This document shows positions 1 to 43,542 of a stretch of DNA of 43,542 nt, piece after piece. Origin of the DNA: a virus. The stretch spans positions 1 through 43,542 of the IMG/VR virus record IMGVR_UViG_3300046660_000525; one strand, given 5' to 3'. Every line of letters begins with the position of its first letter. Positions within the stretch are counted from its first letter, which is position 1. The translations under genes were made by a program, and so were the position numbers. The notes below the pieces were generated by a model. That model made no database searches. It was not told the DNA's origin and worked only from the letters and a program-made list of their open reading frames with translations.

Positions 1-127
1 GGCCGTACGTCTCGGCGGTGGTCCGCATCTGGTACGGGCCCTGCGTCTCGGAGATCCGCTTGCGGAACGGGGCGCACTGCCGGTCGAGGACCATCGTGTC
101 GACGACCCGGGTGAGGGGCTGTCGGCA
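1..127. repeat. Terminal direct repeat, left copy (assembly overlap)
   Basis: Bases 1-127 are identical to 43416-43542. The overlap lies inside the DnaQ-type exonuclease gene, which reads through the join without a break. A repeat of exactly 127 bases is what a de Bruijn assembler with k=127 leaves on a closed circular contig, so this is most likely an assembly overlap and not a biological terminal redundancy. Confidence 0.95.
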
Positions 128-499
128 GATCCCTTCGAGGCTGTCGCCGAGGTGCCGGCGGCACTCGCGGTCCAGGAGGTTGAGGTCGTAGCCGCCGATG
201 TTGTGCCCGACCAACGGCACCCCGCCAGCCACGACTTCGGCGATGGCCTTCGCGATCTCGGCAACGCCCTGCTCGGCGGGCATGCCGTGCTTGGCCGCGT
301 ACTCGTCAGTGATCTTGTGCACTGCGATGGCGCCCGGCTCCATCGGGATGCCTGGGTTGAGGAGCCAGGTACGAACGTCAGGAGTGCGGCCGACGCCGCC
401 GAGGATCAGGGCGCAGGTGACGATGCGGGCCGTCTCAGAGTCCTTGTCGCTGGACTCGAAGTCGAGTGCCGCCATGTGCTCCAGGTGCCAGGAGGTCAC
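1..499 (-). CDS. DnaQ-type 3'-5' exonuclease, 5' part (gene split by contig ends)
   Basis: This is the N-terminal part of a DEDDh-type exonuclease that continues at 43415 down to 43081, for 277 residues in all. The GTG at 499 overlaps the stop of the ERF gene as GTGA and starts MTSWHLEH; an ATG at 475 is the alternative. ExoI is D13-x-E15 in LDFES, ExoII is D105 in GHNIGGYD, and ExoIII is H175-x4-D180 in HGAEYD, so the catalytic set is complete. Known role of the fold: magnesium-dependent removal of nucleotides from 3' ends. Its place after ERF and YqaJ suggests phage recombination or replication; proofreading is less likely because there is no polymerase gene. Confidence 0.93.
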   Translation of the reverse strand, partial: MTSWHLEHMAALDFESSDKDSETARIVTCALILGGVGRTPDVRTWLLNPGIPMEPGAIAVHKITDEYAAKHGMPAEQGVAEIAKAIAEVVAGGVPLVGHNIGGYDLNLLDRECRRHLGDSLEGICRQPLTRVVDTMVLDRQCAPFRKRISETQGPYQMRTTAETYG

Positions 500-1275
500 T
501 GGGCACCGCCCGTGCGCTCCTTGTAGATCCGCGGTCCCAGCGAGTCCAGCGTCTCCATCTCGCCGGTCTCGTTGGCGACCTTGTTGCTCAGCATCCGCAG
601 GTTCGAGACCTCGTAGCCGATCTGCTGGATCCGCGCTGCAGACGTCTTCGGGTTGAGGATCTCGTCGCGGTACGACTCCGCGGACCGGGCCGGAGCCTCG
701 ATGCCACGCTCGATCCGGTCCGAGTCCGGCTCCGTGTCGTGCGTCGGCGTTAGACCGAAGCCCAGCAGCAGCGTCCGCAGCGCGACGGACTGCGCCTTCG
801 TCGTCGACTTGTCCGCGGTGTCGAGGGCTTCGCCCATCGTCTGAAGGGTGAACGTGTCACCCATCGGCCCCATGATTGTCCAGGTGACGAGGACGGAGCA
901 CTCCCGCATCGTGCCGCCGGACTTGGTGTTCTTCGTGCCGTACGTCGCTTCGACCTTCGAGGACATGACGTGCACGCCGTGCTTCAGCGTGACTGGGCCG
1001 AACACGTTGACGACGGTGTCGACGCCACGGAAGTTGAAGCGGGTGCCGGACTGGTTGTACAACTCGCCCTTGCCGATGGCGCGGATGTCGCGGCGGACGC
1101 GGAGCCACGCCACGCCCACGGGGACCTGCTCCGGGTCGTCGTCGCCGGGCTCGTAGTCGGCCATCGGGTCTACCAGGGGCGCGGCGCCGTCCGGGTCGGC
1201 CGGATACTCGTGCTCGTCGGTCTCCGGCAGGGTGCGGCCGGCTGCCGCGGCTGCGTTCTCTCGCAGGCCTCCCAT
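496..1275 (-). CDS. erf: ERF-family single-strand annealing protein
   Basis: 259 residues from the ATG at 1275; a GTG at 1284 in the same frame is possible. The core has the ERF signature: FNFRGVDTVVNVFGPV, then KHGVHV, then GEALDTADKSTTKAQSVALR and a short GLTPT tail of the domain. ERF proteins pair complementary single strands during phage recombination. It sits directly downstream of the YqaJ nuclease, as in the classic exonuclease plus annealing-protein pair, and its stop overlaps the GTG of the DnaQ-type exonuclease. The first 40 residues are acidic and rich in Asp, Pro and Glu and probably disordered. Confidence 0.93.
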   Translation of the reverse strand: MGGLRENAAAAAGRTLPETDEHEYPADPDGAAPLVDPMADYEPGDDDPEQVPVGVAWLRVRRDIRAIGKGELYNQSGTRFNFRGVDTVVNVFGPVTLKHGVHVMSSKVEATYGTKNTKSGGTMRECSVLVTWTIMGPMGDTFTLQTMGEALDTADKSTTKAQSVALRTLLLGFGLTPTHDTEPDSDRIERGIEAPARSAESYRDEILNPKTSAARIQQIGYEVSNLRMLSNKVANETGEMETLDSLGPRIYKERTGGAQ

Positions 1276-1276
1276 G

Positions 1277-2314
1277 TCACACACCGCCCTTGTACTGCTT
1301 GGCGATGTCGATCCGCTCGGACGGCGTCGTCGTGACGCACGCGGCGTAGGCGTCCGGCCAGCGCTCGGCGAGCTGCTCCAGGTCCACGGCCGGGCGGCCG
1401 TTGGTGGGCTCCAGGGAGTAGGCACGCTCGCCGCCGATCAGCGCGGACTGCGCGTCGCCGAGGGCGGCGATCATGCGGGCCTTCGCCGCGGCCTTCGCCT
1501 TCTTCTCCTTGGACTCGGCCTTCTGGTGGGTGCCGTAGTCCAGGAGCGCGTCGAGGGCGTCGTCATGGCGGTCGACGTCGACAGCGCCGGAGCGCGTCGG
1601 GTGCAGGCGCCGGAACAGCCGCGTCAGGGCCTCGCCGTCGCCGGTCGGCTCCGGCGGCACCTGTGCCTGCACGTGGTCGAACCAGAACTTGTCAACGGCG
1701 GTGGTGATGTCGTCGATGACGTCCGTGTACTGGTCGGCGCGGATGGTGCCCTGGTGGTACTCGTTGCCGCCGATCAGGACGGCGTAGTGCATGTGCTCGT
1801 AGCCGTTGACGGCGATCTGGTGGAGCACCTGCGCGGTGACGTCGTCGGGGGCCCCGGAATGCCACTGCACGGCCTTGAAAGCGGACCGGGTCTTGACCTC
1901 CAGCGCACACGGGGCCTGCTCGTCAGAGTCGAGCGGGCACTCAGTGACGCGCCGGTCCAGGGTGGTCATCCAGTGCGGGTGGTCCTGGTGGGCGACAAGG
2001 CCGACGCGGCGGATCACAGACCGGTTCTGCATGGCCCAACGGCGGGCAACGGCCTCTTCGTTGACGGTGCCCCAGTAGGCGGCCTCGCCCGCGTCGTCGA
2101 CGTCGCGGCCGATCTTGTCGTAGTAGACCTTGAGCGGCGGGGTGTAGTCGACGAGGCCGAGGATCGCGGGGACGTCGCTGGAACCGATGCCGGAGCGGCG
2201 GGCGGCGAGCCAGTCGGCGCGGTCGGCGGTGGCGGGGAGGATGAGGCGGCCGGTCGGTGTGACTCGGCGGCCGGCGGCCGGGGCCGAAGCCCCGACCTGC
2301 GCGGTGGTCGTCAT
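1277..2314 (-). CDS. YqaJ-type viral recombination nuclease
   Basis: 345 residues from the ATG at 2314, which shares one base with the upstream stop (TGATG). The N-terminal part has RRSGIGSSDVPAILGL and the middle has CALEVKTRSA, the E-x-K of the PD-(D/E)XK nuclease core, followed by QVLHQIAVNG. These are features of the YqaJ/lambda-Exo-like family, which resects double-strand ends for a partner annealing protein. The partner is the ERF gene, whose start lies right at this gene's stop. The C-terminal 90 residues are charged and helical. An N-terminal extension to 2362 is possible in frame but would overlap the upstream gene more. Confidence 0.9.
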   Translation of the reverse strand: MTTTAQVGASAPAAGRRVTPTGRLILPATADRADWLAARRSGIGSSDVPAILGLVDYTPPLKVYYDKIGRDVDDAGEAAYWGTVNEEAVARRWAMQNRSVIRRVGLVAHQDHPHWMTTLDRRVTECPLDSDEQAPCALEVKTRSAFKAVQWHSGAPDDVTAQVLHQIAVNGYEHMHYAVLIGGNEYHQGTIRADQYTDVIDDITTAVDKFWFDHVQAQVPPEPTGDGEALTRLFRRLHPTRSGAVDVDRHDDALDALLDYGTHQKAESKEKKAKAAAKARMIAALGDAQSALIGGERAYSLEPTNGRPAVDLEQLAERWPDAYAACVTTTPSERIDIAKQYKGGV

Positions 2315-2565
2315 CAGGCGGTACCGCCCTTCGGCTGCGGCTTCACACCGGACGCCGCGCACCAGGCTTCGGCGTCCCGCTGCGGAAGCCCGCTCTCGGG
2401 TTCGCCGTCCAGCGCGGCACTCATGGCGGTGATGGCGGCGTGGGCGAGGGTGGCGTGCACCTGCGCGGCGGCGAGGATCGCGACCACGTCGGTGCCCTCC
2501 TGGTGGCCGTCGCGGACCTCGCCCAACAGCTTCTCGGCGCGGATGTAGTGCTCGGGGCCGGTCAT
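2314..2565 (-). CDS. Small conserved early protein
   Basis: 83 residues from the ATG at 2565, which overlaps the upstream stop as ATGA. It has a helical core with AQVHATLAHAAITAMSAAL and a Gly/Pro-rich C-terminus. I recognise the type as common in recombination operons of actinophages, but no function is known to me. Coupling at both ends shows that it is translated as part of the early operon. Confidence 0.8.
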   Translation of the reverse strand: MTGPEHYIRAEKLLGEVRDGHQEGTDVVAILAAAQVHATLAHAAITAMSAALDGEPESGLPQRDAEAWCAASGVKPQPKGGTA

Positions 2566-3470
2566 GAGCGGCCGTCCTTCCGGGAGTTCAGGGTGAAGAC
2601 ACGGCCCGTCGGCAGGTCGTGCAGCGTCAGCAGCCCTCGATGGGCGCGCTGGGAGAGGAAGTTGCGGGCGTCGGAGCGGTAGAGGCCGCGGGCGTAGCGG
2701 GCGAGGTAGAGGTGCTGGACGCGCTTCGGGGTCCACTCGCCTTGCCACTGGCGGATCGCGGTGTCGAGGACGTTGTTCCAGTCGTCCGGCCAGATGAGGG
2801 TCTTCTCGGCGGGAGTGGCCGTCGTCGCCGGAGCGGTGGCCTTCTCCTCGGCGGGCGTGGTCTCCGCGAGGAACGCGGCCACCTTCGGGAACTGGGCATC
2901 GACCGAACGACGGACGGCCTGCTCCTCGGCGGACTCGTCCTCGCGCAGGGCCTGCGTCGGGGCGAACAGTGCAGTCAGCTTGTCCACCGAGGTCTCAGCC
3001 TTCGGCGTCAACGCGAACGCGATCGGGTGCTCGTCGACCGACCGCTCGAACTCGGCGAGCCGGGCCCGCAGCTGCGCGGCTTCCGCCTCAACGTCCAGTA
3101 GACGGCGCAGAACTGGGGCCATCCGCTCCCCCATGTAGGAGGAGAGGTTCATGCAGTAGAGGTCTTCCCACGTGGGGTGCTCGTGGTTGCGCCGGTTGGC
3201 GATCGACTGGCCGAAGGAGACGATCAGTCCGGTAGTGGCGGGCTTCGCGTCGCCGAGCTGCTCGTCCAGAGCCGTGCACTGCTCGGGAGACAGCTCCGCC
3301 GGGGCGGCATTGAACCGCTCGCGCAGCCGTGTCAGCTCGGCCGCCGTCTCCGGCGTCTGGAGCATGCCCGTCGCGTCCAGCGCCATCGCCCAACCCGCAG
3401 GCGTCTGCTTCCCGTTCGCCATCGCGCGGGCAATCACGTCCGCCGCGGCGTTCACCGACCGGGCGATCAC
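2562..3470 (-). CDS. Hypothetical early protein with central coiled coil
   Basis: 302 residues from the GTG at 3470, which overlaps the upstream stop (GTGA). Residues 1-100 are helical. A central segment with LRRLLDVEAEAAQLRARL is a likely coiled coil. An Ala/Thr/Glu linker follows, and then a compact C-terminal domain beginning WPDDWNNVLDTAIRQW and ending VFTLNSRK. The C-terminal part, with QHLYLARYARGLYRSDARN, could be a small winged-helix fold, but this is only an impression. Function unknown; it lies upstream of the recombination genes in the same operon. Confidence 0.8.
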   Translation of the reverse strand: MIARSVNAAADVIARAMANGKQTPAGWAMALDATGMLQTPETAAELTRLRERFNAAPAELSPEQCTALDEQLGDAKPATTGLIVSFGQSIANRRNHEHPTWEDLYCMNLSSYMGERMAPVLRRLLDVEAEAAQLRARLAEFERSVDEHPIAFALTPKAETSVDKLTALFAPTQALREDESAEEQAVRRSVDAQFPKVAAFLAETTPAEEKATAPATTATPAEKTLIWPDDWNNVLDTAIRQWQGEWTPKRVQHLYLARYARGLYRSDARNFLSQRAHRGLLTLHDLPTGRVFTLNSRKDGRS

Positions 3471-3859
3471 GCGGCCACCGCCGAAGGGGCCTCGTCGACG
3501 GCCTGCGGCGTCTCGGCCTGCTCCCTCGTCAACGGCACGCGGAAACCACTGAGGCTGAGCGGCACCCCTCGGAAGACGCCGGAGGCGTCCAGCCACACAC
3601 TCCCTCCCGAGGCGTTCAGCGTGATCGGGTTGGTCGGGAGCTGGAGCGCGGTGCGCCACGCCTCGAAGTGCGAGGGGTGATCCAACTGGAGGTTGAAGCC
3701 CTCGGTGCCGGAGGAGTAGATCGTGACGTACGGCTTCGGGAGGGAGGGGAACATCTTGATCAGCGCGAAGAGCGCCTCGACGGCGACCGTCTGCTCGACG
3801 AGCTGTCCGGGATCCGGCGCGGTGAGCTGCGCCGCCGGTTGAGTAGTCTCGGTGGTCAC
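3467..3859 (-). CDS. Hypothetical early protein
   Basis: 130 residues from the GTG at 3859, which has AGAGG six bases upstream. The N-terminus is Thr/Gln/Pro-rich, followed by a likely compact alpha/beta domain (LFALIKMFPSLPKPYVTIY, then LQLDHPSHFEAWRTAL). The C-terminus is Pro/Ala-rich. I see no catalytic motif. The stop overlaps the next gene's GTG. Function unknown. Confidence 0.75.
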   Translation of the reverse strand: MTTETTQPAAQLTAPDPGQLVEQTVAVEALFALIKMFPSLPKPYVTIYSSGTEGFNLQLDHPSHFEAWRTALQLPTNPITLNASGGSVWLDASGVFRGVPLSLSGFRVPLTREQAETPQAVDEAPSAVAA

Positions 3860-3954
3860 GGTGACCTCTGCTTTCACTTGGTGGTGGAGGTGCCGAGTCG
3901 CGGGGTCGCTCAGGCCGGGAAGTCGGAGCGGCCCTTCGGCGCGTTCAGGGGGGA

Positions 3955-4179
3955 TCAGGCAGACGGCGCGAGGGCGGCCTGCTCGGCGTGCCAGGCCTCG
4001 CACTTCGGCAGGGAGAAGCGGCGCCCACGACCCGCGAAGGGCTCCTCGGGCATCCCGTCCTCGATCCAGCGGAGGATCTGCCAGTCCGAGACGTCGTAGT
4101 ACGTCTCGATCTGCTTCTGGCTGAGAAGGGGGATGAGACCGGCCGGTAGGGGGGCGACTCGGTCAGTCTTCTTCGGCAT
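3955..4179 (-). CDS. MerR-like HTH protein, candidate excisionase (Xis/RDF)
   Basis: 74 residues with one winged-helix HTH of the excisionase type: LLSQKQIETYYDVSDWQILRW, then EDGMP, then GRGRRFSLPKCEAW. Proteins of this size and fold act as recombination directionality factors or small regulators; they bend DNA by cooperative binding to short direct repeats. It overlaps the 3' end of the Cro-like gene by 17 bases and is the second gene of the early operon, where Xis is expected. The 10-bp-period arrays at 4570-4599 and in attP (7101-7195) are the obvious candidate targets. The RDF role is inferred; a purely regulatory role is possible. Confidence 0.7.
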   Translation of the reverse strand: MPKKTDRVAPLPAGLIPLLSQKQIETYYDVSDWQILRWIEDGMPEEPFAGRGRRFSLPKCEAWHAEQAALAPSA

Positions 4180-4477
4180 GGGACCTTGACCTTTCTACTG
4201 TCACAGTCAAATGTGGGGGCATGGCAAAGAGGTCCTGGAGGGGTGCGTTCGTCCTCCTGTGCAGCGCTTCGGCGATGCGCCAGGCCGTTTCCATTTCGCA
4301 CCGGTCGCGGGCGGTCTTGCCGCGTCCAGTGAGGCGTCCGACGGTGGCCGGGCTGACGCCCTTGCCCGTCGGATCCACCTCCTTCGTCGCCTCCGCGAGC
4401 TCCGGGCCGGAGAGGCCGGCGGCTCGCATTGCGGCTCTGAGTGGCTGGCCTTCGCCCTTGCGGTGCAGCTTTGGCAT
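4163..4477 (-). CDS. Cro-like XRE-family HTH regulator, first early gene
   Basis: 104 residues with a helix-turn-helix of XRE type: LRAAMRAAGLSGPELAEAT, then VSPATVGRLTGRG, then TAWRIAEALHRRT. It diverges from the repressor at 4746 and is the first gene behind the promoter at 4535-4564, the position of cro in lambdoid and actinobacterial phages. Its C-terminal codons contain the third operator copy (4193-4209), so the DNA there has two jobs. The Cro role is inferred from position and fold. Confidence 0.8.
   Translation of the reverse strand: MPKLHRKGEGQPLRAAMRAAGLSGPELAEATKEVDPTGKGVSPATVGRLTGRGKTARDRCEMETAWRIAEALHRRTNAPLQDLFAMPPHLTVTVERSRSHAEED
4193..4209 (+). promoter_or_regulatory. Operator candidate 1
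   Basis: TTCTACTGTCACAGTCA matches operator candidate 2 (4536-4552) in 15 of 17 bases and candidate 3 (4698-4714) in 13 of 17. All three are in the same orientation and fit TTYTACWNTCACNNKCA. This copy lies in the 3' end of the Cro-like gene, just upstream of the Xis-type gene start at 4179, and could act as a secondary control site. Confidence 0.55.
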
Positions 4478-4534
4478 GTGGACCCCGTGCCGGGTGGTGG
4501 CTGTGTGACACCCCCGGTGTGGGGTGCTGTGACA

Positions 4535-4564
4535 TTTTTACAGTCACAGTCACAACGTCGTCAA
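4535..4564 (-). promoter_or_regulatory. Early (PR-like) promoter candidate
   Basis: On the minus strand a -35 of TTGACG (4559-4564) is followed after 18 bases by TAAAAA (4535-4540); TGTAAA at 16 bases is an alternative -10. It points at the Cro-like gene and the whole early operon. The -10 region lies under operator candidate 2 and inside the inverted repeat CTGTGAC-N9-GTCACAG (4527-4549), a layout expected for repression. Confidence 0.55.
4536..4552 (+). promoter_or_regulatory. Operator candidate 2
   Basis: TTTTACAGTCACAGTCA covers the -10 region of the early promoter. The flanking bases form an inverted repeat with 7-base arms and a 9-base spacer (4527-4533 and 4543-4549). The same 9-base spacer separates the arms of the 4696-4726 inverted repeat. 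A dimeric XRE repressor bound here would block early transcription. Confidence 0.6.
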
Positions 4565-4569
4565 CGGTT

Positions 4570-4599
4570 TCGCCGAGTCTCGCCGAGATTCGCCGAGTA
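4570..4599. repeat. 10-bp-period tandem array upstream of early promoter
   Basis: Three units of TCGCCGAG-N2 stand exactly 10 bp apart, directly upstream of the -35 of the early promoter. Read on the minus strand they are CTCGGCGA-N2, the same unit as the tandem arrays inside attP at 7101-7140 and 7166-7195. One helical turn per unit points to cooperative binding of a small protein along one DNA face. Confidence 0.75.
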
Positions 4600-4695
4600 A
4601 CCCACGATCTTCGAATGAGTGTTCTATTCTCGGTGCATATGCAGTTCACCACGGCGCGTGGCGGGGAGGTCGCGCGCTGCGATACATCGCGCCAT

Positions 4696-4726
4696 GCTTC
4701 TACTTTCACTTGCAAAAAGTAGAAGC
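4696..4726 (+). promoter_or_regulatory. Repressor-gene operator (inverted repeat) with promoter
   Basis: Perfect inverted repeat GCTTCTACTTT (4696-4706) / AAAGTAGAAGC (4716-4726) with a 9-base spacer; it contains operator candidate 3 (4698-4714). A plausible promoter overlaps it: -35 TTGCAA at 4710-4715, 18 bases, -10 CAATCT at 4734-4739. That would start transcription at about the GTG at 4746 and give a leaderless message. Binding here would autoregulate the repressor. Confidence 0.6.
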
Positions 4727-4745
4727 GGACGGGCAATCTGAGCGC

Positions 4746-5108
4746 GTGGAAAACCAGGAGCAGCCCGGCGAGACGTTCGCGGAGGTGCTCGCTGAGCTGA
4801 TGGACGAGTACCGCGTCAGCCAAAGCGACATCTCGCGAGCCATCGACGGCTCCCCCTCCACGGTGAGCCTCTGGTTGCGCGGGCAGCGAACCCCGCGCAA
4901 CGACACGATCAGGAAGATCGCCGAGGCTTACCCGAAGTACAGCGTCAAGCGCCTGACTGAAGCGGCTGGCCGCAAGGCTCCGGCGCCACTGACACCTGAC
5001 CGCAGGGAGCGGGTCCTCGACATCTTCGACCAGCTGACGGAAGAACAGCAGGAGATGATGTTGATTACAGGGAAGGCGCTCGCGGACAGTAACCGCGAGC
5101 AGAACTGA
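4746..5108 (+). CDS. XRE-family phage repressor
   Basis: 120 residues from the GTG at 4746. The HTH is typical: FAEVLAELMDEYRVSQSDIS, then AIDGSPSTVSLWLRGQRTPR, followed by TIRKIAEAYP. The C-terminal 50 residues (RERVLDIFDQLTEEQQEMM) look like a helical dimerisation segment. There is no peptidase domain, so release by RecA-type self-cleavage is unlikely. I chose GTG 4746 over an in-frame TTG at 4710 because the TTG lies inside the perfect inverted repeat and likely -35. Divergence from the Cro-like gene and proximity to integrase and attP make it the immunity repressor by position. Confidence 0.8.
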   Translation: MENQEQPGETFAEVLAELMDEYRVSQSDISRAIDGSPSTVSLWLRGQRTPRNDTIRKIAEAYPKYSVKRLTEAAGRKAPAPLTPDRRERVLDIFDQLTEEQQEMMLITGKALADSNREQN

Positions 5109-5171
5109 CATAGCGTCATAAACGCGCGTACAACCCTTGCCTGGGCTGAATGGTCTCAGCTAAACGGACTC

Positions 5172-5188
5172 AATCACTCTCGGTGATT
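5172..5188. promoter_or_regulatory. Inverted repeat between repressor and next gene
   Basis: AATCAC-TCTCG-GTGATT, with 6-base arms and a 5-base loop, lies in the 204-bp non-coding stretch 5109-5312. It could be an operator or a weak hairpin. I see no convincing promoter or terminator in the rest of this stretch. Confidence 0.35.
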
Positions 5189-5312
5189 CTGTGTGCGCGG
5201 ATCTTGCACAGAGTGGTCGCATATTCCACCAAGTCGGGGTAGTTTCGAGCGCACGGCCGATGTCCTCCCCCTTTGGCCCTCGATAGCCACACGTGTATCA
5301 GGGGGGACCGCC

Positions 5313-5564
5313 ATGTGCATCCGCGTCCAGTACGCACCGCGTCACGAGCTCGACGAGCCGTGGGACGCGTCCCGCCAACTGATCACCATCCCAGGCGAGT
5401 TGAAGGGCAACTTCGCCCTTCGAGCCGTCCGCGCCGTACTCACCGAGCTCGACATCGAGCAGGATGAAGACGGCGCACGGTGCTGGTGCGGGGAGCTCAT
5501 CAGACTCCTCGCGTACATACCTCAGCAGCGAAAGAACGACGAGGTGATCAACCTTGGCGCCTAA
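5313..5564 (+). CDS. Small conserved CWCGE-motif protein
   Basis: 83 residues from an ATG preceded by a run AGGGGGGA. A pattern I recognise from small Streptomyces proteins: MCIRVQYAPRHELDEPWDAS at the start, ALRAVRAVLTEL in the middle, CWCGELIRLL and PQQRKNDEVINLGA at the end. The CWC could bind metal, but two cysteines are not enough for a full site in a monomer. It lies between repressor and integrase on the same strand, and its last codons carry the ribosome site and TTG start of the next gene. Function unknown. Confidence 0.8.
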   Translation: MCIRVQYAPRHELDEPWDASRQLITIPGELKGNFALRAVRAVLTELDIEQDEDGARCWCGELIRLLAYIPQQRKNDEVINLGA

Positions 5565-5787
5565 GCCTGTGATTGAGCAGGTCCCCAGTCGCACATGCGG
5601 CTGCTACGACTGCCTGATCGACTACCCATCGTCGACATACGGCTTCCGCCCTCCACGGACCGAATGCAACGGCCCGTGGAACGTGCGATACCGCAGCACA
5701 GACGGCAGACTGCGTTTGAAGCGGCTCCCCAACCGCAAGGACGCGCAGCTGTTCGCCACGACGGGAGCGAGGCGCAATGCCTCGTAG
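5554..5787 (+). CDS. Stand-alone paralogue of the integrase N-terminal domain
   Basis: 77 residues from a TTG at 5554 with GAGGTGAT upstream; it overlaps the previous stop and the integrase start. It matches the first 65 residues of the integrase next to it: both have CGC-x2-CL-x2-YP, YG-x-R-x-PR-x2-C, then G-x-W-x2-RYR. Such an N-terminal segment should contact arm-type sites in attP. The protein ends soon after, with no core-binding or catalytic domain. Possible roles are an excision factor, an integration modulator that competes for arm sites, or a duplicated remnant. The intact frame and good start signals argue against decay. Confidence 0.8.
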   Translation: MAPKPVIEQVPSRTCGCYDCLIDYPSSTYGFRPPRTECNGPWNVRYRSTDGRLRLKRLPNRKDAQLFATTGARRNAS

Positions 5788-7060
5788 GGCCGCGAACAAC
5801 CCCCGCCAGATCCGCAGCAAGGTGTGCGGCTGCGTCCTCTGCCTGGAGGAGTACCCGCCGGACGAGTACGGCGAGCGCCGGCCTCGCCGTGACTGCGTCG
5901 GATCGTGGCAGGCCCGGTACCGCGATCCGACCGGGAAGCAGAAGTCCAGGAACTTTCCGATCAAGGACGGCGGCAAGGCCGCCGCGGAAGCCTTCCTCGA
6001 CGAGACACGTACCGCCGTCCGCCAGCGCACCTACCGAGACCCCGAGCGAGGAAAGATCACGCTGGGCAAGTGGTGGGGCGAGTTCTGGGAGGTCGAGCAG
6101 AAGAAGGGCCGGCCCACCACGAGGAACCGGAAGTTGGGCCTATGGACGGCCCACATCGAGCCCAAGTGGAGCGGCTACCGGCTGATCGACCTGGAGTACA
6201 TGGTCCTTCAACAGTGGCTCACCCGCGACGTGAAGGGCTACGAGACCCAGAAGAAGACCAAGGAGCTGCTCGTCGCGCTCCTGGATGCGGCGATCAGGGA
6301 CGGCGAGCGGATCACGTCCAACCCTGCGGCCCACCTGGAGCCCACGGCCGCGAAGATCGTCAAGCATCCCGACGACCTCAAGCCACCGACGGAGGCCCAG
6401 TACACGCTCATCCACGCGGCGCTGCCCGCGTACTACCAAGTGATCTTCCGGGACTGGGCCAACGAGACGGGCATGCGGCCGGGGGAGTACGCCGGCCTCC
6501 GTGAGCACTGCATCGACGAGGAGGAGCGCATCGCCTACATCAAGGAGATTCTCATCCTCGACGGTGGCCGTCTGCGCCGTCAGGCGGCTCCCAAGACGGA
6601 CGCCGGATTTCGGGGCGTGCCCCTGACCGATCGTGCGTGGGGCGCGTACCTGTTCATGAAGCAGAAGTGGAAGCCGCTGCGGACGCGCTCCGCGATCGGT
6701 GACGGGTTCGACCTCCACCTTGAGGAGCTCGTGCTCCGCGGTCCGAGGGGTGCGGCGCTCAACGAGAACAACCTCCGTCGGCCGTGGCGGAGGGCGTGCG
6801 ATCAGGCCGGGGTGTCGCGGGAGTTCGTCGACCCGGAGACCGGGCGCTCGCAGTGGTGGCCGCGGATCTACGAGTACCGGCACGACGTGAGCAGCCGGTT
6901 GCACCACGCGGGCGTGAAGGAAGTGGACACTCAGGCGTTCCTCGGTCAGCGGCGCGGCGGCAAGGTGACGTGGCTGTACACCCACGAGAGCGAGGGCGCA
7001 CGCGAGAACGTGCGTGCCGCGCTGAATGGGGAGGGAAGTGGACTCCGCGCCGTGCAGTGA
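5777..7060 (+). CDS. int: Tyrosine integrase
   Basis: 427 residues; GCGAGG lies just upstream of the ATG. Domains: cysteine-rich N-terminal arm-binding segment (C17, C19, C22, C40, then GSWQARYRD), core-binding domain at about 92-190 and catalytic domain at about 200-415. Catalytic residues visible are R234 (TGMRPGEY), K273 (APKTDAGFRG), R368 and Y401 (WLYTHES). The usual first histidine of box II is tyrosine (Y365-x2-R368-H369) and the usual LGH is LGQ (Q391). Role: recombination between attP just downstream and a host tRNA gene. The frame is complete. Confidence 0.95.
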   Translation: MPRRAANNPRQIRSKVCGCVLCLEEYPPDEYGERRPRRDCVGSWQARYRDPTGKQKSRNFPIKDGGKAAAEAFLDETRTAVRQRTYRDPERGKITLGKWWGEFWEVEQKKGRPTTRNRKLGLWTAHIEPKWSGYRLIDLEYMVLQQWLTRDVKGYETQKKTKELLVALLDAAIRDGERITSNPAAHLEPTAAKIVKHPDDLKPPTEAQYTLIHAALPAYYQVIFRDWANETGMRPGEYAGLREHCIDEEERIAYIKEILILDGGRLRRQAAPKTDAGFRGVPLTDRAWGAYLFMKQKWKPLRTRSAIGDGFDLHLEELVLRGPRGAALNENNLRRPWRRACDQAGVSREFVDPETGRSQWWPRIYEYRHDVSSRLHHAGVKEVDTQAFLGQRRGGKVTWLYTHESEGARENVRAALNGEGSGLRAVQ

Positions 7061-7076
7061 TCGTTTGGGGTCGGAA

Positions 7077-7095
7077 TCCACAAAGAGTCCACAAC
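7077..7095 (+). promoter_or_regulatory. P-arm integrase sites (paired)
   Basis: Two direct copies of TCCACAA start at 7077 and 7088, 11 bp apart. The same pair with the same spacing is found at 7336 and 7347 on the other side of the tRNA segment. An inverted copy, AAGTGGACT, lies at 7036-7044 in the end of the integrase gene. Paired direct repeats on both sides of the core are typical integrase arm-type sites. Confidence 0.65.
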
Positions 7096-7100
7096 GCCCC

Positions 7101-7140
7101 CTCGGCGAGTCTCGGCGAGTCTCGGCGAGTTCCGACGAGG
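7101..7140. repeat. 10-bp-period array in attP, cluster 1
   Basis: Three exact copies of CTCGGCGAGT at 7101, 7111 and 7121 are followed by a degenerate unit (TCCGACGAGG). The array lies between the P-arm sites and the core, the place where an excisionase binds in lambda-type attP regions. The unit is the same as in the array upstream of the early promoter. Confidence 0.75.
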
Positions 7141-7165
7141 GGTGCCGCGGGGGTCGCGCTCGAAA

Positions 7166-7195
7166 CTCGGCGAGTCTCGGCGAGTCTCGGAGACC
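7166..7195. repeat. 10-bp-period array in attP, cluster 2
   Basis: Two exact copies of CTCGGCGAGT at 7166 and 7176 and a partial third (CTCGGAGA at 7186). It ends about 20 bp before the tRNA-derived core. Clusters 1 and 2 start 65 bp apart. Confidence 0.7.
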
Positions 7196-7216
7196 CTGTA
7201 TTTATCGAGGTGAGCC

Positions 7217-7260
7217 CTTACAAGGCGGATGTCGGCGGTTCGAAACCGTCCGCGCCCACC
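7217..7260 (+). other. attP: attP core: 3' segment of a tRNA gene
   Basis: The sequence has the shape of a tRNA from the anticodon loop to the 3' end: loop CTTACAA (7217-7223), stem GGCGG, variable ATGTC, T-stem GGCGG, T-loop TTCGAAA (7239-7245), CCGTC, acceptor CGCGCCC, then ACC. The bases at anticodon positions are TAC, so the target is probably tRNA-Val; this is inferred by position only. There is no 5' half here, so it is not a gene. Integration would restore the 3' end of the host tRNA. Confidence 0.85.
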
Positions 7261-7289
7261 GGGCCTGAGTAGCAGGTCAGCGGCTTAAA

Positions 7290-7321
7290 ACGGCCCCCCG
7301 GAGTGATTTTCGGGGGGCCGT
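7290..7321. terminator. Hairpin terminator downstream of attP core
   Basis: Perfect 11-base arms ACGGCCCCCCG (7290-7300) and CGGGGGGCCGT (7311-7321) with a 10-base loop that contains TTTT. It lies between the core and the P' arm and can stop transcripts from either side. Confidence 0.75.
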
Positions 7322-7335
7322 CCGTGTGATCAGAG

Positions 7336-7353
7336 TCCACTAAAAGTCCACAA
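7336..7353 (+). promoter_or_regulatory. P'-arm integrase sites (paired)
   Basis: TCCACTA at 7336 and TCCACAA at 7347 repeat the sequence, orientation and 11-bp spacing of the P-arm pair at 7077/7088. Confidence 0.65.
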
Positions 7354-7519
7354 CCCCCAGCGATCTTGCACTTCCGATCACTCGAATGGGTGACTGAACT
7401 GGCGGTAGACGCCACCTAGAGTTCCCAGCAGGACGAGGACGGCGCAGCTCCCCAATGCGCGCCAGACAGAGGCTCGTCGTCACCTGCGGTGTCCGGGCGG
7501 GGAGGCCCGGCCTGCGGGC

Positions 7520-7554
7520 GACGACCCCCGCCGAGAGGATCGGCGGGGGTCGTC
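7520..7554. terminator. Strong hairpin terminator
   Basis: Perfect 14-base arms GACGACCCCCGCCG (7520-7533) and CGGCGGGGGTCGTC (7541-7554) with a 7-base loop. It stands in the gene-free stretch after attP, with no open reading frame of clear quality next to it. Confidence 0.7.
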
Positions 7555-7569
7555 TGAGGCAAACGTAGA

Positions 7570-7599
7570 CCGCCCCACCCCGGCAAGGGGGTGGGGCGG
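7570..7599. terminator. Second hairpin terminator
   Basis: Perfect 12-base arms CCGCCCCACCCC (7570-7581) and GGGGTGGGGCGG (7588-7599), loop of 6. It follows the first hairpin by 15 bases; the pair isolates the integrase/attP side from the accessory module. Confidence 0.65.
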
Positions 7600-7602
7600 C
7601 TT

Positions 7603-7621
7603 GCTCTGACCGAGTCAGAGC
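7603..7621. promoter_or_regulatory. Inverted repeat, operator-like
   Basis: GCTCTGAC-CGA-GTCAGAGC (7603-7610 / 7614-7621) is a perfect 8-base inverted repeat with a 3-base centre. It is less GC-rich than the neighbouring terminators and looks more like a protein site than a terminator. Confidence 0.4.
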
Positions 7622-7898
7622 GATGGATGACGTATCGCGGCGGACAGAGGTACGCCACGCGCATCATCCTGCCCGCAACCGGTCGAACCGGAGCGGGCGT
7701 TCGGGCTGGGGGGTGGCAAGTGCCTGGTGCATGGGCCCCCAGCTTGCTTAGGCGGCCACCGCGGCTTCAACGCGGCACGGCGGGGACCACACAGACGAGT
7801 CCGGCGATCGCTCACGCTTGCGGTGGCATATCAATGATCACATAAAGCCTGGTGAGACCAGGCTGACATATGTTCGCGCAGGTCAGACGGTTTGTCGA
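7622..7898. other. Gene-free stretch with an operator-like repeat
   Basis: I see no convincing gene in these 277 bases; the frames here have poor composition and no ribosome sites. At 7846-7864 there is a perfect inverted repeat AGCCTGGT-GAG-ACCAGGCT about 35 bases before the XRE gene start. It is a likely autoregulatory operator of that gene. The rest could hold a small RNA or simply flank the recombination site. Confidence 0.45.
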
Positions 7899-8132
7899 GT
7901 GCCCAGCGACCTGACCGAAGACCCATGGCTCCACGACCGGCAGCGCATCGGCAGGGCTATCCGAGACGCGCGAATGTCCCAAAACCTCACCCAAGAGGCC
8001 GTCTTCCTCGCCATCCCGATGAACCGCAGCTACTACCAGGACATCGAGGCCGGCGAAGGCAACCCGACGCTCGACACCCTGTTGGCGATCGCCTCCGTGA
8101 TCGGTGTCCCGCTCGCCGACCTCGTGAGGTAG
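7899..8132 (+). CDS. XRE-family HTH regulator
   Basis: 77 residues from a GTG at 7899; an in-frame TTG at 7818 is possible but would extend the protein through the inverted repeat. The HTH covers most of the protein: IGRAIRDARMSQNLTQEAVF, then IPMNRSYYQDIEAGEGNP, then LDTLLAIASVIGVPLADLVR. It resembles small chromosomal XRE regulators of Streptomyces. It converges with the four-gene cluster behind it, 44 bases from that cluster's end, and is the first gene of the accessory module. Its target is unknown; the 7846-7864 repeat is a candidate. Confidence 0.8.
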   Translation: MPSDLTEDPWLHDRQRIGRAIRDARMSQNLTQEAVFLAIPMNRSYYQDIEAGEGNPTLDTLLAIASVIGVPLADLVR

Positions 8133-8176
8133 GCCCCGCCCGCCCCAGAACTCACGGGGATAGAGGCAGGCGGGAG

Positions 8177-8338
8177 TCAGTGGCGTATGGAGACCTGCGT
8201 GGTCCGGATCGGCACCGGCGTGCATTGGTCGACGTGCCGGTACACGGTGTCGCCCCCGTAGGTGGACCCGGGAATGTCGTGCTCCGTGTACTCCTCGCCG
8301 TCCCGGATCGACTGGTCACAGCATCCGCAGATCTTCAC
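8177..8338 (-). CDS. Small zinc-finger-type protein (53 aa)
   Basis: 53 residues from a GTG at 8338 with AAGGAG upstream; the GTG overlaps the previous stop (GTGA). It begins KICGCCDQSIRDGEEYTEHD and ends TTQVSIRH, with a third cysteine in HVDQCTPVP. The CxxC plus H/C pattern suggests one metal site. The pattern is one I know from small Streptomyces proteins that sit with the next three genes. Function unknown. It is the last gene of the cluster. Confidence 0.8.
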   Translation of the reverse strand: MKICGCCDQSIRDGEEYTEHDIPGSTYGGDTVYRHVDQCTPVPIRTTQVSIRH

Positions 8339-8550
8339 TGGTCGTCTCCTTCCTCATCGTCCTGCTCGAAGCACCTCGCACAGAGCGAGCAGGCGAACAC
8401 CTCGACGTCGAGGACGCAGGCGCCTTGGCTGCCCACCGCGATACCCACGCTCACCGCGCCGCGCCACAGCGCCTTGCCACAGAAGCAGCAGGCCCACCCC
8501 GAGTACTGCTGGTAGTTGAGGTCCCGGGCGGACGGGAGCTTGATAGTCAC
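8335..8550 (-). CDS. Small zinc-binding-type protein (71 aa)
   Basis: 71 residues from a GTG at 8550 that overlaps the upstream stop (GTGA). Two cysteine pairs, CCFC near residue 20 and CSLC-ARC near residue 60, frame a hydrophobic stretch GAVSVGIAVGSQGACVLDVE. The C-terminus is acidic. It resembles a family of small Streptomyces proteins of unknown function. The coupling with both neighbours shows one operon. Confidence 0.8.
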   Translation of the reverse strand: MTIKLPSARDLNYQQYSGWACCFCGKALWRGAVSVGIAVGSQGACVLDVEVFACSLCARCFEQDDEEGDDQ

Positions 8551-8777
8551 AGCGGCTGGTCGGCGACCGGCACGAGGCCGTTCTTCGCTCGACACGGCGC
8601 GCACGCGAACTGCCCGCCGGCCCTGGCGGAACCCTGCTCCGTGATGCGGACCAGACGGGCCGTGTCCGTGAAGCCCTTGTGCCACGAGCACCAGGCGAAG
8701 CTCCGTACCCGCTCGTACGCCTCGGACTCCAGGCCGTTGGCCGTCGCCATCGGCTCGATGCGCTGCTGCTTGCTCAT
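8547..8777 (-). CDS. Small zinc-binding-type protein (76 aa)
   Basis: 76 residues from an ATG at 8777 that overlaps the upstream stop (ATGA). The core has FAWCSWHKGFTDTARLVRI and then QFACAPCRAKNGLVP, so a C-x2-H and a C-x2-C pair about 30 residues apart can form one zinc knuckle. The function is unknown; a role in regulation is only a guess from its company. Confidence 0.8.
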   Translation of the reverse strand: MSKQQRIEPMATANGLESEAYERVRSFAWCSWHKGFTDTARLVRITEQGSARAGGQFACAPCRAKNGLVPVADQPL

Positions 8778-8983
8778 GTCGCCGGCGCCCCCTGCTGGAG
8801 TGTGTGCGCCAGCCGCAGGGCCACCTCTGCACGGACGCGACCGAGTTCCACCAGACCAAGGGCCGGCGAACCCGCATCGAGCGCGAGGGACGGCAGCACA
8901 ATGCCGACCCCGGCGAGCGCCGCCCTCAGCGACTCCATCGCCGTGAAGGGATCGACGTCCTGCGACTCACGTGTTTTGACCAT
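8774..8983 (-). CDS. Small ELGR-motif protein, first gene of accessory cluster
   Basis: 69 residues from an ATG at 8983. Pattern: MESLRAALAGVGIVLPSL, then LGLVELGRVRAEVALRLAHT. I know this layout from short Streptomyces proteins encoded next to XRE/DUF5753 regulators, and such a regulator lies here at 9918. Function unknown. It is the first gene of the minus-strand cluster and diverges from the DUF6879 gene across a 172-bp control region that holds the repeats at 9025-9064. Confidence 0.8.
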   Translation of the reverse strand: MVKTRESQDVDPFTAMESLRAALAGVGIVLPSLALDAGSPALGLVELGRVRAEVALRLAHTLQQGAPAT

Positions 8984-9024
8984 GAACAGGACGGTACGAA
9001 GGCCCCGTTGACACGCGCGATGCG

Positions 9025-9064
9025 ATGTTCTCGAATGTTCTCGCCGCCTGGCCGAATGTTCTCG
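9025..9064. promoter_or_regulatory. Helically phased operator repeats
   Basis: Three exact copies of ATGTTCTCG start at 9025, 9035 and 9056, spaced 10 and 21 bp (one and two helical turns). They lie between two divergent genes (8983 and 9156). A regulator bound on one face could control both directions; the Scr1-type protein at 9918 is the nearest candidate. Confidence 0.65.
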
Positions 9065-9155
9065 TGTGGTCTCACGCAGGGGAGTGCACGCTGTAGATCG
9101 GCACAACACGCATGGTGATGCTGGTGACGACAGGCCCCACACCAAGGGAGGCGAC

Positions 9156-9908
9156 ATGGCGCGACGACTGCGCTTCAACGGCACGGACAGCAAGAACGGC
9201 GGATGCCCGGCGGTTCACGAGGACCTCGACAGTGGCGAGATCATCGTCCAGGGGAAACCGGTCACCGATCCGCAAGACCTCCGCCAGCTCCAGCACTTCG
9301 GCCCTGGTGACGCCGCAGTGGCCGTCCCTCGCGAACTGCTGGTGAATCACGGCCCCAAGGAGATGGAGCGTGTGGCCAAGCTGATCAGCCTGGAGGAGTT
9401 CGGCCGGCTCTTCCACAACTTCGAGCACTCCGCCTGGCACCTTGAGACTCGCCGCAGCTACGCCTCCGACAAGGAGGACCTGGGATACGAGGAGTTCCTC
9501 CAGACCGGCCAGGCCCCGATGGACCTGGACAGCGAGTGGTGCGCGAACATCCGCCGGCAGACGGCGACGGGCAAGTACGTCGGGCGGGTCCGCGTCGTCG
9601 ACAACCCGCCAACCGAAGGCCAGTTGTTCCTGCTCAGCTACGCCCGCTGCAACGCAGAGACGGGCGAGGACGCACGGAACCTGTGGCGCGAGGACGCTGA
9701 CCGCGTACACCTGCCCGCCGAGGACTTCTGGATCTTCGACAGCCGCCTCGTGGCAGTGCTCCGATTCGACGACCAGGACGTGCTCCACGACGTGCAGGTC
9801 ATCACAGAGCCCGCCGAGGTCCTGCGGTACTGCCAGGTGCGGGAAGCCGCCGTCCACACCTCCATCCCGTACGACCAGTTCGCGGCACAGCTCAACCCGA
9901 AGGGCTAA
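9156..9908 (+). CDS. DUF6879-family protein with N-terminal extension
   Basis: 250 residues from an ATG with GGGAGG five bases upstream. Residues 1-75 form a separate domain (RRLRFNGTDSKNGGCPAVHE, VTDP, AVAVPRELL) that I recognise as a small Streptomyces protein type often encoded separately. Residues 82-247 fit DUF6879 (LISLEEFGRLFHNFEHSAWH, then FLQTGQ, then LLSYA and RLVAVLRF). DUF6879 genes are usually paired with XRE/DUF5753 regulators, as here with the gene nine bases downstream. The biochemical role is unknown; a toxin-antitoxin-like or signalling pair has been suggested for such neighbours. The domain fusion is inferred. Confidence 0.85.
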   Translation: MARRLRFNGTDSKNGGCPAVHEDLDSGEIIVQGKPVTDPQDLRQLQHFGPGDAAVAVPRELLVNHGPKEMERVAKLISLEEFGRLFHNFEHSAWHLETRRSYASDKEDLGYEEFLQTGQAPMDLDSEWCANIRRQTATGKYVGRVRVVDNPPTEGQLFLLSYARCNAETGEDARNLWREDADRVHLPAEDFWIFDSRLVAVLRFDDQDVLHDVQVITEPAEVLRYCQVREAAVHTSIPYDQFAAQLNPKG

Positions 9909-9917
9909 ACGGCACCG

Positions 9918-10781
9918 GTGAGCACGGACTACCAGCAGGCCCGCGAGGTCCTCGGCGTACGCCTGAGGGAGCTGCGCCTCACGGCCGTCGGCGGCCGGCT
10001 CACCGGTACCCAGCTCGCACAGCGGCTCGGCTGGCCGCACTCGAAGGTCTACAAGCTGGAAGGCGGGCGCCAGACCGCGACCGTCGAGGACCTCCGCGCC
10101 TGGGCCGACGGTGTGGGCCACCCTGATGCCTTCGATGAACTGGACGCGCGGCTCAAGGGGTTCGAGTCCCACATCCGTTCCTGGCGTCGCCAACTGGCTT
10201 CAGGGCACCGCCCCGTACAGGACACCTGGAACCTCGAGGTCGGCCGGTCGAAGGTCATCTACGCGTGGGAGGAGGCCGTCATCCCCGGCCTCCTCCAGAC
10301 AGCCGACTACGCCCGCCACATGTTCATGCGATACGCAGACCTCCAGGGCTCAAAGCCGGACACCGACGCGGCCGTACGCGCGCGGCAGGAGCGCCAGACG
10401 TGGCTCTACGCAGGCGGCCACAAGTTCCACGCCCTGATCTGGGAAGCGGCCCTCCACGCACTGATCTGCCCCCCGGCCGTCCTCGCCAGCCAACTCGACC
10501 GCCTCGCGGGCACGATCGGCATGGACACCGTAGAGCTGGGGATCATCCCGCTCGGGGCATCCCTCAAGATCCCCACGGCGAACGGCTTCTGGGTCCTGGA
10601 CGACAGGCTCGTCATCGCCGAGGACTGGCACGCGGAACTCTGGCTGGACGACGCCGATTCCGTCGCGACCTACCTTCATGTCTGGCACACCCTGCGGGAG
10701 TCCGCGGTGTACGGATCGGACGCCCACAACGTCATCAACCGCGCCCGCCGGACACTGAATCCGCGGAATCTCACCGGGTGA
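9918..10781 (+). CDS. Scr1/DUF5753-type HTH regulator
   Basis: 287 residues from a GTG. The N-terminal XRE HTH runs over residues 5-65 (VLGVRLRELRLTAVGGRLTG, then SKVYKLEGGRQTATVEDL). The large C-terminal domain has VIYAWEEAVIPGLLQTADYA and ICPPAVLASQLDRLAG, typical of DUF5753, now named Scr1-family TA-system antitoxin-like regulators. The usual small DUF397 partner is absent; the DUF6879 fusion takes its place. It likely regulates its own module through 9025-9064. Confidence 0.9.
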   Translation: MSTDYQQAREVLGVRLRELRLTAVGGRLTGTQLAQRLGWPHSKVYKLEGGRQTATVEDLRAWADGVGHPDAFDELDARLKGFESHIRSWRRQLASGHRPVQDTWNLEVGRSKVIYAWEEAVIPGLLQTADYARHMFMRYADLQGSKPDTDAAVRARQERQTWLYAGGHKFHALIWEAALHALICPPAVLASQLDRLAGTIGMDTVELGIIPLGASLKIPTANGFWVLDDRLVIAEDWHAELWLDDADSVATYLHVWHTLRESAVYGSDAHNVINRARRTLNPRNLTG

Positions 10782-10804
10782 CCCGGACAGGGGCATGACG
10801 AAAG

Positions 10805-10838
10805 GCCCCCTCCCGACCCCGAAGGGCCGAGAGGGGGC
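10805..10838. terminator. Bidirectional terminator between converging units
   Basis: Arms GCCCCCTC (10805-10812) and GAGGGGGC (10831-10838) with an inner small hairpin. It separates the accessory module (+) from the end of the late operon (-). Confidence 0.7.
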
Positions 10839-10847
10839 ACAACCGAT

Positions 10848-11096
10848 TCAGCGAGCCAACAGCGCGAACAACCCCGTACCAGCGCCCACCGTTCCAGCGA
10901 GCGCTGCAATCGTCGGCAGGGGCCAACGCCCTCGTTCCAAGGCCCGGATACGGGACTCGTGATCCGTGATGGTCTGCCCCTGTGAGGCCAGACCATCGAT
11001 CTTCGAATCCATACGGGTCACGGCGTCGTGCAGGGATCTCATCTCCTGATACATCTGCGCAGAGCTGATGTAGACGCCGGCGTCCGGCGTCGCCAT
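10848..11096 (-). CDS. Coiled-coil membrane-anchored lysis-region protein
   Basis: 82 residues from an ATG that shares one base with the holin stop (TGATG). An N-terminal helical segment with heptads (MYQEMRSLHDAVTRMDSKID, then ITDHESRIRALERG) is followed by one membrane segment near the C-terminus (IAALAGTVGAGTGLFALL). This architecture matches XhlA/DUF2746-like proteins found next to phage holins. It is the last gene of the late operon. Its role in lysis is inferred from position. Confidence 0.75.
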   Translation of the reverse strand: MATPDAGVYISSAQMYQEMRSLHDAVTRMDSKIDGLASQGQTITDHESRIRALERGRWPLPTIAALAGTVGAGTGLFALLAR

Positions 11097-11347
11097 CAAA
11101 CCCCCTTGGCCAGCGACGCCGAGTTCGTCACGTCCCGCCACCGCGCGATGAGGCCCTTCGCCAGCGCGAGGACCGCGCCAACTCCGCCGGCCCCCGCGGC
11201 GTACCACATGGAGCCGTCGAGCGGCTGCGTGACGACGATGCCCGCGATGCCCGCCTGGAGGAACGTCGTGAGGACGCGCTCCAGGAGGTCTCGGCCGTAG
11301 GTGCCCGCGGTCTTCACCACGGTCTCGGTCGAAGGAAAGGTGCTCAT
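11096..11347 (-). CDS. Holin
   Basis: 83 residues with two hydrophobic segments: LLERVLTTFLQAGIAGIVV at about 21-39 and YAAGAGGVGAVLALAKGLIA at about 49-68. A short charged tail follows. Size and two membrane segments fit small phage holins (r1t-like). It starts 4 bases after the endolysin stop and overlaps the next gene. Role: timed permeabilisation of the membrane so the endolysin reaches the wall. Confidence 0.8.
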   Translation of the reverse strand: MSTFPSTETVVKTAGTYGRDLLERVLTTFLQAGIAGIVVTQPLDGSMWYAAGAGGVGAVLALAKGLIARWRDVTNSASLAKGV

Positions 11348-11350
11348 GGG

Positions 11351-12178
11351 TCAGTCCTTTACGTCGAAGCCGCGGCGAGCGCCGAGCTTGGTGAGTGAGG
11401 CCTTGCCGGGCAGGCCGTCGGCGTCCTTGCCGCGCCAGCCGCAGCGCATCTGCCACAGGCCGTAGGCGGCCTGGGTCGCGGTACCGAAGTGGCCGTCCGC
11501 GAGGCTCTTCGCGAGGAGGCCCTCCTTCACGAGGGCGTCCTCGACAACCCGCACCCCCGCGTACGAGACCGGGGTGCCCTTCTTCGGCGGATCGGCCTTC
11601 GCCGCGGCGAGAAGCTTCGAGAGGTCGACGACCGGCCGTCCCGTACCGGGCTTCGGCTCCACGGCCGTCCCGCCCGGCCGCGGTGCGCCCTTCTTGACCC
11701 ACGCGTAGACCACAGCACCCGGGCACGTGGTGGCGTAACCATCCTTGTGCCCACCGAGCCAGTCGCCCGCCGGCCCTTCCTCCCGGCAGTGCTCGATCGC
11801 GTCACGGGCGCCGTGCAGCTGCGCGTCGGTGGGCTTCGTCAGCCCGGACGAGCCGACCATCAACAGCACCGCGTAGTCCTGCTCGTTCAGCGAGGTCGAG
11901 CCGTTCGCCGAGTTGCGGCGCTTCAGGCCGCGGCCCTCGTACACGTAGCCGTGGGTGCAGACGACGAAGCTGTAGCCGATGTCCGACCAGCCGTTGCCGT
12001 CCATGTGCTGGGCCTGGATCTGCCGCATGTAGTCGTCGCACTGGCCGTGGTCGCGGTTCGTGTAGGCGGTGCCGAGGTAGTGGAGCTTCACGCCGCGGCG
12101 GGCCCGGCTGTACGTCGTCGCACCGTTCGGTCTGCGGTAGGCGCGTGCTCCCCACGCGGCGCGGGTGACGAGCTTCAT
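11351..12178 (-). CDS. Endolysin: N-acetylmuramoyl-L-alanine amidase with wall-binding domain
   Basis: 275 residues. The N-terminal domain (about 1-165) is of PGRP/Amidase_2 type with the zinc ligands H33 (VKLHYLG), H144 and C152 (GGHKDGYATTCPG) and Y69 (DIGYSF) as catalytic partner. A Pro-rich linker at about 165-200 follows. The C-terminal domain (about 205-270: VVEDALVKEGLL, HFGTATQAAYGLWQ, DGLPGKASLTKLG) resembles a peptidoglycan-binding type 1 domain. It cleaves the amide between muramic acid and L-alanine. No signal peptide is seen, so it depends on the holin downstream. Confidence 0.92.
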   Translation of the reverse strand: MKLVTRAAWGARAYRRPNGATTYSRARRGVKLHYLGTAYTNRDHGQCDDYMRQIQAQHMDGNGWSDIGYSFVVCTHGYVYEGRGLKRRNSANGSTSLNEQDYAVLLMVGSSGLTKPTDAQLHGARDAIEHCREEGPAGDWLGGHKDGYATTCPGAVVYAWVKKGAPRPGGTAVEPKPGTGRPVVDLSKLLAAAKADPPKKGTPVSYAGVRVVEDALVKEGLLAKSLADGHFGTATQAAYGLWQMRCGWRGKDADGLPGKASLTKLGARRGFDVKD

Positions 12179-12606
12179 CACTGACCACCCGGCCAGGTCC
12201 AGACGGCGGCCGGGACGGCGACGTTGTCGAGGCTGTCGCGGTAGGCGACGGAGGTCCGCCAATCGATCGCGTGGCCATCGGCGAGGATGCGGACGTTGAC
12301 CGTGGTGGGGTTCCACACGCGGGTGACCAGGGCCGGTGCGACGGCCGCGCCGTTGTTGAGCACGGGGTCCATCGGGACCAGGACCACGTCGCCGACGTCC
12401 GGCGCGCAGCCAGAGTTACTTGCTCCGACGCGAGCGAGGGTGTCCAAGGCGACGGCGCCTGCCGCGCAGATCCACGCTGCCTGGACCCGTGCGCCGAGGT
12501 CCTCCCACGCGGGCATCGGACGGTCGTCGTAGGTGCGGTGGCCGGTCGATGCTCCGTAGGCCGCGTAGGCGGTCTCGGCGAGTTCGACCGTGTTGGGCTT
12601 CGACAC
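12178..12606 (-). CDS. Hypothetical virion-region protein
   Basis: 142 residues from a GTG with GGAGGA six bases upstream. The N-terminal 50 residues (AETAYAAYGASTGHRTYDDR, then MPAWEDLGARVQAAWICAAG) match a short pattern common in actinophage proteins of unknown role. The C-terminal half is beta-rich with DVGDVVLVPMDP and WNPTTVNVRILADG, like a small SH3-like barrel. It lies between tail spike and endolysin and shares one base with the endolysin start. Confidence 0.75.
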   Translation of the reverse strand: MSKPNTVELAETAYAAYGASTGHRTYDDRPMPAWEDLGARVQAAWICAAGAVALDTLARVGASNSGCAPDVGDVVLVPMDPVLNNGAAVAPALVTRVWNPTTVNVRILADGHAIDWRTSVAYRDSLDNVAVPAAVWTWPGGQ

Positions 12607-12674
12607 TGGTGTCCTCCAGGGAATAGAAAAGGCCCCGGCCAGAACGGCACGAGGCATACGAGAAACGGGGCGGC

Positions 12675-14297
12675 TCACATGATGTCGGTGGCAGTCGTGT
12701 TCGGAGCCGTGGAGCCGTCGGCAATTCCCGTGCCAGCTCCGGCGCTCCAAGTCCCCCGCATATCGTTTCCAAAACGATGAACGCCGGTTACCCCACCAGC
12801 GATTGACAGACCGTTGACGGCAGGCGGAAGAGGCGACCCCGGTCGGCACTTATTCCCACTGATAGCAACAGCGACGGCGGCAGTAGAAACGCGGATTGCG
12901 AACCAGCCAGCCGTGCCACGGTTCGCGCCGTCCACAAAATTCCCTCGGATCTGAATATCCGAGCCGCCCTGAACCAGAATTCCATTATTGAGTGGGTCTC
13001 TGATGTGGTTGTTCAGGATGTTGGAGTTGTCGCTGGACACCATCGTGATCCCGTGGCCGCCTGCGGTCCAGATCACGTTTCCGCTGATGATCGAGTTATT
13101 CTGGTTCTCGGTGCTGATACCCGTGCCATCAGTGTTCGCGATCACATTGTCAGCGACAGTGCAGCGCGACACATAGTCCAGCCGGACCCCGGCGTTACCG
13201 CTCGTGCTGCCGTCGATGACGTTGCCGACGATCGCCAAGTTCAGAATTGTGCCGCTCGTCAGCTCACCCAGGGCCACGATCACGTCGTCGTAGGCGGTGC
13301 CGCCTCGGAAAGTATTGCCCGACACGGTGATGTTCCGCATGGGTTGCGAGGCGCTGGTCTGCGTGCCGTCGGGAAGTTTTGTATCTTCGGTGTCAGACAG
13401 GATGACCGACCGGATACGTACTCCGCTGCCGCACCCCACGAAAGCATTGCCGCCGATCGTGACGTCTTCCCAGTTGTAGGCGCTGACGGCGAACTGGAGG
13501 ATTCCCTCGAATGAGTTGTCCGAGATGCGCACGCGTCGGTGCCATTTGGTGATGGTGGCGCTATGGCTGCCGATCCCGCGAGGCCAGGCAGTCGTACCGG
13601 CCGTCCCTGATGCGCCGAAGTGGCAGCCGGTGATCAGGATGTCTTCGCACGGTGTGTGGTCGTACGGGCCGAACCCACCGAACACGCCGACCGACTTGGC
13701 GAGGTCGAGCTGGACAGCCTCGGAAAAATCCCGACCGCCAGGGTCGACATAGCCCCTGAACTTGCAGTTCTGGATAAGGCCGTGACTGGTCGAATTCAAC
13801 TCGATGGCATGGAAGCCAGGGAGGTCCCGGACTTCCAGGTCCCGAATGGTGATGTCGGTGGCGTGCCCGATCGAAATGCACATCGCGCTCGCGGTCAATC
13901 CGACCGTCGTCCCGCGCATGTTCCACAGGCCGCCCTCGATGGTGATCCGGGAGTGCCCGGTGTACCCGCCGAACGCCTGCCCGGCGTCGCCGTTGATGAA
14001 CATCGTCCCGGCATGGTTCCGCCGGAACTCCGCCCCGGCCATCAACGTCAGCCGCGTGTTGTTGTAGCCCCGCAGCGTGGCGCCGAGCAGATACACCCCG
14101 GGTGGTACCAAGACCTGCGCACCACCCACGTCCCGCGCCATGTCGAGCGCCTCCTGGATGCCGGGATCCGCGTTCGCCGTGCCGGAGCTGTCCGCGCCGA
14201 AGTTGGTCACCATGAAGCTGGAGCGCTGGTTCATGGACTCCAGCCGCTCGGCCGTGATGTCCATCCCCACCAGCCACTCTTCAACAGGCGTAGCCAC
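12675..14297 (-). CDS. Tail spike / receptor-binding protein, right-handed beta-helix
   Basis: 540 residues. The N-terminal part has NFGADSSGTANADPGIQEAL and VLVPPGVYLLG, the start of a pectate-lyase-3 type parallel beta-helix. Repeated coils with the N-x-I-x-G-N pattern run from about 120 to 500 (ITISGN-like turns such as ISDNSF, IGGNAF, VSGNTF, IVGNVI, ISGNVI, IRGNFV). Such proteins at the end of the tail module bind or degrade surface polysaccharides. I cannot assign the catalytic residues. The codons are visibly less GC-rich than in neighbours, especially at 12,780-13,560, which suggests exchange by transfer. Confidence 0.85.
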   Translation of the reverse strand: MATPVEEWLVGMDITAERLESMNQRSSFMVTNFGADSSGTANADPGIQEALDMARDVGGAQVLVPPGVYLLGATLRGYNNTRLTLMAGAEFRRNHAGTMFINGDAGQAFGGYTGHSRITIEGGLWNMRGTTVGLTASAMCISIGHATDITIRDLEVRDLPGFHAIELNSTSHGLIQNCKFRGYVDPGGRDFSEAVQLDLAKSVGVFGGFGPYDHTPCEDILITGCHFGASGTAGTTAWPRGIGSHSATITKWHRRVRISDNSFEGILQFAVSAYNWEDVTIGGNAFVGCGSGVRIRSVILSDTEDTKLPDGTQTSASQPMRNITVSGNTFRGGTAYDDVIVALGELTSGTILNLAIVGNVIDGSTSGNAGVRLDYVSRCTVADNVIANTDGTGISTENQNNSIISGNVIWTAGGHGITMVSSDNSNILNNHIRDPLNNGILVQGGSDIQIRGNFVDGANRGTAGWFAIRVSTAAVAVAISGNKCRPGSPLPPAVNGLSIAGGVTGVHRFGNDMRGTWSAGAGTGIADGSTAPNTTATDIM

Positions 14298-14306
14298 GAG
14301 TCCTCC

Positions 14307-17300
14307 TCACAGGGGTGCGATTGCCGGAAAGGCCAGCCGGACCGGAGCGCCGGCCGCGTGAGACTTCACGACGCCGTTTCGCGACCGGGCCACGCTGAAC
14401 GCCTGCGGGCTGTGCAGCACGACGTTGTCCCAGGAGACGACCAGGTCGGTGTTGCTGTTCGCGGTCTGCCGGACGCTGCGGCATCCGACGGAGCCCCCCG
14501 CGGTGAGGCTGGTGTCGGTGGCCACCACCTGCCAGCCGAGCGGATCCGTGCCGCCTGCTGGCCACACCCTTGCCTTCAACTCGGTCCCGATGACCTGCAA
14601 TCGGACCCGGAAAAAGGCGAAAGCGGAGTGCGTCAAGGTCGTCGCGACTGTGGCGAGCTGCGTCTCTACGCCGCCCACGCGTTTGCGGAGCGTCAGCGTG
14701 ATGGTCTGCGTCGTGGAGATGCTCAGCTGCGCGAGATAGCAGTTGTCGCCGTCCGTGGCCCGGGCGACGACGGCGGCCAGCTGCGGTCCGCCGGTGGCGA
14801 GCGCGAAGGTGGCCACGTCCACTTGGACGTCGTGGTCGACGCCCGCGACCGGGCTGAGGTCGAGTCTCGGCACGTCGACGTTCGTCAGCAGGTGCGCGGC
14901 CTCGGCGCCCTGGGTGTAGTGGTCGCCGCCCGCGCCTCCGCTGGACGCCCACGCGGCGCCGATGTCGGGGGTTCCCCAACCGGGCGACGTCGTACGGGCG
15001 AACGAGTCGCGGAGCGACGGGGTGATGGCGTTCACCGCCACCACCTCGCCGCCCACCTGGACGTCGATGGGGAACTCCCGCGGCATGCCACCCGCCCGCC
15101 GCCACGTCACCTTCCCGGCCATCAGCACATCCGACGATGGGGGGAAGTTGGGCACGGTGGGGCTGACGTTGACGTGCGCGGTCCCCACGGGCGCCGTGAA
15201 CGTCGCCTCGAACCAAGTCCACACGCCCGCGATGACGAACTGGTCGTTGGCGCTGGTCGTGATGTAGCCGAAGCTGCCGTCGAACCAGTTGGCGTTGAGG
15301 GCGACGTTCCTCGACACGGCGCAGTGGAGCCATCCGGACAGGACGTAGTCCAGCCCCGGCACGATGGGGATCTGCTCGCTGCCCGCGTTGGGGAACTGGC
15401 CGACCCCGTTCGGGGTGATCTGCATGACCCAGTCCCCGCGGAACGGGGCATCGGCCGGCTTCGCGATCTGCTCGATGGCCGAGTCGAACGCCGACCAGGG
15501 CGCGAGACCCCCCGCGAAGTCGCTGTTCGCGTTGAGGATCGGGTTCGCCGACACCCACCGTGGGCCGGAGGCCGCCCGCACGGGCAGCGTCACCGCATCC
15601 GCGGTCACTGCGGCCGCGAGCTCGTGCCTGCTGGTACCGGCTTTTCCGTACACGGTGTGGGAGGCCTTGGCGGTGTTCCACGGGCCTCCGGGCTGGCACA
15701 CGAAGGTGCGCTCCCACCTGCGCGGCAGCACCGTGTCCGTCCAGCCGTTGACCAGGGCGTCCACGTCCCCGAACGCCACGAATCCCGGCAGCCCCTTGAT
15801 ACGGATCAGGTCACCCTCGCGCATGGCCAGGACGGCCGGGATCAGCCAGGGCGCCTTGTGCAGTTTGACCGTGACGGACGCGTAGCGGTCGTCCTGGGCC
15901 GTGCCCAGATGCAGCAGCCAGTACGCGATCGGCTCCGTCTGGGTGTCATCGGCCAGCGACAGCGTCCGGGCGTCGTCATACAGACCGATACCGTTCGGCG
16001 GCGACTGCACAGACAGCCGGCCCGTCTCCAGTACGGCCCGGGCCGAACTCCCGCCATCCCTGGTGACCGTGCGGTCGTTCCTCGTTGCCTTGTCGCCCTT
16101 GACCGGCTTCAACGGAGGAGCCAGGCCCGGCTGCCCGTACGTCAAGGTGAGGGCCGGATCCTGCGTGTAGAGACTTGACCGGTCCCGGTAGACGAGGCCC
16201 AACCGGGTGCGGTCCTCCAACAGCATCCCCCCGTCCGCAGCCGCAGCAGCCTGGAACAGGTCGAGGAGCTTCTCCGGGCGCTGCGGGCCCACCCGCTCCG
16301 GCTCCAACCCGCCGGCGATACGGACGATCGGGATGCTCTCCTCCGTCGCGAGGCGCAGCATGCGCTCCCAGGCGGTCTCGCCCGCGTACGCGTTGTCGCT
16401 GCCGGTGTAGAGGGTGTTCGCGGCGGTCGGCAGCACACTGAGGTGCCCGAACCCCCAGCCGTCGGTGAGCGCCCCCCAGTTGGCTGTGACTGCGGTGACG
16501 CGGCCCGCGGACGCCGTGATGGTGGCGCCGGTGCCGCCCGCGTTGCCGCCCACGTCCTGGAAGTCCACGCGATAGGCCATCTGCCCACCGCCCTCGTCGC
16601 GGCACCACAGCCGCAGGCGGACCCAGCCGTGGAAGACGTCGCCGCCGACGCCCATGAGGGTCGACACCAGGGCGGTGCCTGAGGCGTCGTACCCGAAGAG
16701 CCCTGCTGTGCCCGCGCGCATGCCGACCCACCAGCGGCGGATCGTGCCGGTCGTGGAGATGCTGATGAGCTCGGCGTGCGGGCCGGCCTCGGGCGGGGTT
16801 TTGTCGTCGGCGTTGTAGACGAACTCCACCTGCCACTCGCCGGTGTTGGACGCCGGGACGATCGCCGACAGGGTGGCCGCGGCGGAGAGCCGGGGCAGTG
16901 CCTTGGACGACGGGAGGGTGTCGAGGGCGGCGAACTCGACGCCGGTCACCGCGGCCGGGGCGACGCCGTTGATCGGCGAGTAGGCGCGCGAGGCTTCCCG
17001 CTGTTCCTCAAACGGCCAGTAGGCGTCCGGGTTCCCGGACGGGATCCTGCGCCGCAACGTGCTGTCGAGTGCCTTCTGCCCCTGCCCGTACCGGCGCAGG
17101 ACGCCCGCCGCCTCGACGTCCGTCCATACCGCCTGAGCGGAGGGCACCCAGTCCTGTGGCCACTCAGGGATCTCCCCGAGGAAGAGTTCCTGCCGGTCTG
17201 CGACCGTGGCCGCGCCGCTGTATGCCCACGTGCGGCCCGCGCTGTCGGCGAACGGAGCAGCGCCCAGGGGCTGCGCCTCGAAGTCGGGTGATGCGACGAC

Positions 17301-18104
17301 CGTGCCGCCGATGCCCGAGCGGACCTCGGCCCTGTAGACCTTGCCCTCGACCGGCACCCGTGGTTGCTCCTGCGTGGAGTCGGACGGGGCGATCGATAGC
17401 GGCGCCGTACCCGCATGCAGGGTGATTGTGCCGGTCAGCGTGGAGTCGGAACCGAACTGCGTCCACTCGTCCGCGTCGAGCGTGGGTGCCCAGTAGAAGC
17501 GGGCCGTCCGGCCCCCGGCCCCGTTGTCGACGTCCAGTGTGGCCCTCAGCGCCGCACGTTCTGGCAGGGCAGGCAGAGCGCGGCCGTGGAAGAAGCCTCC
17601 CGCCGCGGTGCCGTCGGTCGTGTAGTGCAGGTAGAGGAAGCCGTTCTGCAGCCGCAGCATGTAGGACCGCTGGTCACTGGCCGCGTCCCACTTGCCGATG
17701 AGTATCTGTGAGGTCGGCCCGTACCAGCTGGTCTCCAGCTCGATGCGCACGTCGAGATCGGCCGTGATGTCCAGCGCGGTCGCGTCGGGGGTGGTGACGA
17801 TGTTGGCCGGGTCGCCGTCGAGGTCGAGGAAGTGCGGCCCGTCCGGCAGCCAGAACCGCACCGGGGTGTTGAGGTCGAAGCCGTCGTCGTAGTAGGGCCC
17901 CATGGGGTTGCGGGGGCTGAAGTGTCCGTCCTTGTTGTCGATCTTCAAGGGGGACGTCGCGGGATCCGCAAGCACACCGTTGTTGCGGATCCCCCGCGAG
18001 ATCGCAATCTGTGTGGACGTCTTCACCCTCGCGGTGATGTCCGTCCACACCCTGCCGGGCCGAATCTCCACCCTCATTCCGAGAGCGTCTTCAGGGAACG
18101 GCAC
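14307..18104 (-). CDS. Giant minor tail protein (tail tip, probably Dit/Tal functions combined)
   Basis: 1265 residues, directly after the tape measure, where separate distal-tail and tail-lysin-type genes are expected but absent. The first 100 residues (MRVEIRPGRVWTDITARVKT, DNKDGHFSPRNPMGP) are typical of actinophage tail-tip proteins. Likely domains: a concanavalin/LamG-like sandwich at about 100-235, a hub-like middle with WPFEEQREASRAYSPINGV (about 365-385), a CBM_4_9-like sandwich at about 860-1010 and a second LamG-like sandwich at about 1045-1230. The sandwich domains suggest binding to surface glycans. Domain borders are estimates. Confidence 0.85.
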   Translation of the reverse strand: MPFPEDALGMRVEIRPGRVWTDITARVKTSTQIAISRGIRNNGVLADPATSPLKIDNKDGHFSPRNPMGPYYDDGFDLNTPVRFWLPDGPHFLDLDGDPANIVTTPDATALDITADLDVRIELETSWYGPTSQILIGKWDAASDQRSYMLRLQNGFLYLHYTTDGTAAGGFFHGRALPALPERAALRATLDVDNGAGGRTARFYWAPTLDADEWTQFGSDSTLTGTITLHAGTAPLSIAPSDSTQEQPRVPVEGKVYRAEVRSGIGGTVVASPDFEAQPLGAAPFADSAGRTWAYSGAATVADRQELFLGEIPEWPQDWVPSAQAVWTDVEAAGVLRRYGQGQKALDSTLRRRIPSGNPDAYWPFEEQREASRAYSPINGVAPAAVTGVEFAALDTLPSSKALPRLSAAATLSAIVPASNTGEWQVEFVYNADDKTPPEAGPHAELISISTTGTIRRWWVGMRAGTAGLFGYDASGTALVSTLMGVGGDVFHGWVRLRLWCRDEGGGQMAYRVDFQDVGGNAGGTGATITASAGRVTAVTANWGALTDGWGFGHLSVLPTAANTLYTGSDNAYAGETAWERMLRLATEESIPIVRIAGGLEPERVGPQRPEKLLDLFQAAAAADGGMLLEDRTRLGLVYRDRSSLYTQDPALTLTYGQPGLAPPLKPVKGDKATRNDRTVTRDGGSSARAVLETGRLSVQSPPNGIGLYDDARTLSLADDTQTEPIAYWLLHLGTAQDDRYASVTVKLHKAPWLIPAVLAMREGDLIRIKGLPGFVAFGDVDALVNGWTDTVLPRRWERTFVCQPGGPWNTAKASHTVYGKAGTSRHELAAAVTADAVTLPVRAASGPRWVSANPILNANSDFAGGLAPWSAFDSAIEQIAKPADAPFRGDWVMQITPNGVGQFPNAGSEQIPIVPGLDYVLSGWLHCAVSRNVALNANWFDGSFGYITTSANDQFVIAGVWTWFEATFTAPVGTAHVNVSPTVPNFPPSSDVLMAGKVTWRRAGGMPREFPIDVQVGGEVVAVNAITPSLRDSFARTTSPGWGTPDIGAAWASSGGAGGDHYTQGAEAAHLLTNVDVPRLDLSPVAGVDHDVQVDVATFALATGGPQLAAVVARATDGDNCYLAQLSISTTQTITLTLRKRVGGVETQLATVATTLTHSAFAFFRVRLQVIGTELKARVWPAGGTDPLGWQVVATDTSLTAGGSVGCRSVRQTANSNTDLVVSWDNVVLHSPQAFSVARSRNGVVKSHAAGAPVRLAFPAIAPL

Positions 18105-18137
18105 GGCGCGACCTCCTCCTTCGGATGGCAGTGGCGG

Positions 18138-20138
18138 CTACGCCACCTGGAACAAAGCGCCGCCCAACTTCTGGTCGACGTGTCGAAGTTGGGCGATGAA
18201 GGCCTCGTCGAAGGCAGAGCCGCTGCCCTTGAGCACGACCACCTGAGGCGTCTGGGACGCCGACCCGTACCCGGTGGCCGCGCCCGGGGCCCCCGCTCCC
18301 ATGCCGTACTGGCCCGGCGCCGGCGTCGACACGAGGCCGGACATCGTCCGGTCCCTCCCGAACTCGCCGCCGGCCAAAGCCATCTCCGGCAACAGGCCGG
18401 TCAGGCCCTGCAACTGGCCCCGCAGCGCCGGAATCTGAGCGTCGATACCGCGCTGGAACCCGGCAATGACCATGCGGCCCGCCGGGGTCAGCAGTCGCTT
18501 GTCGACGTTCTCCGGGCCCTTCCAGCTCGTCAGGCTGCTGGTGAGGTCACCGAGGGTGTTCTTGACGGAGCTGAACATCCCCTTCACTCCGTTGATGAAG
18601 CCGCGGATCAGCGCCTTGCCCGCGCCGATCAGTACGCGGCCCATGTCGCCGAGGGCATCCTTTGCCCGCCCTGGCAGTCCTCGCACCCACGACACCAGTG
18701 ACAGGGCCTGGCGGACGGCCGCGTCCTTGGCTGACCTCCACCAGCCGGACATCAGGCTCGGCAGGGTTCCGAACCAGTTCAGTACGCCCTTGATCGCGTT
18801 GACAGCCGACGTGATCCCGGCCTTCACGGCCGACCACACGGCCTGGACGATCGACCGGAACGTCTCGCTCTTCTGGTAGGCGATCACGACGGCCGCGGCC
18901 AGGGCGATGATCAGGGCGATCACGATGCCGATCGGGTTCGCGGCCATGACCGCGTTGAAGATGAGCTGTGCGGCTGCCCACGCCCTGGTCGCGGCCGAGG
19001 CGATCGTCATCGCCAGCGCGTACGCCTTCACCCCGAGCGCGATGATCGCGAACGCGGTACCGATCGCCGCGAGGACGTCGGGCGGAATCATGTTGATCAA
19101 CTGTGCGAGCCACATCGCGACCTGCGACGTGACCCCGATCAGCGGCGAGAGAGCCACCAGCAGCTGCAACGCCGCCTGCGCGAAGGTGCCCAGGACGCCC
19201 GCGCCTTGCTGTGCGAGCGCGAGGAACTGAGCGAAACCGGCGGAGCCCTTCAGGGAGGTGCCCCAGGAGGCGAACGCGCCGGTCATCTCGACCAGGCCGC
19301 CCGTCACTCCGGCCGATGCGGGCAGGAAAGCTTGCAGCAACCCCCCGATGCCCACCGCGATGTTCTTGATCGCGGTGAGGAAGTTCTTCAGGGCCGGGCC
19401 CGAGGCCGCGGCCATGTCCGCCGCCCACTCCTTGAAGCCGGCGCTCTTCACTCCGCGGCCGACGTCGTCGAGGAACCCGCCGATCGCCCCTGCCGCTGCC
19501 TTCACGAACGGGGTCAGCGAGGGCAACAGGGCCCTCAGGATCTCGATGCCCTTGGTGAAGACGGGCATGGTCGTGGCCGACATCTCGTCCGACCACGCCG
19601 CATAGTCGCTCTTCAGGCCGATGAACGCCTTCGCGGTCGCCCGCGTCGCCGGGGGCATCGCGGCCAGCGCGTCGTTATACGCCTTCTGCTTCTCCGCAGC
19701 GTCCTTGGAGCCCGACGCCGCGGCCTTCTGCGCCTCCTCGGCCAGCGAGGCAGCGTTCGCGATCTCCTCCAGCTGCGGCTTCGCAGCGAGTTGGAACGCC
19801 TTCGCCGCCAGACCGGCCGCAAGGAAGCCCGCGGTCAGCCCGCCCACCGCGGTCCCCACCGCAGCCACTGCCGGCACGCCGACGCCGATCGCGACCACGG
19901 CCGCGCCGACCTGCTTGAGGGCGCCGACCGCGGAACGGGCACCCCGGCCGATCCGGTAGGCGAGGGATTGCCCCATCGCCTCCGACTCGGTCACGAAGCG
20001 CCCGTTCATGTCCCGCAGCCGGCCGTCCACATCGCGCGTCAGGCCGCGCAAGGCGAGCTGCGCCTCGTTGAGGCCGTTCATGAAGCCGGACTCGTCGGCC
20101 CGCAGGCCCGCGACGAGTTCACCGAGGTTGAGCGCCAT
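18138..20138 (-). CDS. Tape measure protein
   Basis: 666 residues; an N-terminal helical segment (LVAGLRADESGFMNGLNEAQ), long alternating hydrophobic helices (for example VGAAVVAIGVGVPAVAAVG and IGIVIALIIALAAAVVIAY) and repeated short helices in the second half. The gene follows the frameshifted chaperone pair and precedes the tail-tip gene, the standard order. It sets tail length; at about 1.5 angstrom per residue it predicts a tail near 100 nm. GGGGAGG precedes the ATG, and the start lies inside the end of the chaperone's shifted frame. Confidence 0.93.
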   Translation of the reverse strand: MALNLGELVAGLRADESGFMNGLNEAQLALRGLTRDVDGRLRDMNGRFVTESEAMGQSLAYRIGRGARSAVGALKQVGAAVVAIGVGVPAVAAVGTAVGGLTAGFLAAGLAAKAFQLAAKPQLEEIANAASLAEEAQKAAASGSKDAAEKQKAYNDALAAMPPATRATAKAFIGLKSDYAAWSDEMSATTMPVFTKGIEILRALLPSLTPFVKAAAGAIGGFLDDVGRGVKSAGFKEWAADMAAASGPALKNFLTAIKNIAVGIGGLLQAFLPASAGVTGGLVEMTGAFASWGTSLKGSAGFAQFLALAQQGAGVLGTFAQAALQLLVALSPLIGVTSQVAMWLAQLINMIPPDVLAAIGTAFAIIALGVKAYALAMTIASAATRAWAAAQLIFNAVMAANPIGIVIALIIALAAAVVIAYQKSETFRSIVQAVWSAVKAGITSAVNAIKGVLNWFGTLPSLMSGWWRSAKDAAVRQALSLVSWVRGLPGRAKDALGDMGRVLIGAGKALIRGFINGVKGMFSSVKNTLGDLTSSLTSWKGPENVDKRLLTPAGRMVIAGFQRGIDAQIPALRGQLQGLTGLLPEMALAGGEFGRDRTMSGLVSTPAPGQYGMGAGAPGAATGYGSASQTPQVVVLKGSGSAFDEAFIAQLRHVDQKLGGALFQVA

Positions 20139-20849
20139 GGCCTCCCCCCTTCACTGGCTTGGCGGGCTGGGGAGGAGGTGCAAAGTGGCGCTGCACGCGG
20201 GATTCAGCGGACAGCAGGCCACCGATGCGGATGCGCAGCCACCGCCAGGAGCGGCGACGCAGGATGCCGGTCTCGACGTCGATGCCGTAGACCTCGTGGA
20301 GGTCGGCCTCGATCAGCGCCCAGTTCTCCAGCAGGGCATCCCAGGTCAGCCCCTTGATGCCTTTCGGCTTCGGCCGCCACCCTTGCGGCCGCTCGTAGTA
20401 CTCGAAGAGCCCCGTCGCTGGGTCTTGTCGCCCGCCGCCGATCCATTCCTCTTGCTCTGCTGGCGGCGTGCTTCCCGGTTCGGGGCCAGTCGAGAAGGGT
20501 CCCCGGCCGCCTTCCAGTACGTGAGGGCGTCGTCCACGCCTGAGGTGATCCAGAACATGGCGGTGAGGCCCGCGTGCCGGATCCAGGCCCACTCGATGCC
20601 GTCCTCCAACAGCTCGTCGTAGACGGACCCGAGGCACATCCGGAAGAGGTCGAGCTCCTGGCCGTCGTCGAGGGCCTCGACGTCCGGCGGGGCGCCGCCC
20701 ATGACGGCCTGGACGGCGACGGTGGCGATGCGCTGGATCCGCAGGCCGTCCTCACCGGACGGCGACGGGATCGTGTACGTCTTGCCCTGGATCGGCAGTT
20801 CGAGGCTGTTGTCGAAGAGGTCGTCCAGAGCCTCAAACCTGGCCGCCAT
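20119..20849 (-). CDS. Tail assembly chaperone, -1 frameshift product (GT-type)
   Basis: The -1 frame is open from 20637 to 20119. It holds a well-formed C-terminal domain (DPATGLFEYYERP, LTWDALLENWALIEADLHEV, YGIDVETGILRRRSWRWL) with no start of its own, so it must be reached by frameshift from the gene that begins at 20849. The slip must happen between about 20520 and 20349. Candidates in frame: C-CCT-TCT at 20493-20499 and A-AAG at 20361-20364. Neither is a perfect heptamer, so the exact site is open. The product loads the tape measure during tail assembly. Confidence 0.75.
20346..20849 (-). CDS. Tail assembly chaperone, unshifted product (G-type)
   Basis: 167 residues from an ATG that shares one base with the tail-tube stop. 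The globular part (FEALDDLFDNSLELPIQGKT, LDLFRMCLGSVYDELLEDGI, AGLTAMFWITSGVDDALTYW) fits the actinophage chaperone family known as DUF7426. The last 40 residues (after APNREARRQQSKR) are Ser/Gly/Arg-rich and disordered; they are encoded by DNA that is read in a second frame by the frameshift product. Confidence 0.85.
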   Translation of the reverse strand: MAARFEALDDLFDNSLELPIQGKTYTIPSPSGEDGLRIQRIATVAVQAVMGGAPPDVEALDDGQELDLFRMCLGSVYDELLEDGIEWAWIRHAGLTAMFWITSGVDDALTYWKAAGDPSRLAPNREARRQQSKRNGSAAGDKTQRRGSSSTTSGRKGGGRSRKASRG

Positions 20850-21325
20850 CAGGGAGTGACCGGGTTCGTGATCGAGGTGAGGGGCCCGCTTCCGGCCCAT
20901 GTCACCTGGACGATGTCCTGGTCCCGGGCTTCGTCGTTCTGCGGCTCCCACGTGGGGACCGCCTTGCCCTGATACGCCTCGGGCAGCCCGTCACGGTCGT
21001 AGAACCGCAGCCGCGTCTTGTTCGCGTCGCCGTAGCCGACGGAGTGCTGCCGGATCCGCTCGTGCACCGGGCTGAAGGAGGTGCTGTCGGGGGCCTTCTT
21101 CCGCTTGAAGCTGGCCGTGACCTCCCAGTCCTGGCCCGTCTTGTTGGCGTCGCCCCAGCCCTCGCCGTCGTAGTCGGCGTCGTCCTCGATGTTCGGCGTG
21201 ATCGTGTAGTTGAAGGCCGTCATGCCGAAGACGGCGCCCCAGTCAGGGGTGTCGTCGTCATCCATGTTGACTTCCAGGATGAAGCGGCGCGCGAGTGCGG
21301 TCTCAGTCTCGGTCGGCGTCGACAT
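20849..21325 (-). CDS. Major tail tube protein
   Basis: 158 residues from an ATG with AGGAGGA seven bases upstream. Beta-rich, with RRFILEVNMDDDDTPDWGAV, TAFNYTITPNIEDDADYD and GQDWEVTASFKRK, which is a common tube-protein pattern in Streptomyces siphophages. It stands between the tail terminator and the tail chaperones. A Glu/Thr-rich head and a proline-rich end flank the fold. It polymerises into the tail tube around the tape measure. Confidence 0.88.
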   Translation of the reverse strand: MSTPTETETALARRFILEVNMDDDDTPDWGAVFGMTAFNYTITPNIEDDADYDGEGWGDANKTGQDWEVTASFKRKKAPDSTSFSPVHERIRQHSVGYGDANKTRLRFYDRDGLPEAYQGKAVPTWEPQNDEARDQDIVQVTWAGSGPLTSITNPVTP

Positions 21326-21336
21326 GACGCGTCCTC

Positions 21337-21768
21337 CTACTCGTAGAGGTGGGGTGCAGGGCGCGTCGTGCGCGCGTAAAAATTGGCGGCGATCTCCTGG
21401 CGGCCGTGGGTGTCCTGGCCCATGGGCGCCTGTGACTGCCGCCAGATCAGGGAGACGTGGACGCCGCCGAGGACGAGGCCGCGCCGGTTGTGGAGCAGCG
21501 CGAAGAGGTCGTCCGCCAGGTCGTCGACGTCGCGCGGGTCCCGGCCGCACCGCATGCGCGCCTGGATGCCGGTGATCGCGTCCGTGAGGTCGGTGTCTTC
21601 GACGGGGTACGCGGTCAGGACGATGACCCGCTCGGGTTGGTCGGGCAGGACGGTGAAGATGACGCCCGTCTCGTCCGCGCCGTACACGCCGTCCGGGCTG
21701 AAGACAGCGAGGCCAGCGTCCGCAATCAGTGCGGCGAGCCCTCCGAGGAGGTCCGTGGTGTAGCCCAC
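21337..21768 (-). CDS. Tail terminator / minor capsid protein
   Basis: 143 residues from a GTG with GGAGGTGA upstream. The pattern LLGGLAALIADAGLAVFSPD, RVIVLTAYPVEDTDLTDAIT, DDLADDLFALLHNRRG and the late VSLIWRQSQAPMGQD fits small actinophage tail terminators (Minor capsid protein, DUF3168-like). Position between the gp10-like protein and the tail tube supports a role at the head-tail joint. Confidence in the exact name is lower than in the gene. Confidence 0.8.
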   Translation of the reverse strand: MGYTTDLLGGLAALIADAGLAVFSPDGVYGADETGVIFTVLPDQPERVIVLTAYPVEDTDLTDAITGIQARMRCGRDPRDVDDLADDLFALLHNRRGLVLGGVHVSLIWRQSQAPMGQDTHGRQEIAANFYARTTRPAPHLYE

Positions 21769-21790
21769 CGGTCACCTCCGGGCATACGAA

Positions 21791-21814
21791 ACGCCCCCGT
21801 GAGGGCAGGGGCGT
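21791..21814 (-). terminator. Internal hairpin in late operon
   Basis: Arms ACGCCCC (21791-21797) and GGGGCGT (21808-21814); on the minus strand the hairpin is followed by TTTCG. It sits between the head-joining and tail genes and may reduce read-through. Confidence 0.5.
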
Positions 21815-21829
21815 CAGGGGGGGGAGAGT

Positions 21830-22180
21830 TCAGCCGCGCAGCCACCGGCGCAGCGGCACAGCCATCAGCCGGAGCATGACTTCGCGTTCGTCGTTCATCG
21901 GGTCTTCGAGGTACTTCGCCTTGCGGCCGGGCAAGTGCTTCCAGTCCATCTCTTCGTGCTGCCGGACCGCATAGATCGTGTCGTACGTGATTACGCCGTT
22001 CAGGCCGTCGACGCTGACCTTCCCGGAGCGCTGCAACGTGTCCTCGTCGAGAGGCACTTGCGCCTGCGAGACCCCAAGCGTGTGCTCCAGGGCCTTCTCC
22101 AGGCCTTCGGAGGCCAGACGGCGACCGCGGGACGTCCACAGCCGGTGGCCGTTCCACGTCATGTGCGCGTACTGCGTCAC
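21830..22180 (-). CDS. HK97 gp10-like head-tail joining protein
   Basis: 116 residues from a GTG that overlaps the upstream stop (GTGA). The pattern VPLDEDTLQRSGKVSVDG, then ITYDTIYAVRQHEEMDWKH, then GRKAKYLEDPMNDER is typical of gp10-like or minor capsid proteins of siphophages. It is located in the usual place between the stopper and the tail terminator. The C-terminal MLRLMAVPLRRWL helix is probably at the interface. Confidence 0.85.
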   Translation of the reverse strand: MTQYAHMTWNGHRLWTSRGRRLASEGLEKALEHTLGVSQAQVPLDEDTLQRSGKVSVDGLNGVITYDTIYAVRQHEEMDWKHLPGRKAKYLEDPMNDEREVMLRLMAVPLRRWLRG

Positions 22181-22491
22181 TGGAGATGCACCTCCAGGTG
22201 GCTCGGCGCGGGCAGGAGGCCAGGGTCCTGAGGCGCGTCGGTGATAGCGAGGGTCGTCCGGCCGGAAGGCAACTGCACCCGCGACTTCGCAGGGCAGACC
22301 GCGTCCGGGAGAGCCCAGAAGGTGGCCGAAGAGGTGACCTGTTCCCCCGACGGTGAGACGACTACGTGCGTCCTCTCTTCAAGCCAGCACTGCACCGTGA
22401 CCGGAGCCGCGTATTTCCGCCCGTACGGGCCCTCGCCCTCCCAGGCCTCGACGGTCACCTCGTGCTGGAGGAGGAAGCCGGGGATCAGCAC
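22177..22491 (-). CDS. Head-tail stopper
   Basis: 104 residues from a GTG inside the end of the upstream gene (overlap of 7 bases). It is mostly beta-strand (HEVTVEAWEGEGPYGRKYAA, VTVQCWLEERTHVVVSPSGE, SRVQLPSGRTTLAITD). Size, composition and order fit head-completion stopper proteins, which close the portal after packaging. The name rests on position as much as on sequence. Confidence 0.78.
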   Translation of the reverse strand: MLIPGFLLQHEVTVEAWEGEGPYGRKYAAPVTVQCWLEERTHVVVSPSGEQVTSSATFWALPDAVCPAKSRVQLPSGRTTLAITDAPQDPGLLPAPSHLEVHLQ

Positions 22492-22898
22492 TGCACCACC
22501 AACCCCAGGACGAAGATCTCCCGCGTGAGGTCCGGACTCCGGAGCGCCTCCATCGCCGTCTCGGCGACCTCACGGCCCGACGAGGAGGAGCCGGAGCCGG
22601 ACGAGCCGCGCGACAGAGACAGGGACCCCAACTTCACGGAATCCCACTGCCCTCCAGCCCCCAGCTCGTCACCGGTCTCCGCCCACCACTGCACCTGCGC
22701 GCACACCGCGTCCGCGAAGGCCTCGCGCACGACGGTGTTCGAGGGGTAGCCGTCCTCGTCGACCTCGAACCAGCACAGCCGGAAGACGTCGCTGTCGAGG
22801 AATCGTGAGGCGCGGCCGAGCCGGGCCTCGATGTCCGCCGGCGGGGTCTTCCCGGTGTAGGTCTGGTAGTCCGCCGATGTCGCGTAGTTCCGGGCCAC
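22485..22898 (-). CDS. Head-tail adaptor (gp6-like connector)
   Basis: 137 residues from a GTG with AGGGGG upstream. It is mostly helical at the start (ATSADYQTYTGKTPPADIEA, LGRASRFLDSDVF), as in gp6/gp15-like connectors, and it contains WWAETGDEL, also common there. A Ser/Gly tract (SSGSGSSSSGRE) separates a short C-terminal helix. It attaches to the portal ring. Confidence 0.82.
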   Translation of the reverse strand: MARNYATSADYQTYTGKTPPADIEARLGRASRFLDSDVFRLCWFEVDEDGYPSNTVVREAFADAVCAQVQWWAETGDELGAGGQWDSVKLGSLSLSRGSSGSGSSSSGREVAETAMEALRSPDLTREIFVLGLVVQC

Positions 22899-22910
22899 CG
22901 GGCACCCCCT

Positions 22911-23423
22911 CTACGCGCTCGCGCCGATGAGGACGACGTCGTACGTCACCGCGGTGCCAGCACCGGAGTTGCCGATACGCAGCTGATCGCCGGTGCCGGG
23001 GGTCACCGCGTACCCAACGGCGTCGGCCTCCCCGGCCCCGAGGGCGAGGAACCCGCCGGGCCGGACGGTGACCGTGTGCGCGGCCCCGCCCACCCACGAG
23101 ACGAAGCCGTTCGACGTCGCGTTGCCGACGATCACGTTGTTCGTGTTCCCGACGGCCGCGGCGACGTACAGCAGCTTCAGCCGGGCGAAGGTGAGCGTCG
23201 CGCCGAACGCATCGGCCAGGACGCCCGCAAGGTCAAGATCCTCCGTGGCCGACGCCGCGAGGGTGCGCCGGTCGTGGAACACCTTGTCGGCCTTGCCTGC
23301 TCCGACGCCGGAGGTCAGGTTCACCGCGCGCCGGATGGCCAGTGGCACCGACCCGGAGGCCAGGTCGAGTGCCGAGGTGAGGTCCGCGCTCGCCGCGAAG
23401 GAGTACTGGCTGGTCAGCGGCAT
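22911..23423 (-). CDS. Probable capsid-decorating structural protein
   Basis: 170 residues from an ATG that shares one base with the upstream stop. After a short helical start it is beta-rich with many Gly, Ala, Val and Thr (AHTVTVRPGGFLALGAGEAD, AVTYDVVLIGAS), as in decoration or fibre-like head proteins. It is found between the capsid and connector genes of related actinophages. Decoration is inferred from position and composition only. Confidence 0.7.
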   Translation of the reverse strand: MPLTSQYSFAASADLTSALDLASGSVPLAIRRAVNLTSGVGAGKADKVFHDRRTLAASATEDLDLAGVLADAFGATLTFARLKLLYVAAAVGNTNNVIVGNATSNGFVSWVGGAAHTVTVRPGGFLALGAGEADAVGYAVTPGTGDQLRIGNSGAGTAVTYDVVLIGASA

Positions 23424-23722
23424 CAGCTATCGCCTCCGTCCGCGTACTTCGCGGCCAGCTCGTCACGCGTGGCCTTCTCCGCCTCGTCCTCGTCCAGGCC
23501 TTCCTGGATGGCGTAGGCCTTCCAGTCCGCCTTGGACGCCGACTTGGCCGGCCTCTCCAGCACGACGGGCTCAGGCTCGCCCTGCTCGGACTCCTCGACG
23601 TGCCAGGCGGTCGCCGGATCGGCGGCCAGCGCCTCCAGCTCCTCGGCTCGGGCGCTGCCCTTGGCCGGGCGTTCCCGCTCGGCGATGTGCGAGCCGGAAC
23701 CGCGTACGTAGGTCGTCGCCAT
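23423..23722 (-). CDS. Small head-region protein with HeH/LEM-like C-terminus
   Basis: 99 residues from an ATG three bases after the capsid gene stop. It is charged, with an acidic middle (HVEESEQGEPEPVVLERP). The end (ASKADWKAYAIQEGLDEDEA, ATRDELAAKY) resembles a short helix-extension-helix fold. Such domains occur in phage head proteins encoded beside capsid genes. Function unknown. Confidence 0.72.
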   Translation of the reverse strand: MATTYVRGSGSHIAERERPAKGSARAEELEALAADPATAWHVEESEQGEPEPVVLERPAKSASKADWKAYAIQEGLDEDEAEKATRDELAAKYADGGDS

Positions 23723-23724
23723 GG

Positions 23725-24927
23725 TCACACCTTCAGCCCGGTCTGGACCGCGTGGGCCTTCTCGTTGCCGTACTTGAGGCCCACCTCGCCGTACAGCTGT
23801 GACTTGTCGGACGCTCCGGTCTTGGCGAGCGGCTCCTCGAAGAACACGCCCTTGCCGGGGATGTTGAGGAAGACCGGCATCAGCTGCTCCAGGGAAGCCA
23901 CCGTGATGACGTCCTGCGGCATGTGCCGGTCCATCATCACGGACAGGGTCCCGAAGTCCGTGACGATCGTGTCCACCGCGACACCGCCGACCGTGCGGGA
24001 CGTCTCGTGGTACTGGCCGTACGCCGCGGCGAAGGCCTTCGTGACCGCGCGACGCTGCGCCGAGTTGACGATCAGCGTCGCGGTCTCCTGCTCGCTGATG
24101 CCGCCGTTGTCGTAGGCGAGCTGGAGCAGGTCCGAGACGTGGTCCGTGGTGAGGGCGGTCTCCCACGGGTTGGTGTAGGCGATGCCCGTCGCGGTGCCGA
24201 GGGTGAGCGCCGCCCCGCCGAGGCTGGTGGCGACCTTGAAAGCGTTCGTGGTCTTGGACACCACGTAGTATGTGCGGCCCGCGACGATGTTGGTCGCGGC
24301 ACCGGTCGCCGTGAACACGATCTTGTCACCGTCCGCGAGGGCGGTCGCGGTCTCCGTGATCGTGTCCGTCGCCGAGGTCAGCCCCGTGACGCTGACACCC
24401 CTTGCGATGCGGTTCGTGGTGATCGCGGCCAGCAGGCCACGCGTCTGCCGGGCGGTCGCGTTGGTCGTCGGGTTGGCGTGCGAGCCGTTGATGAAGCTGT
24501 AGTTCACGTCCAGCGCCATCTGCTTCAGCGCCTGCGCGATCTGCCAGTCCAGCTCATTGGTGACCGGGTTGTCGCCACCGTTGTGGTTGAACGGAGCCGA
24601 CTGCGGCGAAGCGACCTGGCCGATCGCGGCCTGCTTCGTGTAGGAGACGGAGACCTGCTCCTGGTGGATCTGCACGACGTTCTTCACGTTCCCGCGGGCC
24701 CGCTCCTCAGCGGTCGGCGCATCGGCGCCCTCCACCCTGGTGCGCTGCGCCGGGTCACGCAGGTCGTAGCTCTCCCACTCGAACTCGGTCGACGTCGTCA
24801 TGCCGCCGCCAGTGAGCCCGCCGATGGCCGACAGCACCGGGGTGTCCGCCGGTGTCAGGGCGAACAGTTCGCCCGTGTAGTTGGGGAGGTTGAACGTCGT
24901 TCCCATCCCGGTGATGCCGCCGGCCAT
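23725..24927 (-). CDS. Major capsid protein (DUF5309/SU10-like HK97 fold)
   Basis: 400 residues. The start (NLPNYTGELFALTPADTPVL, EFEWESYDLRDPA) and the block QEQVSVSYTKQAAIGQVASP with NELDWQIAQALKQMALDVNY are typical of SU10/DUF5309 capsid proteins. Residues about 176-253 look like an inserted beta domain (ITETATALADGDKIVFTATG, AGRTYYVVSKTTNAFKVATS). The fold resumes at TDHVSDLLQLAYDNGGISEQ. There is no protease gene next to it and no obvious delta domain; the separate scaffold gene is upstream. Confidence 0.93.
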   Translation of the reverse strand: MAGGITGMGTTFNLPNYTGELFALTPADTPVLSAIGGLTGGGMTTSTEFEWESYDLRDPAQRTRVEGADAPTAEERARGNVKNVVQIHQEQVSVSYTKQAAIGQVASPQSAPFNHNGGDNPVTNELDWQIAQALKQMALDVNYSFINGSHANPTTNATARQTRGLLAAITTNRIARGVSVTGLTSATDTITETATALADGDKIVFTATGAATNIVAGRTYYVVSKTTNAFKVATSLGGAALTLGTATGIAYTNPWETALTTDHVSDLLQLAYDNGGISEQETATLIVNSAQRRAVTKAFAAAYGQYHETSRTVGGVAVDTIVTDFGTLSVMMDRHMPQDVITVASLEQLMPVFLNIPGKGVFFEEPLAKTGASDKSQLYGEVGLKYGNEKAHAVQTGLKV

Positions 24928-24936
24928 GGTGACTCC

Positions 24937-25692
24937 TTACGTGGTCTGAGCGGCAGCCTTCTGCCGCTTGAGTGCGATGACGCGCGTGAAGTTGCGCGCC
25001 TTGGTGGCCTCTTCGATCTGCTTGTCGAGGGAGGCGTTCTGGTCGCCGGAGCCGCCTCCGCCGCCCATGTCGCCGCCGGAGCGGCCGGCCCCGGGCGGGG
25101 CGAGCTTGGCGAACTTGGTGACGGCGGCCTTGATGGCCTTGTCGTCGACCTGGCCGTCCTCGCCTACGAACTTCTTGAGGTCGATGAACTCGGCGAACTC
25201 GCTGAGGTCGACGCCCGCGCGCGCTGCGTGGGCTTCGAGGCGGGCCTGAGCGATCTGGGGGATGGCCTCGGCGAGGGCGGCCGTGCGGCCTGCCTTCTCT
25301 GCCGCGGTGACGGCCTTCTCCTGCTCGCTCATGGTCTCGGCCTTGAGCTTCTCCAGCTCGGTCGCGGCGTTGGCGTTGGCCTTGGCCCGCTTCTCCCACT
25401 CTCGGGAGTGCGCCTTCCAGTCCGTGTCGTCGCCTGCGCCGGATCCTGCGCCGCCCTGGCCTCCGGCCGTGCCGGAACCCTGGCCGCCGTCGACGGAGCC
25501 TTGACCGCTGGCCCCGCCCTGGTCTCCAGCGCCTGAGCCGCCGTCACCGCCGCTGCTCGCGCCGGATCCGGAGCCGCCTTCGCCCGCGCCGTTGCCACCC
25601 GCGATGGCGTAGATCGGCGAGCCGTTGCGGCGGAAGCCGAGCACCTCCATCGAGTGGTGCGTGGCGAGCGGGTGCTTGAAAGGGTGCTGCAT
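24937..25692 (-). CDS. Capsid scaffold protein
   Basis: 251 residues. The first 25 contain MEVLGFRRNGSPIYAIAGG, a start seen in many actinophage scaffolds. It continues with a long Gly/Ser-rich disordered stretch at about 33-90, a coiled coil at about 95-165 (EWEKRAKANANAATELEKLK) and a basic C-terminus (TRVIALKRQKAAAQ). The plan is that of DUF4355-like scaffolds, which fill the procapsid and leave. The gene is right upstream of the major capsid gene. Confidence 0.87.
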   Translation of the reverse strand: MQHPFKHPLATHHSMEVLGFRRNGSPIYAIAGGNGAGEGGSGSGASSGGDGGSGAGDQGGASGQGSVDGGQGSGTAGGQGGAGSGAGDDTDWKAHSREWEKRAKANANAATELEKLKAETMSEQEKAVTAAEKAGRTAALAEAIPQIAQARLEAHAARAGVDLSEFAEFIDLKKFVGEDGQVDDKAIKAAVTKFAKLAPPGAGRSGGDMGGGGGSGDQNASLDKQIEEATKARNFTRVIALKRQKAAAQTT

Positions 25693-25803
25693 GGGTGTTC
25701 TCCCTTTTCGGGATGTCCGGCGGTCGCCGTGCGGCGGGTGCCGGGAAGCGTGAGAGCCCGTACGTGACGGGTGGAATGGGTGAGTCCGCCGTACTGTCGA
25801 GTC

Positions 25804-26037
25804 ATGTCCGTTTTCGTGAAACTGGTCGACGGGGTCACTGAGCTCCAGGACCCGAAAGACGGTTGGACCAATCGTTGGGTCTCCAGCTCAGCCGCTCAGT
25901 ACGAGTACAAAATCCATGACAGCGGGGCTCTGCTGATCTTGGTCAAGAAGGGCGGTGAGATGAAGAAGACCGAGGTGACCTTCGCTCCGTCCGCGTGGTT
26001 GAAAGTGGGCGGAACGGCGTTCACAGGCCTGATGTAG
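25804..26037 (+). CDS. Lone reverse-strand gene in the head module (moron-like)
   Basis: 77 residues from an ATG, the only + strand gene in the late region. Sequence: MSVFVKLVDGVTELQDPKDG, SAAQYEYKIHDSGALLILVK, EVTFAPSAWLKVGG. It looks like a small beta-rich soluble protein; no known motif. The -10-like TACTGT at 25792-25797 would give a very short leader. Its stop is one base from the stop of the converging minor capsid gene. Codons are less GC-biased than in neighbours. It is probably expressed from the prophage. Confidence 0.75.
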   Translation: MSVFVKLVDGVTELQDPKDGWTNRWVSSSAAQYEYKIHDSGALLILVKKGGEMKKTEVTFAPSAWLKVGGTAFTGLM

Positions 26038-26038
26038 C

Positions 26039-27178
26039 TCAGCGGGCGACGCCGATCTGCTCGCGCGCTGGCTTACGCCGCAGGTCCTCGTGCGCGGCCA
26101 CGTGCTCGCGCTGCGCGGCCTGCCACTTGCGGACGTACGCCCCGGCCCGCTTGCGCGCGGACTCGTCCATGGCGGCGGCCTGCTCACGCTTCCAGCGGCG
26201 GATGTGCCGCTCGATCTCGCGCTGCCGCTGCGTGTCCTCGTACGTCGTGCCCGGGGTCGCATGGTGCGGCGGCCGAGTGGTCACGCCCGGCAGGTACGCG
26301 CCGAGGCTGTGGCGGCAGTTCGGATGGAAGAGGCCTGCCGCGCGGGCTTCGACGAGGCTGCCCGCGACGTGCACGGCGACCGTTCGCGTGGGTGCGAACA
26401 GGCCCGAGGGCTGGATTGCGTGCTCCGCGCGGATCGTCTGCGGGCCCGACTGCTGCCCGAGCGTGAGGATCTCGCCTTCCCACGCCCTGCACAGCGGGCA
26501 CTCCAGCGGGGCATCGGAGACGATGACCAACCCCACGTTGATCTCGGCGAGAGCGTCGATGTGGCCCTCGATCGCCGCCCGGGCGGTCACGCTGCGCACG
26601 GCCATCTCGGCGTACGCGGCGAGCTCCCAGTTCCGGCCGGACCGGTCCGTGAAGCCGGACACGCCGCGCTGCGCGAACTGGTTCAGGGCCCGCTGGGAGG
26701 CTTGGCGGCGGGTCACTGCGCCGAGGAGCGGGCCGGAGGACACGCGGCTGATTACGCCCCGGTAGGTGTCCACGACCGCGCGGGTGATGCGCTGGTACAG
26801 CGGGCGGGTGTCGGCGGCGTACGACGCGGCGAGCCGGTCGACCGCCGGGGCGCCCGGCAGGATCCGGCGGGCCTGGAGCTCGCGGCCGATGTCGAGCGCC
26901 CCCAGCTCGGCGACGGCGGCTTGCCTCCCGCGCCCGTACGCCTCCGTGAGTGCCCGCGCGACGGCCCCGTTCGCATCGGTCTGAAGCGCCGTGGTGACCT
27001 CCTCGACGGCCTCGCGGAGGTCACCGATGGAGCGGGCCTTGATCTCCGCCCACAAGGGCGAGTCGATGCCCTCCTCCAGGGCCTTGCGGAGCCGCTCGAT
27101 GATGGACAGCTCGGCGTCCGCGTACAGCGTGCTGATGGCGGCGGCGAGATCCTCGGCCATCGCGGGCGACACGGGCAT
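26039..27178 (-). CDS. Phage minor capsid protein 2-type (MuF-like position)
   Basis: 379 residues. The signature is ECPLCRAWEGEILTLGQQSG followed by GLFHPNCRHSLGAYLPGVTT, which gives a likely zinc site (C-x2-C and H-x2-C). This places it in the minor capsid protein 2/MuF-like family. The N-terminal 200 residues are helical with a repeated TYRGVISRVSS-type segment. The C-terminal 70 residues are basic. It stands directly after the portal gene. Role: internal head protein linked to the portal; it may enter the host with the DNA. Confidence 0.88.
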   Translation of the reverse strand: MPVSPAMAEDLAAAISTLYADAELSIIERLRKALEEGIDSPLWAEIKARSIGDLREAVEEVTTALQTDANGAVARALTEAYGRGRQAAVAELGALDIGRELQARRILPGAPAVDRLAASYAADTRPLYQRITRAVVDTYRGVISRVSSGPLLGAVTRRQASQRALNQFAQRGVSGFTDRSGRNWELAAYAEMAVRSVTARAAIEGHIDALAEINVGLVIVSDAPLECPLCRAWEGEILTLGQQSGPQTIRAEHAIQPSGLFAPTRTVAVHVAGSLVEARAAGLFHPNCRHSLGAYLPGVTTRPPHHATPGTTYEDTQRQREIERHIRRWKREQAAAMDESARKRAGAYVRKWQAAQREHVAAHEDLRRKPAREQIGVAR

Positions 27179-27181
27179 CGG

Positions 27182-28777
27182 CTACGCCTCCCCGTCGTCC
27201 TCGCCCTGCTGCTGGCCGGCGGACGAGGGGAAGCCGGGGCCCGGTCCTTCGGCGCCCGTCAGAGCGGGGTCGGCGAGCGCCGATTCCTTCTTCATCAGGG
27301 CCACTTCGGCCTTGATCTGGTCCTTGTCCCAGTCGGGATGGACCATGGCCACCAGCGTCTCCTTCGAGGCGGCCTCCGCGCGGGCGATCAGTTCGGCCGC
27401 GGTCGCCAGCTCGATCGGACCCTCGGTCACGCCGTCCTGCAACTCGACCTTCGGCGGGGTCAGGTCCAGCCCGCCCACGCGGAACCGCGGCCCGGACAGG
27501 ACCGCGAGGAACGCTGCGCAGATGTCGGCCACGCCCGGCCCGCAGTACTTGCCCTTGCGGCCGGCAGTGCTGAGTGAGCGCCGGTTGCGGGCCTTGACCT
27601 CGGTCGCCGTGACGGCCTGCCCGTCGGACTCCCCGAAGGTGCCTGCGGAGTAGCCGGCCTGCCGTACGGCCTGTTCCATCAGGGACTGGCAGGTGTCGCG
27701 GTGCTGCTCGACGCGGATCTCGAACTGGACGATGGTCAGCGGGTTCGGGTCGCCCGGCCGCTGGAGCATGTTGAGCCCGGAGTAGATCCGCCGCTCCTCG
27801 TTCCAGGCTGCTCCCTGCCCGGGCCCCATGGATTCGAGCATCGAGTTGGGCACGATGAGTCGGCCCTTGCCGTTGTCGACGTCCCGCATCCACGACGAGT
27901 ACGTCGCGTCGAGGGCGTCCATGAGGCCTTCGATGCCCTGGAAGTCCGACTGTCCCCAGTACGCGGCTGTGGGGATGTGCCTCCAGGCGCGCGCGGGGCG
28001 CACGTTGGGGATGTAGGTGGCGGTCAGGTGCTTCGGGGCGCCGGTGTCGAGGCCTCCCTCGGCGTCCACCATGGCCGCGAGGGGCGCCGTGATGGGGTGG
28101 TCGGCGAGCGGGCGCACCATGCCGAGCGATCCGGCTGAGCCCTCGTAAAGGCCGTGGTAGATCCGGCCCTTCTCGTGGCGTTCCAGGTGCCTGAACACGC
28201 GCCGGTCGTCAGCTGATTCGGACTCCAGCACGGTCCAGAACGTGACCGCGCGCAGCCGCCCGTAGGCGAACTCCGGCACTGCCCGGTCTGCGGCCACGGT
28301 GTCGATCCATGGTCGGTCGGACACGTCTTCGTCCCACACCACGCGCAGGTAGACCCCGCCGAGCGCGGCGCAGACCTCTCCAGCTTCGAGGAGAGTCGGC
28401 TGAAGGCCGGTCTCCAACAGCGTGTCGAGGGCGTCCTGAGTCGCGTCGCTCGCGTCTTCCGCGGCCGTGATCGTCGGGGGTTCGGAGAACAGCAGCTCGG
28501 CGGACGTGCGGGCGATGTCTCCGGCGAGCGGGACGTGGAGCTTCTCGCGCTTCTCGCCCTCGGGGGTCGGGTTGCCCCAGAACCAGCGGGCCAGCTTGCC
28601 GACTACGCCGCCGCGGTGCTGCGCGGGCCGGTCGACGGCTTCGCGGTAGCCGCGGCCGAGGTAGCGCTGTTCGAGCCGGTCGGGCTCGGAGGAGTACCAG
28701 GCGTCCCAGTCGGCGAGGGCGACCTGGACCCGCTCGTCAGTCGGGGGCCACGGGGTATCTGCGGTGGGCAGAGGCAT
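27182..28777 (-). CDS. Portal protein, SPP1 gp6-like
   Basis: 531 residues from the ATG at 28777 (TAATG overlap with the terminase stop). Recognisable parts are WFWGNPTPEGEKREKLHVPL, IARTSAELLFSEPPTI, GGVYLRVVWDEDV and the later DFQGIEGLMDALDATYSSWM and VTATEVKARNRRSL. These fit SPP1-type portal proteins of actinophages. The C-terminus is acidic and Gln-rich. It forms the ring at the packaging vertex, and the terminase docks on it. Confidence 0.93.
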   Translation of the reverse strand: MPLPTADTPWPPTDERVQVALADWDAWYSSEPDRLEQRYLGRGYREAVDRPAQHRGGVVGKLARWFWGNPTPEGEKREKLHVPLAGDIARTSAELLFSEPPTITAAEDASDATQDALDTLLETGLQPTLLEAGEVCAALGGVYLRVVWDEDVSDRPWIDTVAADRAVPEFAYGRLRAVTFWTVLESESADDRRVFRHLERHEKGRIYHGLYEGSAGSLGMVRPLADHPITAPLAAMVDAEGGLDTGAPKHLTATYIPNVRPARAWRHIPTAAYWGQSDFQGIEGLMDALDATYSSWMRDVDNGKGRLIVPNSMLESMGPGQGAAWNEERRIYSGLNMLQRPGDPNPLTIVQFEIRVEQHRDTCQSLMEQAVRQAGYSAGTFGESDGQAVTATEVKARNRRSLSTAGRKGKYCGPGVADICAAFLAVLSGPRFRVGGLDLTPPKVELQDGVTEGPIELATAAELIARAEAASKETLVAMVHPDWDKDQIKAEVALMKKESALADPALTGAEGPGPGFPSSAGQQQGEDDGEA

Positions 28778-30027
28778 TACGCGGCCACCTCCAGGAGCAT
28801 CGGGATGTGTGGCCGCCACAGGGCCTCGGTCGTACGCACGCCGTACCGGAGCGCGTCGCAGGAGTGGTCGTCCTGCTTGATGGGCTTGTCCTCGCCCTTC
28901 TCCGCGGCCTCGTCGTCCCAGCTGTAGCCGGGGAGCTCATCGATGAGCCCGGCGCAGGAGCGGTGGATGCGCAGCCGGTCGGCGGCGAGTAGCGAGGCCA
29001 CGGTGCGGATGCCGTCGAGGACGGTGTTCTCCGCCGGGACGACGCCCGGGGTGTTGTCGCGGTGCAGCTGCTCGATGAACGACGCGGCCGAGGGGTCGAC
29101 GACGGTGAACTCCGGCCGTACGCCCTGCCCGTTCAGCCAGACGCGGCGGGCCGCGGAGTATTCGGCGTCCGTCATCTGCCGGCGCGCGGTGCGCGAGTCG
29201 TGCCGGTACTCGGACGTGACGTAGATCCGCTGATCCGCGCCGAGGCCGATCATCAGGTCGGCGAAGGGGTTGACGGTGCCGTAGTCGATCGCGTCGCACA
29301 GCCAGCGGGTGATCGTGGGGATCTCGTCGACCACATGCCGTGTGGAGTCGAAGGACTCGTAGATGGCGCCCTCGGACATGACCCAGTGGCCGAGGATGTA
29401 CCGGCGGTACCAGAGGCCGGTGAAGGCGGCCTTCATGCGCGCCTTGTACTCGTCGGTCAGCGACGGGTTGTCGTCCATGACGAAGTGCCACGAACGGATG
29501 CCCAGTTCATCGGACTTGTTGAGCCACTCCTTGCGCAGCCAGTGGCCCGGGTTGTCGGGGTTCGTCGTCCCGAAGATCAGCGCGCCGGGCACGCTCATGC
29601 GGTCGACGAGGCGCTTGAAGAACTCCTTCGGGAGCAGCGTCATCTCGTCGACGTACGCGCCGGCCCCGGTGAGGCCACGCAGGCGGCCCTCGGCCTTCGC
29701 GTCGTTGGCGGTGATGACCTCGATCTGCTTGCCGAGGATCCAGGCCACCGAAGCGCCTCGGGTGTACTTCACGGTCTTCGCCGCGGCACCGAAGAGGCTC
29801 GGGTCGGTGAGGGGCCCGAAGACGTTGCGGCTGACGGTGTCGAACGTCTTGCCGACAACGACGAGTTCGCCCCCGGGAGGCGCGTTCTCCACGTACATCA
29901 GCCAGCGGAGCAGGCTCGCGATCGTCTTGCCGGAGCGGACTGAGCCGTCCCAGACGTTCAACCATGAGGTCGAGCGGGCGATCGAGATCTCTTGCTTCTC
30001 GGAGAGGCCTGGGCTATCCGTCCCCAT
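28777..30027 (-). CDS. terL: Terminase large subunit
   Basis: 416 residues. ATPase: Walker A GSVRSGKT (28-35), Walker B AYVDE with D127/E128, coupling motif FGTTNPD (152-158). Nuclease of RNase H type: AIDYGTVNPFADLM (first aspartate), TVVDPSAASF and QDDHSCDALRYG (last aspartate). It pumps DNA into procapsids and cuts it. It overlaps the small subunit gene by 14 bases. The missing classical adenine-binding part at the start is usual for short Streptomyces terminases. Confidence 0.95.
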   Translation of the reverse strand: MGTDSPGLSEKQEISIARSTSWLNVWDGSVRSGKTIASLLRWLMYVENAPPGGELVVVGKTFDTVSRNVFGPLTDPSLFGAAAKTVKYTRGASVAWILGKQIEVITANDAKAEGRLRGLTGAGAYVDEMTLLPKEFFKRLVDRMSVPGALIFGTTNPDNPGHWLRKEWLNKSDELGIRSWHFVMDDNPSLTDEYKARMKAAFTGLWYRRYILGHWVMSEGAIYESFDSTRHVVDEIPTITRWLCDAIDYGTVNPFADLMIGLGADQRIYVTSEYRHDSRTARRQMTDAEYSAARRVWLNGQGVRPEFTVVDPSAASFIEQLHRDNTPGVVPAENTVLDGIRTVASLLAADRLRIHRSCAGLIDELPGYSWDDEAAEKGEDKPIKQDDHSCDALRYGVRTTEALWRPHIPMLLEVAA

Positions 30028-30511
30028 GGCGGTCTCGCAGCTTGTCGAAGAGGTTCGTCAGCAGCGAGCCGACCTCCTCCGTGTCGTCTCCGTCGGTCGA
30101 CGGGACGAGCTTGAGGGACTTCTCCACGGCGATCCCGGCCGCGGTCATGAGCGCCTTCTTGTCGATGGCCGGCGGCTCGTTGACTTCGCGGTGTTCGTAC
30201 GTGTTGTCCTTGCCGCCGAAGTTGTAGATCACAGCGGGCGCCCACACCTGCTCCGTGAGCCGGAGGGCGTCGTCGGTGAGAGCGTCGGCGAGGATGGCGC
30301 GCTTCTCGGCGAGTTGGGCGACGCGGGCGCGGGTGGCGTCCTCGGTCATCGTGGTGTCGAAGACGAGGCCGAGGTCCTGCGCGATGACGGAGACGGTGCG
30401 TTGGGCGCGGCCGATCTCGCGGGCGATCTCGTTGCGGCCCATGCGCAGGGCGTGCAGCTCGCGTACGAGCCGATAGTCCTCTTCGGTGACGGGCCGGTTC
30501 TGGTTGGGCAC
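30014..30511 (-). CDS. terS: Terminase small subunit (HTH)
   Basis: 165 residues from a GTG with GGAGG five bases upstream. N-terminal HTH: EEDYRLVRELHALRMGRNEI and AREIGRAQRTVSVIAQDLGL. The middle contains AEKRAILADALTDDALRLTE and the end is acidic. Location directly before the large subunit and the DNA-binding fold fit a small terminase that recognises the packaging site. Confidence 0.85.
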   Translation of the reverse strand: MPNQNRPVTEEDYRLVRELHALRMGRNEIAREIGRAQRTVSVIAQDLGLVFDTTMTEDATRARVAQLAEKRAILADALTDDALRLTEQVWAPAVIYNFGGKDNTYEHREVNEPPAIDKKALMTAAGIAVEKSLKLVPSTDGDDTEEVGSLLTNLFDKLRDRHGDG

Positions 30512-30532
30512 GGTCACCTCCGGGCATGCGAA

Positions 30533-30563
30533 GGCCCGGCCACGCACGGGCGCGGGCCGGGCC
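30533..30563. terminator. Hairpin between DUF4429 gene and terminase
   Basis: Perfect 9-base arms GGCCCGGCC (30533-30541) and GGCCGGGCC (30555-30563). It probably ends or attenuates the transcript of the small genes upstream on the minus strand before the terminase gene starts. Confidence 0.6.
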
Positions 30564-30577
30564 AGTCAGCGAGCGGG

Positions 30578-31045
30578 CTACTGCGCGAGCAGCCGCGCCT
30601 TCTGCGCCTCGAACTCGGCGGGGCTGAGGATGCCTTGGTCTCGAAGCGCCGCGAGCTTGGTCAGCTCGTCAGCGAGCGAGACCGGAGCGGCGGAGGCCGG
30701 CGCTTGCGGTGCGTGCTGGCCCGCGATCGCGGCGTCCAGGGCTGCGCGCAGCTTCTCGAACTCCGGCATCTGCTTCTTGGTGAAGATGACGGAGTTCTCA
30801 TCCTTGGATGCGTCCATGGTGCGGTGGCCCTTTGCGGCCTGCCGGTCGGCCCCGCCGATGGACATCTGGATGAAGCCGTTGGTGAGTGCCCCCGGGGGCT
30901 TCCACTGGACGGCGCTGATGGAGCTGATGTGGAGCTTCTTCTCGCCGCGGCCGTGTGTGGCGCGGCCGAGGAACCCTTCGCGGGTGATGGTGACGTACTG
31001 GCCGTCGAAGGCGATCTGTCCGCCCTGGCCTGCTGCTTTGATCAC
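30578..31045 (-). CDS. DUF4429 protein with C-terminal SHOCT domain
   Basis: 155 residues from a GTG with GGGGGG upstream. Residues 1-100 fit DUF4429 (IAFDGQYVTITREGFLGRAT, ISSISAVQWKPPGALTNGFI). The last 30 are a SHOCT domain (LADELTKLAALRDQGILSPA, EFEAQKARLL). Similar proteins lie before the terminase in several actinophages and also occur in host genomes. A DNA- or membrane-related role is unproven. Confidence 0.88.
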   Translation of the reverse strand: MIKAAGQGGQIAFDGQYVTITREGFLGRATHGRGEKKLHISSISAVQWKPPGALTNGFIQMSIGGADRQAAKGHRTMDASKDENSVIFTKKQMPEFEKLRAALDAAIAGQHAPQAPASAAPVSLADELTKLAALRDQGILSPAEFEAQKARLLAQ

Positions 31046-31213
31046 GTTGTGCCCCCCTTACTGGTGGGGGCATGGTGGCACGAGTTGTGCAGGTTCGGGA
31101 GGGGAATGACGAAGGCCCACACGGTGGTGGGCCTGTTGTGTCCGGGCACGCCGGACGTGAGGTCAGGATGCGTCATGATCGCGCGGAACGCAACTACGCG
31201 TGCGCGCGGGGGA
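31046..31213. other. Non-coding stretch upstream of DUF4429/terminase
   Basis: 168 bases with no gene. It holds a terminator hairpin, AGGCCCAC (31113-31120) / GTGGGCCT (31127-31134), for the small genes read toward it on the minus strand. It also has a smaller inverted repeat GTCCGG-GCACG-CCGGAC just beyond. A packaging (cos/pac) site would fit here by position near the terminase, but I see no sequence proof. Confidence 0.5.
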
Positions 31214-31315
31214 TCACGCGCAGGGGAAGTGGGAGGCCGGGTAGTGGCCCGCGCAGTTCCGGCAGTAGTACGTGCGGGAGTCGACTCCGAGGCGGGCCAA
31301 CAGGCGTGCGATCAC
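31214..31315 (-). CDS. 33-residue zinc-finger-like protein
   Basis: 33 residues from a GTG at 31315 that overlaps the upstream stop (GTGA), with GGAGG ten bases before it. It reads VIARLLARLGVDSRTYYCRN, then CAGHYPASHFPC. The C-x2-C, H, H and C pattern can hold one zinc ion. Its coupled start and good composition argue that it is real in spite of its size. Function unknown. Confidence 0.7.
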   Translation of the reverse strand: MIARLLARLGVDSRTYYCRNCAGHYPASHFPCA

Positions 31316-31680
31316 GTCTCGTTCACCTCCTCCACAACGTGGAGATGGGTGTGACCGGGTCGCTTGCCGAGAGCGAAGCTGTAGATCAACATCCCCTTCT
31401 GGGTTTCAGAAGGGGTCACGCTGACAGGCTCTTGACCTGCACATTTCCTACAGGAGGGGCGCCCCAGCACCGGTGGGGGAGGGGCGGACTTTCCGGGCAC
31501 CCGCCGCACGTGCCACCAGACGGCCACGGCGCCGGCCCCCCACACGAACAGCGGACCGGCCGTCGGCGACACCGCGAATACGGCCGCCGTCACGACGCCG
31601 ACGAGGACGACCAGGACGCACGCCCCGGCCGCCCTCGACGGCTCCTCCGGCTCGACGGCCGGCTTCTTCTTCGCGCTCAC
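31312..31680 (-). CDS. Membrane protein with cytoplasmic CxxC tail
   Basis: 122 residues from a GTG that overlaps the upstream stop (GTGA). After a charged N-terminus (KKKPAVEPEEPSR) there are two membrane segments, CVLVVLVGVVTAAVFAV and LFVWGAGAVAVWWHV. The tail has SCRKCAG and ends in TLHVVEE-like charged residues. It is encoded next to two other small membrane proteins. Function unknown. Confidence 0.75.
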   Translation of the reverse strand: MSAKKKPAVEPEEPSRAAGACVLVVLVGVVTAAVFAVSPTAGPLFVWGAGAVAVWWHVRRVPGKSAPPPPVLGRPSCRKCAGQEPVSVTPSETQKGMLIYSFALGKRPGHTHLHVVEEVNET

Positions 31681-32192
31681 CGGATCGCCGTGTAGAGGCG
31701 CTCGCCGCACCAGTTCGCGGCCGTCGCGAGCGGCACCGCGGCGAACCCGGCGACGCCCGCAGACGTGCCGAGGGTGATGCCGCACCAGGCGCCGAGCTTC
31801 AGGGTCTTCGAGTTCTCCTCGCTGGCCTTCTTCACGGCCGCGATGAACACGGCGGTGGCGATGAGCACGAGGGCCGCCCCGGGGCTGGACAGCGGGACGA
31901 ACGTCTTGGCTCCGGCCTGTTGGCCGACGGACTCTCCGACGCCCCAGACGAGGGCCGCGTCGCCGAGCCAGTTGGACAGGCCGAGGACGGTGCTGGAGGC
32001 GGTGCCGATGAGGCCGCCGATGCCGAGGGTGGTGAGGCAGCCGTAGCACCAGGAGACGAGGAACGGGAGCAGCTTGGACGCGTGCTTGAGGGGGTCTTTC
32101 ATCAGCTGCTTGCGGCCGGGGTACCAGAGGGTCAGTTGGTAGCCGAGGACGATGAGGCCGACGGTCACGCCGCCGAACGTCACGTAGTTCAC
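31677..32192 (-). CDS. Multi-pass membrane protein
   Basis: 171 residues from a GTG. About four membrane segments: VTFGGVTVGLIVLGYQLTL, LPFLVSWCYGCLTTLGIGGL, GAALVLIATAVFIAAVKKA and LGTSAGVAGFAAVPLATAA. A charged stretch YPGRKQLMKDPLKHASK separates the first two. I recognise the type from Streptomyces phages only as a membrane protein of unknown role. Superinfection exclusion or a lysis-related role are guesses. Confidence 0.78.
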   Translation of the reverse strand: MNYVTFGGVTVGLIVLGYQLTLWYPGRKQLMKDPLKHASKLLPFLVSWCYGCLTTLGIGGLIGTASSTVLGLSNWLGDAALVWGVGESVGQQAGAKTFVPLSSPGAALVLIATAVFIAAVKKASEENSKTLKLGAWCGITLGTSAGVAGFAAVPLATAANWCGERLYTAIR

Positions 32193-32202
32193 GGTGGGTC
32201 CT

Positions 32203-32370
32203 TCAGCGGAAGACGGCCGCGACGTAGGCCGCGGCGAGGGCGATGAGAGCGACGGTGCACGCGGCGGGCGCGAGGTAGAGGCCTCGCGCGCGGCGGGGTG
32301 CGACGGCGTAGAGGCCGGCCGCGCCGAGGGCTGCGACGGTCGGCCAGATGATCAGTCCGGCAGTGGCCAT
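32203..32370 (-). CDS. 55-residue membrane protein
   Basis: 55 residues from an ATG at 32370 that lies inside the end of the upstream RHH gene. Two hydrophobic segments, AGLIIWPTVAALGAAGLYA and PAACTVALIALAAAYVAAVF, are split by the basic PRRARG. The stop is 11 bases before the next gene. Small size, two segments and a cationic loop fit a small membrane protein or holin-like component. Confidence 0.75.
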   Translation of the reverse strand: MATAGLIIWPTVAALGAAGLYAVAPRRARGLYLAPAACTVALIALAAAYVAAVFR

Positions 32371-32735
32371 GACGGGCTTCGTCGGACGATGGTCGGACGC
32401 TGCGGACGCGGCGTCGGACGGGCGGGTGTGACGGTCGGACGCGGCGTCGGATTTTCCCTGTACGGCGTCGGAATCTCGCGCTGGACAGAGCCGCGCTCGG
32501 GCTCCTGGCCTGCGTCATACCGTGTGATCCAGTAGCGGGTGATCGTCGGACGGACCGCGTCCGGGCAGCGCTCGGTCTCCCACGCCTGGCGGTAGGTGCC
32601 GGCCACGATGCGCATGGCGGTGCGCACGGCGTCGGAGACGTTCATACCGGTGCGGAGCATGGTCTCCAGGTCGTCATACAGCTCTGCGTCGACCTTGACG
32701 GAGAGGGCCTTGCCGATGTCGGGGGGTGTGCTCAT
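32352..32735 (-). CDS. Ribbon-helix-helix DNA-binding protein
   Basis: 127 residues. The N-terminal part has ALSVKVDAELYDDLETMLRT and GMNVSDAVRTAMRIV, an RHH/MetJ-Arc type fold. The tail is rich in RPT repeats (PTPRPTVTP, RPTPRPQRPT) that make the DNA repetitive (GTCGGAC) at 32379-32430, mostly in one frame. It could regulate late genes near it. The stop overlaps the next gene's start. Confidence 0.8.
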   Translation of the reverse strand: MSTPPDIGKALSVKVDAELYDDLETMLRTGMNVSDAVRTAMRIVAGTYRQAWETERCPDAVRPTITRYWITRYDAGQEPERGSVQREIPTPYRENPTPRPTVTPARPTPRPQRPTIVRRSPSWPLPD

Positions 32736-32753
32736 GAGGGGCTCCAGTGAGGA

Positions 32754-32784
32754 GGCCGGGCCCGCAGAGGATGTGGGCCCGGCC
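32754..32784. terminator. Hairpin between small late genes
   Basis: Perfect 10-base arms GGCCGGGCCC (32754-32763) and GGGCCCGGCC (32775-32784). Located between the 64-residue protein gene and the RHH gene; it may attenuate read-through. Confidence 0.5.
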
Positions 32785-32797
32785 GGTCTGGTGGGGG

Positions 32798-32992
32798 TCA
32801 GCGGGTCCAGCGGGTGAGGCGCCAGCCGCCGCGCTTCTCGTTGGCGCGGTCCTGGTCCTCCCAGGCCTCGCCCTGGCGGTCGGCGGCGCGGGCTCCGCTG
32901 GTCTTGTGGCTGCGGAAGCGGCTCGCGAGGCCGGTGACGCTGACTCCGGCGGCGGGATAGCTGCGGCTCGACTTGTCGCGGCGACGGCTCAT
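32798..32992 (-). CDS. Small basic protein (64 aa)
   Basis: 64 residues from an ATG at 32992 that overlaps the upstream stop (ATGA). It is strongly basic: MSRRRDKSSRSYPAAGVSVT, GLASRFRSHKTSGARAADRQ, then EDQDRANEKRGGWRLTRW. I know closely similar small proteins from Streptomyces phages but not their function. The charge suggests nucleic-acid contact. Confidence 0.75.
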   Translation of the reverse strand: MSRRRDKSSRSYPAAGVSVTGLASRFRSHKTSGARAADRQGEAWEDQDRANEKRGGWRLTRWTR

Positions 32993-33168
32993 GAGCGGCC
33001 GCCCGTGATCTGGCCGGAGCCCGCGCAGGGGCCGGTGCACGGCCGCCAGACGCTGCTGTAGATGGTGACCGGGTCGCCTTTGTGGTCGGTGGCCGGCCTG
33101 CTGGACTCCTCGTACGACCCAGCGTCGCCGTTGCAGGTCGGGCACGGGACGGTCTGCTGCTCGCTCAT
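32989..33168 (-). CDS. DnaJ-type zinc-finger small protein (59 aa)
   Basis: 59 residues from an ATG at 33168 that overlaps the upstream short frame (ATGA). It has PCPTCNGDAGSYEES at the start and RPCTGPCAGSGQITGG at the end, two cysteine pairs as in the zinc-binding repeats of DnaJ. Its own stop overlaps the next start. Role unknown. Confidence 0.8.
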   Translation of the reverse strand: MSEQQTVPCPTCNGDAGSYEESSRPATDHKGDPVTIYSSVWRPCTGPCAGSGQITGGRS

Positions 33169-33227
33169 GCGGACGCCGCCGCTTCAGGGCTGGGCCGCTC
33201 AGGGGGTCGATCGGTACGGTTGGCCAT
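33165..33227 (-). CDS. Possible 20-residue leader peptide
   Basis: ATG at 33227 gives MANRTDRPPERPSPEAAASA and stops in ATGA overlap with the next gene. GGCAGG lies upstream. It would be the first frame of the late transcript. The perfect coupling is the main argument; the size leaves doubt. Confidence 0.45.
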   Translation of the reverse strand: MANRTDRPPERPSPEAAASA

Positions 33228-33263
33228 CAGGGCCTGCCTTTTCGTGAAGGTTGAGGTGGGCCT

Positions 33264-33301
33264 GGCCCCGTCCCGGAGCGCCAACTCAGCGGGACGGGGC
33301 C
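33264..33301. terminator. Hairpin in the divergent late control region
   Basis: Perfect 11-base arms GGCCCCGTCCC (33264-33274) and GGGACGGGGCC (33291-33301) in the stretch between the minus-strand late genes and the + strand HTH gene. It may insulate the two units or stop antisense transcripts that pass through the HTH gene. Confidence 0.5.
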
Positions 33302-33325
33302 GTTGTGCATTAGCAGCCGGGCTGC

Positions 33326-33354
33326 TTCCTTGAATGTATGGGACCCCCTACACT
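33326..33354 (+). promoter_or_regulatory. Promoter candidate for the lone HTH gene
   Basis: -35 TTCCTT (33326-33331), 17-base spacer, -10 TACACT (33349-33354). An imperfect inverted repeat GTATGGG-ACC-CCCTACAC overlaps the -10, so the gene may be controlled by a bound protein. Confidence 0.4.
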
Positions 33355-33392
33355 CGTGGCAAGCGGCCCGCCCAACCGAGATGAGGCCGGGT

Positions 33393-33692
33393 GTGACCGA
33401 GGAGGCTCAGCGGGTGATCAACGCCATGGACGAGGTGGAGGCGATCCCTGACCCGGAGGAGCGCGCGAGGGCGATCAGCGAGGTGCTCGCCGACCAGGCA
33501 GCGCGGGCGAAGAAGTGGCGGGACGACCGCCGGAAGTTCGTCCTGGAGCAGCGCGCGAAGAAGCCCAAGGCTGTGCCCTACCGGAAGATCGCGGCGATGC
33601 TCGGGGTCTCCCTACGCACGGTGCAGGACATCGAGGCGGGCTACTCGGGGTCGGGAAAGAACCGGCCGCGGGCGACGCAGGCCGAGGAGTAG
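33393..33692 (+). CDS. HTH protein, candidate late regulator
   Basis: 99 residues from a GTG at 33393; an ATG at 33381 has a worse ribosome site. N-terminal helical part (EAQRVINAMDEVEAIPDPEE, RARAISEVLADQAARAKKW). The C-terminal part (VPYRKIAAMLGVSLRTVQDI) is a region-4 or resolvase-type HTH. It is the only + strand gene between the end of the early operon and the start of the late operon. By position it may control the switch to late genes; the sequence gives no proof. Confidence 0.8.
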   Translation: MTEEAQRVINAMDEVEAIPDPEERARAISEVLADQAARAKKWRDDRRKFVLEQRAKKPKAVPYRKIAAMLGVSLRTVQDIEAGYSGSGKNRPRATQAEE

Positions 33693-33705
33693 TAGGGCGT
33701 ACGAG

Positions 33706-33734
33706 AGCCCCCGCCGGAGGTGTCGGCGGGGGCT
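33706..33734. terminator. Bidirectional terminator at end of early operon
   Basis: Perfect 11-base arms AGCCCCCGCCG (33706-33716) and CGGCGGGGGCT (33724-33734), 7-base loop. It ends both the HTH gene (+) and the early operon (-). Confidence 0.8.
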
Positions 33735-33743
33735 TCGTCGTGC

Positions 33744-33947
33744 CTACGCGGAGACGGTCTGGACGTAGTCGTAGACCAGCCTCGGGACAGCGCCTGTCTG
33801 GCGTGAGCGAAGGCGATAGATGGCGCGCACGCCCGGGTCGTGATCGGGAGCGATGACCAAGCCGAGATCAAACCACGGGCTGATGGGCCAGCGCTCGGTC
33901 TGGCCGTCGAACGGACCGCCGGTAAAGACGACTTCAAGGGTGGGCAC
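33744..33947 (-). CDS. Small early protein (67 aa)
   Basis: 67 residues from a GTG with AAAGGGG upstream. It reads PTLEVVFTGGPFDGQTERWP, then IYRLRSRQTGAVPRLVYDYV. GGPFDGQ is a common actinophage/Streptomyces motif of small beta proteins. It is the last gene of the early operon. Function unknown. Confidence 0.75.
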   Translation of the reverse strand: MPTLEVVFTGGPFDGQTERWPISPWFDLGLVIAPDHDPGVRAIYRLRSRQTGAVPRLVYDYVQTVSA

Positions 33948-34032
33948 GGGCCCAGCCCCTTTCTGTTGAGGGCAGGCCCCGCGCCTACATTCAGGCTAAG
34001 GCACGGCGCTGACACTGCGCCCCAGTACGCGC

Positions 34033-34749
34033 TCAGGCCACGGCGGGCTGCCCGCCCCACACGTGCCCGCACGAGGTGCACCGAGCGACCGGGGCCGCGC
34101 CCGCGCCCCCGTGAAGGTTGAGCCGGCCGCCACACTCGGGGCACGGGCGAGCGAGGGGCGCAGTCCGCTCGCCGATGTCGAGCGCGGACTCAACGCGCAG
34201 GGCGCAGCCGCGGGCAACGCTGGCGATCAGGTCCTGGTTAAGCGGGCTGAGGGGGCGGAAGGGCCCGGGGCTGCCCTGGACGCGGCCGAGGAGCCACAGC
34301 GCAGCGTACGGAGCGTCCGGGCGGGCCCTCGTCCACGACCAGCGGCGAGGGTCGCGGCGATCCTGCATCACCAGCAGCTCGCGGCGGTCGCGGTCGGCCT
34401 TCGGGTAGCCGGCCGGGAGGGGGCCCATGACGGGGCGTTGGACGCTGCCCGCGATCTGGTCGGCGCAGTGCACGAGGGCGGCCCGGACAATGCGCATCGT
34501 CTCGTGGACGGGGAGCCTGATCGGGATGGGCCGCTCGCCGATCTGGCTCGGGTCCCGCTCCAGGGTGCGCAGTGCGAGTGCCTCGTGCCGCTCGCGCGCC
34601 AGCTGCTCGGCGTCGGCCTGGTCGAGGGCGCGGAGGTAGTCGCTCATGCGGCCGGCGGGGGGCCAGGTTGGGGCGCTGCCTCCGCCGAGGGCGTCGGCGA
34701 GGTCGGGCCAGTGGAGGATGACGGTGGAGAGGTTCGCGGTGGTGGTCAT
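34033..34749 (-). CDS. Early protein with C-terminal zinc ribbon
   Basis: 238 residues from an ATG with AGGAG nine bases upstream. The helical N-terminal 190 residues include YLRALDQADAEQLARERHEA and ALVHCADQIAGSVQRP. The last 45 residues are a zinc ribbon: RPCPECGGRLNLHG and ARCTSCGHVWGGQ. It may bind nucleic acid or another early protein. Similar proteins are frequent in actinophage early regions; no known activity. Confidence 0.8.
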   Translation of the reverse strand: MTTTANLSTVILHWPDLADALGGGSAPTWPPAGRMSDYLRALDQADAEQLARERHEALALRTLERDPSQIGERPIPIRLPVHETMRIVRAALVHCADQIAGSVQRPVMGPLPAGYPKADRDRRELLVMQDRRDPRRWSWTRARPDAPYAALWLLGRVQGSPGPFRPLSPLNQDLIASVARGCALRVESALDIGERTAPLARPCPECGGRLNLHGGAGAAPVARCTSCGHVWGGQPAVA

Positions 34750-34797
34750 CGTGGGTGCTCCTGTGGTGCGCGGGGGCGGTACGGTGATCAGCACCGA

Positions 34798-34836
34798 AGG
34801 GGCGCCCTGGTCTGGCCGGACTGTGTGGGCGCCCCT
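34798..34836. terminator. Hairpin between HAD gene and zinc-ribbon gene
   Basis: Perfect 10-base arms AGGGGCGCCC (34798-34807) and GGGCGCCCCT (34827-34836). Intercistronic position suggests attenuation or mRNA protection. Confidence 0.45.
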
Positions 34837-34845
34837 GCCGTGTGT

Positions 34846-35493
34846 TCAGGAAGCGGCAGGTCCGTGGACGCAGTTGCCTGCCGTGTCGTAGCCCGCGTGC
34901 GTCTCATCGGTGCAGGTCGGGCGGATCGCTTCGTGGAGTTCGATGAGCCGTGCGTCCCACCAGCGGGCGAGGCTCGCTCCCAGCGGGGGCGGCCCGGCCT
35001 TCACCCACCGCTCGTACAGGTCGGTCACGCGGGCCAGTTCGCAGCGTGGGCAGACGGGTTGTCCGTCGCGTACGGGGATGTCGAGGCCGTCCCGCCCGTG
35101 CCAGTAGAAGCCGCAGGCCTCGTGGCTGTAGTACGGGCTGAGCGGCGGCTCGGTCGTGCCGAGGGCGGCGAGGGCCTGGTCCCAGTTCTCGAAGCGGACG
35201 GCGCGGTCGTCGAGGTACGCGGTCGCGGCGAGCTTCTCGTTCGTGACGAGGAGCGGGCCGCGTTCGTTCCAGAACGGGCCGTCGTGCCCGGTACGTACGT
35301 GGAAGCCGCGCGCGAGGAGCCAGGCGGCGACCTGGCCCACGTCCCGGGTGGTGAAGATGAAGACGGCGGTCTGGTCGAGGAGTTGGCGGAGGCCTTCGAG
35401 GGCGCCGGGCATGGGCTCGTCGTAGATGGTGCCGTCGGCCCATCCCTTGCTGTAGGCGTGGATGACGCCGTCGAAGTCGACTGCGATGGTCAT
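34846..35493 (-). CDS. HAD-superfamily phosphatase-like protein
   Basis: 215 residues. Motif I is VDFDGVIH (D6 nucleophile, D8), motif II lies at FIFTTRD, and a later YLDDRAVRF is the acidic motif. The C-terminal 90 residues carry cysteine pairs (PVCPRCELARVT and CTDETHAGYDTAGNC) and may be a separate metal-binding tail. The compact HAD core without a large cap resembles small nucleotide or polynucleotide phosphatases. The substrate is not known. Confidence 0.85.
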   Translation of the reverse strand: MTIAVDFDGVIHAYSKGWADGTIYDEPMPGALEGLRQLLDQTAVFIFTTRDVGQVAAWLLARGFHVRTGHDGPFWNERGPLLVTNEKLAATAYLDDRAVRFENWDQALAALGTTEPPLSPYYSHEACGFYWHGRDGLDIPVRDGQPVCPRCELARVTDLYERWVKAGPPPLGASLARWWDARLIELHEAIRPTCTDETHAGYDTAGNCVHGPAAS

Positions 35494-35496
35494 CGG

Positions 35497-36240
35497 TCAG
35501 GCCTCCTTGGTGGTGGGCTGCTTGGTGCCGTCGATCGCCCGCAGCGCCTCGGCGAAGTGGTCCGCGCCGCACATCACGCAGTCCTGCCGCTCGCTGGGGT
35601 GGGTCTGGTTTCGGTGCCGCTCGGCCTCGACAAGCACCTTCGCCACGCGGGCGACGGCTGCTTGGTATTCGGCGAGGCTGCCCCACACGGCCTGCCCCGG
35701 CTGCTGCTCGGAGCCGTCGAGGGCGGCATGTACCTCGTCGAGCGCCTGGTCCCAGCCGTCGTCCTGGGCATTGGTGTGCGTGTTGTAGGGCGACCGGCTC
35801 GGCGACTTCTTGATGCCGCGCACGCGCTCGATGGCGGCCTCGGCCGGGCCGGGTGTGCGTACGGCGTCGCGCATCTCCCCCCAGGGCAGGGTGCGGATGC
35901 GCTCGTACTTCTCGTCGGTGGTGTGGCCATCCCACTCGGCGCGCGGGTCTCCGAAGTCGACGCGCTCGACGTGCTTCAGCAGGTCCATGTCGCGCGGGGA
36001 GATGTGCCAGGACAGTTGGCGGCTGGCGACGGTGAGGAAGAGCAGGTGCCAGCCGTCCTCGTCGTCGATGTCGAGGGCGGGGGCGAGGACGGCGTTCGGG
36101 CCGTGGAGGGTGGCGAGCCAGGCGAGGAGCTGCGCGCGTTCGCGGTACGCGCCGTCCCGCTCCTCGGTGAGGCGGTTGATGTCGCCTTGCTGGTCGAGGA
36201 GGGTCTGTGCGATGCGGGTGTGGTCGAGGTACTGGGTCAT
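35497..36240 (-). CDS. Hypothetical early protein
   Basis: 247 residues from an ATG that overlaps the upstream stop (ATGA). Starts with a coiled coil (HTRIAQTLLDQQGDINRLTE). The middle has LSWHISPRDMDLLKHVERVD and AEWDGHTTDEKYERIRTL, a pattern I know from several actinophage early proteins without a known role. The end holds one CxxC (QDCVMCGADHFAE). Function unknown. Confidence 0.78.
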   Translation of the reverse strand: MTQYLDHTRIAQTLLDQQGDINRLTEERDGAYRERAQLLAWLATLHGPNAVLAPALDIDDEDGWHLLFLTVASRQLSWHISPRDMDLLKHVERVDFGDPRAEWDGHTTDEKYERIRTLPWGEMRDAVRTPGPAEAAIERVRGIKKSPSRSPYNTHTNAQDDGWDQALDEVHAALDGSEQQPGQAVWGSLAEYQAAVARVAKVLVEAERHRNQTHPSERQDCVMCGADHFAEALRAIDGTKQPTTKEA

Positions 36241-36590
36241 GCGTGGTGGCCCTTCCGTGTGCAGTGCTCGGGGTCGTGGTCGGCGCCGGCGGTTATGACG
36301 GCCGGGTCGCAGCACCAGGAGGCGAGGGCGAGTCGTACGGCGTCGTCCTGGTGGGTGGTGAAGTCCTGGGTGGGGCGGGTCGCGGCGTTGAGGCGGGCGT
36401 GTGCGGCGCGTAGTTCGTCGCGCTGGAGGGAGTGGTGGAGGATCGCGACGGCGAAGCCGATCGAGGCGGCGGCGAAGAACGCGACGTAGCCGACGCTGCG
36501 GTGCTGGTAGCTGACGGTGGCGCAGCGGAAGAGGCCGATGGCGAGGACGGCGTAGAGGGCGGCGAGGAAGTGGCCGAAGCGGCGGCTCAT
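36237..36590 (-). CDS. Small membrane protein
   Basis: 117 residues. One or two membrane segments (FLAALYAVLAIGLFRCATV, VGYVAFFAAASIGFAVAIL) near the N-terminus precede a helical cytoplasmic part with SLQRDELRAAHARLN. The C-terminal end is His/Cys-rich (ASWCCDPAV, DPEHCTRKGHHA). It overlaps neighbours on both sides. Function unknown. Confidence 0.75.
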   Translation of the reverse strand: MSRRFGHFLAALYAVLAIGLFRCATVSYQHRSVGYVAFFAAASIGFAVAILHHSLQRDELRAAHARLNAATRPTQDFTTHQDDAVRLALASWCCDPAVITAGADHDPEHCTRKGHHA

Positions 36591-36784
36591 GGGCTGACCT
36601 TGATCTCGGCGAGCGGCACGTCTGCGACGAGTTGCGCGTACAGCTCCTGAAGGCGGGTCATGGCGCGGCTGTCGCGACGGTTGAGGAGGCGGCGCGCGGC
36701 GTCGGGGAGGGCGTGCCAGCAGTCGAGGCAGAGGTACTTCCCTGGGCCTTTGGGGCTGCGGCAGGAGGGGCAGGGGCTGTTCAT
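36587..36784 (-). CDS. Small zinc-finger protein (65 aa)
   Basis: 65 residues from an ATG at 36784 that overlaps the upstream stop (ATGA). It has CPSCRSPKGPGKYLCLDCWH, a four-cysteine zinc finger, followed by a basic helix LPDAARRLLNRRDSRAMTRL. Such a pattern is common in actinophages and may bind nucleic acid. Function unknown. Confidence 0.8.
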   Translation of the reverse strand: MNSPCPSCRSPKGPGKYLCLDCWHALPDAARRLLNRRDSRAMTRLQELYAQLVADVPLAEIKVSP

Positions 36785-36873
36785 CGGTTCCTCCAGGGCG
36801 TGCGTAGCCAGTGGGCGAGGGGGAGGCCGGCGGTGATGACGACCAGGGCGACGAAGGCGAAGACGGCGATCAC
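36781..36873 (-). CDS. 30-residue single-pass membrane protein
   Basis: GTG at 36873 overlaps the upstream stop (GTGA), and the stop overlaps the next start (ATGA). It reads VIAVFAFVALVVITAGLPLA and ends HWLRTPWRNR: one membrane helix plus a basic tail. Coupling at both ends is strong evidence for a real gene below normal size limits. Confidence 0.7.
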   Translation of the reverse strand: MIAVFAFVALVVITAGLPLAHWLRTPWRNR

Positions 36874-37295
36874 GACGGCACCTCGGCGGCGAGTTCGAGG
36901 AGTACGTCCGCGTGGCACGGCTCGCCGATCGGGCACCAGCACATGAGGTCCCGGCCGACCAGCTCGGTGCGCACCGCTTCGACCAAGGACGGCCGCTGAT
37001 CGAGGAGGCGGCGGTACATGGCGACGGCCTGCGCGCGGGTGGCGTCCAGCACCAGATGCGAGGTGATCGAGCCATCGGGGTGGACGTACCCGTGGTGCTG
37101 GCCCGACGTCTTGCCGAGGCGTCCCTCCTGCTCCCACTCGGAGCCATCGAGGGCGGGCATGCGGACCTGCGTGCAGGGGTTCCCCCAGCGGGAGCCGCGG
37201 CCGACGTACACGGCGCCGTGCGGTGCGCGCCAGCCCTTGACGCGGCGGCGCTGGATTCGGCGGGGCTGGTCGAGGGTGGCCTGTCGGGCGGTCAT
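36870..37295 (-). CDS. DUF4326 protein
   Basis: 141 residues from an ATG at 37295; a GTG at 37301 is equally possible. Typical motifs are RRIQRRRVKGWRAPHGAVYV, GRGSRWGNP and the end LMCWCPIGEPCHADVLLEL. DUF4326 proteins are common in phages; the CWCP-x4-CHAD part looks like a metal site. No activity is known to me. It is directly downstream of the helicase gene. Confidence 0.88.
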   Translation of the reverse strand: MTARQATLDQPRRIQRRRVKGWRAPHGAVYVGRGSRWGNPCTQVRMPALDGSEWEQEGRLGKTSGQHHGYVHPDGSITSHLVLDATRAQAVAMYRRLLDQRPSLVEAVRTELVGRDLMCWCPIGEPCHADVLLELAAEVPS

Positions 37296-37344
37296 GATCA
37301 CGTCTCTCTATGCGCGCGGGGCAGGCGGAACCGGATGAGCGCGG

Positions 37345-39168
37345 TCACGCGGTGTCGGCGTGGTGGTCGTTTTCGGGGTGTTGTGGTCGGTCGGGGTGGC
37401 TTCCGGTGGCGGGGTCGCAGCCGACGTGCGTGTCGTATCCGCGGTCGGATCGGAAGCCAGGGAGGGGCTTTTCGCAGACGGTGCAGGCGGGTTCGTCTGA
37501 TGCCTGTGGTGCGGGTGTTCCCTCCCCGTCCCTCCTATGGGAGGGAGGGACGGGGGGAACGGGGGGCGTTCCTTGCGTTCCCTCCGTGTTACCGGGGAAC
37601 GTTTGACCTGCGGCGTTACGCTCCTGTGATGCGTTCCGGGGAACGTTCCCGGGGAACGTGTCCGGGAACGGGTCGGGGGAACGCTGCGGGGGAACGTTGG
37701 CGTCATCCGCTTTGGCCTGGTTTTGGCGGAGTTTGACGATGCGGCTGACCTTCTCGGAGCCGGCCGGGATCTGAAGGTCGGCGAGCTTGGCCTTCACGAC
37801 GCGGTTCCCGGCGTCCAGGGGTACGCCTGCGCGGTTCAGCGCGGTGCTGATGTACTCGTCGGTCCCGGGGATGGCCGCCATCCCGTTGACCGGTTCGTTC
37901 TCCCACGTCATGAGGACGTGACGGGTGCCGCCGAGTGCCCAGTGGTCGCCGTCGCGGCGGGCCTGGCGCAGCAGGACGAAGTTGTCCGGCCCGATGCCCG
38001 TGCGGGTGTGCGTGCGCTTCAGGACGAGCGTGCCGCCGCCCTGTGCGGACAGCTCCCACACGTGGTCGACGTCCTGCGTCTTGGCAGAGGAGCCTCGGCC
38101 ACCGCGGTCCTTGTCCTTCCCGAAGTGGTCCAGGCGGACGGACGCGATGCGCTCCCGCTTCAGCGGCAGCAGGGTGTGGCGGTAGAGGTTCAGCCAGGTG
38201 TCGGCGTCGTTCTCGGGCCCGCTGATGAACCGGGACACGGTGTCGATGACGACGAGCTCGGCGCCGGTGGCTCGCACCAGGGCCACCAGGTCGGCTCCGC
38301 CGCCTGCGGTGTCGAGAGGCCGGATCGGCGGGAACGACGCGTACTTGAGCTGGCCCATGGCGCGGGCGTTGGCGCCGAAGGAGAGGAACCGTTCCTGTAC
38401 CTGCTCCTGGCCGTTCTCCGCGTCGAGGTACAGGATGCGGACGGGCTCCTGCGGGCTGTCGCCGAGGAACGACTGGCCGGTGGCCATGCGCCACATCCAC
38501 TCCTGCGTGAACAGGGACTTGCCGGCCTTGCCGTCGCCGACGAGGGTGATCTGCTGGCCGGGACCCATGAGCTTGCCGGGCAGGAGCTGGATCGCGCCGA
38601 AGTCGGTGAGGAAGAAGTCGTCCCAGTCGAGGAGGGACGCGACGAGGTGGGCGGGGCCGCGGCCGGTGTTCTCGCGGAGCTGCTCGCCCTGCTGGAACTT
38701 GGCGACGATCGCGCCGAGTTCATCGCCGTCGGCCTTGCGACTGATGGCGGCCTTGAGCTGCGTGGAGTGCTCGTCGTAGCGGCGCTGCCGGGCGGTCTCA
38801 GCGATCCGCTCGGCGAACGAGGCCGCCATCATCGGCGCGATGGGCTGCGCGCCGAGCCGGTAGATCAGGTTGCCGCCCTCAACACGGCGCAGGTCGCCGC
38901 GCTTTTCGATCTCGGCGCGGACGAGGGCAGGGTGGCACTGCTGGCCGGTGGCGTAGATCCCGGCGGCGGTGTCCCAGATGACTTGGTGCGCGGGGAGGAA
39001 GAGGTCTTCCCGGTTGATGAGGAGGGTGCACTCGTCGAAGGCCTGCTTGGAGTGCATGACGACGCCGATGACGAACTCTTCGGCCTCTGCGTCGTGTGGG
39101 GGCGGTGTCCGGTTGAGGCCGTCGTCGTCCGCCGTGTCACGCGGTTCCATGCGGCGGACGTTCTCCAC
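37345..39168 (-). CDS. Replicative helicase, DnaB N-domain plus RepA/AAA_25-type ATPase
   Basis: 607 residues from a GTG (GGAG eight bases upstream). Residues about 20-130 resemble the DnaB N-terminal domain (PPHDAEAEEFVIGVVMHSKQ). The RecA-type core has Walker A GDGKAGKS (211-218) and Walker B LVVID (305-309), with RLDHFGKDKDRGGRGSSAKT as the following loop, as in AAA_25/RepA-type helicases. The tail (490-545) is low-complexity, with FPGN and PPVP, and is encoded by an iteron-like DNA array. A zinc motif C562-x2-C565, H581, C584 comes at the end. It should unwind DNA at the phage origin. Confidence 0.88.
   Translation of the reverse strand: MENVRRMEPRDTADDDGLNRTPPPHDAEAEEFVIGVVMHSKQAFDECTLLINREDLFLPAHQVIWDTAAGIYATGQQCHPALVRAEIEKRGDLRRVEGGNLIYRLGAQPIAPMMAASFAERIAETARQRRYDEHSTQLKAAISRKADGDELGAIVAKFQQGEQLRENTGRGPAHLVASLLDWDDFFLTDFGAIQLLPGKLMGPGQQITLVGDGKAGKSLFTQEWMWRMATGQSFLGDSPQEPVRILYLDAENGQEQVQERFLSFGANARAMGQLKYASFPPIRPLDTAGGGADLVALVRATGAELVVIDTVSRFISGPENDADTWLNLYRHTLLPLKRERIASVRLDHFGKDKDRGGRGSSAKTQDVDHVWELSAQGGGTLVLKRTHTRTGIGPDNFVLLRQARRDGDHWALGGTRHVLMTWENEPVNGMAAIPGTDEYISTALNRAGVPLDAGNRVVKAKLADLQIPAGSEKVSRIVKLRQNQAKADDANVPPQRSPDPFPDTFPGNVPRNASQERNAAGQTFPGNTEGTQGTPPVPPVPPSHRRDGEGTPAPQASDEPACTVCEKPLPGFRSDRGYDTHVGCDPATGSHPDRPQHPENDHHADTA
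37555..37697. repeat. Iteron-like array, candidate replication origin
   Basis: GGGAACG occurs at 37555, 37595, 37639, 37652, 37664, 37677 and 37690; the last five are spaced 13, 12, 13 and 13 bp. Inverted copies (CGTTCCC) lie at 37576 and 37644, the latter making the palindrome GGGAACGTTCCC (37639-37650). The copies fall in all three codon phases of the helicase gene, so the repeat is kept at DNA level. An origin inside the replication gene is known from lambda O. Confidence 0.65.
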
Positions 39169-39209
39169 GTGCGGGTCTCCTCGGTGGTGCGTGGTGATGG
39201 GGAGGGGTG

Positions 39210-39247
39210 CCGCGGGTGGGGCAGAGTTGGCGCTGCCCCACCCGCGG
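39210..39247. terminator. Strong hairpin between DUF2303 and helicase genes
   Basis: Perfect 15-base arms (39210-39224 and 39233-39247, CCGCGGGTGGGGCAG and its complement) with an 8-base loop. In the middle of the early operon it can act as attenuator; a pure terminator would cut off the helicase. Confidence 0.65.
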
Positions 39248-39253
39248 GGCGGG

Positions 39254-40072
39254 TCAGGCCGGGGAGCCGTTCAGGATCGGTGTGTCGATTCCGTCGGCGA
39301 TCGCCTTGAGGACGTCCGCGAAGGCGGCCTTGGCGCGCTCCTCGGGCTGCTCCAACTTGAAGCCGAGCGCCAGCTGCCCGCGGTCGATGCGGTACTTGAA
39401 GCGCGCGACCATCGAGTAGGCGTCGGCGCCTTCGAAGGGCGGGACGGCGATCTTGAAGGTCTCGGGGATCGCGATGTCGCCCTTGGGGCCGGCGGTCGCC
39501 TTGGTGTCCTCGACGTACGCGAACTTCCGCTCGCCGGACTGCAGTCGTGTGGACGACTGGAACTCGGCCTTCGTGGTGGCCTTGATGGACTGCGCGATCT
39601 CCAGCATCGTCGCGGCGTCCGGCTCGACGAGGTTCGGCAGGTGGTCCTCAAGGAAGTTCGCGAACCGCTCCTGGTCGACGAGCTTCCCGTCCAGGTCGGT
39701 CCACTCCTGCCAGGCCTTGGTGCGGCGCAGGGCCAGGATGAGGCGGTGCTCGGCGAAGCCGGGCTCGTCCTCGGCGTGGGCGTCGAGGACGGCCGTGATG
39801 GAGAGCCGCTCGACGTCGGAGTAGACCTCGCTCGCGTCTACGTCGCGGTGCTTGCCGTAGTAGGTGAGGAAGGACGCGGCATCGCGGACCGTGGTGATAC
39901 CGGTCTTGCGGGTCACGCGGCCGGTGTACTCGGGCCCGGTGAGGTCGAACGGCTGGACGCCGCCGTCGGCCGTGGCGACGAGGTAGATGCCGCCGGGCTC
40001 AACCTCCTTGGGGTCGAGGGCCTGCTGTGCGAGGGCGGCGACGGCCTGGATGCTGGTGTCGGTCTCGGTCAT
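39254..40072 (-). CDS. DUF2303 (YfdQ-like) protein
   Basis: 272 residues. Motifs: GGIYLVATADGGVQPFDLTG, TVRDAASFLTYYGKHRD, RTKAWQEWTDLDGKLVDQER, FANFLEDHLPNLVEPDAAT and the late ERKFAYVEDTKA and IAVPPFEGADAY. These are clear DUF2303 features. The family occurs in phage early regions next to replication or recombination genes. Its activity is not established. It lies directly upstream of the helicase gene. Confidence 0.88.
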   Translation of the reverse strand: MTETDTSIQAVAALAQQALDPKEVEPGGIYLVATADGGVQPFDLTGPEYTGRVTRKTGITTVRDAASFLTYYGKHRDVDASEVYSDVERLSITAVLDAHAEDEPGFAEHRLILALRRTKAWQEWTDLDGKLVDQERFANFLEDHLPNLVEPDAATMLEIAQSIKATTKAEFQSSTRLQSGERKFAYVEDTKATAGPKGDIAIPETFKIAVPPFEGADAYSMVARFKYRIDRGQLALGFKLEQPEERAKAAFADVLKAIADGIDTPILNGSPA

Positions 40073-40074
40073 GT

Positions 40075-40446
40075 TCAGAGTTCCTTGATCTCGTTCTTGC
40101 TGGTGGGCAGGTCCCGGACGTCGAAGGACGCCAGCTGTCGGGGGTCGTTGCGGGTGGGCCGGCCGTCGTCGTCGACGAAGTACATGGCGGGCGGGGCGAT
40201 GGGCCGGGGTGCCTTGAGGTCGGACTCGACGGTGACGAGGACGGGCGCGCCGTCGACGTGGCCCTTGGGCGGCTCGACGGTGACCTTGACGGTGAGGGAG
40301 CCCTTGCGGCCGTGCTCCTGGACGGCGTTGAGGAGCTCGCGGAGTTCGCCGCTGATCTGGTCGTGGGCCTCGCCGCGGCTGTGCTGGACGAGGAAGACGG
40401 CGAACTCGTCGTCCTTCTGGGCCGGTTCGGTCTGCTGCTGGGTCAT
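40075..40446 (-). CDS. Hypothetical early protein upstream of DUF2303
   Basis: 123 residues from an ATG. It is alpha/beta with ISGELRELLNAVQEHGRKGS, LTVKVTVEPPKGHVDGAPVL and VTVESDLKAPRPIAPPAMYF. The partnership with DUF2303 downstream, two bases apart, is common in actinophages. The role is unknown; it might form a complex with DUF2303. Confidence 0.78.
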   Translation of the reverse strand: MTQQQTEPAQKDDEFAVFLVQHSRGEAHDQISGELRELLNAVQEHGRKGSLTVKVTVEPPKGHVDGAPVLVTVESDLKAPRPIAPPAMYFVDDDGRPTRNDPRQLASFDVRDLPTSKNEIKEL

Positions 40447-40488
40447 GTGCTGGTGGTGCCTTTCTGTGACGGGTGTTGCGGTTGAGGT

Positions 40489-40532
40489 CCGGGCCCGCCC
40501 CCGTTCAGGGGGGAAGTTGGGGGCGGGCCCGG
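40489..40532. terminator. Hairpin between two early genes
   Basis: Perfect 14-base arms CCGGGCCCGCCCCC (40489-40502) and its complement (40519-40532). It lies in the 138-bp gap before the DUF2303 pair. One of three strong hairpins in a row in this part of the early operon. Confidence 0.6.
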
Positions 40533-40584
40533 TGACGGCCGCGGCGTGGAGGGCGCCGTGAGCTCGGCCGCCGGTCAGGTGGTC

Positions 40585-40860
40585 TCAGGCGGCCTGCGGC
40601 TGCACGGTCTGCTCGTACAGGGCGGTGCACGCGTCACAAGCACAGGTGCGGATGCAGAGCCCGCCACCCTCGCCGGGGACGATGACCCGCTCGACGGGCT
40701 TGGCCTTGAGGTCGAAGGTGGGGATGACCTCGGGTGCGGCGAGCGGTCCGCACGGCTTCTGGCAGGTGGCGGTGCAGGAGCCGAGGCTTTGGCTGGTGCC
40801 GTCCTTCGTGTGGTTGAGGTCGCTGTGTCCGCATTCGCAGCGGTGGCCGATGCGCGCCAT
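40585..40860 (-). CDS. Cysteine-rich small protein (91 aa)
   Basis: 91 residues with nine cysteines and several histidines: RCECGHSDLNHTK, SCTATCQKPCGP, CIRTCACDACTAL. Probably two zinc sites. It lies alone between two hairpins, so its mRNA can be made separately. Function unknown. Confidence 0.75.
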   Translation of the reverse strand: MARIGHRCECGHSDLNHTKDGTSQSLGSCTATCQKPCGPLAAPEVIPTFDLKAKPVERVIVPGEGGGLCIRTCACDACTALYEQTVQPQAA

Positions 40861-40884
40861 GGTCTGGTCTCCTGGGGGTTGTGT

Positions 40885-40913
40885 GGCCCCGCCGCAATGC
40901 CCGCGGCGGGGCC
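40885..40913. terminator. Hairpin upstream of the cysteine-rich gene
   Basis: Perfect 11-base arms GGCCCCGCCGC (40885-40895) and GCGGCGGGGCC (40903-40913), 7-base loop. It ends or attenuates the coupled gene group from 43084 to 40918. Confidence 0.65.
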
Positions 40914-40917
40914 GCTT

Positions 40918-41205
40918 TCAGGTGGTCTTGCGGGCGACGGCGGCCTGAGCCGCGCGGTAGGCCTCCGGGCTGGAGCGGCGCTTGCCGAGGGCGATGGCCT
41001 GGTTGTCGAAGACCGCGGACGCGGCCAGCGGGGACGGAGGCAAGGACTTCGGGGGCTGGCCGTAGCCGGGCTTCGGTTCGTCGAGTCCGGCCTCCGCCCA
41101 CGGGCTGTGTGTGTTGCACTTCCAGCCGGTCCGGTAGAAGCGGACGGGCCCGGTGTGTTCGCCGGTGAGGCCGTCGCAGGGCTCCGGGTTGCGGGCGCTC
41201 CTCAT
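40918..41205 (-). CDS. Hypothetical early protein (95 aa)
   Basis: 95 residues from an ATG that overlaps the WhiB stop (ATGA). The first part has CDGLTGEHTGPVRFYRTGWK and CNTHSPWAEAGL; the rest is basic and Pro-rich with IALGKRRSSPEAYRAAQ. Two cysteines and two histidines may bind metal. Function unknown. Confidence 0.72.
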   Translation of the reverse strand: MRSARNPEPCDGLTGEHTGPVRFYRTGWKCNTHSPWAEAGLDEPKPGYGQPPKSLPPSPLAASAVFDNQAIALGKRRSSPEAYRAAQAAVARKTT

Positions 41206-41465
41206 GCCGCGGCCTGGGTTCGGCGCTGTGTCTGCTCGTGGAGGCGGCGTCGCGCGGTGGGCGTGAGTCCGCCACGGATGCCGTACCGGCGGAGTTTGCC
41301 CGCGTTGCCCTCGGTCTTCATCGCGTCGGCCAGGCACTCCTCGCGGACGGGGCAGCCTCCGCAGAGGGCTTTCGCCTCGCGGACCTTCGCGGTGTTGGAG
41401 CCGGGGAACATGGCCTCGGGGTCGTCGCCGCACGCGGCCTGGCCGTGCCACGGGTCGCCCTTCAT
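41202..41465 (-). CDS. whiB: WhiB-family iron-sulfur regulator
   Basis: 87 residues from an ATG that overlaps the upstream stop. Four cysteines in the WhiB pattern, C12, C35, C38 and C44 (ACGDD, LCGGCPVREEC), to hold a 4Fe-4S cluster; then YGIRGGLTPTARRR, the turn and basic tail. In this turn the usual Trp of G-(V/I)-W-G-G is Arg. Host WhiB proteins act with the main sigma factor and control development; phage WhiBs can modulate host genes. It lies in the early operon, so it acts early after infection or induction. Confidence 0.9.
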   Translation of the reverse strand: MKGDPWHGQAACGDDPEAMFPGSNTAKVREAKALCGGCPVREECLADAMKTEGNAGKLRRYGIRGGLTPTARRRLHEQTQRRTQAAA

Positions 41466-41851
41466 CGCGTCACCGCCTGGTCCTCGGCGCGCCACCGGTT
41501 GACAGTGCGGGGTGTGACACCAATCCGCTCGGCGATCTCCCGCGCGCTGCAGCGACGCGCCGTGAGCCGCCAGCACGCGATGCGGGCCTCAGCGCGGGAC
41601 AGCATCGGCAGCGGCCGGAGCCCTTGCACGGCGCGCTGTACGGCTTCTTCGTCCAGCTCGGTGTGCGCCGGGCGGGGAGGCCGGGTGGTGGTGGACCGGA
41701 AAGGGCGGGCGAGGTGTTCGAGGCGGCGTGCGGCTCCGCGGTAGGTCTTGGCCTGGCCGCGGTCCTCGTCCGTGTCGGCCAGGGTGCGGAGCACGGTGGC
41801 GAGGCGGCGGGCTTGGGCGGGGCCCTTGAGGCGGATGGTGATCTCGATCAT
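41462..41851 (-). CDS. HTH protein upstream of WhiB
   Basis: 129 residues from an ATG at 41851 (ATGA overlap). The N-terminal 70 residues are helical and basic (IEITIRLKGPAQARRLATVL, YRGAARRLEHLARPF). The C-terminal part has a clear HTH, CSAREIAERIGVTPRTVNRW, of the transposase/sigma region 4 type. It may regulate early genes or bind DNA together with WhiB. No exact family recognised. Confidence 0.8.
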   Translation of the reverse strand: MIEITIRLKGPAQARRLATVLRTLADTDEDRGQAKTYRGAARRLEHLARPFRSTTTRPPRPAHTELDEEAVQRAVQGLRPLPMLSRAEARIACWRLTARRCSAREIAERIGVTPRTVNRWRAEDQAVTR

Positions 41852-42441
41852 CGGGTCACCGCCTCGGGCCACTGCACCTTCACCAGGCGCTCCCGCTGGA
41901 TCTTCGGCAGGTCGAACTCCGGCTGCCCGTACCAGTCGAGGCCGGCCGCGCGCAGCCAGAACGCGTCGCACTGGTTGTCGTCCTCGAACTCCCGCCCGGA
42001 CCGCTTGTACGCGGCCATGGCCATGGCGGTCTTGTCCGCCGAGGTGCTTCCGGTGGCGAATGCCTTCAGCGTGGTCGGGTTGATCACGACGTACGGGGCG
42101 CCGAACTCGATCAGCCGGAGGCGTACGGCGCCGTGGACCATGTGAATGGCCTTGATGGCCGGGCCCTTCAGCCCGGGCGGGGCCTCCTCCAGGACGACGA
42201 GGTCGCAGTGGTCGTCGCCCCACGGGTCGTCGCCGAGGGCGACGTCGATGTTGTTGACGATGACCTGGAGGCGGCGGTCGCCGTCCTTGGAGTTGGTCTT
42301 GATGGTGCGGGTGGTGCCGTCGGGCAGGCACAGCCCGGGGGCGGTGATCGACAGGTCGAGTCCGAGGACTCGCAGGGGCCGGGGCCCGGCCGCCGTGGTG
42401 GCGGCCGGAACCTCGGGGGTGAACAGGTCGGGCACGGTCAC
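41848..42441 (-). CDS. RuvC-like Holliday junction resolvase
   Basis: 197 residues from a GTG at 42441 (GTGA overlap). RNase H-type fold: LRVLGLDLSITAPGLCLPDG carries the first aspartate, DLVVLEEAPPG the glutamate, and DDNQCDAFWLR the last acidic residues. The block VINPTTLKAFATGSTSADKT is typical for phage RuvC relatives. It should cleave four-way junctions made during recombination by the ERF/YqaJ pair or before packaging. No other resolvase is seen in the genome. Confidence 0.87.
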   Translation of the reverse strand: MTVPDLFTPEVPAATTAAGPRPLRVLGLDLSITAPGLCLPDGTTRTIKTNSKDGDRRLQVIVNNIDVALGDDPWGDDHCDLVVLEEAPPGLKGPAIKAIHMVHGAVRLRLIEFGAPYVVINPTTLKAFATGSTSADKTAMAMAAYKRSGREFEDDNQCDAFWLRAAGLDWYGQPEFDLPKIQRERLVKVQWPEAVTR

Positions 42442-42719
42442 TGGTCTGCGCTCCTCGTGATCGTGAAGTGGCCCTCGTCGCAGCTGTGCGTGCCGTTGCC
42501 GTGGAGCACGACCGCGACGTCGCCACCGCACGGCTGGCAGTGCCGGAAGGCCTGCGGGGCGATGGCGCCGTGTGCCGGGGCCTCGGGGAAGCCGGGCAGT
42601 TGCGGGCGGAGGAGGCTGTCGATGGGCACCTCGATCAGCGCGGGCAGCGAGCCCGCACGTGCGCCGCGGTGCTGCCCGGTGGGTGCGACGAGTTGGCGGA
42701 TGATGCGGAGCGGGCTCAC
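42438..42719 (-). CDS. Early protein with zinc-finger-like C-terminus
   Basis: 93 residues from a GTG at 42719 (GTGA overlap). The C-terminal half has FRHCQPCGGDVAVVLHGNGT and HSCDEGHFTI, an arrangement of CxxC, H, H and C that may bind zinc. The N-terminal part is basic. Function unknown. It is coupled to the resolvase gene downstream. Confidence 0.75.
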   Translation of the reverse strand: MSPLRIIRQLVAPTGQHRGARAGSLPALIEVPIDSLLRPQLPGFPEAPAHGAIAPQAFRHCQPCGGDVAVVLHGNGTHSCDEGHFTITRSADQ

Positions 42720-43084
42720 AGCAGTCCCTCTCTTCCTGCGGCGCGGGCGAGGTCGTCGGCTGCGGCGTAGTCGTCCTTGAGGTCGATGGAGGCGCGCTCC
42801 AGCTCGAAGGCGAGGTCGCCGAGGCCGTAGTCGTCGCCGTGCTGGTTCGCGACGACGAGCCGGGCGATCGTCGAGCGGACTGCGGCGTTCTCGGTCTCGT
42901 TGTCGAGGAGGCGCTTCACCAGCGACGGCAGCGAGACGATGACGAGCCGGGCGTCTTTGTCCTCGACCCGGTTGGCGCGGCGCGCGGCCGTCAACGCGTC
43001 GAGGACGGCGTGGGGCTCGGCGGCCCGGGCGAAGCCGAGGACGGTCCGGATCCCGGCGAGCTGCTCGGGAGTCATGGGCGTCAT
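42716..43084 (-). CDS. Hypothetical early protein (122 aa)
   Basis: 122 residues from an ATG that overlaps the exonuclease stop (ATGA). It is mostly helical: LAGIRTVLGFARAAEPHAVL, LVIVSLPSLVKRLLDNETEN, LAFELERASIDLKDDYAAAD. It resembles helical early proteins of actinophages without known role. Confidence 0.75.
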   Translation of the reverse strand: MTPMTPEQLAGIRTVLGFARAAEPHAVLDALTAARRANRVEDKDARLVIVSLPSLVKRLLDNETENAAVRSTIARLVVANQHGDDYGLGDLAFELERASIDLKDDYAAADDLARAAGREGLL

Positions 43085-43542
43085 GACTCACCGCCGGACT
43101 GCGCGGGGAGCGGACGCAGCGGCCAGCGGCCATCAATGACGGCCTTGGCGTCGTACTTCTCCTTGGCCTTCTTCTCGTTCCGCAGCCACGCCTGATAGCC
43201 CTCGGCGTCTTCCCGGTACCAGTCGATCTGCCGCTCGTGCAGCTCGTCGGCGGTGAGGTCCCGCACCGAGTTGAAGCGGTTCGGCCGCAGCGCCAGCACC
43301 CACTCGGGGCGCTTCCTGTACGGGGTGTGGGCGATGACACCGATGCGGTACGCGGACCGTGCGGACATCAGCGCGTCGTACTCCGCGCCGTGCGCCTGCT
43401 CCTCGTCCCAGTCCAGGCCGTACGTCTCGGCGGTGGTCCGCATCTGGTACGGGCCCTGCGTCTCGGAGATCCGCTTGCGGAACGGGGCGCACTGCCGGTC
43501 GAGGACCATCGTGTCGACGACCCGGGTGAGGGGCTGTCGGCA
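43081..43542 (-). CDS. DnaQ-type exonuclease, 3' part (continues from 1-499)
   Basis: This is the second half of the gene that starts at 499 and passes position 1. It contains the ExoIII motif H-x4-D (HGAEYD), and after that a C-terminal tail (residues about 190-277) with HTPYRKRPEWVLALRPNRFN and ERQIDWYREDAEGYQAWLRN. This tail is common in Streptomyces phage exonucleases. The stop overlaps the next gene (ATGA). Bases 43416-43542 repeat 1-127. Confidence 0.92.
   Translation of the reverse strand, partial: CRQPLTRVVDTMVLDRQCAPFRKRISETQGPYQMRTTAETYGLDWDEEQAHGAEYDALMSARSAYRIGVIAHTPYRKRPEWVLALRPNRFNSVRDLTADELHERQIDWYREDAEGYQAWLRNEKKAKEKYDAKAVIDGRWPLRPLPAQSGGES
43416..43542. repeat. Terminal direct repeat, right copy
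   Basis: Identical to 1-127. Joining at this overlap restores one open exonuclease gene of 277 residues, which supports a correct circular closure. The unique genome is 43,415 bp. Confidence 0.95.

Follow-up and report, generated by a model that had tools for sequence, protein, structure and literature searches.

Paired ten-base-pair repeat arrays at attP and the early promoter of a temperate Streptomyces phage co-vary with a BldC-like candidate excisionase

Why does a temperate phage carry the same tandem repeat, one unit per helical turn, at its early promoter and in its attachment site, and which protein would read it? The question is raised by a 43,542-bp virus record, analysed over its whole length (the window), that is kin to the Streptomyces phages SF3, OnionKnight, VWB and mu1/6. 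A preliminary description of this DNA proposed that one small protein, probably the 74-residue product of a gene here called xis, may both tune early transcription and direct excision. A few enterobacterial phages and ICEs are known to have RDFs that also control transcription, and little is understood of how specific these proteins are for sequence. In the open-access literature we found no paper on these arrays in VWB, mu1/6, SF3 or OnionKnight; an earlier description elsewhere is possible.

Relatives were gathered by searches with integrase and with Cro, which yielded 103 and 32 loci, respectively; 73 loci were left once near-duplicates and loci cut short had been removed. Co-variation of the repeat unit was analysed over 62 loci and promoter profiles were tested over 59. 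The layout of the window, with xis and cro divergent from c and followed by int, is kept in nearly all of the 103 integrase loci (Table 1).

Table 1 Coordinates of the switch region, the arrays and attP in the window
Feature	Position	Strand	Basis or remark
74-aa BldC-like winged-helix protein (xis), proposed Xis/RDF	3955..4179	-	phrog_66, BldC profile/fold, unit co-variation
cro-like repressor gene, first of early operon	4163..4477	-	PHROG 14639, E 3e-38
Early-promoter -10 hexamer TAAAAA, predicted	4535..4540	-	conservation in relatives
Early-promoter -35 hexamer TTGACG, predicted	4559..4564	-	conservation in relatives
Promoter array, 3 in-phase 10-bp units CTCGGCGAAT, CTCGGCGAGA, CTCGGCGAAA	4568..4597	-	read toward early promoter
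Divergent XRE-type regulator gene c, start codon uncertain	4710..5108	+	HTH_3; DicA/RstR-like below cut-off
Tyrosine integrase gene (int)	5777..7060	+	Phage_integrase, phrog_1
P-arm integrase arm-type sites GAATCCACAA, GAGTCCACAA	7074..7094	+	repeat family; site type follows Int tree
attP array I	7101..7138	+	perfect units at 7101, 7111, 7121; degenerate fourth unit
attP array II	7166..7193	+	perfect units at 7166, 7176; CTCGGAGA at 7186
Attachment core, 47 bp	7214..7260	+	identical to 3' part of tRNA-Val(TAC)
P'-arm integrase arm-type sites GAGTCCACTA, AAAGTCCACAA	7333..7353	+	same repeat family as P-arm sites

Matching arrays at two distant sites

Directly upstream of the early promoter, the minus strand carries three perfect CTCGGCGA units spaced by 10 bp (4570-4577, 4580-4587 and 4590-4597), as the preliminary description had reported, and the two attP clusters that it placed between the P-arm sites and the core were also found. 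Array II starts 65 bp past the start of array I, which is the commonest spacing across the family in loci with two clusters; spacings of 55 and 75 bp were also seen. All three arrays are non-coding. The genome-wide motif count agreed with the claim that tandem copies occur nowhere else, since no further CTCGGCGA-N2 tandem was found in the 43,542-bp record at one mismatch or fewer, and at 3 mismatches two stray tandem matches appeared elsewhere in the record. At this looser threshold the 15 matches observed compare with a shuffle mean of 3.2, and 0 of 100 shuffles reached 15. Single CTCGGCGA units lie at about 28 other places in the record, again as described. In the full records of VWB, mu1/6, SF3, OnionKnight and three other contigs, CTC-N7-CTC-N7-CTC was found at the attP side, the early promoter or both, and nowhere else.

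Along attP, int is followed by arm sites, array I, array II, the core and the P' arm sites, so that tandem sites spaced by one helical turn separate the P-arm integrase sites from the core, as in winged-helix RDF systems. The attP call itself stood, as the 47-bp core, the 3' part of tRNA-Val(TAC), also flanks a close prophage in Streptomyces albicerus. This prophage, which has a 97% identical integrase, is bounded by two core copies about 43 kb apart; one end (attL) holds the P' arm sites together with an intact tRNA gene, and the P arm with its arrays lies at the opposite end. The source locus is a temperate Streptomyces phage that integrates into the tRNA-Val gene. A third 47-bp copy of the core was observed in S. 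albicerus about 9 kb past the prophage end (L148; G001:C127 102835-102881), and this possibly belongs to a second element in tandem.

The unit varies by lineage and falls into at least five classes (CTCGGCGA, CTCGGAAGTT, CTCGGAACCA, CTCACTGA and CTCTCTGA), and promoter and attP versions match within each phage. When the reverse complement of the promoter was compared with the attP side, the best ungapped 28-mer match averaged 20.9 within a locus and 18.7 against other loci, a within-phage mean that none of 20,000 permutations reached; in the opposite orientation the values were 18.4 and 18.3. Over unit positions 4-10 (anchored on CTC) the distance was 0.351 within and 0.561 between phages (0/20,000 permutations). 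In 47 of 59 loci a profile of the attP units, applied to the phage's own promoter, found a two-unit array scoring higher than any of 40 shuffles, as against 6 of 59 on the wrong strand, with two-unit scores of 19.0 on the matching strand and 4.5 on the opposite one. The remaining 12 of 59 loci, SF3 among these, had no clear two-unit promoter match, and the promoter role may therefore be lost in some phages. Sites of equal sequence thus stand at attP and at the lytic/lysogenic switch, as for RDFs of the Apl/Cox type.

A BldC-like protein that tracks the unit

The xis gene is the second gene of the early operon, and its start overlaps the end of cro. Its 74-residue product matches phrog_66 (excisionase and transcriptional regulator; E 1.4e-5). 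A Pfam search with this protein gave no match; 42 of 67 family members match Pfam HTH_17 at E<=0.01, and the family is of the winged-helix HTH_17/excisionase type. Profile searches pointed to BldC (6amk, E 7e-7) and to terminase small-subunit winged helices. An AlphaFold model, run on the family alignment without the four named-phage rows, had a mean pLDDT of 83 (about 90-95 in the core), and its fold matches, at modest or weak E-values, were small terminase subunits, BldC (6ama, among the top), RdfS (8dgl) and Pukovnik Xis (4j2n). Both sequence and fold resemble the BldC family, and the mu1/6 member matches HTH_BldC, below the curated cut-off. BldC-type AATTNNNNC direct repeats were not found in the arrays, where the unit is CTCGGCGA-N2. 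BldC assembles head to tail into filaments on direct repeats spaced by about one helical turn (PMC5859096), and with BldC and, more weakly, RdfS among its solved relatives, the 74-residue protein may by analogy be the filament-type binder that the preliminary description had suggested. We consider it very probable that this protein functions as an excisionase.

In VWB, the xis orthologue (L003 2774-3007; NC_005345.2 2870-3103) is named terminase small subunit in the record, which also labels the attP array at NC_005345.2 141-167 as the stem-loop of a putative transcription terminator. Both are probably misnamed.

Four proteins of the locus, Xis, Cro, C and Int, were compared as possible readers of the unit. 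In partial Mantel tests, each protein being taken with the other three held constant, unit distance was correlated with protein distance for Xis (0.47, p 0.001), with lower values for Cro (0.07), C (-0.03) and Int (0.16), the last small but significant. Where integrases were at least 45% different, the nearest Xis predicted the unit (0.339) and the nearest Int was at chance (0.53 vs 0.535). Placed on gene trees, the unit class changed 5 times for Xis (minimum 4), 10 times each for Cro and C and 15 times for Int, with two automatic mislabels (L002 and L072) set aside and six CTCTC-type loci labelled by eye; the uncorrected counts were 7, 10, 12 and 16 for Xis, Cro, C and Int, respectively. Column resampling, with the Cro, C and Int alignments trimmed to the length of the Xis alignment, gave 6.1 changes for Xis, 10.1 for Cro, 12.8 for C and 15.4 for Int, compared to about 32 with shuffled labels. 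The reciprocal control behaved in the opposite manner, with the type of integrase arm site changing four times on the Int tree and 11 times on the Xis tree. Consistent with this, the CTCGGAAGTT unit stands beside TCCACA arm sites in two loci (L023, L074) and beside TGCCACA arm sites in two others (L071, L139), and the Xis wings are similar in all four. As xis and cro are adjacent and co-inherited, the Xis and Cro signals are both inflated.

Simple cross-tables of residue and class were used to examine the protein, because per-residue mutual information without full tree correction, which was tried and set aside, was confounded by two deep clades. Residue 36 of the recognition helix is N in 15/15 ACTGA loci and L in 14/16 GGCGA loci. 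In the wing, residue 52, just before the RR pair, is G in all 16 GGCGA loci, whereas 8 of the 10 GGAAGTT loci have Q or E at this position; all six GGAACCA loci carry a wing insertion of 5-6 residues. Residue 52 aligns with His46 of BldC, a residue located in the minor groove (PMC5859096). These links of residue 36, residue 52 and the wing to the unit are correlations within lineages, and they mark candidate contacts.

That promoter and attP share the arrays, that these are in phase and that they co-vary with Xis can be read from the sequences of the loci, and we are highly confident both of the sharing and of the link to Xis. The co-variation over 62 loci favours Xis, and not Cro, C or Int, as the putative reader of both arrays. 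The dual-reader idea of the preliminary description is therefore well supported as far as predicted binding is concerned, because the type of unit tracks Xis and the protein is BldC-like.

The early promoter and competing explanations

A TTGAC-N17/18-TAGAAA-like promoter is conserved in 63/73 loci, and the early promoter was called because of this conservation; scanning the 43,542-bp record for the sigma-70 consensus gave no promoter. Within the window, unit starts fall at -33, -23 and -13 relative to the -35 hexamer and the last unit ends 3 bp before TTGACG, a position that an activator could use too. Across loci the unit starts keep a fixed phase, at about -35, -25, -15 and -5 from the first promoter hexamer, and in many loci the -35 hexamer lies inside a unit (CTCGTTGACA, CTCACTTGAC). 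Early and c promoters are back-to-back, with the cro-xis and c genes diverging.

Several other elements were noted in this region. A second operator-like repeat, TGACTGTGACTGTAAAAATG, occurs in the early-promoter spacer (4530-4552) and just before the xis start (4187-4209); repeats of this type match better within than between phages (17.0 vs 14.8 of 22), and their reader is perhaps Cro or C. On the c/int side, TCGAATGAGTGTTCTA at 4611-4626 resembles the Streptomyces LexA box, tCGAAC-N4-GNNCGa (PMC9380542). Sites in which 10 or more of 12 positions match TCGAACNNNNGTTCGA were found in 59/73 loci, compared to 1/73 shuffled, and the c/int promoter may be under SOS control. Positions 4639-4730 form a conserved leader before c, with an ATG directly after the promoter and two hairpins, one with a GGGGAGG loop and one CTTCTACTTT...AAAGTAGAAG (fold z-score -2.1).

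We strongly favour a model in which the 74-residue protein is the Xis/RDF of this phage and would bind the CTC units at attP and the early promoter, serving excision and autoregulation; physical binding, excision and the repressive sign are what we infer from the sequence patterns. Xis monomers would line up head to tail on the CTC-headed 10-bp units, each helical turn taking one monomer. In attP/attR, excision would use two phased filaments, placed between the integrase arm sites and the core, to bend the P arm. At the early promoter, Xis would bind the array abutting the -35 hexamer, most likely spreading over it, and would limit cro-xis transcription; it may also touch the back-to-back c/int promoter. 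Regulation of the promoter by this protein is probable, and repression is the likely form that it would take rather than activation, since units in fixed phase at or over the -35 hexamer favour steric repression of the early operon and thus negative autoregulation.

The reverse sign, in which the protein on the promoter array serves as an upstream activator beside the -35 hexamer, appears unlikely. The units end 3 bp upstream of this hexamer in fixed phase, where contact with RNA polymerase is possible, and RdfS is known to activate one promoter while repressing another (PMC11963761). Against activation, units in many relatives overlap the -35 hexamer and even reach the spacer (starts at -5 and +5; L047, L052, L061), where a bound protein should block sigma; moreover, RdfS is a repressor at its own promoter, as is Apl at both switch promoters.

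Readers other than Xis were also considered, and the tree and Mantel tests led us to reject the arrays as Cro/C operators, integrase arm sites, host BldC sites or terminators. Operators for the Cro-like protein or the C repressor, placed in attP for immunity-linked control, would fit the adjacency of cro and xis and the joint second rank of the Cro and C trees, but the partial correlation is gone once Xis is removed and the separate TGACTGTGACTGTAAAAATG repeat is already there for such proteins. Cro/C-type proteins usually bind dyads, and 10-bp direct repeats suit monomeric RDFs; we consider this reading very improbable. Still less credit is due to the idea that the arrays are integrase arm-type sites: they adjoin attP and the Int correlation is significant, but the separate TCCACA/TGCCACA family on both arms follows the Int tree, the arrays do not, and the early-promoter array would be left unexplained. 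Least probable of all is that the arrays are bound by a host factor such as BldC, are terminators or are chance GC-rich repeats. The 74-residue protein does resemble host BldC and one VWB array sits under a terminator feature, but phages that share one host genus have different units, which track each phage's own Xis, BldC prefers AATTNNNNC (PMC5859096), an array that precedes a promoter is not a terminator, and shuffles give no such arrays.

Relation to known RDFs and implications

Coliphage 186 Apl, like the proposed Xis, is both an RDF and a regulator of lysis-lysogeny, with direct repeats one helical turn apart at att and at the early switch. Apl sites lie between face-to-face promoters and its monomers bind with low sequence specificity (PMC7498355), whereas here the promoters are back-to-back, the array abuts the -35 hexamer and the unit is clear and lineage-specific. 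P2-like Cox is likewise a small winged-helix RDF that also regulates early and lysogenic promoters. In P2-like phages, however, the early operon opens with the RDF gene (PMC7498355), and an additional C-terminal helix is present in P2 Cox (PMC11963761); here xis comes after cro and the protein is BldC-like. Neither the RDF-first gene order nor the face-to-face promoters of the P2 type were found at this locus. Early and c genes diverge, and we therefore regard the system as Apl/Cox-like in action and do not file it as a P2-type member.

RdfS of ICEMlSym R7A shares the HTH_17-type winged helix. It is oligomeric, binds attP and its own promoter and autorepresses, with no recognisable consensus (PMC11963761), unlike the strong consensus here, which changes together with the protein. 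Streptomyces BldC (6ama, 6amk) is a MerR-like winged helix among the closest by profile, but it is a host developmental regulator with AT-rich AATTNNNNC sites, whereas the present protein is a candidate RDF of a phage and its CTC units are GC-rich. Mycobacteriophage Pukovnik Xis (4j2n), an actinophage RDF of similar fold, binds tandem sites (PMC7498355). The notable main difference from described dual RDFs is a sharp unit that changes together at two distant sites.

If one excisionase-like protein reads both arrays, the excision signal probably also adjusts the phage's own expression. We lean towards the view that the RDFs in a large family of Streptomyces temperate phages have a readable code, in which a helix residue would set unit positions 4-5 and the wing positions 6-10, and that each lineage retuned both arrays together to give mutually orthogonal sets for excision and autoregulation. 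Such a code would contrast with the low (Apl) or absent (RdfS) sequence specificity of other systems. With at least five different units among dozens of natural protein-array pairs, the specificity, and the need for promoter and attP to match, can be tested directly; matched integrase/excisionase/att sets would also become available for Streptomyces vectors based on phages such as VWB and mu1/6.

Follow-up and report, generated by a model that had tools for sequence, protein, structure and literature searches.

A stand-alone cysteine-rich arm-type domain protein encoded directly before the tyrosine integrase in some Streptomyces phages: a possible modulator of the integrase

Results

Organization of the integration module

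The window analysed here is the 43,542-base IMG/VR virus record IMGVR_UViG_3300046660_000525, in which the integration module is arranged on the plus strand in the order HTH gene P0004, P0003, S, int and then attP, preceded by a divergent pair of small minus-strand genes, repressor-like and Xis-like (Table 1). The 3' end of P0003 overlaps the start of S by 11 nt, and the stop of S in turn overlaps the start of int by 11 nt. A strong ribosome site, GAGGTGATC, is found 4 nt 5' of the TTG codon of S, and the 10 other S loci described below have a similar site at the equivalent position. The entire lysogeny/attachment module (3843–8130) is 92–94% identical to that of a prophage, L012, the rest of both phages being mosaic.

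Table 1. Features of the lysogeny and integration module of the window
Feature	Position	Strand	Remarks
Xis-like gene, 74 aa	3955..4179	-	Counterpart of OnionKnight gp34, annotated 'excise'
Repressor-like gene	4163..4477	-	Positional counterpart of OnionKnight gp33 'immunity repressor'; sub-threshold HTH_31 match only
Three 10-bp repeats of CTCGGCGAGT type	4567..4598	-	Divergent promoter region
P0004, Cro/CI-type HTH protein	4710..5108	+	Upstream on the int side
P0003, phrog_22170	5313..5564	+	5' neighbour of S; PHROGs match
GAGGTGATC, Shine-Dalgarno-like site for S	5541..5549	+	Within the 3' end of P0003; read from the sequence
S, stand-alone Cys-rich arm-type domain protein, 77 aa	5554..5787	+	TTG start, TAG stop, open frame
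Tyrosine integrase (Int), 427 aa	5777..7060	+	3' neighbour of S; N-terminal domain homologous to S
Arm-site pair 1, AATCCACAA / AGTCCACAA	7075..7094	+	Start-to-start 11 bp
10-bp phased CTCGGCGAGT repeats in attP	7101..7193	+	Probable Xis sites
att core	7214..7260	+	Stretch common to both L012 prophage ends
Arm-site pair 2, AGTCCACTA / AGTCCACAA	7334..7353	+	11 bp apart

The TCCACAA arm sites named in the initial annotation are present as two pairs, and a search of the window for 11-bp-spaced repeats gave these and a few isolated repeats, with no other arm pairs. Repeats of the CTCGGCGAGT type are found in attP and again in the divergent promoter region; if they are Xis sites, as is probable, they would let Xis also regulate transcription. 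They occur in relatives with and without S, and their assignment as S sites was rejected, since they are present in relatives that lack S, among them SF3 and L040, and track the Xis type.

The Xis-like gene has no match in Pfam or NCBIfam; its name rests on the annotation of OnionKnight gp34 and on a resemblance to HTH excisionases, which we presume. By tblastn (E<=1e-3) it was detected in 10 of 11 S loci (partially, at the locus end, in L084), the one locus without a match, L083, being short, and it is present in nearly all loci without S as well.

Homology of S to the integrase N-terminal domain

In a single BLASTP comparison, S matched the N-terminal domain of Int with 22 identities over 51 positions (43%, E 5e-14), and a search of the whole record revealed S-type sequence in two places only, S itself and int. 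The initial annotation had described a 77-residue protein with an intact frame, a ribosome site and a cysteine-rich motif, devoid of the catalytic part of the integrase; all of this was borne out, the motif reading C15-G-C17-x2-C20 ... C38-x-G-x-W-x2-R-Y-R and no catalytic domain being found in the 77 residues using Pfam. Searches with Pfam and PHROGs did not reveal an HTH match; the AlphaFold2 model of S predicts instead a beta-sheet/helix fold with a Cys insert (strands 6–9, 42–47 and 53–58, helix 61–76; pLDDT 85.5, prediction only). As the model predicted for the Int N-domain comprises strands 44–49 and 55–60 and a helix at 66–79 (pLDDT 86.9), the two would share their predicted secondary structure, and since the C-terminus of S lies directly past the predicted domain helix, S is likely to represent a whole domain and not a random truncation.

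S itself matched 0 Pfam families and is not known to PADLOC, NCBIfam or PHROGs. Weak matches to PF14657 (Arm-DNA-bind_4) were obtained for 9 of 40 aligned members, the best one, the stand-alone protein of L074, lying below the cut-off (E 0.0028; 17.6 bits versus 22.3). Foldseek with S gave no match at E<=0.001, and the VIA-align rows for S had Z values of 2–3.9, with dsRBD- and AP2-type chains among them. Fold and structure searches thus yielded no convincing relative, a negative outcome that by itself is no proof of absence.

Among annotated phages, tblastn matched S to the integrase N-termini of SF3, mu1/6, VWB and OnionKnight, with an additional, weaker match at a second place in SF3. In this phage (L003), the C-terminus of the 180-aa protein SF3_460 (2951–3493) is similar to S residues 35–71 (50% over 37 aa), and SF3_460-like matches are also found in L020, L024, L025 and L070; this C-terminus resembles another free arm-like module that would lack the cysteine part. 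Two annotations in these records deserve mention: the annotated start of the SF3 integrase (SF3_390) lies 22 codons inside the gene, cutting off the N-terminal cysteine region, and in the VWB record (L006, 1494–1736) a P0003 homologue directly 5' of int carries no gene annotation.

Distribution of S among related loci

To obtain a sample independent of S, loci were collected with the P0003 alignment as query. This search yielded 61 loci (6 in genome_contigs and 55 in viral_contigs), and the P0003-int junction was readable in 59, a set with some redundancy (one S is common to L014 and L023, and identical integrases occur among some of the other loci). P0003 and int overlap directly in 40 of these loci, are separated by a short spacer in 13 and flank an intact S in the remaining 6. 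All 13 spacers contain an ORF of 16–24 codons that is in frame and whose end overlaps int by 11 nt, and 11 of these ORFs also have a start overlapping the P0003 stop by the same length. The beginning of the L051 remnant is still S-like, with TCSC kept. Frequent decay of the gene in relatives, named in the initial annotation as a result that would refute its proposal, was thus found in part, as short in-frame remnants are all that is left of S in 13 of 59 loci.

A scan with S proteins matched 7 loci, 3 of them new; a search of viral_contigs with a single S sequence gave no match, whereas the P0003-alignment and S-alignment searches did. In 392 sampled Streptomyces genomes, 21 matches were obtained at E<=1e-9 (S plus integrase in 3, integrase only in 18), and 394 genomes of the class contained no new S (9 with a match at E<=1e-7, one being an already-known S). 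A scan with the integrase as query added six near-identical loci, none with S, which were left out of the 59.

Overall, 11 distinct intact S proteins of 74–80 aa were collected from Streptomyces phages and prophages, one from the window and 10 from elsewhere, and the pair of S and integrase is also found in other phages. The integrase is visible 3' of 8 of the 11, the int overlap being 11 nt in all 8, and for the remaining 3 the contig reaches no further than the stop codon of S. The viral contigs L018, L023, L073 and L077 stop exactly at this codon; probably they are prophages trimmed at gene borders, which would hide the integrase. True element ends were rejected as an explanation, since L014, with the same S as L023, has int next.

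Origin, selection and loss of S

In a tree with 64 integrase domains, from which three near-duplicate integrase rows were left out, the 11 S rows form one clade apart from the integrases (support 100/94), a clade present in 100% of 200 bootstrap trees (65 columns). A single clade fits one origin and, together with the 43% identity, indicates that S is a distant paralogue and not a recent copy; the initial annotation, which had spoken of a copy of the integrase arm-binding domain, is to be corrected in this respect.

On an integrase tree of 62 rows (L068 scored as direct overlap by eye, L097 unreadable, and L101 and L102 assigned from a loose pattern), S requires 7 changes for 8 loci compared with a mean of 7.6 after shuffling, so that its presence does not track the integrase; the remnants require 6 changes.

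Across 55 pairs of S, mean pN was 0.285 and mean pS 0.490, with pN below pS in 54 of 55, and by this measure S is under purifying selection, though mild. The four cysteines, G16, G40, W42, R45 and K56 are kept in all 11 S, as are S12, D23 and P33, which are specific to S and variable in integrases. Conversely, S has not conserved two residues that are present in 67 of 67 integrase rows, R8 and Q43 (S numbering), and R35, R36, D37, D48 and D69 (62–66 of 67 rows) are mostly lost, while the basic residues at 54 and 56 are better conserved in S than in Int. As judged from a mean charge of 4.6 over the first 16 residues of integrases and of -1 to +2 over the first 14 of S, the N-terminal basic tail is reduced in S.

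The intact S of L083 is preceded by a degenerate integrase-N copy and, after this copy, a remnant of P0003 (around 989–1480). Two cysteines and the frame are lost in the copy, an arrangement which suggests how the junction rearranges and how an unselected copy decays.

These data bear on the possibility that S is a duplicate of little use, retained mainly as a frame coupling int translation to P0003 and repeatedly lost. Such a history would account for the 13 spacers with their in-frame ORFs ending in the int overlap, for the S-like start of the L051 remnant, for the 6 changes of the remnants and 7 of S on the integrase tree and for the second, degenerate int-N copy in L083. However, P0003 and int are coupled directly in 40 of 59 loci, so that an insert is not needed for coupling, and S, although deeply diverged, has retained its four cysteines and the residues invariant within S, unlike the degenerate copy in L083. 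We consider a mere coupling frame to be unlikely.

Exchange of S between integration modules

For the 8 loci with a visible integrase, P0003 identities correlated with Int identities (r 0.82, p 0.001), in contrast to S identities (r 0.28, p 0.11); this contrast rests partly on one pair, being weaker when L012 is left out (P0003-Int r 0.62, p 0.013; S-Int r 0.45, p 0.05). Between the window and the L012 prophage, the stretch 3843–7260 is ~92% identical overall and mostly 90–100% identical per 50-base block, whereas the blocks across S (5563–5812) fall to 0.70, 0.64, 0.66, 0.54 and 0.78, S being ~63% identical. Accordingly, the protein identities are 98% for P0003 and 97% for Int but 52% for S. 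The S and Int trees also conflict, as the S proteins of L019 and L083 are sisters (100/87) and their integrases belong to different supported clades. By these alignments and trees, S is a gene that moves as a one-gene cassette.

Arm-site reading by the integrase and by S

The Int residue aligned to position 57 of S is N or H in all 35 loci in which base 3 of the arm site is T, and C, V, T or R in all 14 in which it is G, and thus predicts base 3 in 49 of 49 loci; this number derives from 62 integrases, among which the residue was readable in 59, and 10 of the 59 lacked an arm pair by the rule used. In the window, the predictive Int residue lies in the codons around G-K-Q-K-x-K-N-F. On a tree built without the N-domain, residue and base each change 7 times, and the 4 independent pairs on well-supported branches are all in agreement, a number too small for significance on its own. 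The pairing suggests a candidate recognition code for Cys-rich arm domains.

The residue at position 57 of the 11 S proteins is R, L, T, N, A, N, R, R, N, S and T, and it agrees with that of the cognate Int in 1 of 8 loci. This is directly relevant to the proposal of the initial annotation that S occupies the TCCACAA sites and thereby controls direction. S would, according to this proposal, compete with Int for the arm sites and set the balance between integration and excision, as its membership in the same domain family, its conserved basic residues and the lack of further candidate arm pairs in the window would allow; a related precedent is provided by transposase genes with products that comprise the DNA-binding part only, for example IS1 InsA. 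Yet S does not follow at position 57 the code that holds in 49 of 49 loci, has not kept R8 and Q43 and has mostly lost R35-R36-D37. Moreover, both arm pairs are letter-identical between the window and L012, whose integrases are nearly so, but the two S proteins are only 52% identical. Lacking the presumed base-reading residues of Int, and divergent where the arm pairs are identical, S most likely does not read the arm sites in the manner of the integrase. Finally, the Xis-like gene accompanies the module with or without S, and most relatives with the same type of attP have no S at all. Direction control through occupancy of TCCACAA is therefore not supported, and we regard competition for the arm sites as improbable.

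At positions 43, 53, 55 and 57, pN exceeds pS in S (0.567 and 0.467) and not in the cognate Int (0.148 and 0.360), and the mean excess variability is reached by 4.5% (53/55/57) or 0.4% (43/53/55/57) of random column sets; the positions were picked after inspection of the alignment, and their outward face was deduced otherwise than from coordinates. Along with the divergent S allele between flanks mostly above 90% identity in the window and L012, and with the conflict between the S and Int trees, this variability could mean that S is a DNA-binding cassette undergoing diversification of its specificity, the versions reading different sequences and being swapped between phages, with targets perhaps on other mobile elements competing for the cell. 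Each version of this swappable, integrase-born cassette would then read its own sequence, probably outside the phage's attP, in a role in element competition or of an immunity-like kind; both the diversification and such a role appear doubtful to us. The post hoc choice of the four positions weighs against them, no target sequence was found and PADLOC gave no match, and relaxed constraint would look alike.

Discussion

S resembles an Xis or recombination directionality factor in being small, in having its gene next to int and in its potential to affect the reaction. Such factors usually have an HTH or winged-helix fold, which differs from the fold predicted for S, and the phages with S already have an Xis-like gene. 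S can also be compared with the AB domain of IntTn916-type integrases (PF14657), which is N-terminal in the related integrases and for which a fold of three strands plus a single helix is described (PMC8138268), the elements also predicted for S; in contrast to this domain, S stands alone, without a core-binding or catalytic domain, carries a Cys-x-Cys-x2-Cys...Cys insert and has lost the presumed base-reading residues of Int. With IS1 InsA and the OrfA proteins of the IS3 family, S shares that the DNA-binding part of a recombinase is made without the catalytic part. For the frameshifted orfAB gene, OrfA is described as a product in its own right (PMC3219604), whereas S is a separate, long-diverged gene and not an alternative int product, and the target-reading residues differ.

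The integrases of VWB, mu1/6, OnionKnight and SF3 belong to the same family as the window Int (49–52% identity), and their attP sites have arm pairs of the same kind. None of these phages has an intact S: in VWB, mu1/6 and OnionKnight the P0003 homologue overlaps int directly by 11 nt, as P0003 overlaps S in the window, and SF3 has a 24-codon in-frame remnant.

We favour, tentatively and at somewhat below even chances, a model in which S is an optional small modulator or partner of Int. S, an old and separately inherited paralogue of the arm-binding domain, would have a single origin, for which the simplest route is a tandem duplication of the 5' portion of int between the start sites of P0003 and int. 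Since then it has retained the zinc-type cysteines, the predicted fold of beta-sheet and helix and some of the basic residues, and has lost the presumed base-reading residues of Int. The 11-nt overlaps and ribosome sites point to translation by coupling directly before Int. As a DNA-binding domain without a catalytic part and with relaxed or different DNA specificity, S may enter or adjoin the Int-attP complex through the Int arm domains or through unspecific DNA contacts, and could there alter the amount of Int needed or the stability of the complex. It would not replace Xis, which is the probable direction factor.

The model draws on the homology to the Int N-domain, the shared predicted fold, the single clade and the purifying selection and residue conservation, and on the observed linkage to int, by overlap in 8 of 8 S loci and through the remnants in 13 of 13. 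In prophage KplE1, excess integrase is reported to lower excision, and the integrase and its direction factor both to repress int (PMC2951348), effects which indicate that an Int-DNA complex can be dosage-sensitive. The absence of S from 40 of 59 loci and its reduction to a remnant in 13 imply that it is dispensable, and the weak S-Int identity correlation is unlike the expectation for a tight partner of Int. The failure of Foldseek to find a convincing structural relative of the S model is a further point against a partner role.

In our literature search, which comprised titles and abstract openings and few subscription papers, no description was found of an arm domain encoded on its own next to a tyrosine integrase. 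If S modulates Int, it would represent an integrase arm domain acting as a separate regulator beside its parent, a case not found in the literature searched. The match between residue and base in 49 of 49 loci hints at how Cys-rich arm domains read their sites, and both this reading and the specificity of S are directly testable. As the VWB and mu1/6 integrases are reported to serve as Streptomyces integration systems (PMC12924846), a natural modulator of Int could be useful for these systems.

Follow-up and report, generated by a model that had tools for sequence, protein, structure and literature searches.

The iteron-like array in the tail of a phage DnaB-type helicase gene is, judging from its sequence and that of its relatives, a real DNA element under selection at the DNA level. 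It probably represents a set of helicase-bound sites, most likely a replication origin, recognised by the helicase that the same gene encodes. In related actinobacterial phages such an array follows immediately on the part of the helicase gene for the putative DNA-binding end, and it varies together with this end of the protein, which argues for an origin that the phage's own helicase recognises. Among possible roles an origin comes first, since a replicative helicase is the proposed binder and since plasmid replication genes share the layout. The window, meaning the whole stretch of DNA that was analysed, is IMG/VR virus record IMGVR_UViG_3300046660_000525 with a length of 43,542 bases, and the gene that holds the array is on its minus strand (Table 1).

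The array and its helicase gene

A sequence-only reading had described seven copies of GGGAACG inside the helicase gene, five of them 12-13 bp apart, together with inverted copies and a palindrome, and the letters bear this out. Exact plus-strand copies lie at 37555, 37595, 37639, 37652, 37664, 37677 and 37690, the last five spaced 13, 12, 13 and 13 bp, and there are two exact inverted copies, at 37576 and 37644; the palindrome is also exact. Independently, Tandem Repeats Finder reported a 13-bp array of 5.1 copies at 37634-37698. Across the window GGGAACG occurs 14 times against 10.6 expected, which by itself is unremarkable, and 9 of these 14 copies fall within 142 bp. The element exceeds its earlier description, running from the hairpin at about 37517 to 37698 and including CAGGTCA. 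As DNA, the hairpin folds with -18.9 kcal/mol (z of -4.9). No strong AT-rich unwinding region was found near the array, only a dip in GC before the constant element, to about 0.64 over 150 bp compared with about 0.70 around it. Cumulative GC skew had been suggested as a check; in the window it does not turn at the array and lends the origin reading no support, and a skew of this kind decides nothing on where replication starts.

The encoded protein carries both the DnaB N-terminal domain and the RecA-like ATPase domain of a DnaB-type replicative helicase in the Pfam and PHROG results (Pfam DnaB 1.7e-14 and AAA_25 2e-21, both above the gathering scores). The PHROGs comparison places it in PHROG 19, DnaB-like replicative helicase, and its closest match in the phage collection is gp21 of Streptomyces phage mu1/6 (47% identical). 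AlphaFold2 predicts three helices at residues 437-489, with a core pLDDT of about 84-90. For the resulting HTH-like stretch (residues 435-487) the PDB gave no significant structural match, those of Foldseek and VIA-align being weak, and Pfam gave no convincing family. Immediately upstream of the helicase, at 39254-40446, are genes for a DUF2303 protein (PHROG 210) and for a protein of PHROG 204. Directly downstream, at 36870-37301, is a gene for a DUF4326 protein, and DNA resembling part of it occurs in many Mycobacterium and Gordonia phages.

Table 1. Features of the helicase gene and its array in the window, with the motifs of the six array classes
Feature	Position	Strand	Basis or remark
DnaB-N + AAA_25 helicase gene	37345..39168	-	607 aa, GTG start; Pfam, PHROG and mu1/6 match
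DnaB N-terminal domain, residues 23-123	38800..39102	-	Pfam PF00772; all-helical in AlphaFold2 model
RecA-like ATPase domain, residues 193-353	38110..38592	-	Pfam PF13481; seen in AlphaFold2 model
Three-helix HTH-like stretch, residues 435-487 (53 residues)	37708..37866	-	AlphaFold2; tracks motif class; proposed array reader
Disordered linker, residues 488-556, array-encoded	37501..37707	-	pLDDT <50 at 488-505 and 507-556
C-terminal CxxC...C zinc-finger-like domain, residues 560-590	37399..37491	-	Small domain in AlphaFold2 model; motif class not tracked
Iteron-like array, CGTTCCC half-sites (GGGAACG on + strand)	37555..37697	-	Exact copies, Tandem Repeats Finder, codon shuffles
Palindrome GGGAACGTTCCC	37639..37650	.	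Two half-sites, head to head
Constant element CAGGTCA	37604..37610	-	In nearly all arrays and all motif classes, variants included
Terminal hairpin CCCCGTCCCTCC...GGAGGGACGGGG	37517..37561	.	Inverted repeat; position kept in all classes
Class A (window) motif			CGTTCCC
Class B motif			CGTTTCC or CGTTCCG
Class C motif			CCTCCCC
Class D motif			GGTTCCC or CCTTCCC
Class F motif			CCTGTCC
Class G (mu1/6) motif			CCTGCCC

Conservation of the array in relatives

Viral contigs and species genomes supplied a set of helicase relatives, and an array is present at the same spot in 43 distinct helicases, that of the window included, which fall into six motif classes. Excluded from this set is L041, a class-A-like helicase that has lost its tail after the HTH, the frame running on into unrelated sequence without an array. 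The tails have a common order: half-sites come first, then CAGGTCA or a variant of it, then the class motif as a palindrome or near-palindrome, followed by half-sites in inverted orientation and a hairpin of C-rich/G-rich sequence. Motif counts agree with the class in all 43 helicases, each array holding 5-14 sites of its own class where sequence elsewhere in the locus would predict no more than 0.11, an agreement that amounts to consistency rather than discovery because the classes were first assigned by eye and the motifs picked after viewing the arrays, with counting coming later. The array keeps its place in these relatives, but no single motif is common to all, the motif changing from class to class along with the HTH-like stretch. 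A search of 101 genomes recovered only the genome that was already known.

The sequence-only reading had held that selection on the protein is insufficient to explain the repeat, whose copies fall in all three codon phases, and several lines of evidence agree with it, namely a codon-shuffle null, silent-site conservation, a change of frame in CAGGTCA and non-coding counterparts in distant relatives. In the tail, copies of CGTTCC stand at codon offsets 2, 0, 1, 1, 2, 1 and 2. Pairs of repeated 7-mers there number 111, whereas 300 synonymous shuffles that kept the protein and the gene's codon usage gave 25.5 on average and never more than 47; by the maximum-count measure, the codon shuffles are not significant for several members, for example L025 and L028. 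Counted at identical residues only, synonymous differences in class A amount to 0.099 for the array, compared with 0.256 for the helicase body and 0.346 for the HTH region, and the array lies below the body in 28/28 pairs of class A, 92/105 of class B and 75/105 of class D. The zinc-finger part is also low, at 0.13-0.16, so that the silent-site test alone fails to single out the array. The reading frame of CAGGTCA differs between classes, being 1 for A, B, C and G but 0 for D, and its retention in different frames indicates that the protein does not account for its conservation. A cluster of repeated sites conserved at the DNA level, as in iteron-type origins, is therefore present.

Distant relatives give the strongest indication of a DNA element that the helicase frame, in the clade of the window, runs through. 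In most of these the helicase stops earlier and a comparable non-coding array follows just past the stop codon. The strongest repeat window was near the helicase stop in 13 of 15 members of a first set of distant loci, and when twenty distant loci were scanned over their full length, the window richest in 7-mer repeats was at most 120 nt from that stop in 17. Motifs in these loci are CTGTCCC (L114, L116, L120), CTGTACC (L117), CTGTTCC (L122), CGTGTCC (L115) and CCTCCCC (L108), and several of the arrays have GCAGGTCAGACC and a terminal hairpin in non-coding DNA. Other arrangements also occur, with the array inside the coding tail (L035), upstream of the helicase gene (L123, L124) or beside another C-terminal domain (L112, L113, L115, L118, L036); the latter two arrangements weigh against an origin bound by the helicase's own HTH-like stretch.

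These comparisons bear on two other explanations of the repeats. That they form a low-complexity protein repeat, or the outcome of replication slippage with no function in DNA, would suit the disorder of the encoded linker and the tandem units that slippage yields. We rejected this explanation, which is extremely improbable, on the codon shuffles, the silent sites and the non-coding arrays; the use of all three frames and both orientations, and the constant element kept in different frames, argue against it too. The hairpins and repeats might instead act in the helicase mRNA as a terminator, an attenuator or a stability element, consistent with a strong hairpin at the array's 3' end in all classes. 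Such an RNA role for the whole array is very unlikely given half-sites in both orientations, a motif that co-varies with a stretch of the helicase protein and the upstream arrays just mentioned; the terminal hairpin could have an additional RNA role.

Motif class and the HTH-like stretch

The HTH-like stretch and the array co-vary and, as the comparison of helicases indicates, are exchanged together between phages. Motif class changes 16 times on the tree of the helicase body, 23 times on that of the zinc finger and 5 times on that of the HTH, a tree of few columns with many weak forks on which 5 is the minimum for six classes. Windows of 30 residues along the protein reflect class strongly from about 421-436 to 555 and nowhere else. 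A residual identity test with permutations gave 0/5000 for the HTH and 1358/5000 for the zinc finger. There are 47 pairs of different class that share a body identity of at least 0.80 with an HTH-core identity of at most 0.58; one example is L055 and L047 (classes B and D), which are 91% identical in the body and 87% in the zinc finger compared with 42% in the HTH. The 40 most class-informative columns are divided between residues 435-487 (19), the array itself (19) and the remainder of the protein (2). Outside the array the most informative columns include 456, 458, 459, 471, 475 and 476, and in the predicted model these columns fall where the second and the third helix begin, the places at which an HTH would be expected to touch DNA.

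Further relatives came from a scan of a larger alignment. Their motif matches the class of the nearest HTH in 10 of the 11 that have a tail, a set in which most are close to known members of class D or C and L107 repeats the HTH of L029, leaving L100, L104 and L109 as informative. L109 (41% identical) is the eleventh: its HTH is nearest overall to a class C member (30/53), yet it has R456 and S471 as in class A, and its array holds CGTTCCC 11 times. This agrees with a reading by residues, although that reading was made after the fact.

One residue appears to track a single base of the half-site. When CAGGTCA is used to set the register, residue 455 corresponds to the fourth base as N with T in 47/47, S with C in 3/3, R with G in 7 usable rows (L013, L056, L110, L114 and L120, plus L117 and L122, from two tabulations combined by hand) and L with A in 1, counts that overstate the evidence because many rows are close relatives and that come from a table in which the element paired with L033 and L034 was an unsuitable one. 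A residue-to-base code is possible.

Linkage confounds the co-variation, since the HTH codons and the array are adjacent and could be exchanged jointly without touching each other. The zinc finger, however, is about as close on the other side and gives no signal, so that simple neighbourhood fails to explain a signal on one side. Among neighbour genes within 6 kb, none tracks motif class comparably, the top rows of the scan being frames that overlap the cassette, and a neighbouring gene as the binder of the array was rejected for this reason. Co-variation with the HTH-like stretch favours the helicase itself as the binder.

A cluster of operators for a phage regulator, either a repressor or an early protein, would involve neither an origin nor binding by the helicase. 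Palindromic half-sites are typical of regulator sites, and plasmids with similar arrays have GntR-type regulators near their rep genes. Nevertheless, an operator cluster is unlikely: the arrays lie inside or after the helicase gene and not at a promoter, the class motif is near background elsewhere in the loci, and among neighbour genes within 6 kb the scan points to no regulator. Exchange of the cassette, whose edges are sharp at around residues 420-435 and 555, would also suit another DNA function bound by the helicase or by a linked protein, such as a partition site, a packaging site or a recombination hot spot that joins the parts of the cassette, and repetition favours recombination. The repeated association of arrays with a replicative helicase across phages, and separately with plasmid rep genes, makes such a function decidedly improbable.

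The proposed origin and known systems

For the preferred reading, an origin recognised by its own helicase, we infer binding by the HTH-like stretch, origin firing and helicase loading. According to this model, helicase molecules would dock via residues 435-487 on half-sites of the form C-N-T-N-N-C-C, single or palindromic, come together on the repeats and afterwards load onto DNA strands opened beside them. HTH and array would constitute one specificity cassette, swapped between phages as a unit. In the Streptomyces clade of the window the frame runs on through the array and yields the disordered linker and a zinc-finger tail. One may extend this to an actinophage DnaB-type helicase that is its own origin-recognition protein, with recognition domain and origin as neighbours in a swappable cassette, co-evolving by a simple residue-to-base code, and with a gene that in one clade has extended across the origin and made it coding sequence as well; we lean slightly towards this extended model.

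If true, candidate origins could be located beside the helicase gene in many actinophage genomes, and origin specificity could be read in part from a few residues. An origin crossed by a reading frame here, yet non-coding in relatives, would be an unusual and traceable case of dual coding. The natural motif classes in similar helicases offer a ready test system for how a helicase chooses an origin without a separate initiator, and could serve to test competition of matching classes within one cell. In open-licence papers we found no mapped actinophage origin with such an array, and we came across no binding or replication experiment on any member.

The proposed system has known parallels in lambda O and its origin, SaPI Rep and pSLA2 rep1. 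Lambda O is not a helicase, and host DnaB is recruited through P. The lambda origin lies inside gene O (PMC6022878), and the iterons of Stx phages are bound by the O protein (PMC7466680). The parallel with lambda that had been drawn from the sequence holds for the layout, the repeats of O being inside its own initiator gene and those of the window inside a gene with a putative initiator role. It does not extend to homology, as the gene encodes a DnaB-type helicase for which the Pfam and PHROGs results contain no O-type domain. The window also differs in having the array in the helicase gene itself, with the proposed reading domain near the C terminus.

In linear plasmids of Streptomyces the layout is similar. 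Chang, Kim and Cohen reportedly described in 1996, for pSLA2 and pSCL1, iterons within the replication gene rep1, beside the DnaB-type helicase gene rep2; the pSLA2 origin consists of these iterons inside rep1. In Streptomyces plasmids L058 and L060-L064 the gene directly upstream of the DnaB-type helicase holds palindromic repeats, CAGGTCAGAGCC-type elements and a C-rich hairpin, the last two in common with the phage arrays. These repeats, at 2364-2560 in L058, vary between the plasmids, and repetition exceeds all shuffles in all six. The HTH gene of pSCL1 shows repetition within the shuffle range (70, maximum 79), yet tandem 16-mers are visible in it. Like the window, both the pSLA2/pSCL1 type and these six plasmids have repeats in a replication gene that adjoins or is a DnaB-type helicase gene. 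In the plasmids, however, the array is in a separate gene, whereas that of the window follows an HTH-like stretch fused to the helicase; the window has its array in the helicase gene and not in a separate rep1 gene upstream, the two-gene layout being that of L058 and L060-L064. A relative of the plasmid rep1-like protein was sought in viral contigs and none was found.

SaPI Rep and phage P4 alpha have a C-terminal iteron-binding domain and class-specific iterons, and their ATPase families differ from that of the window's helicase. We know of no array inside the gene in these systems. SaPI Rep is an initiator with helicase activity encoded by the element (PMC7145576), and the likeness to the window is that of an element's own helicase-active initiator, a role that is putative for the window's protein. 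In mycobacteriophages Miko and Jeeves the origin is thought to be in or beside the gene of the initiator RepA, a plasmid-type protein of 320-350 residues for which no repeated motifs were identified (PMC7157519). These phages resemble the window as actinophage replicons with an origin thought to be at the initiator gene, and differ from it in their plasmid-type RepA without repeated motifs.

A second set of repeats lies elsewhere in the window: in the gap that immediately follows an integrase-family gene (5777-7060), tandem near-palindromic 10-mers (CTCGGCGAGT) stand at 7100-7185, three copies plus two. These are possibly integrase arm sites or a regulator array.
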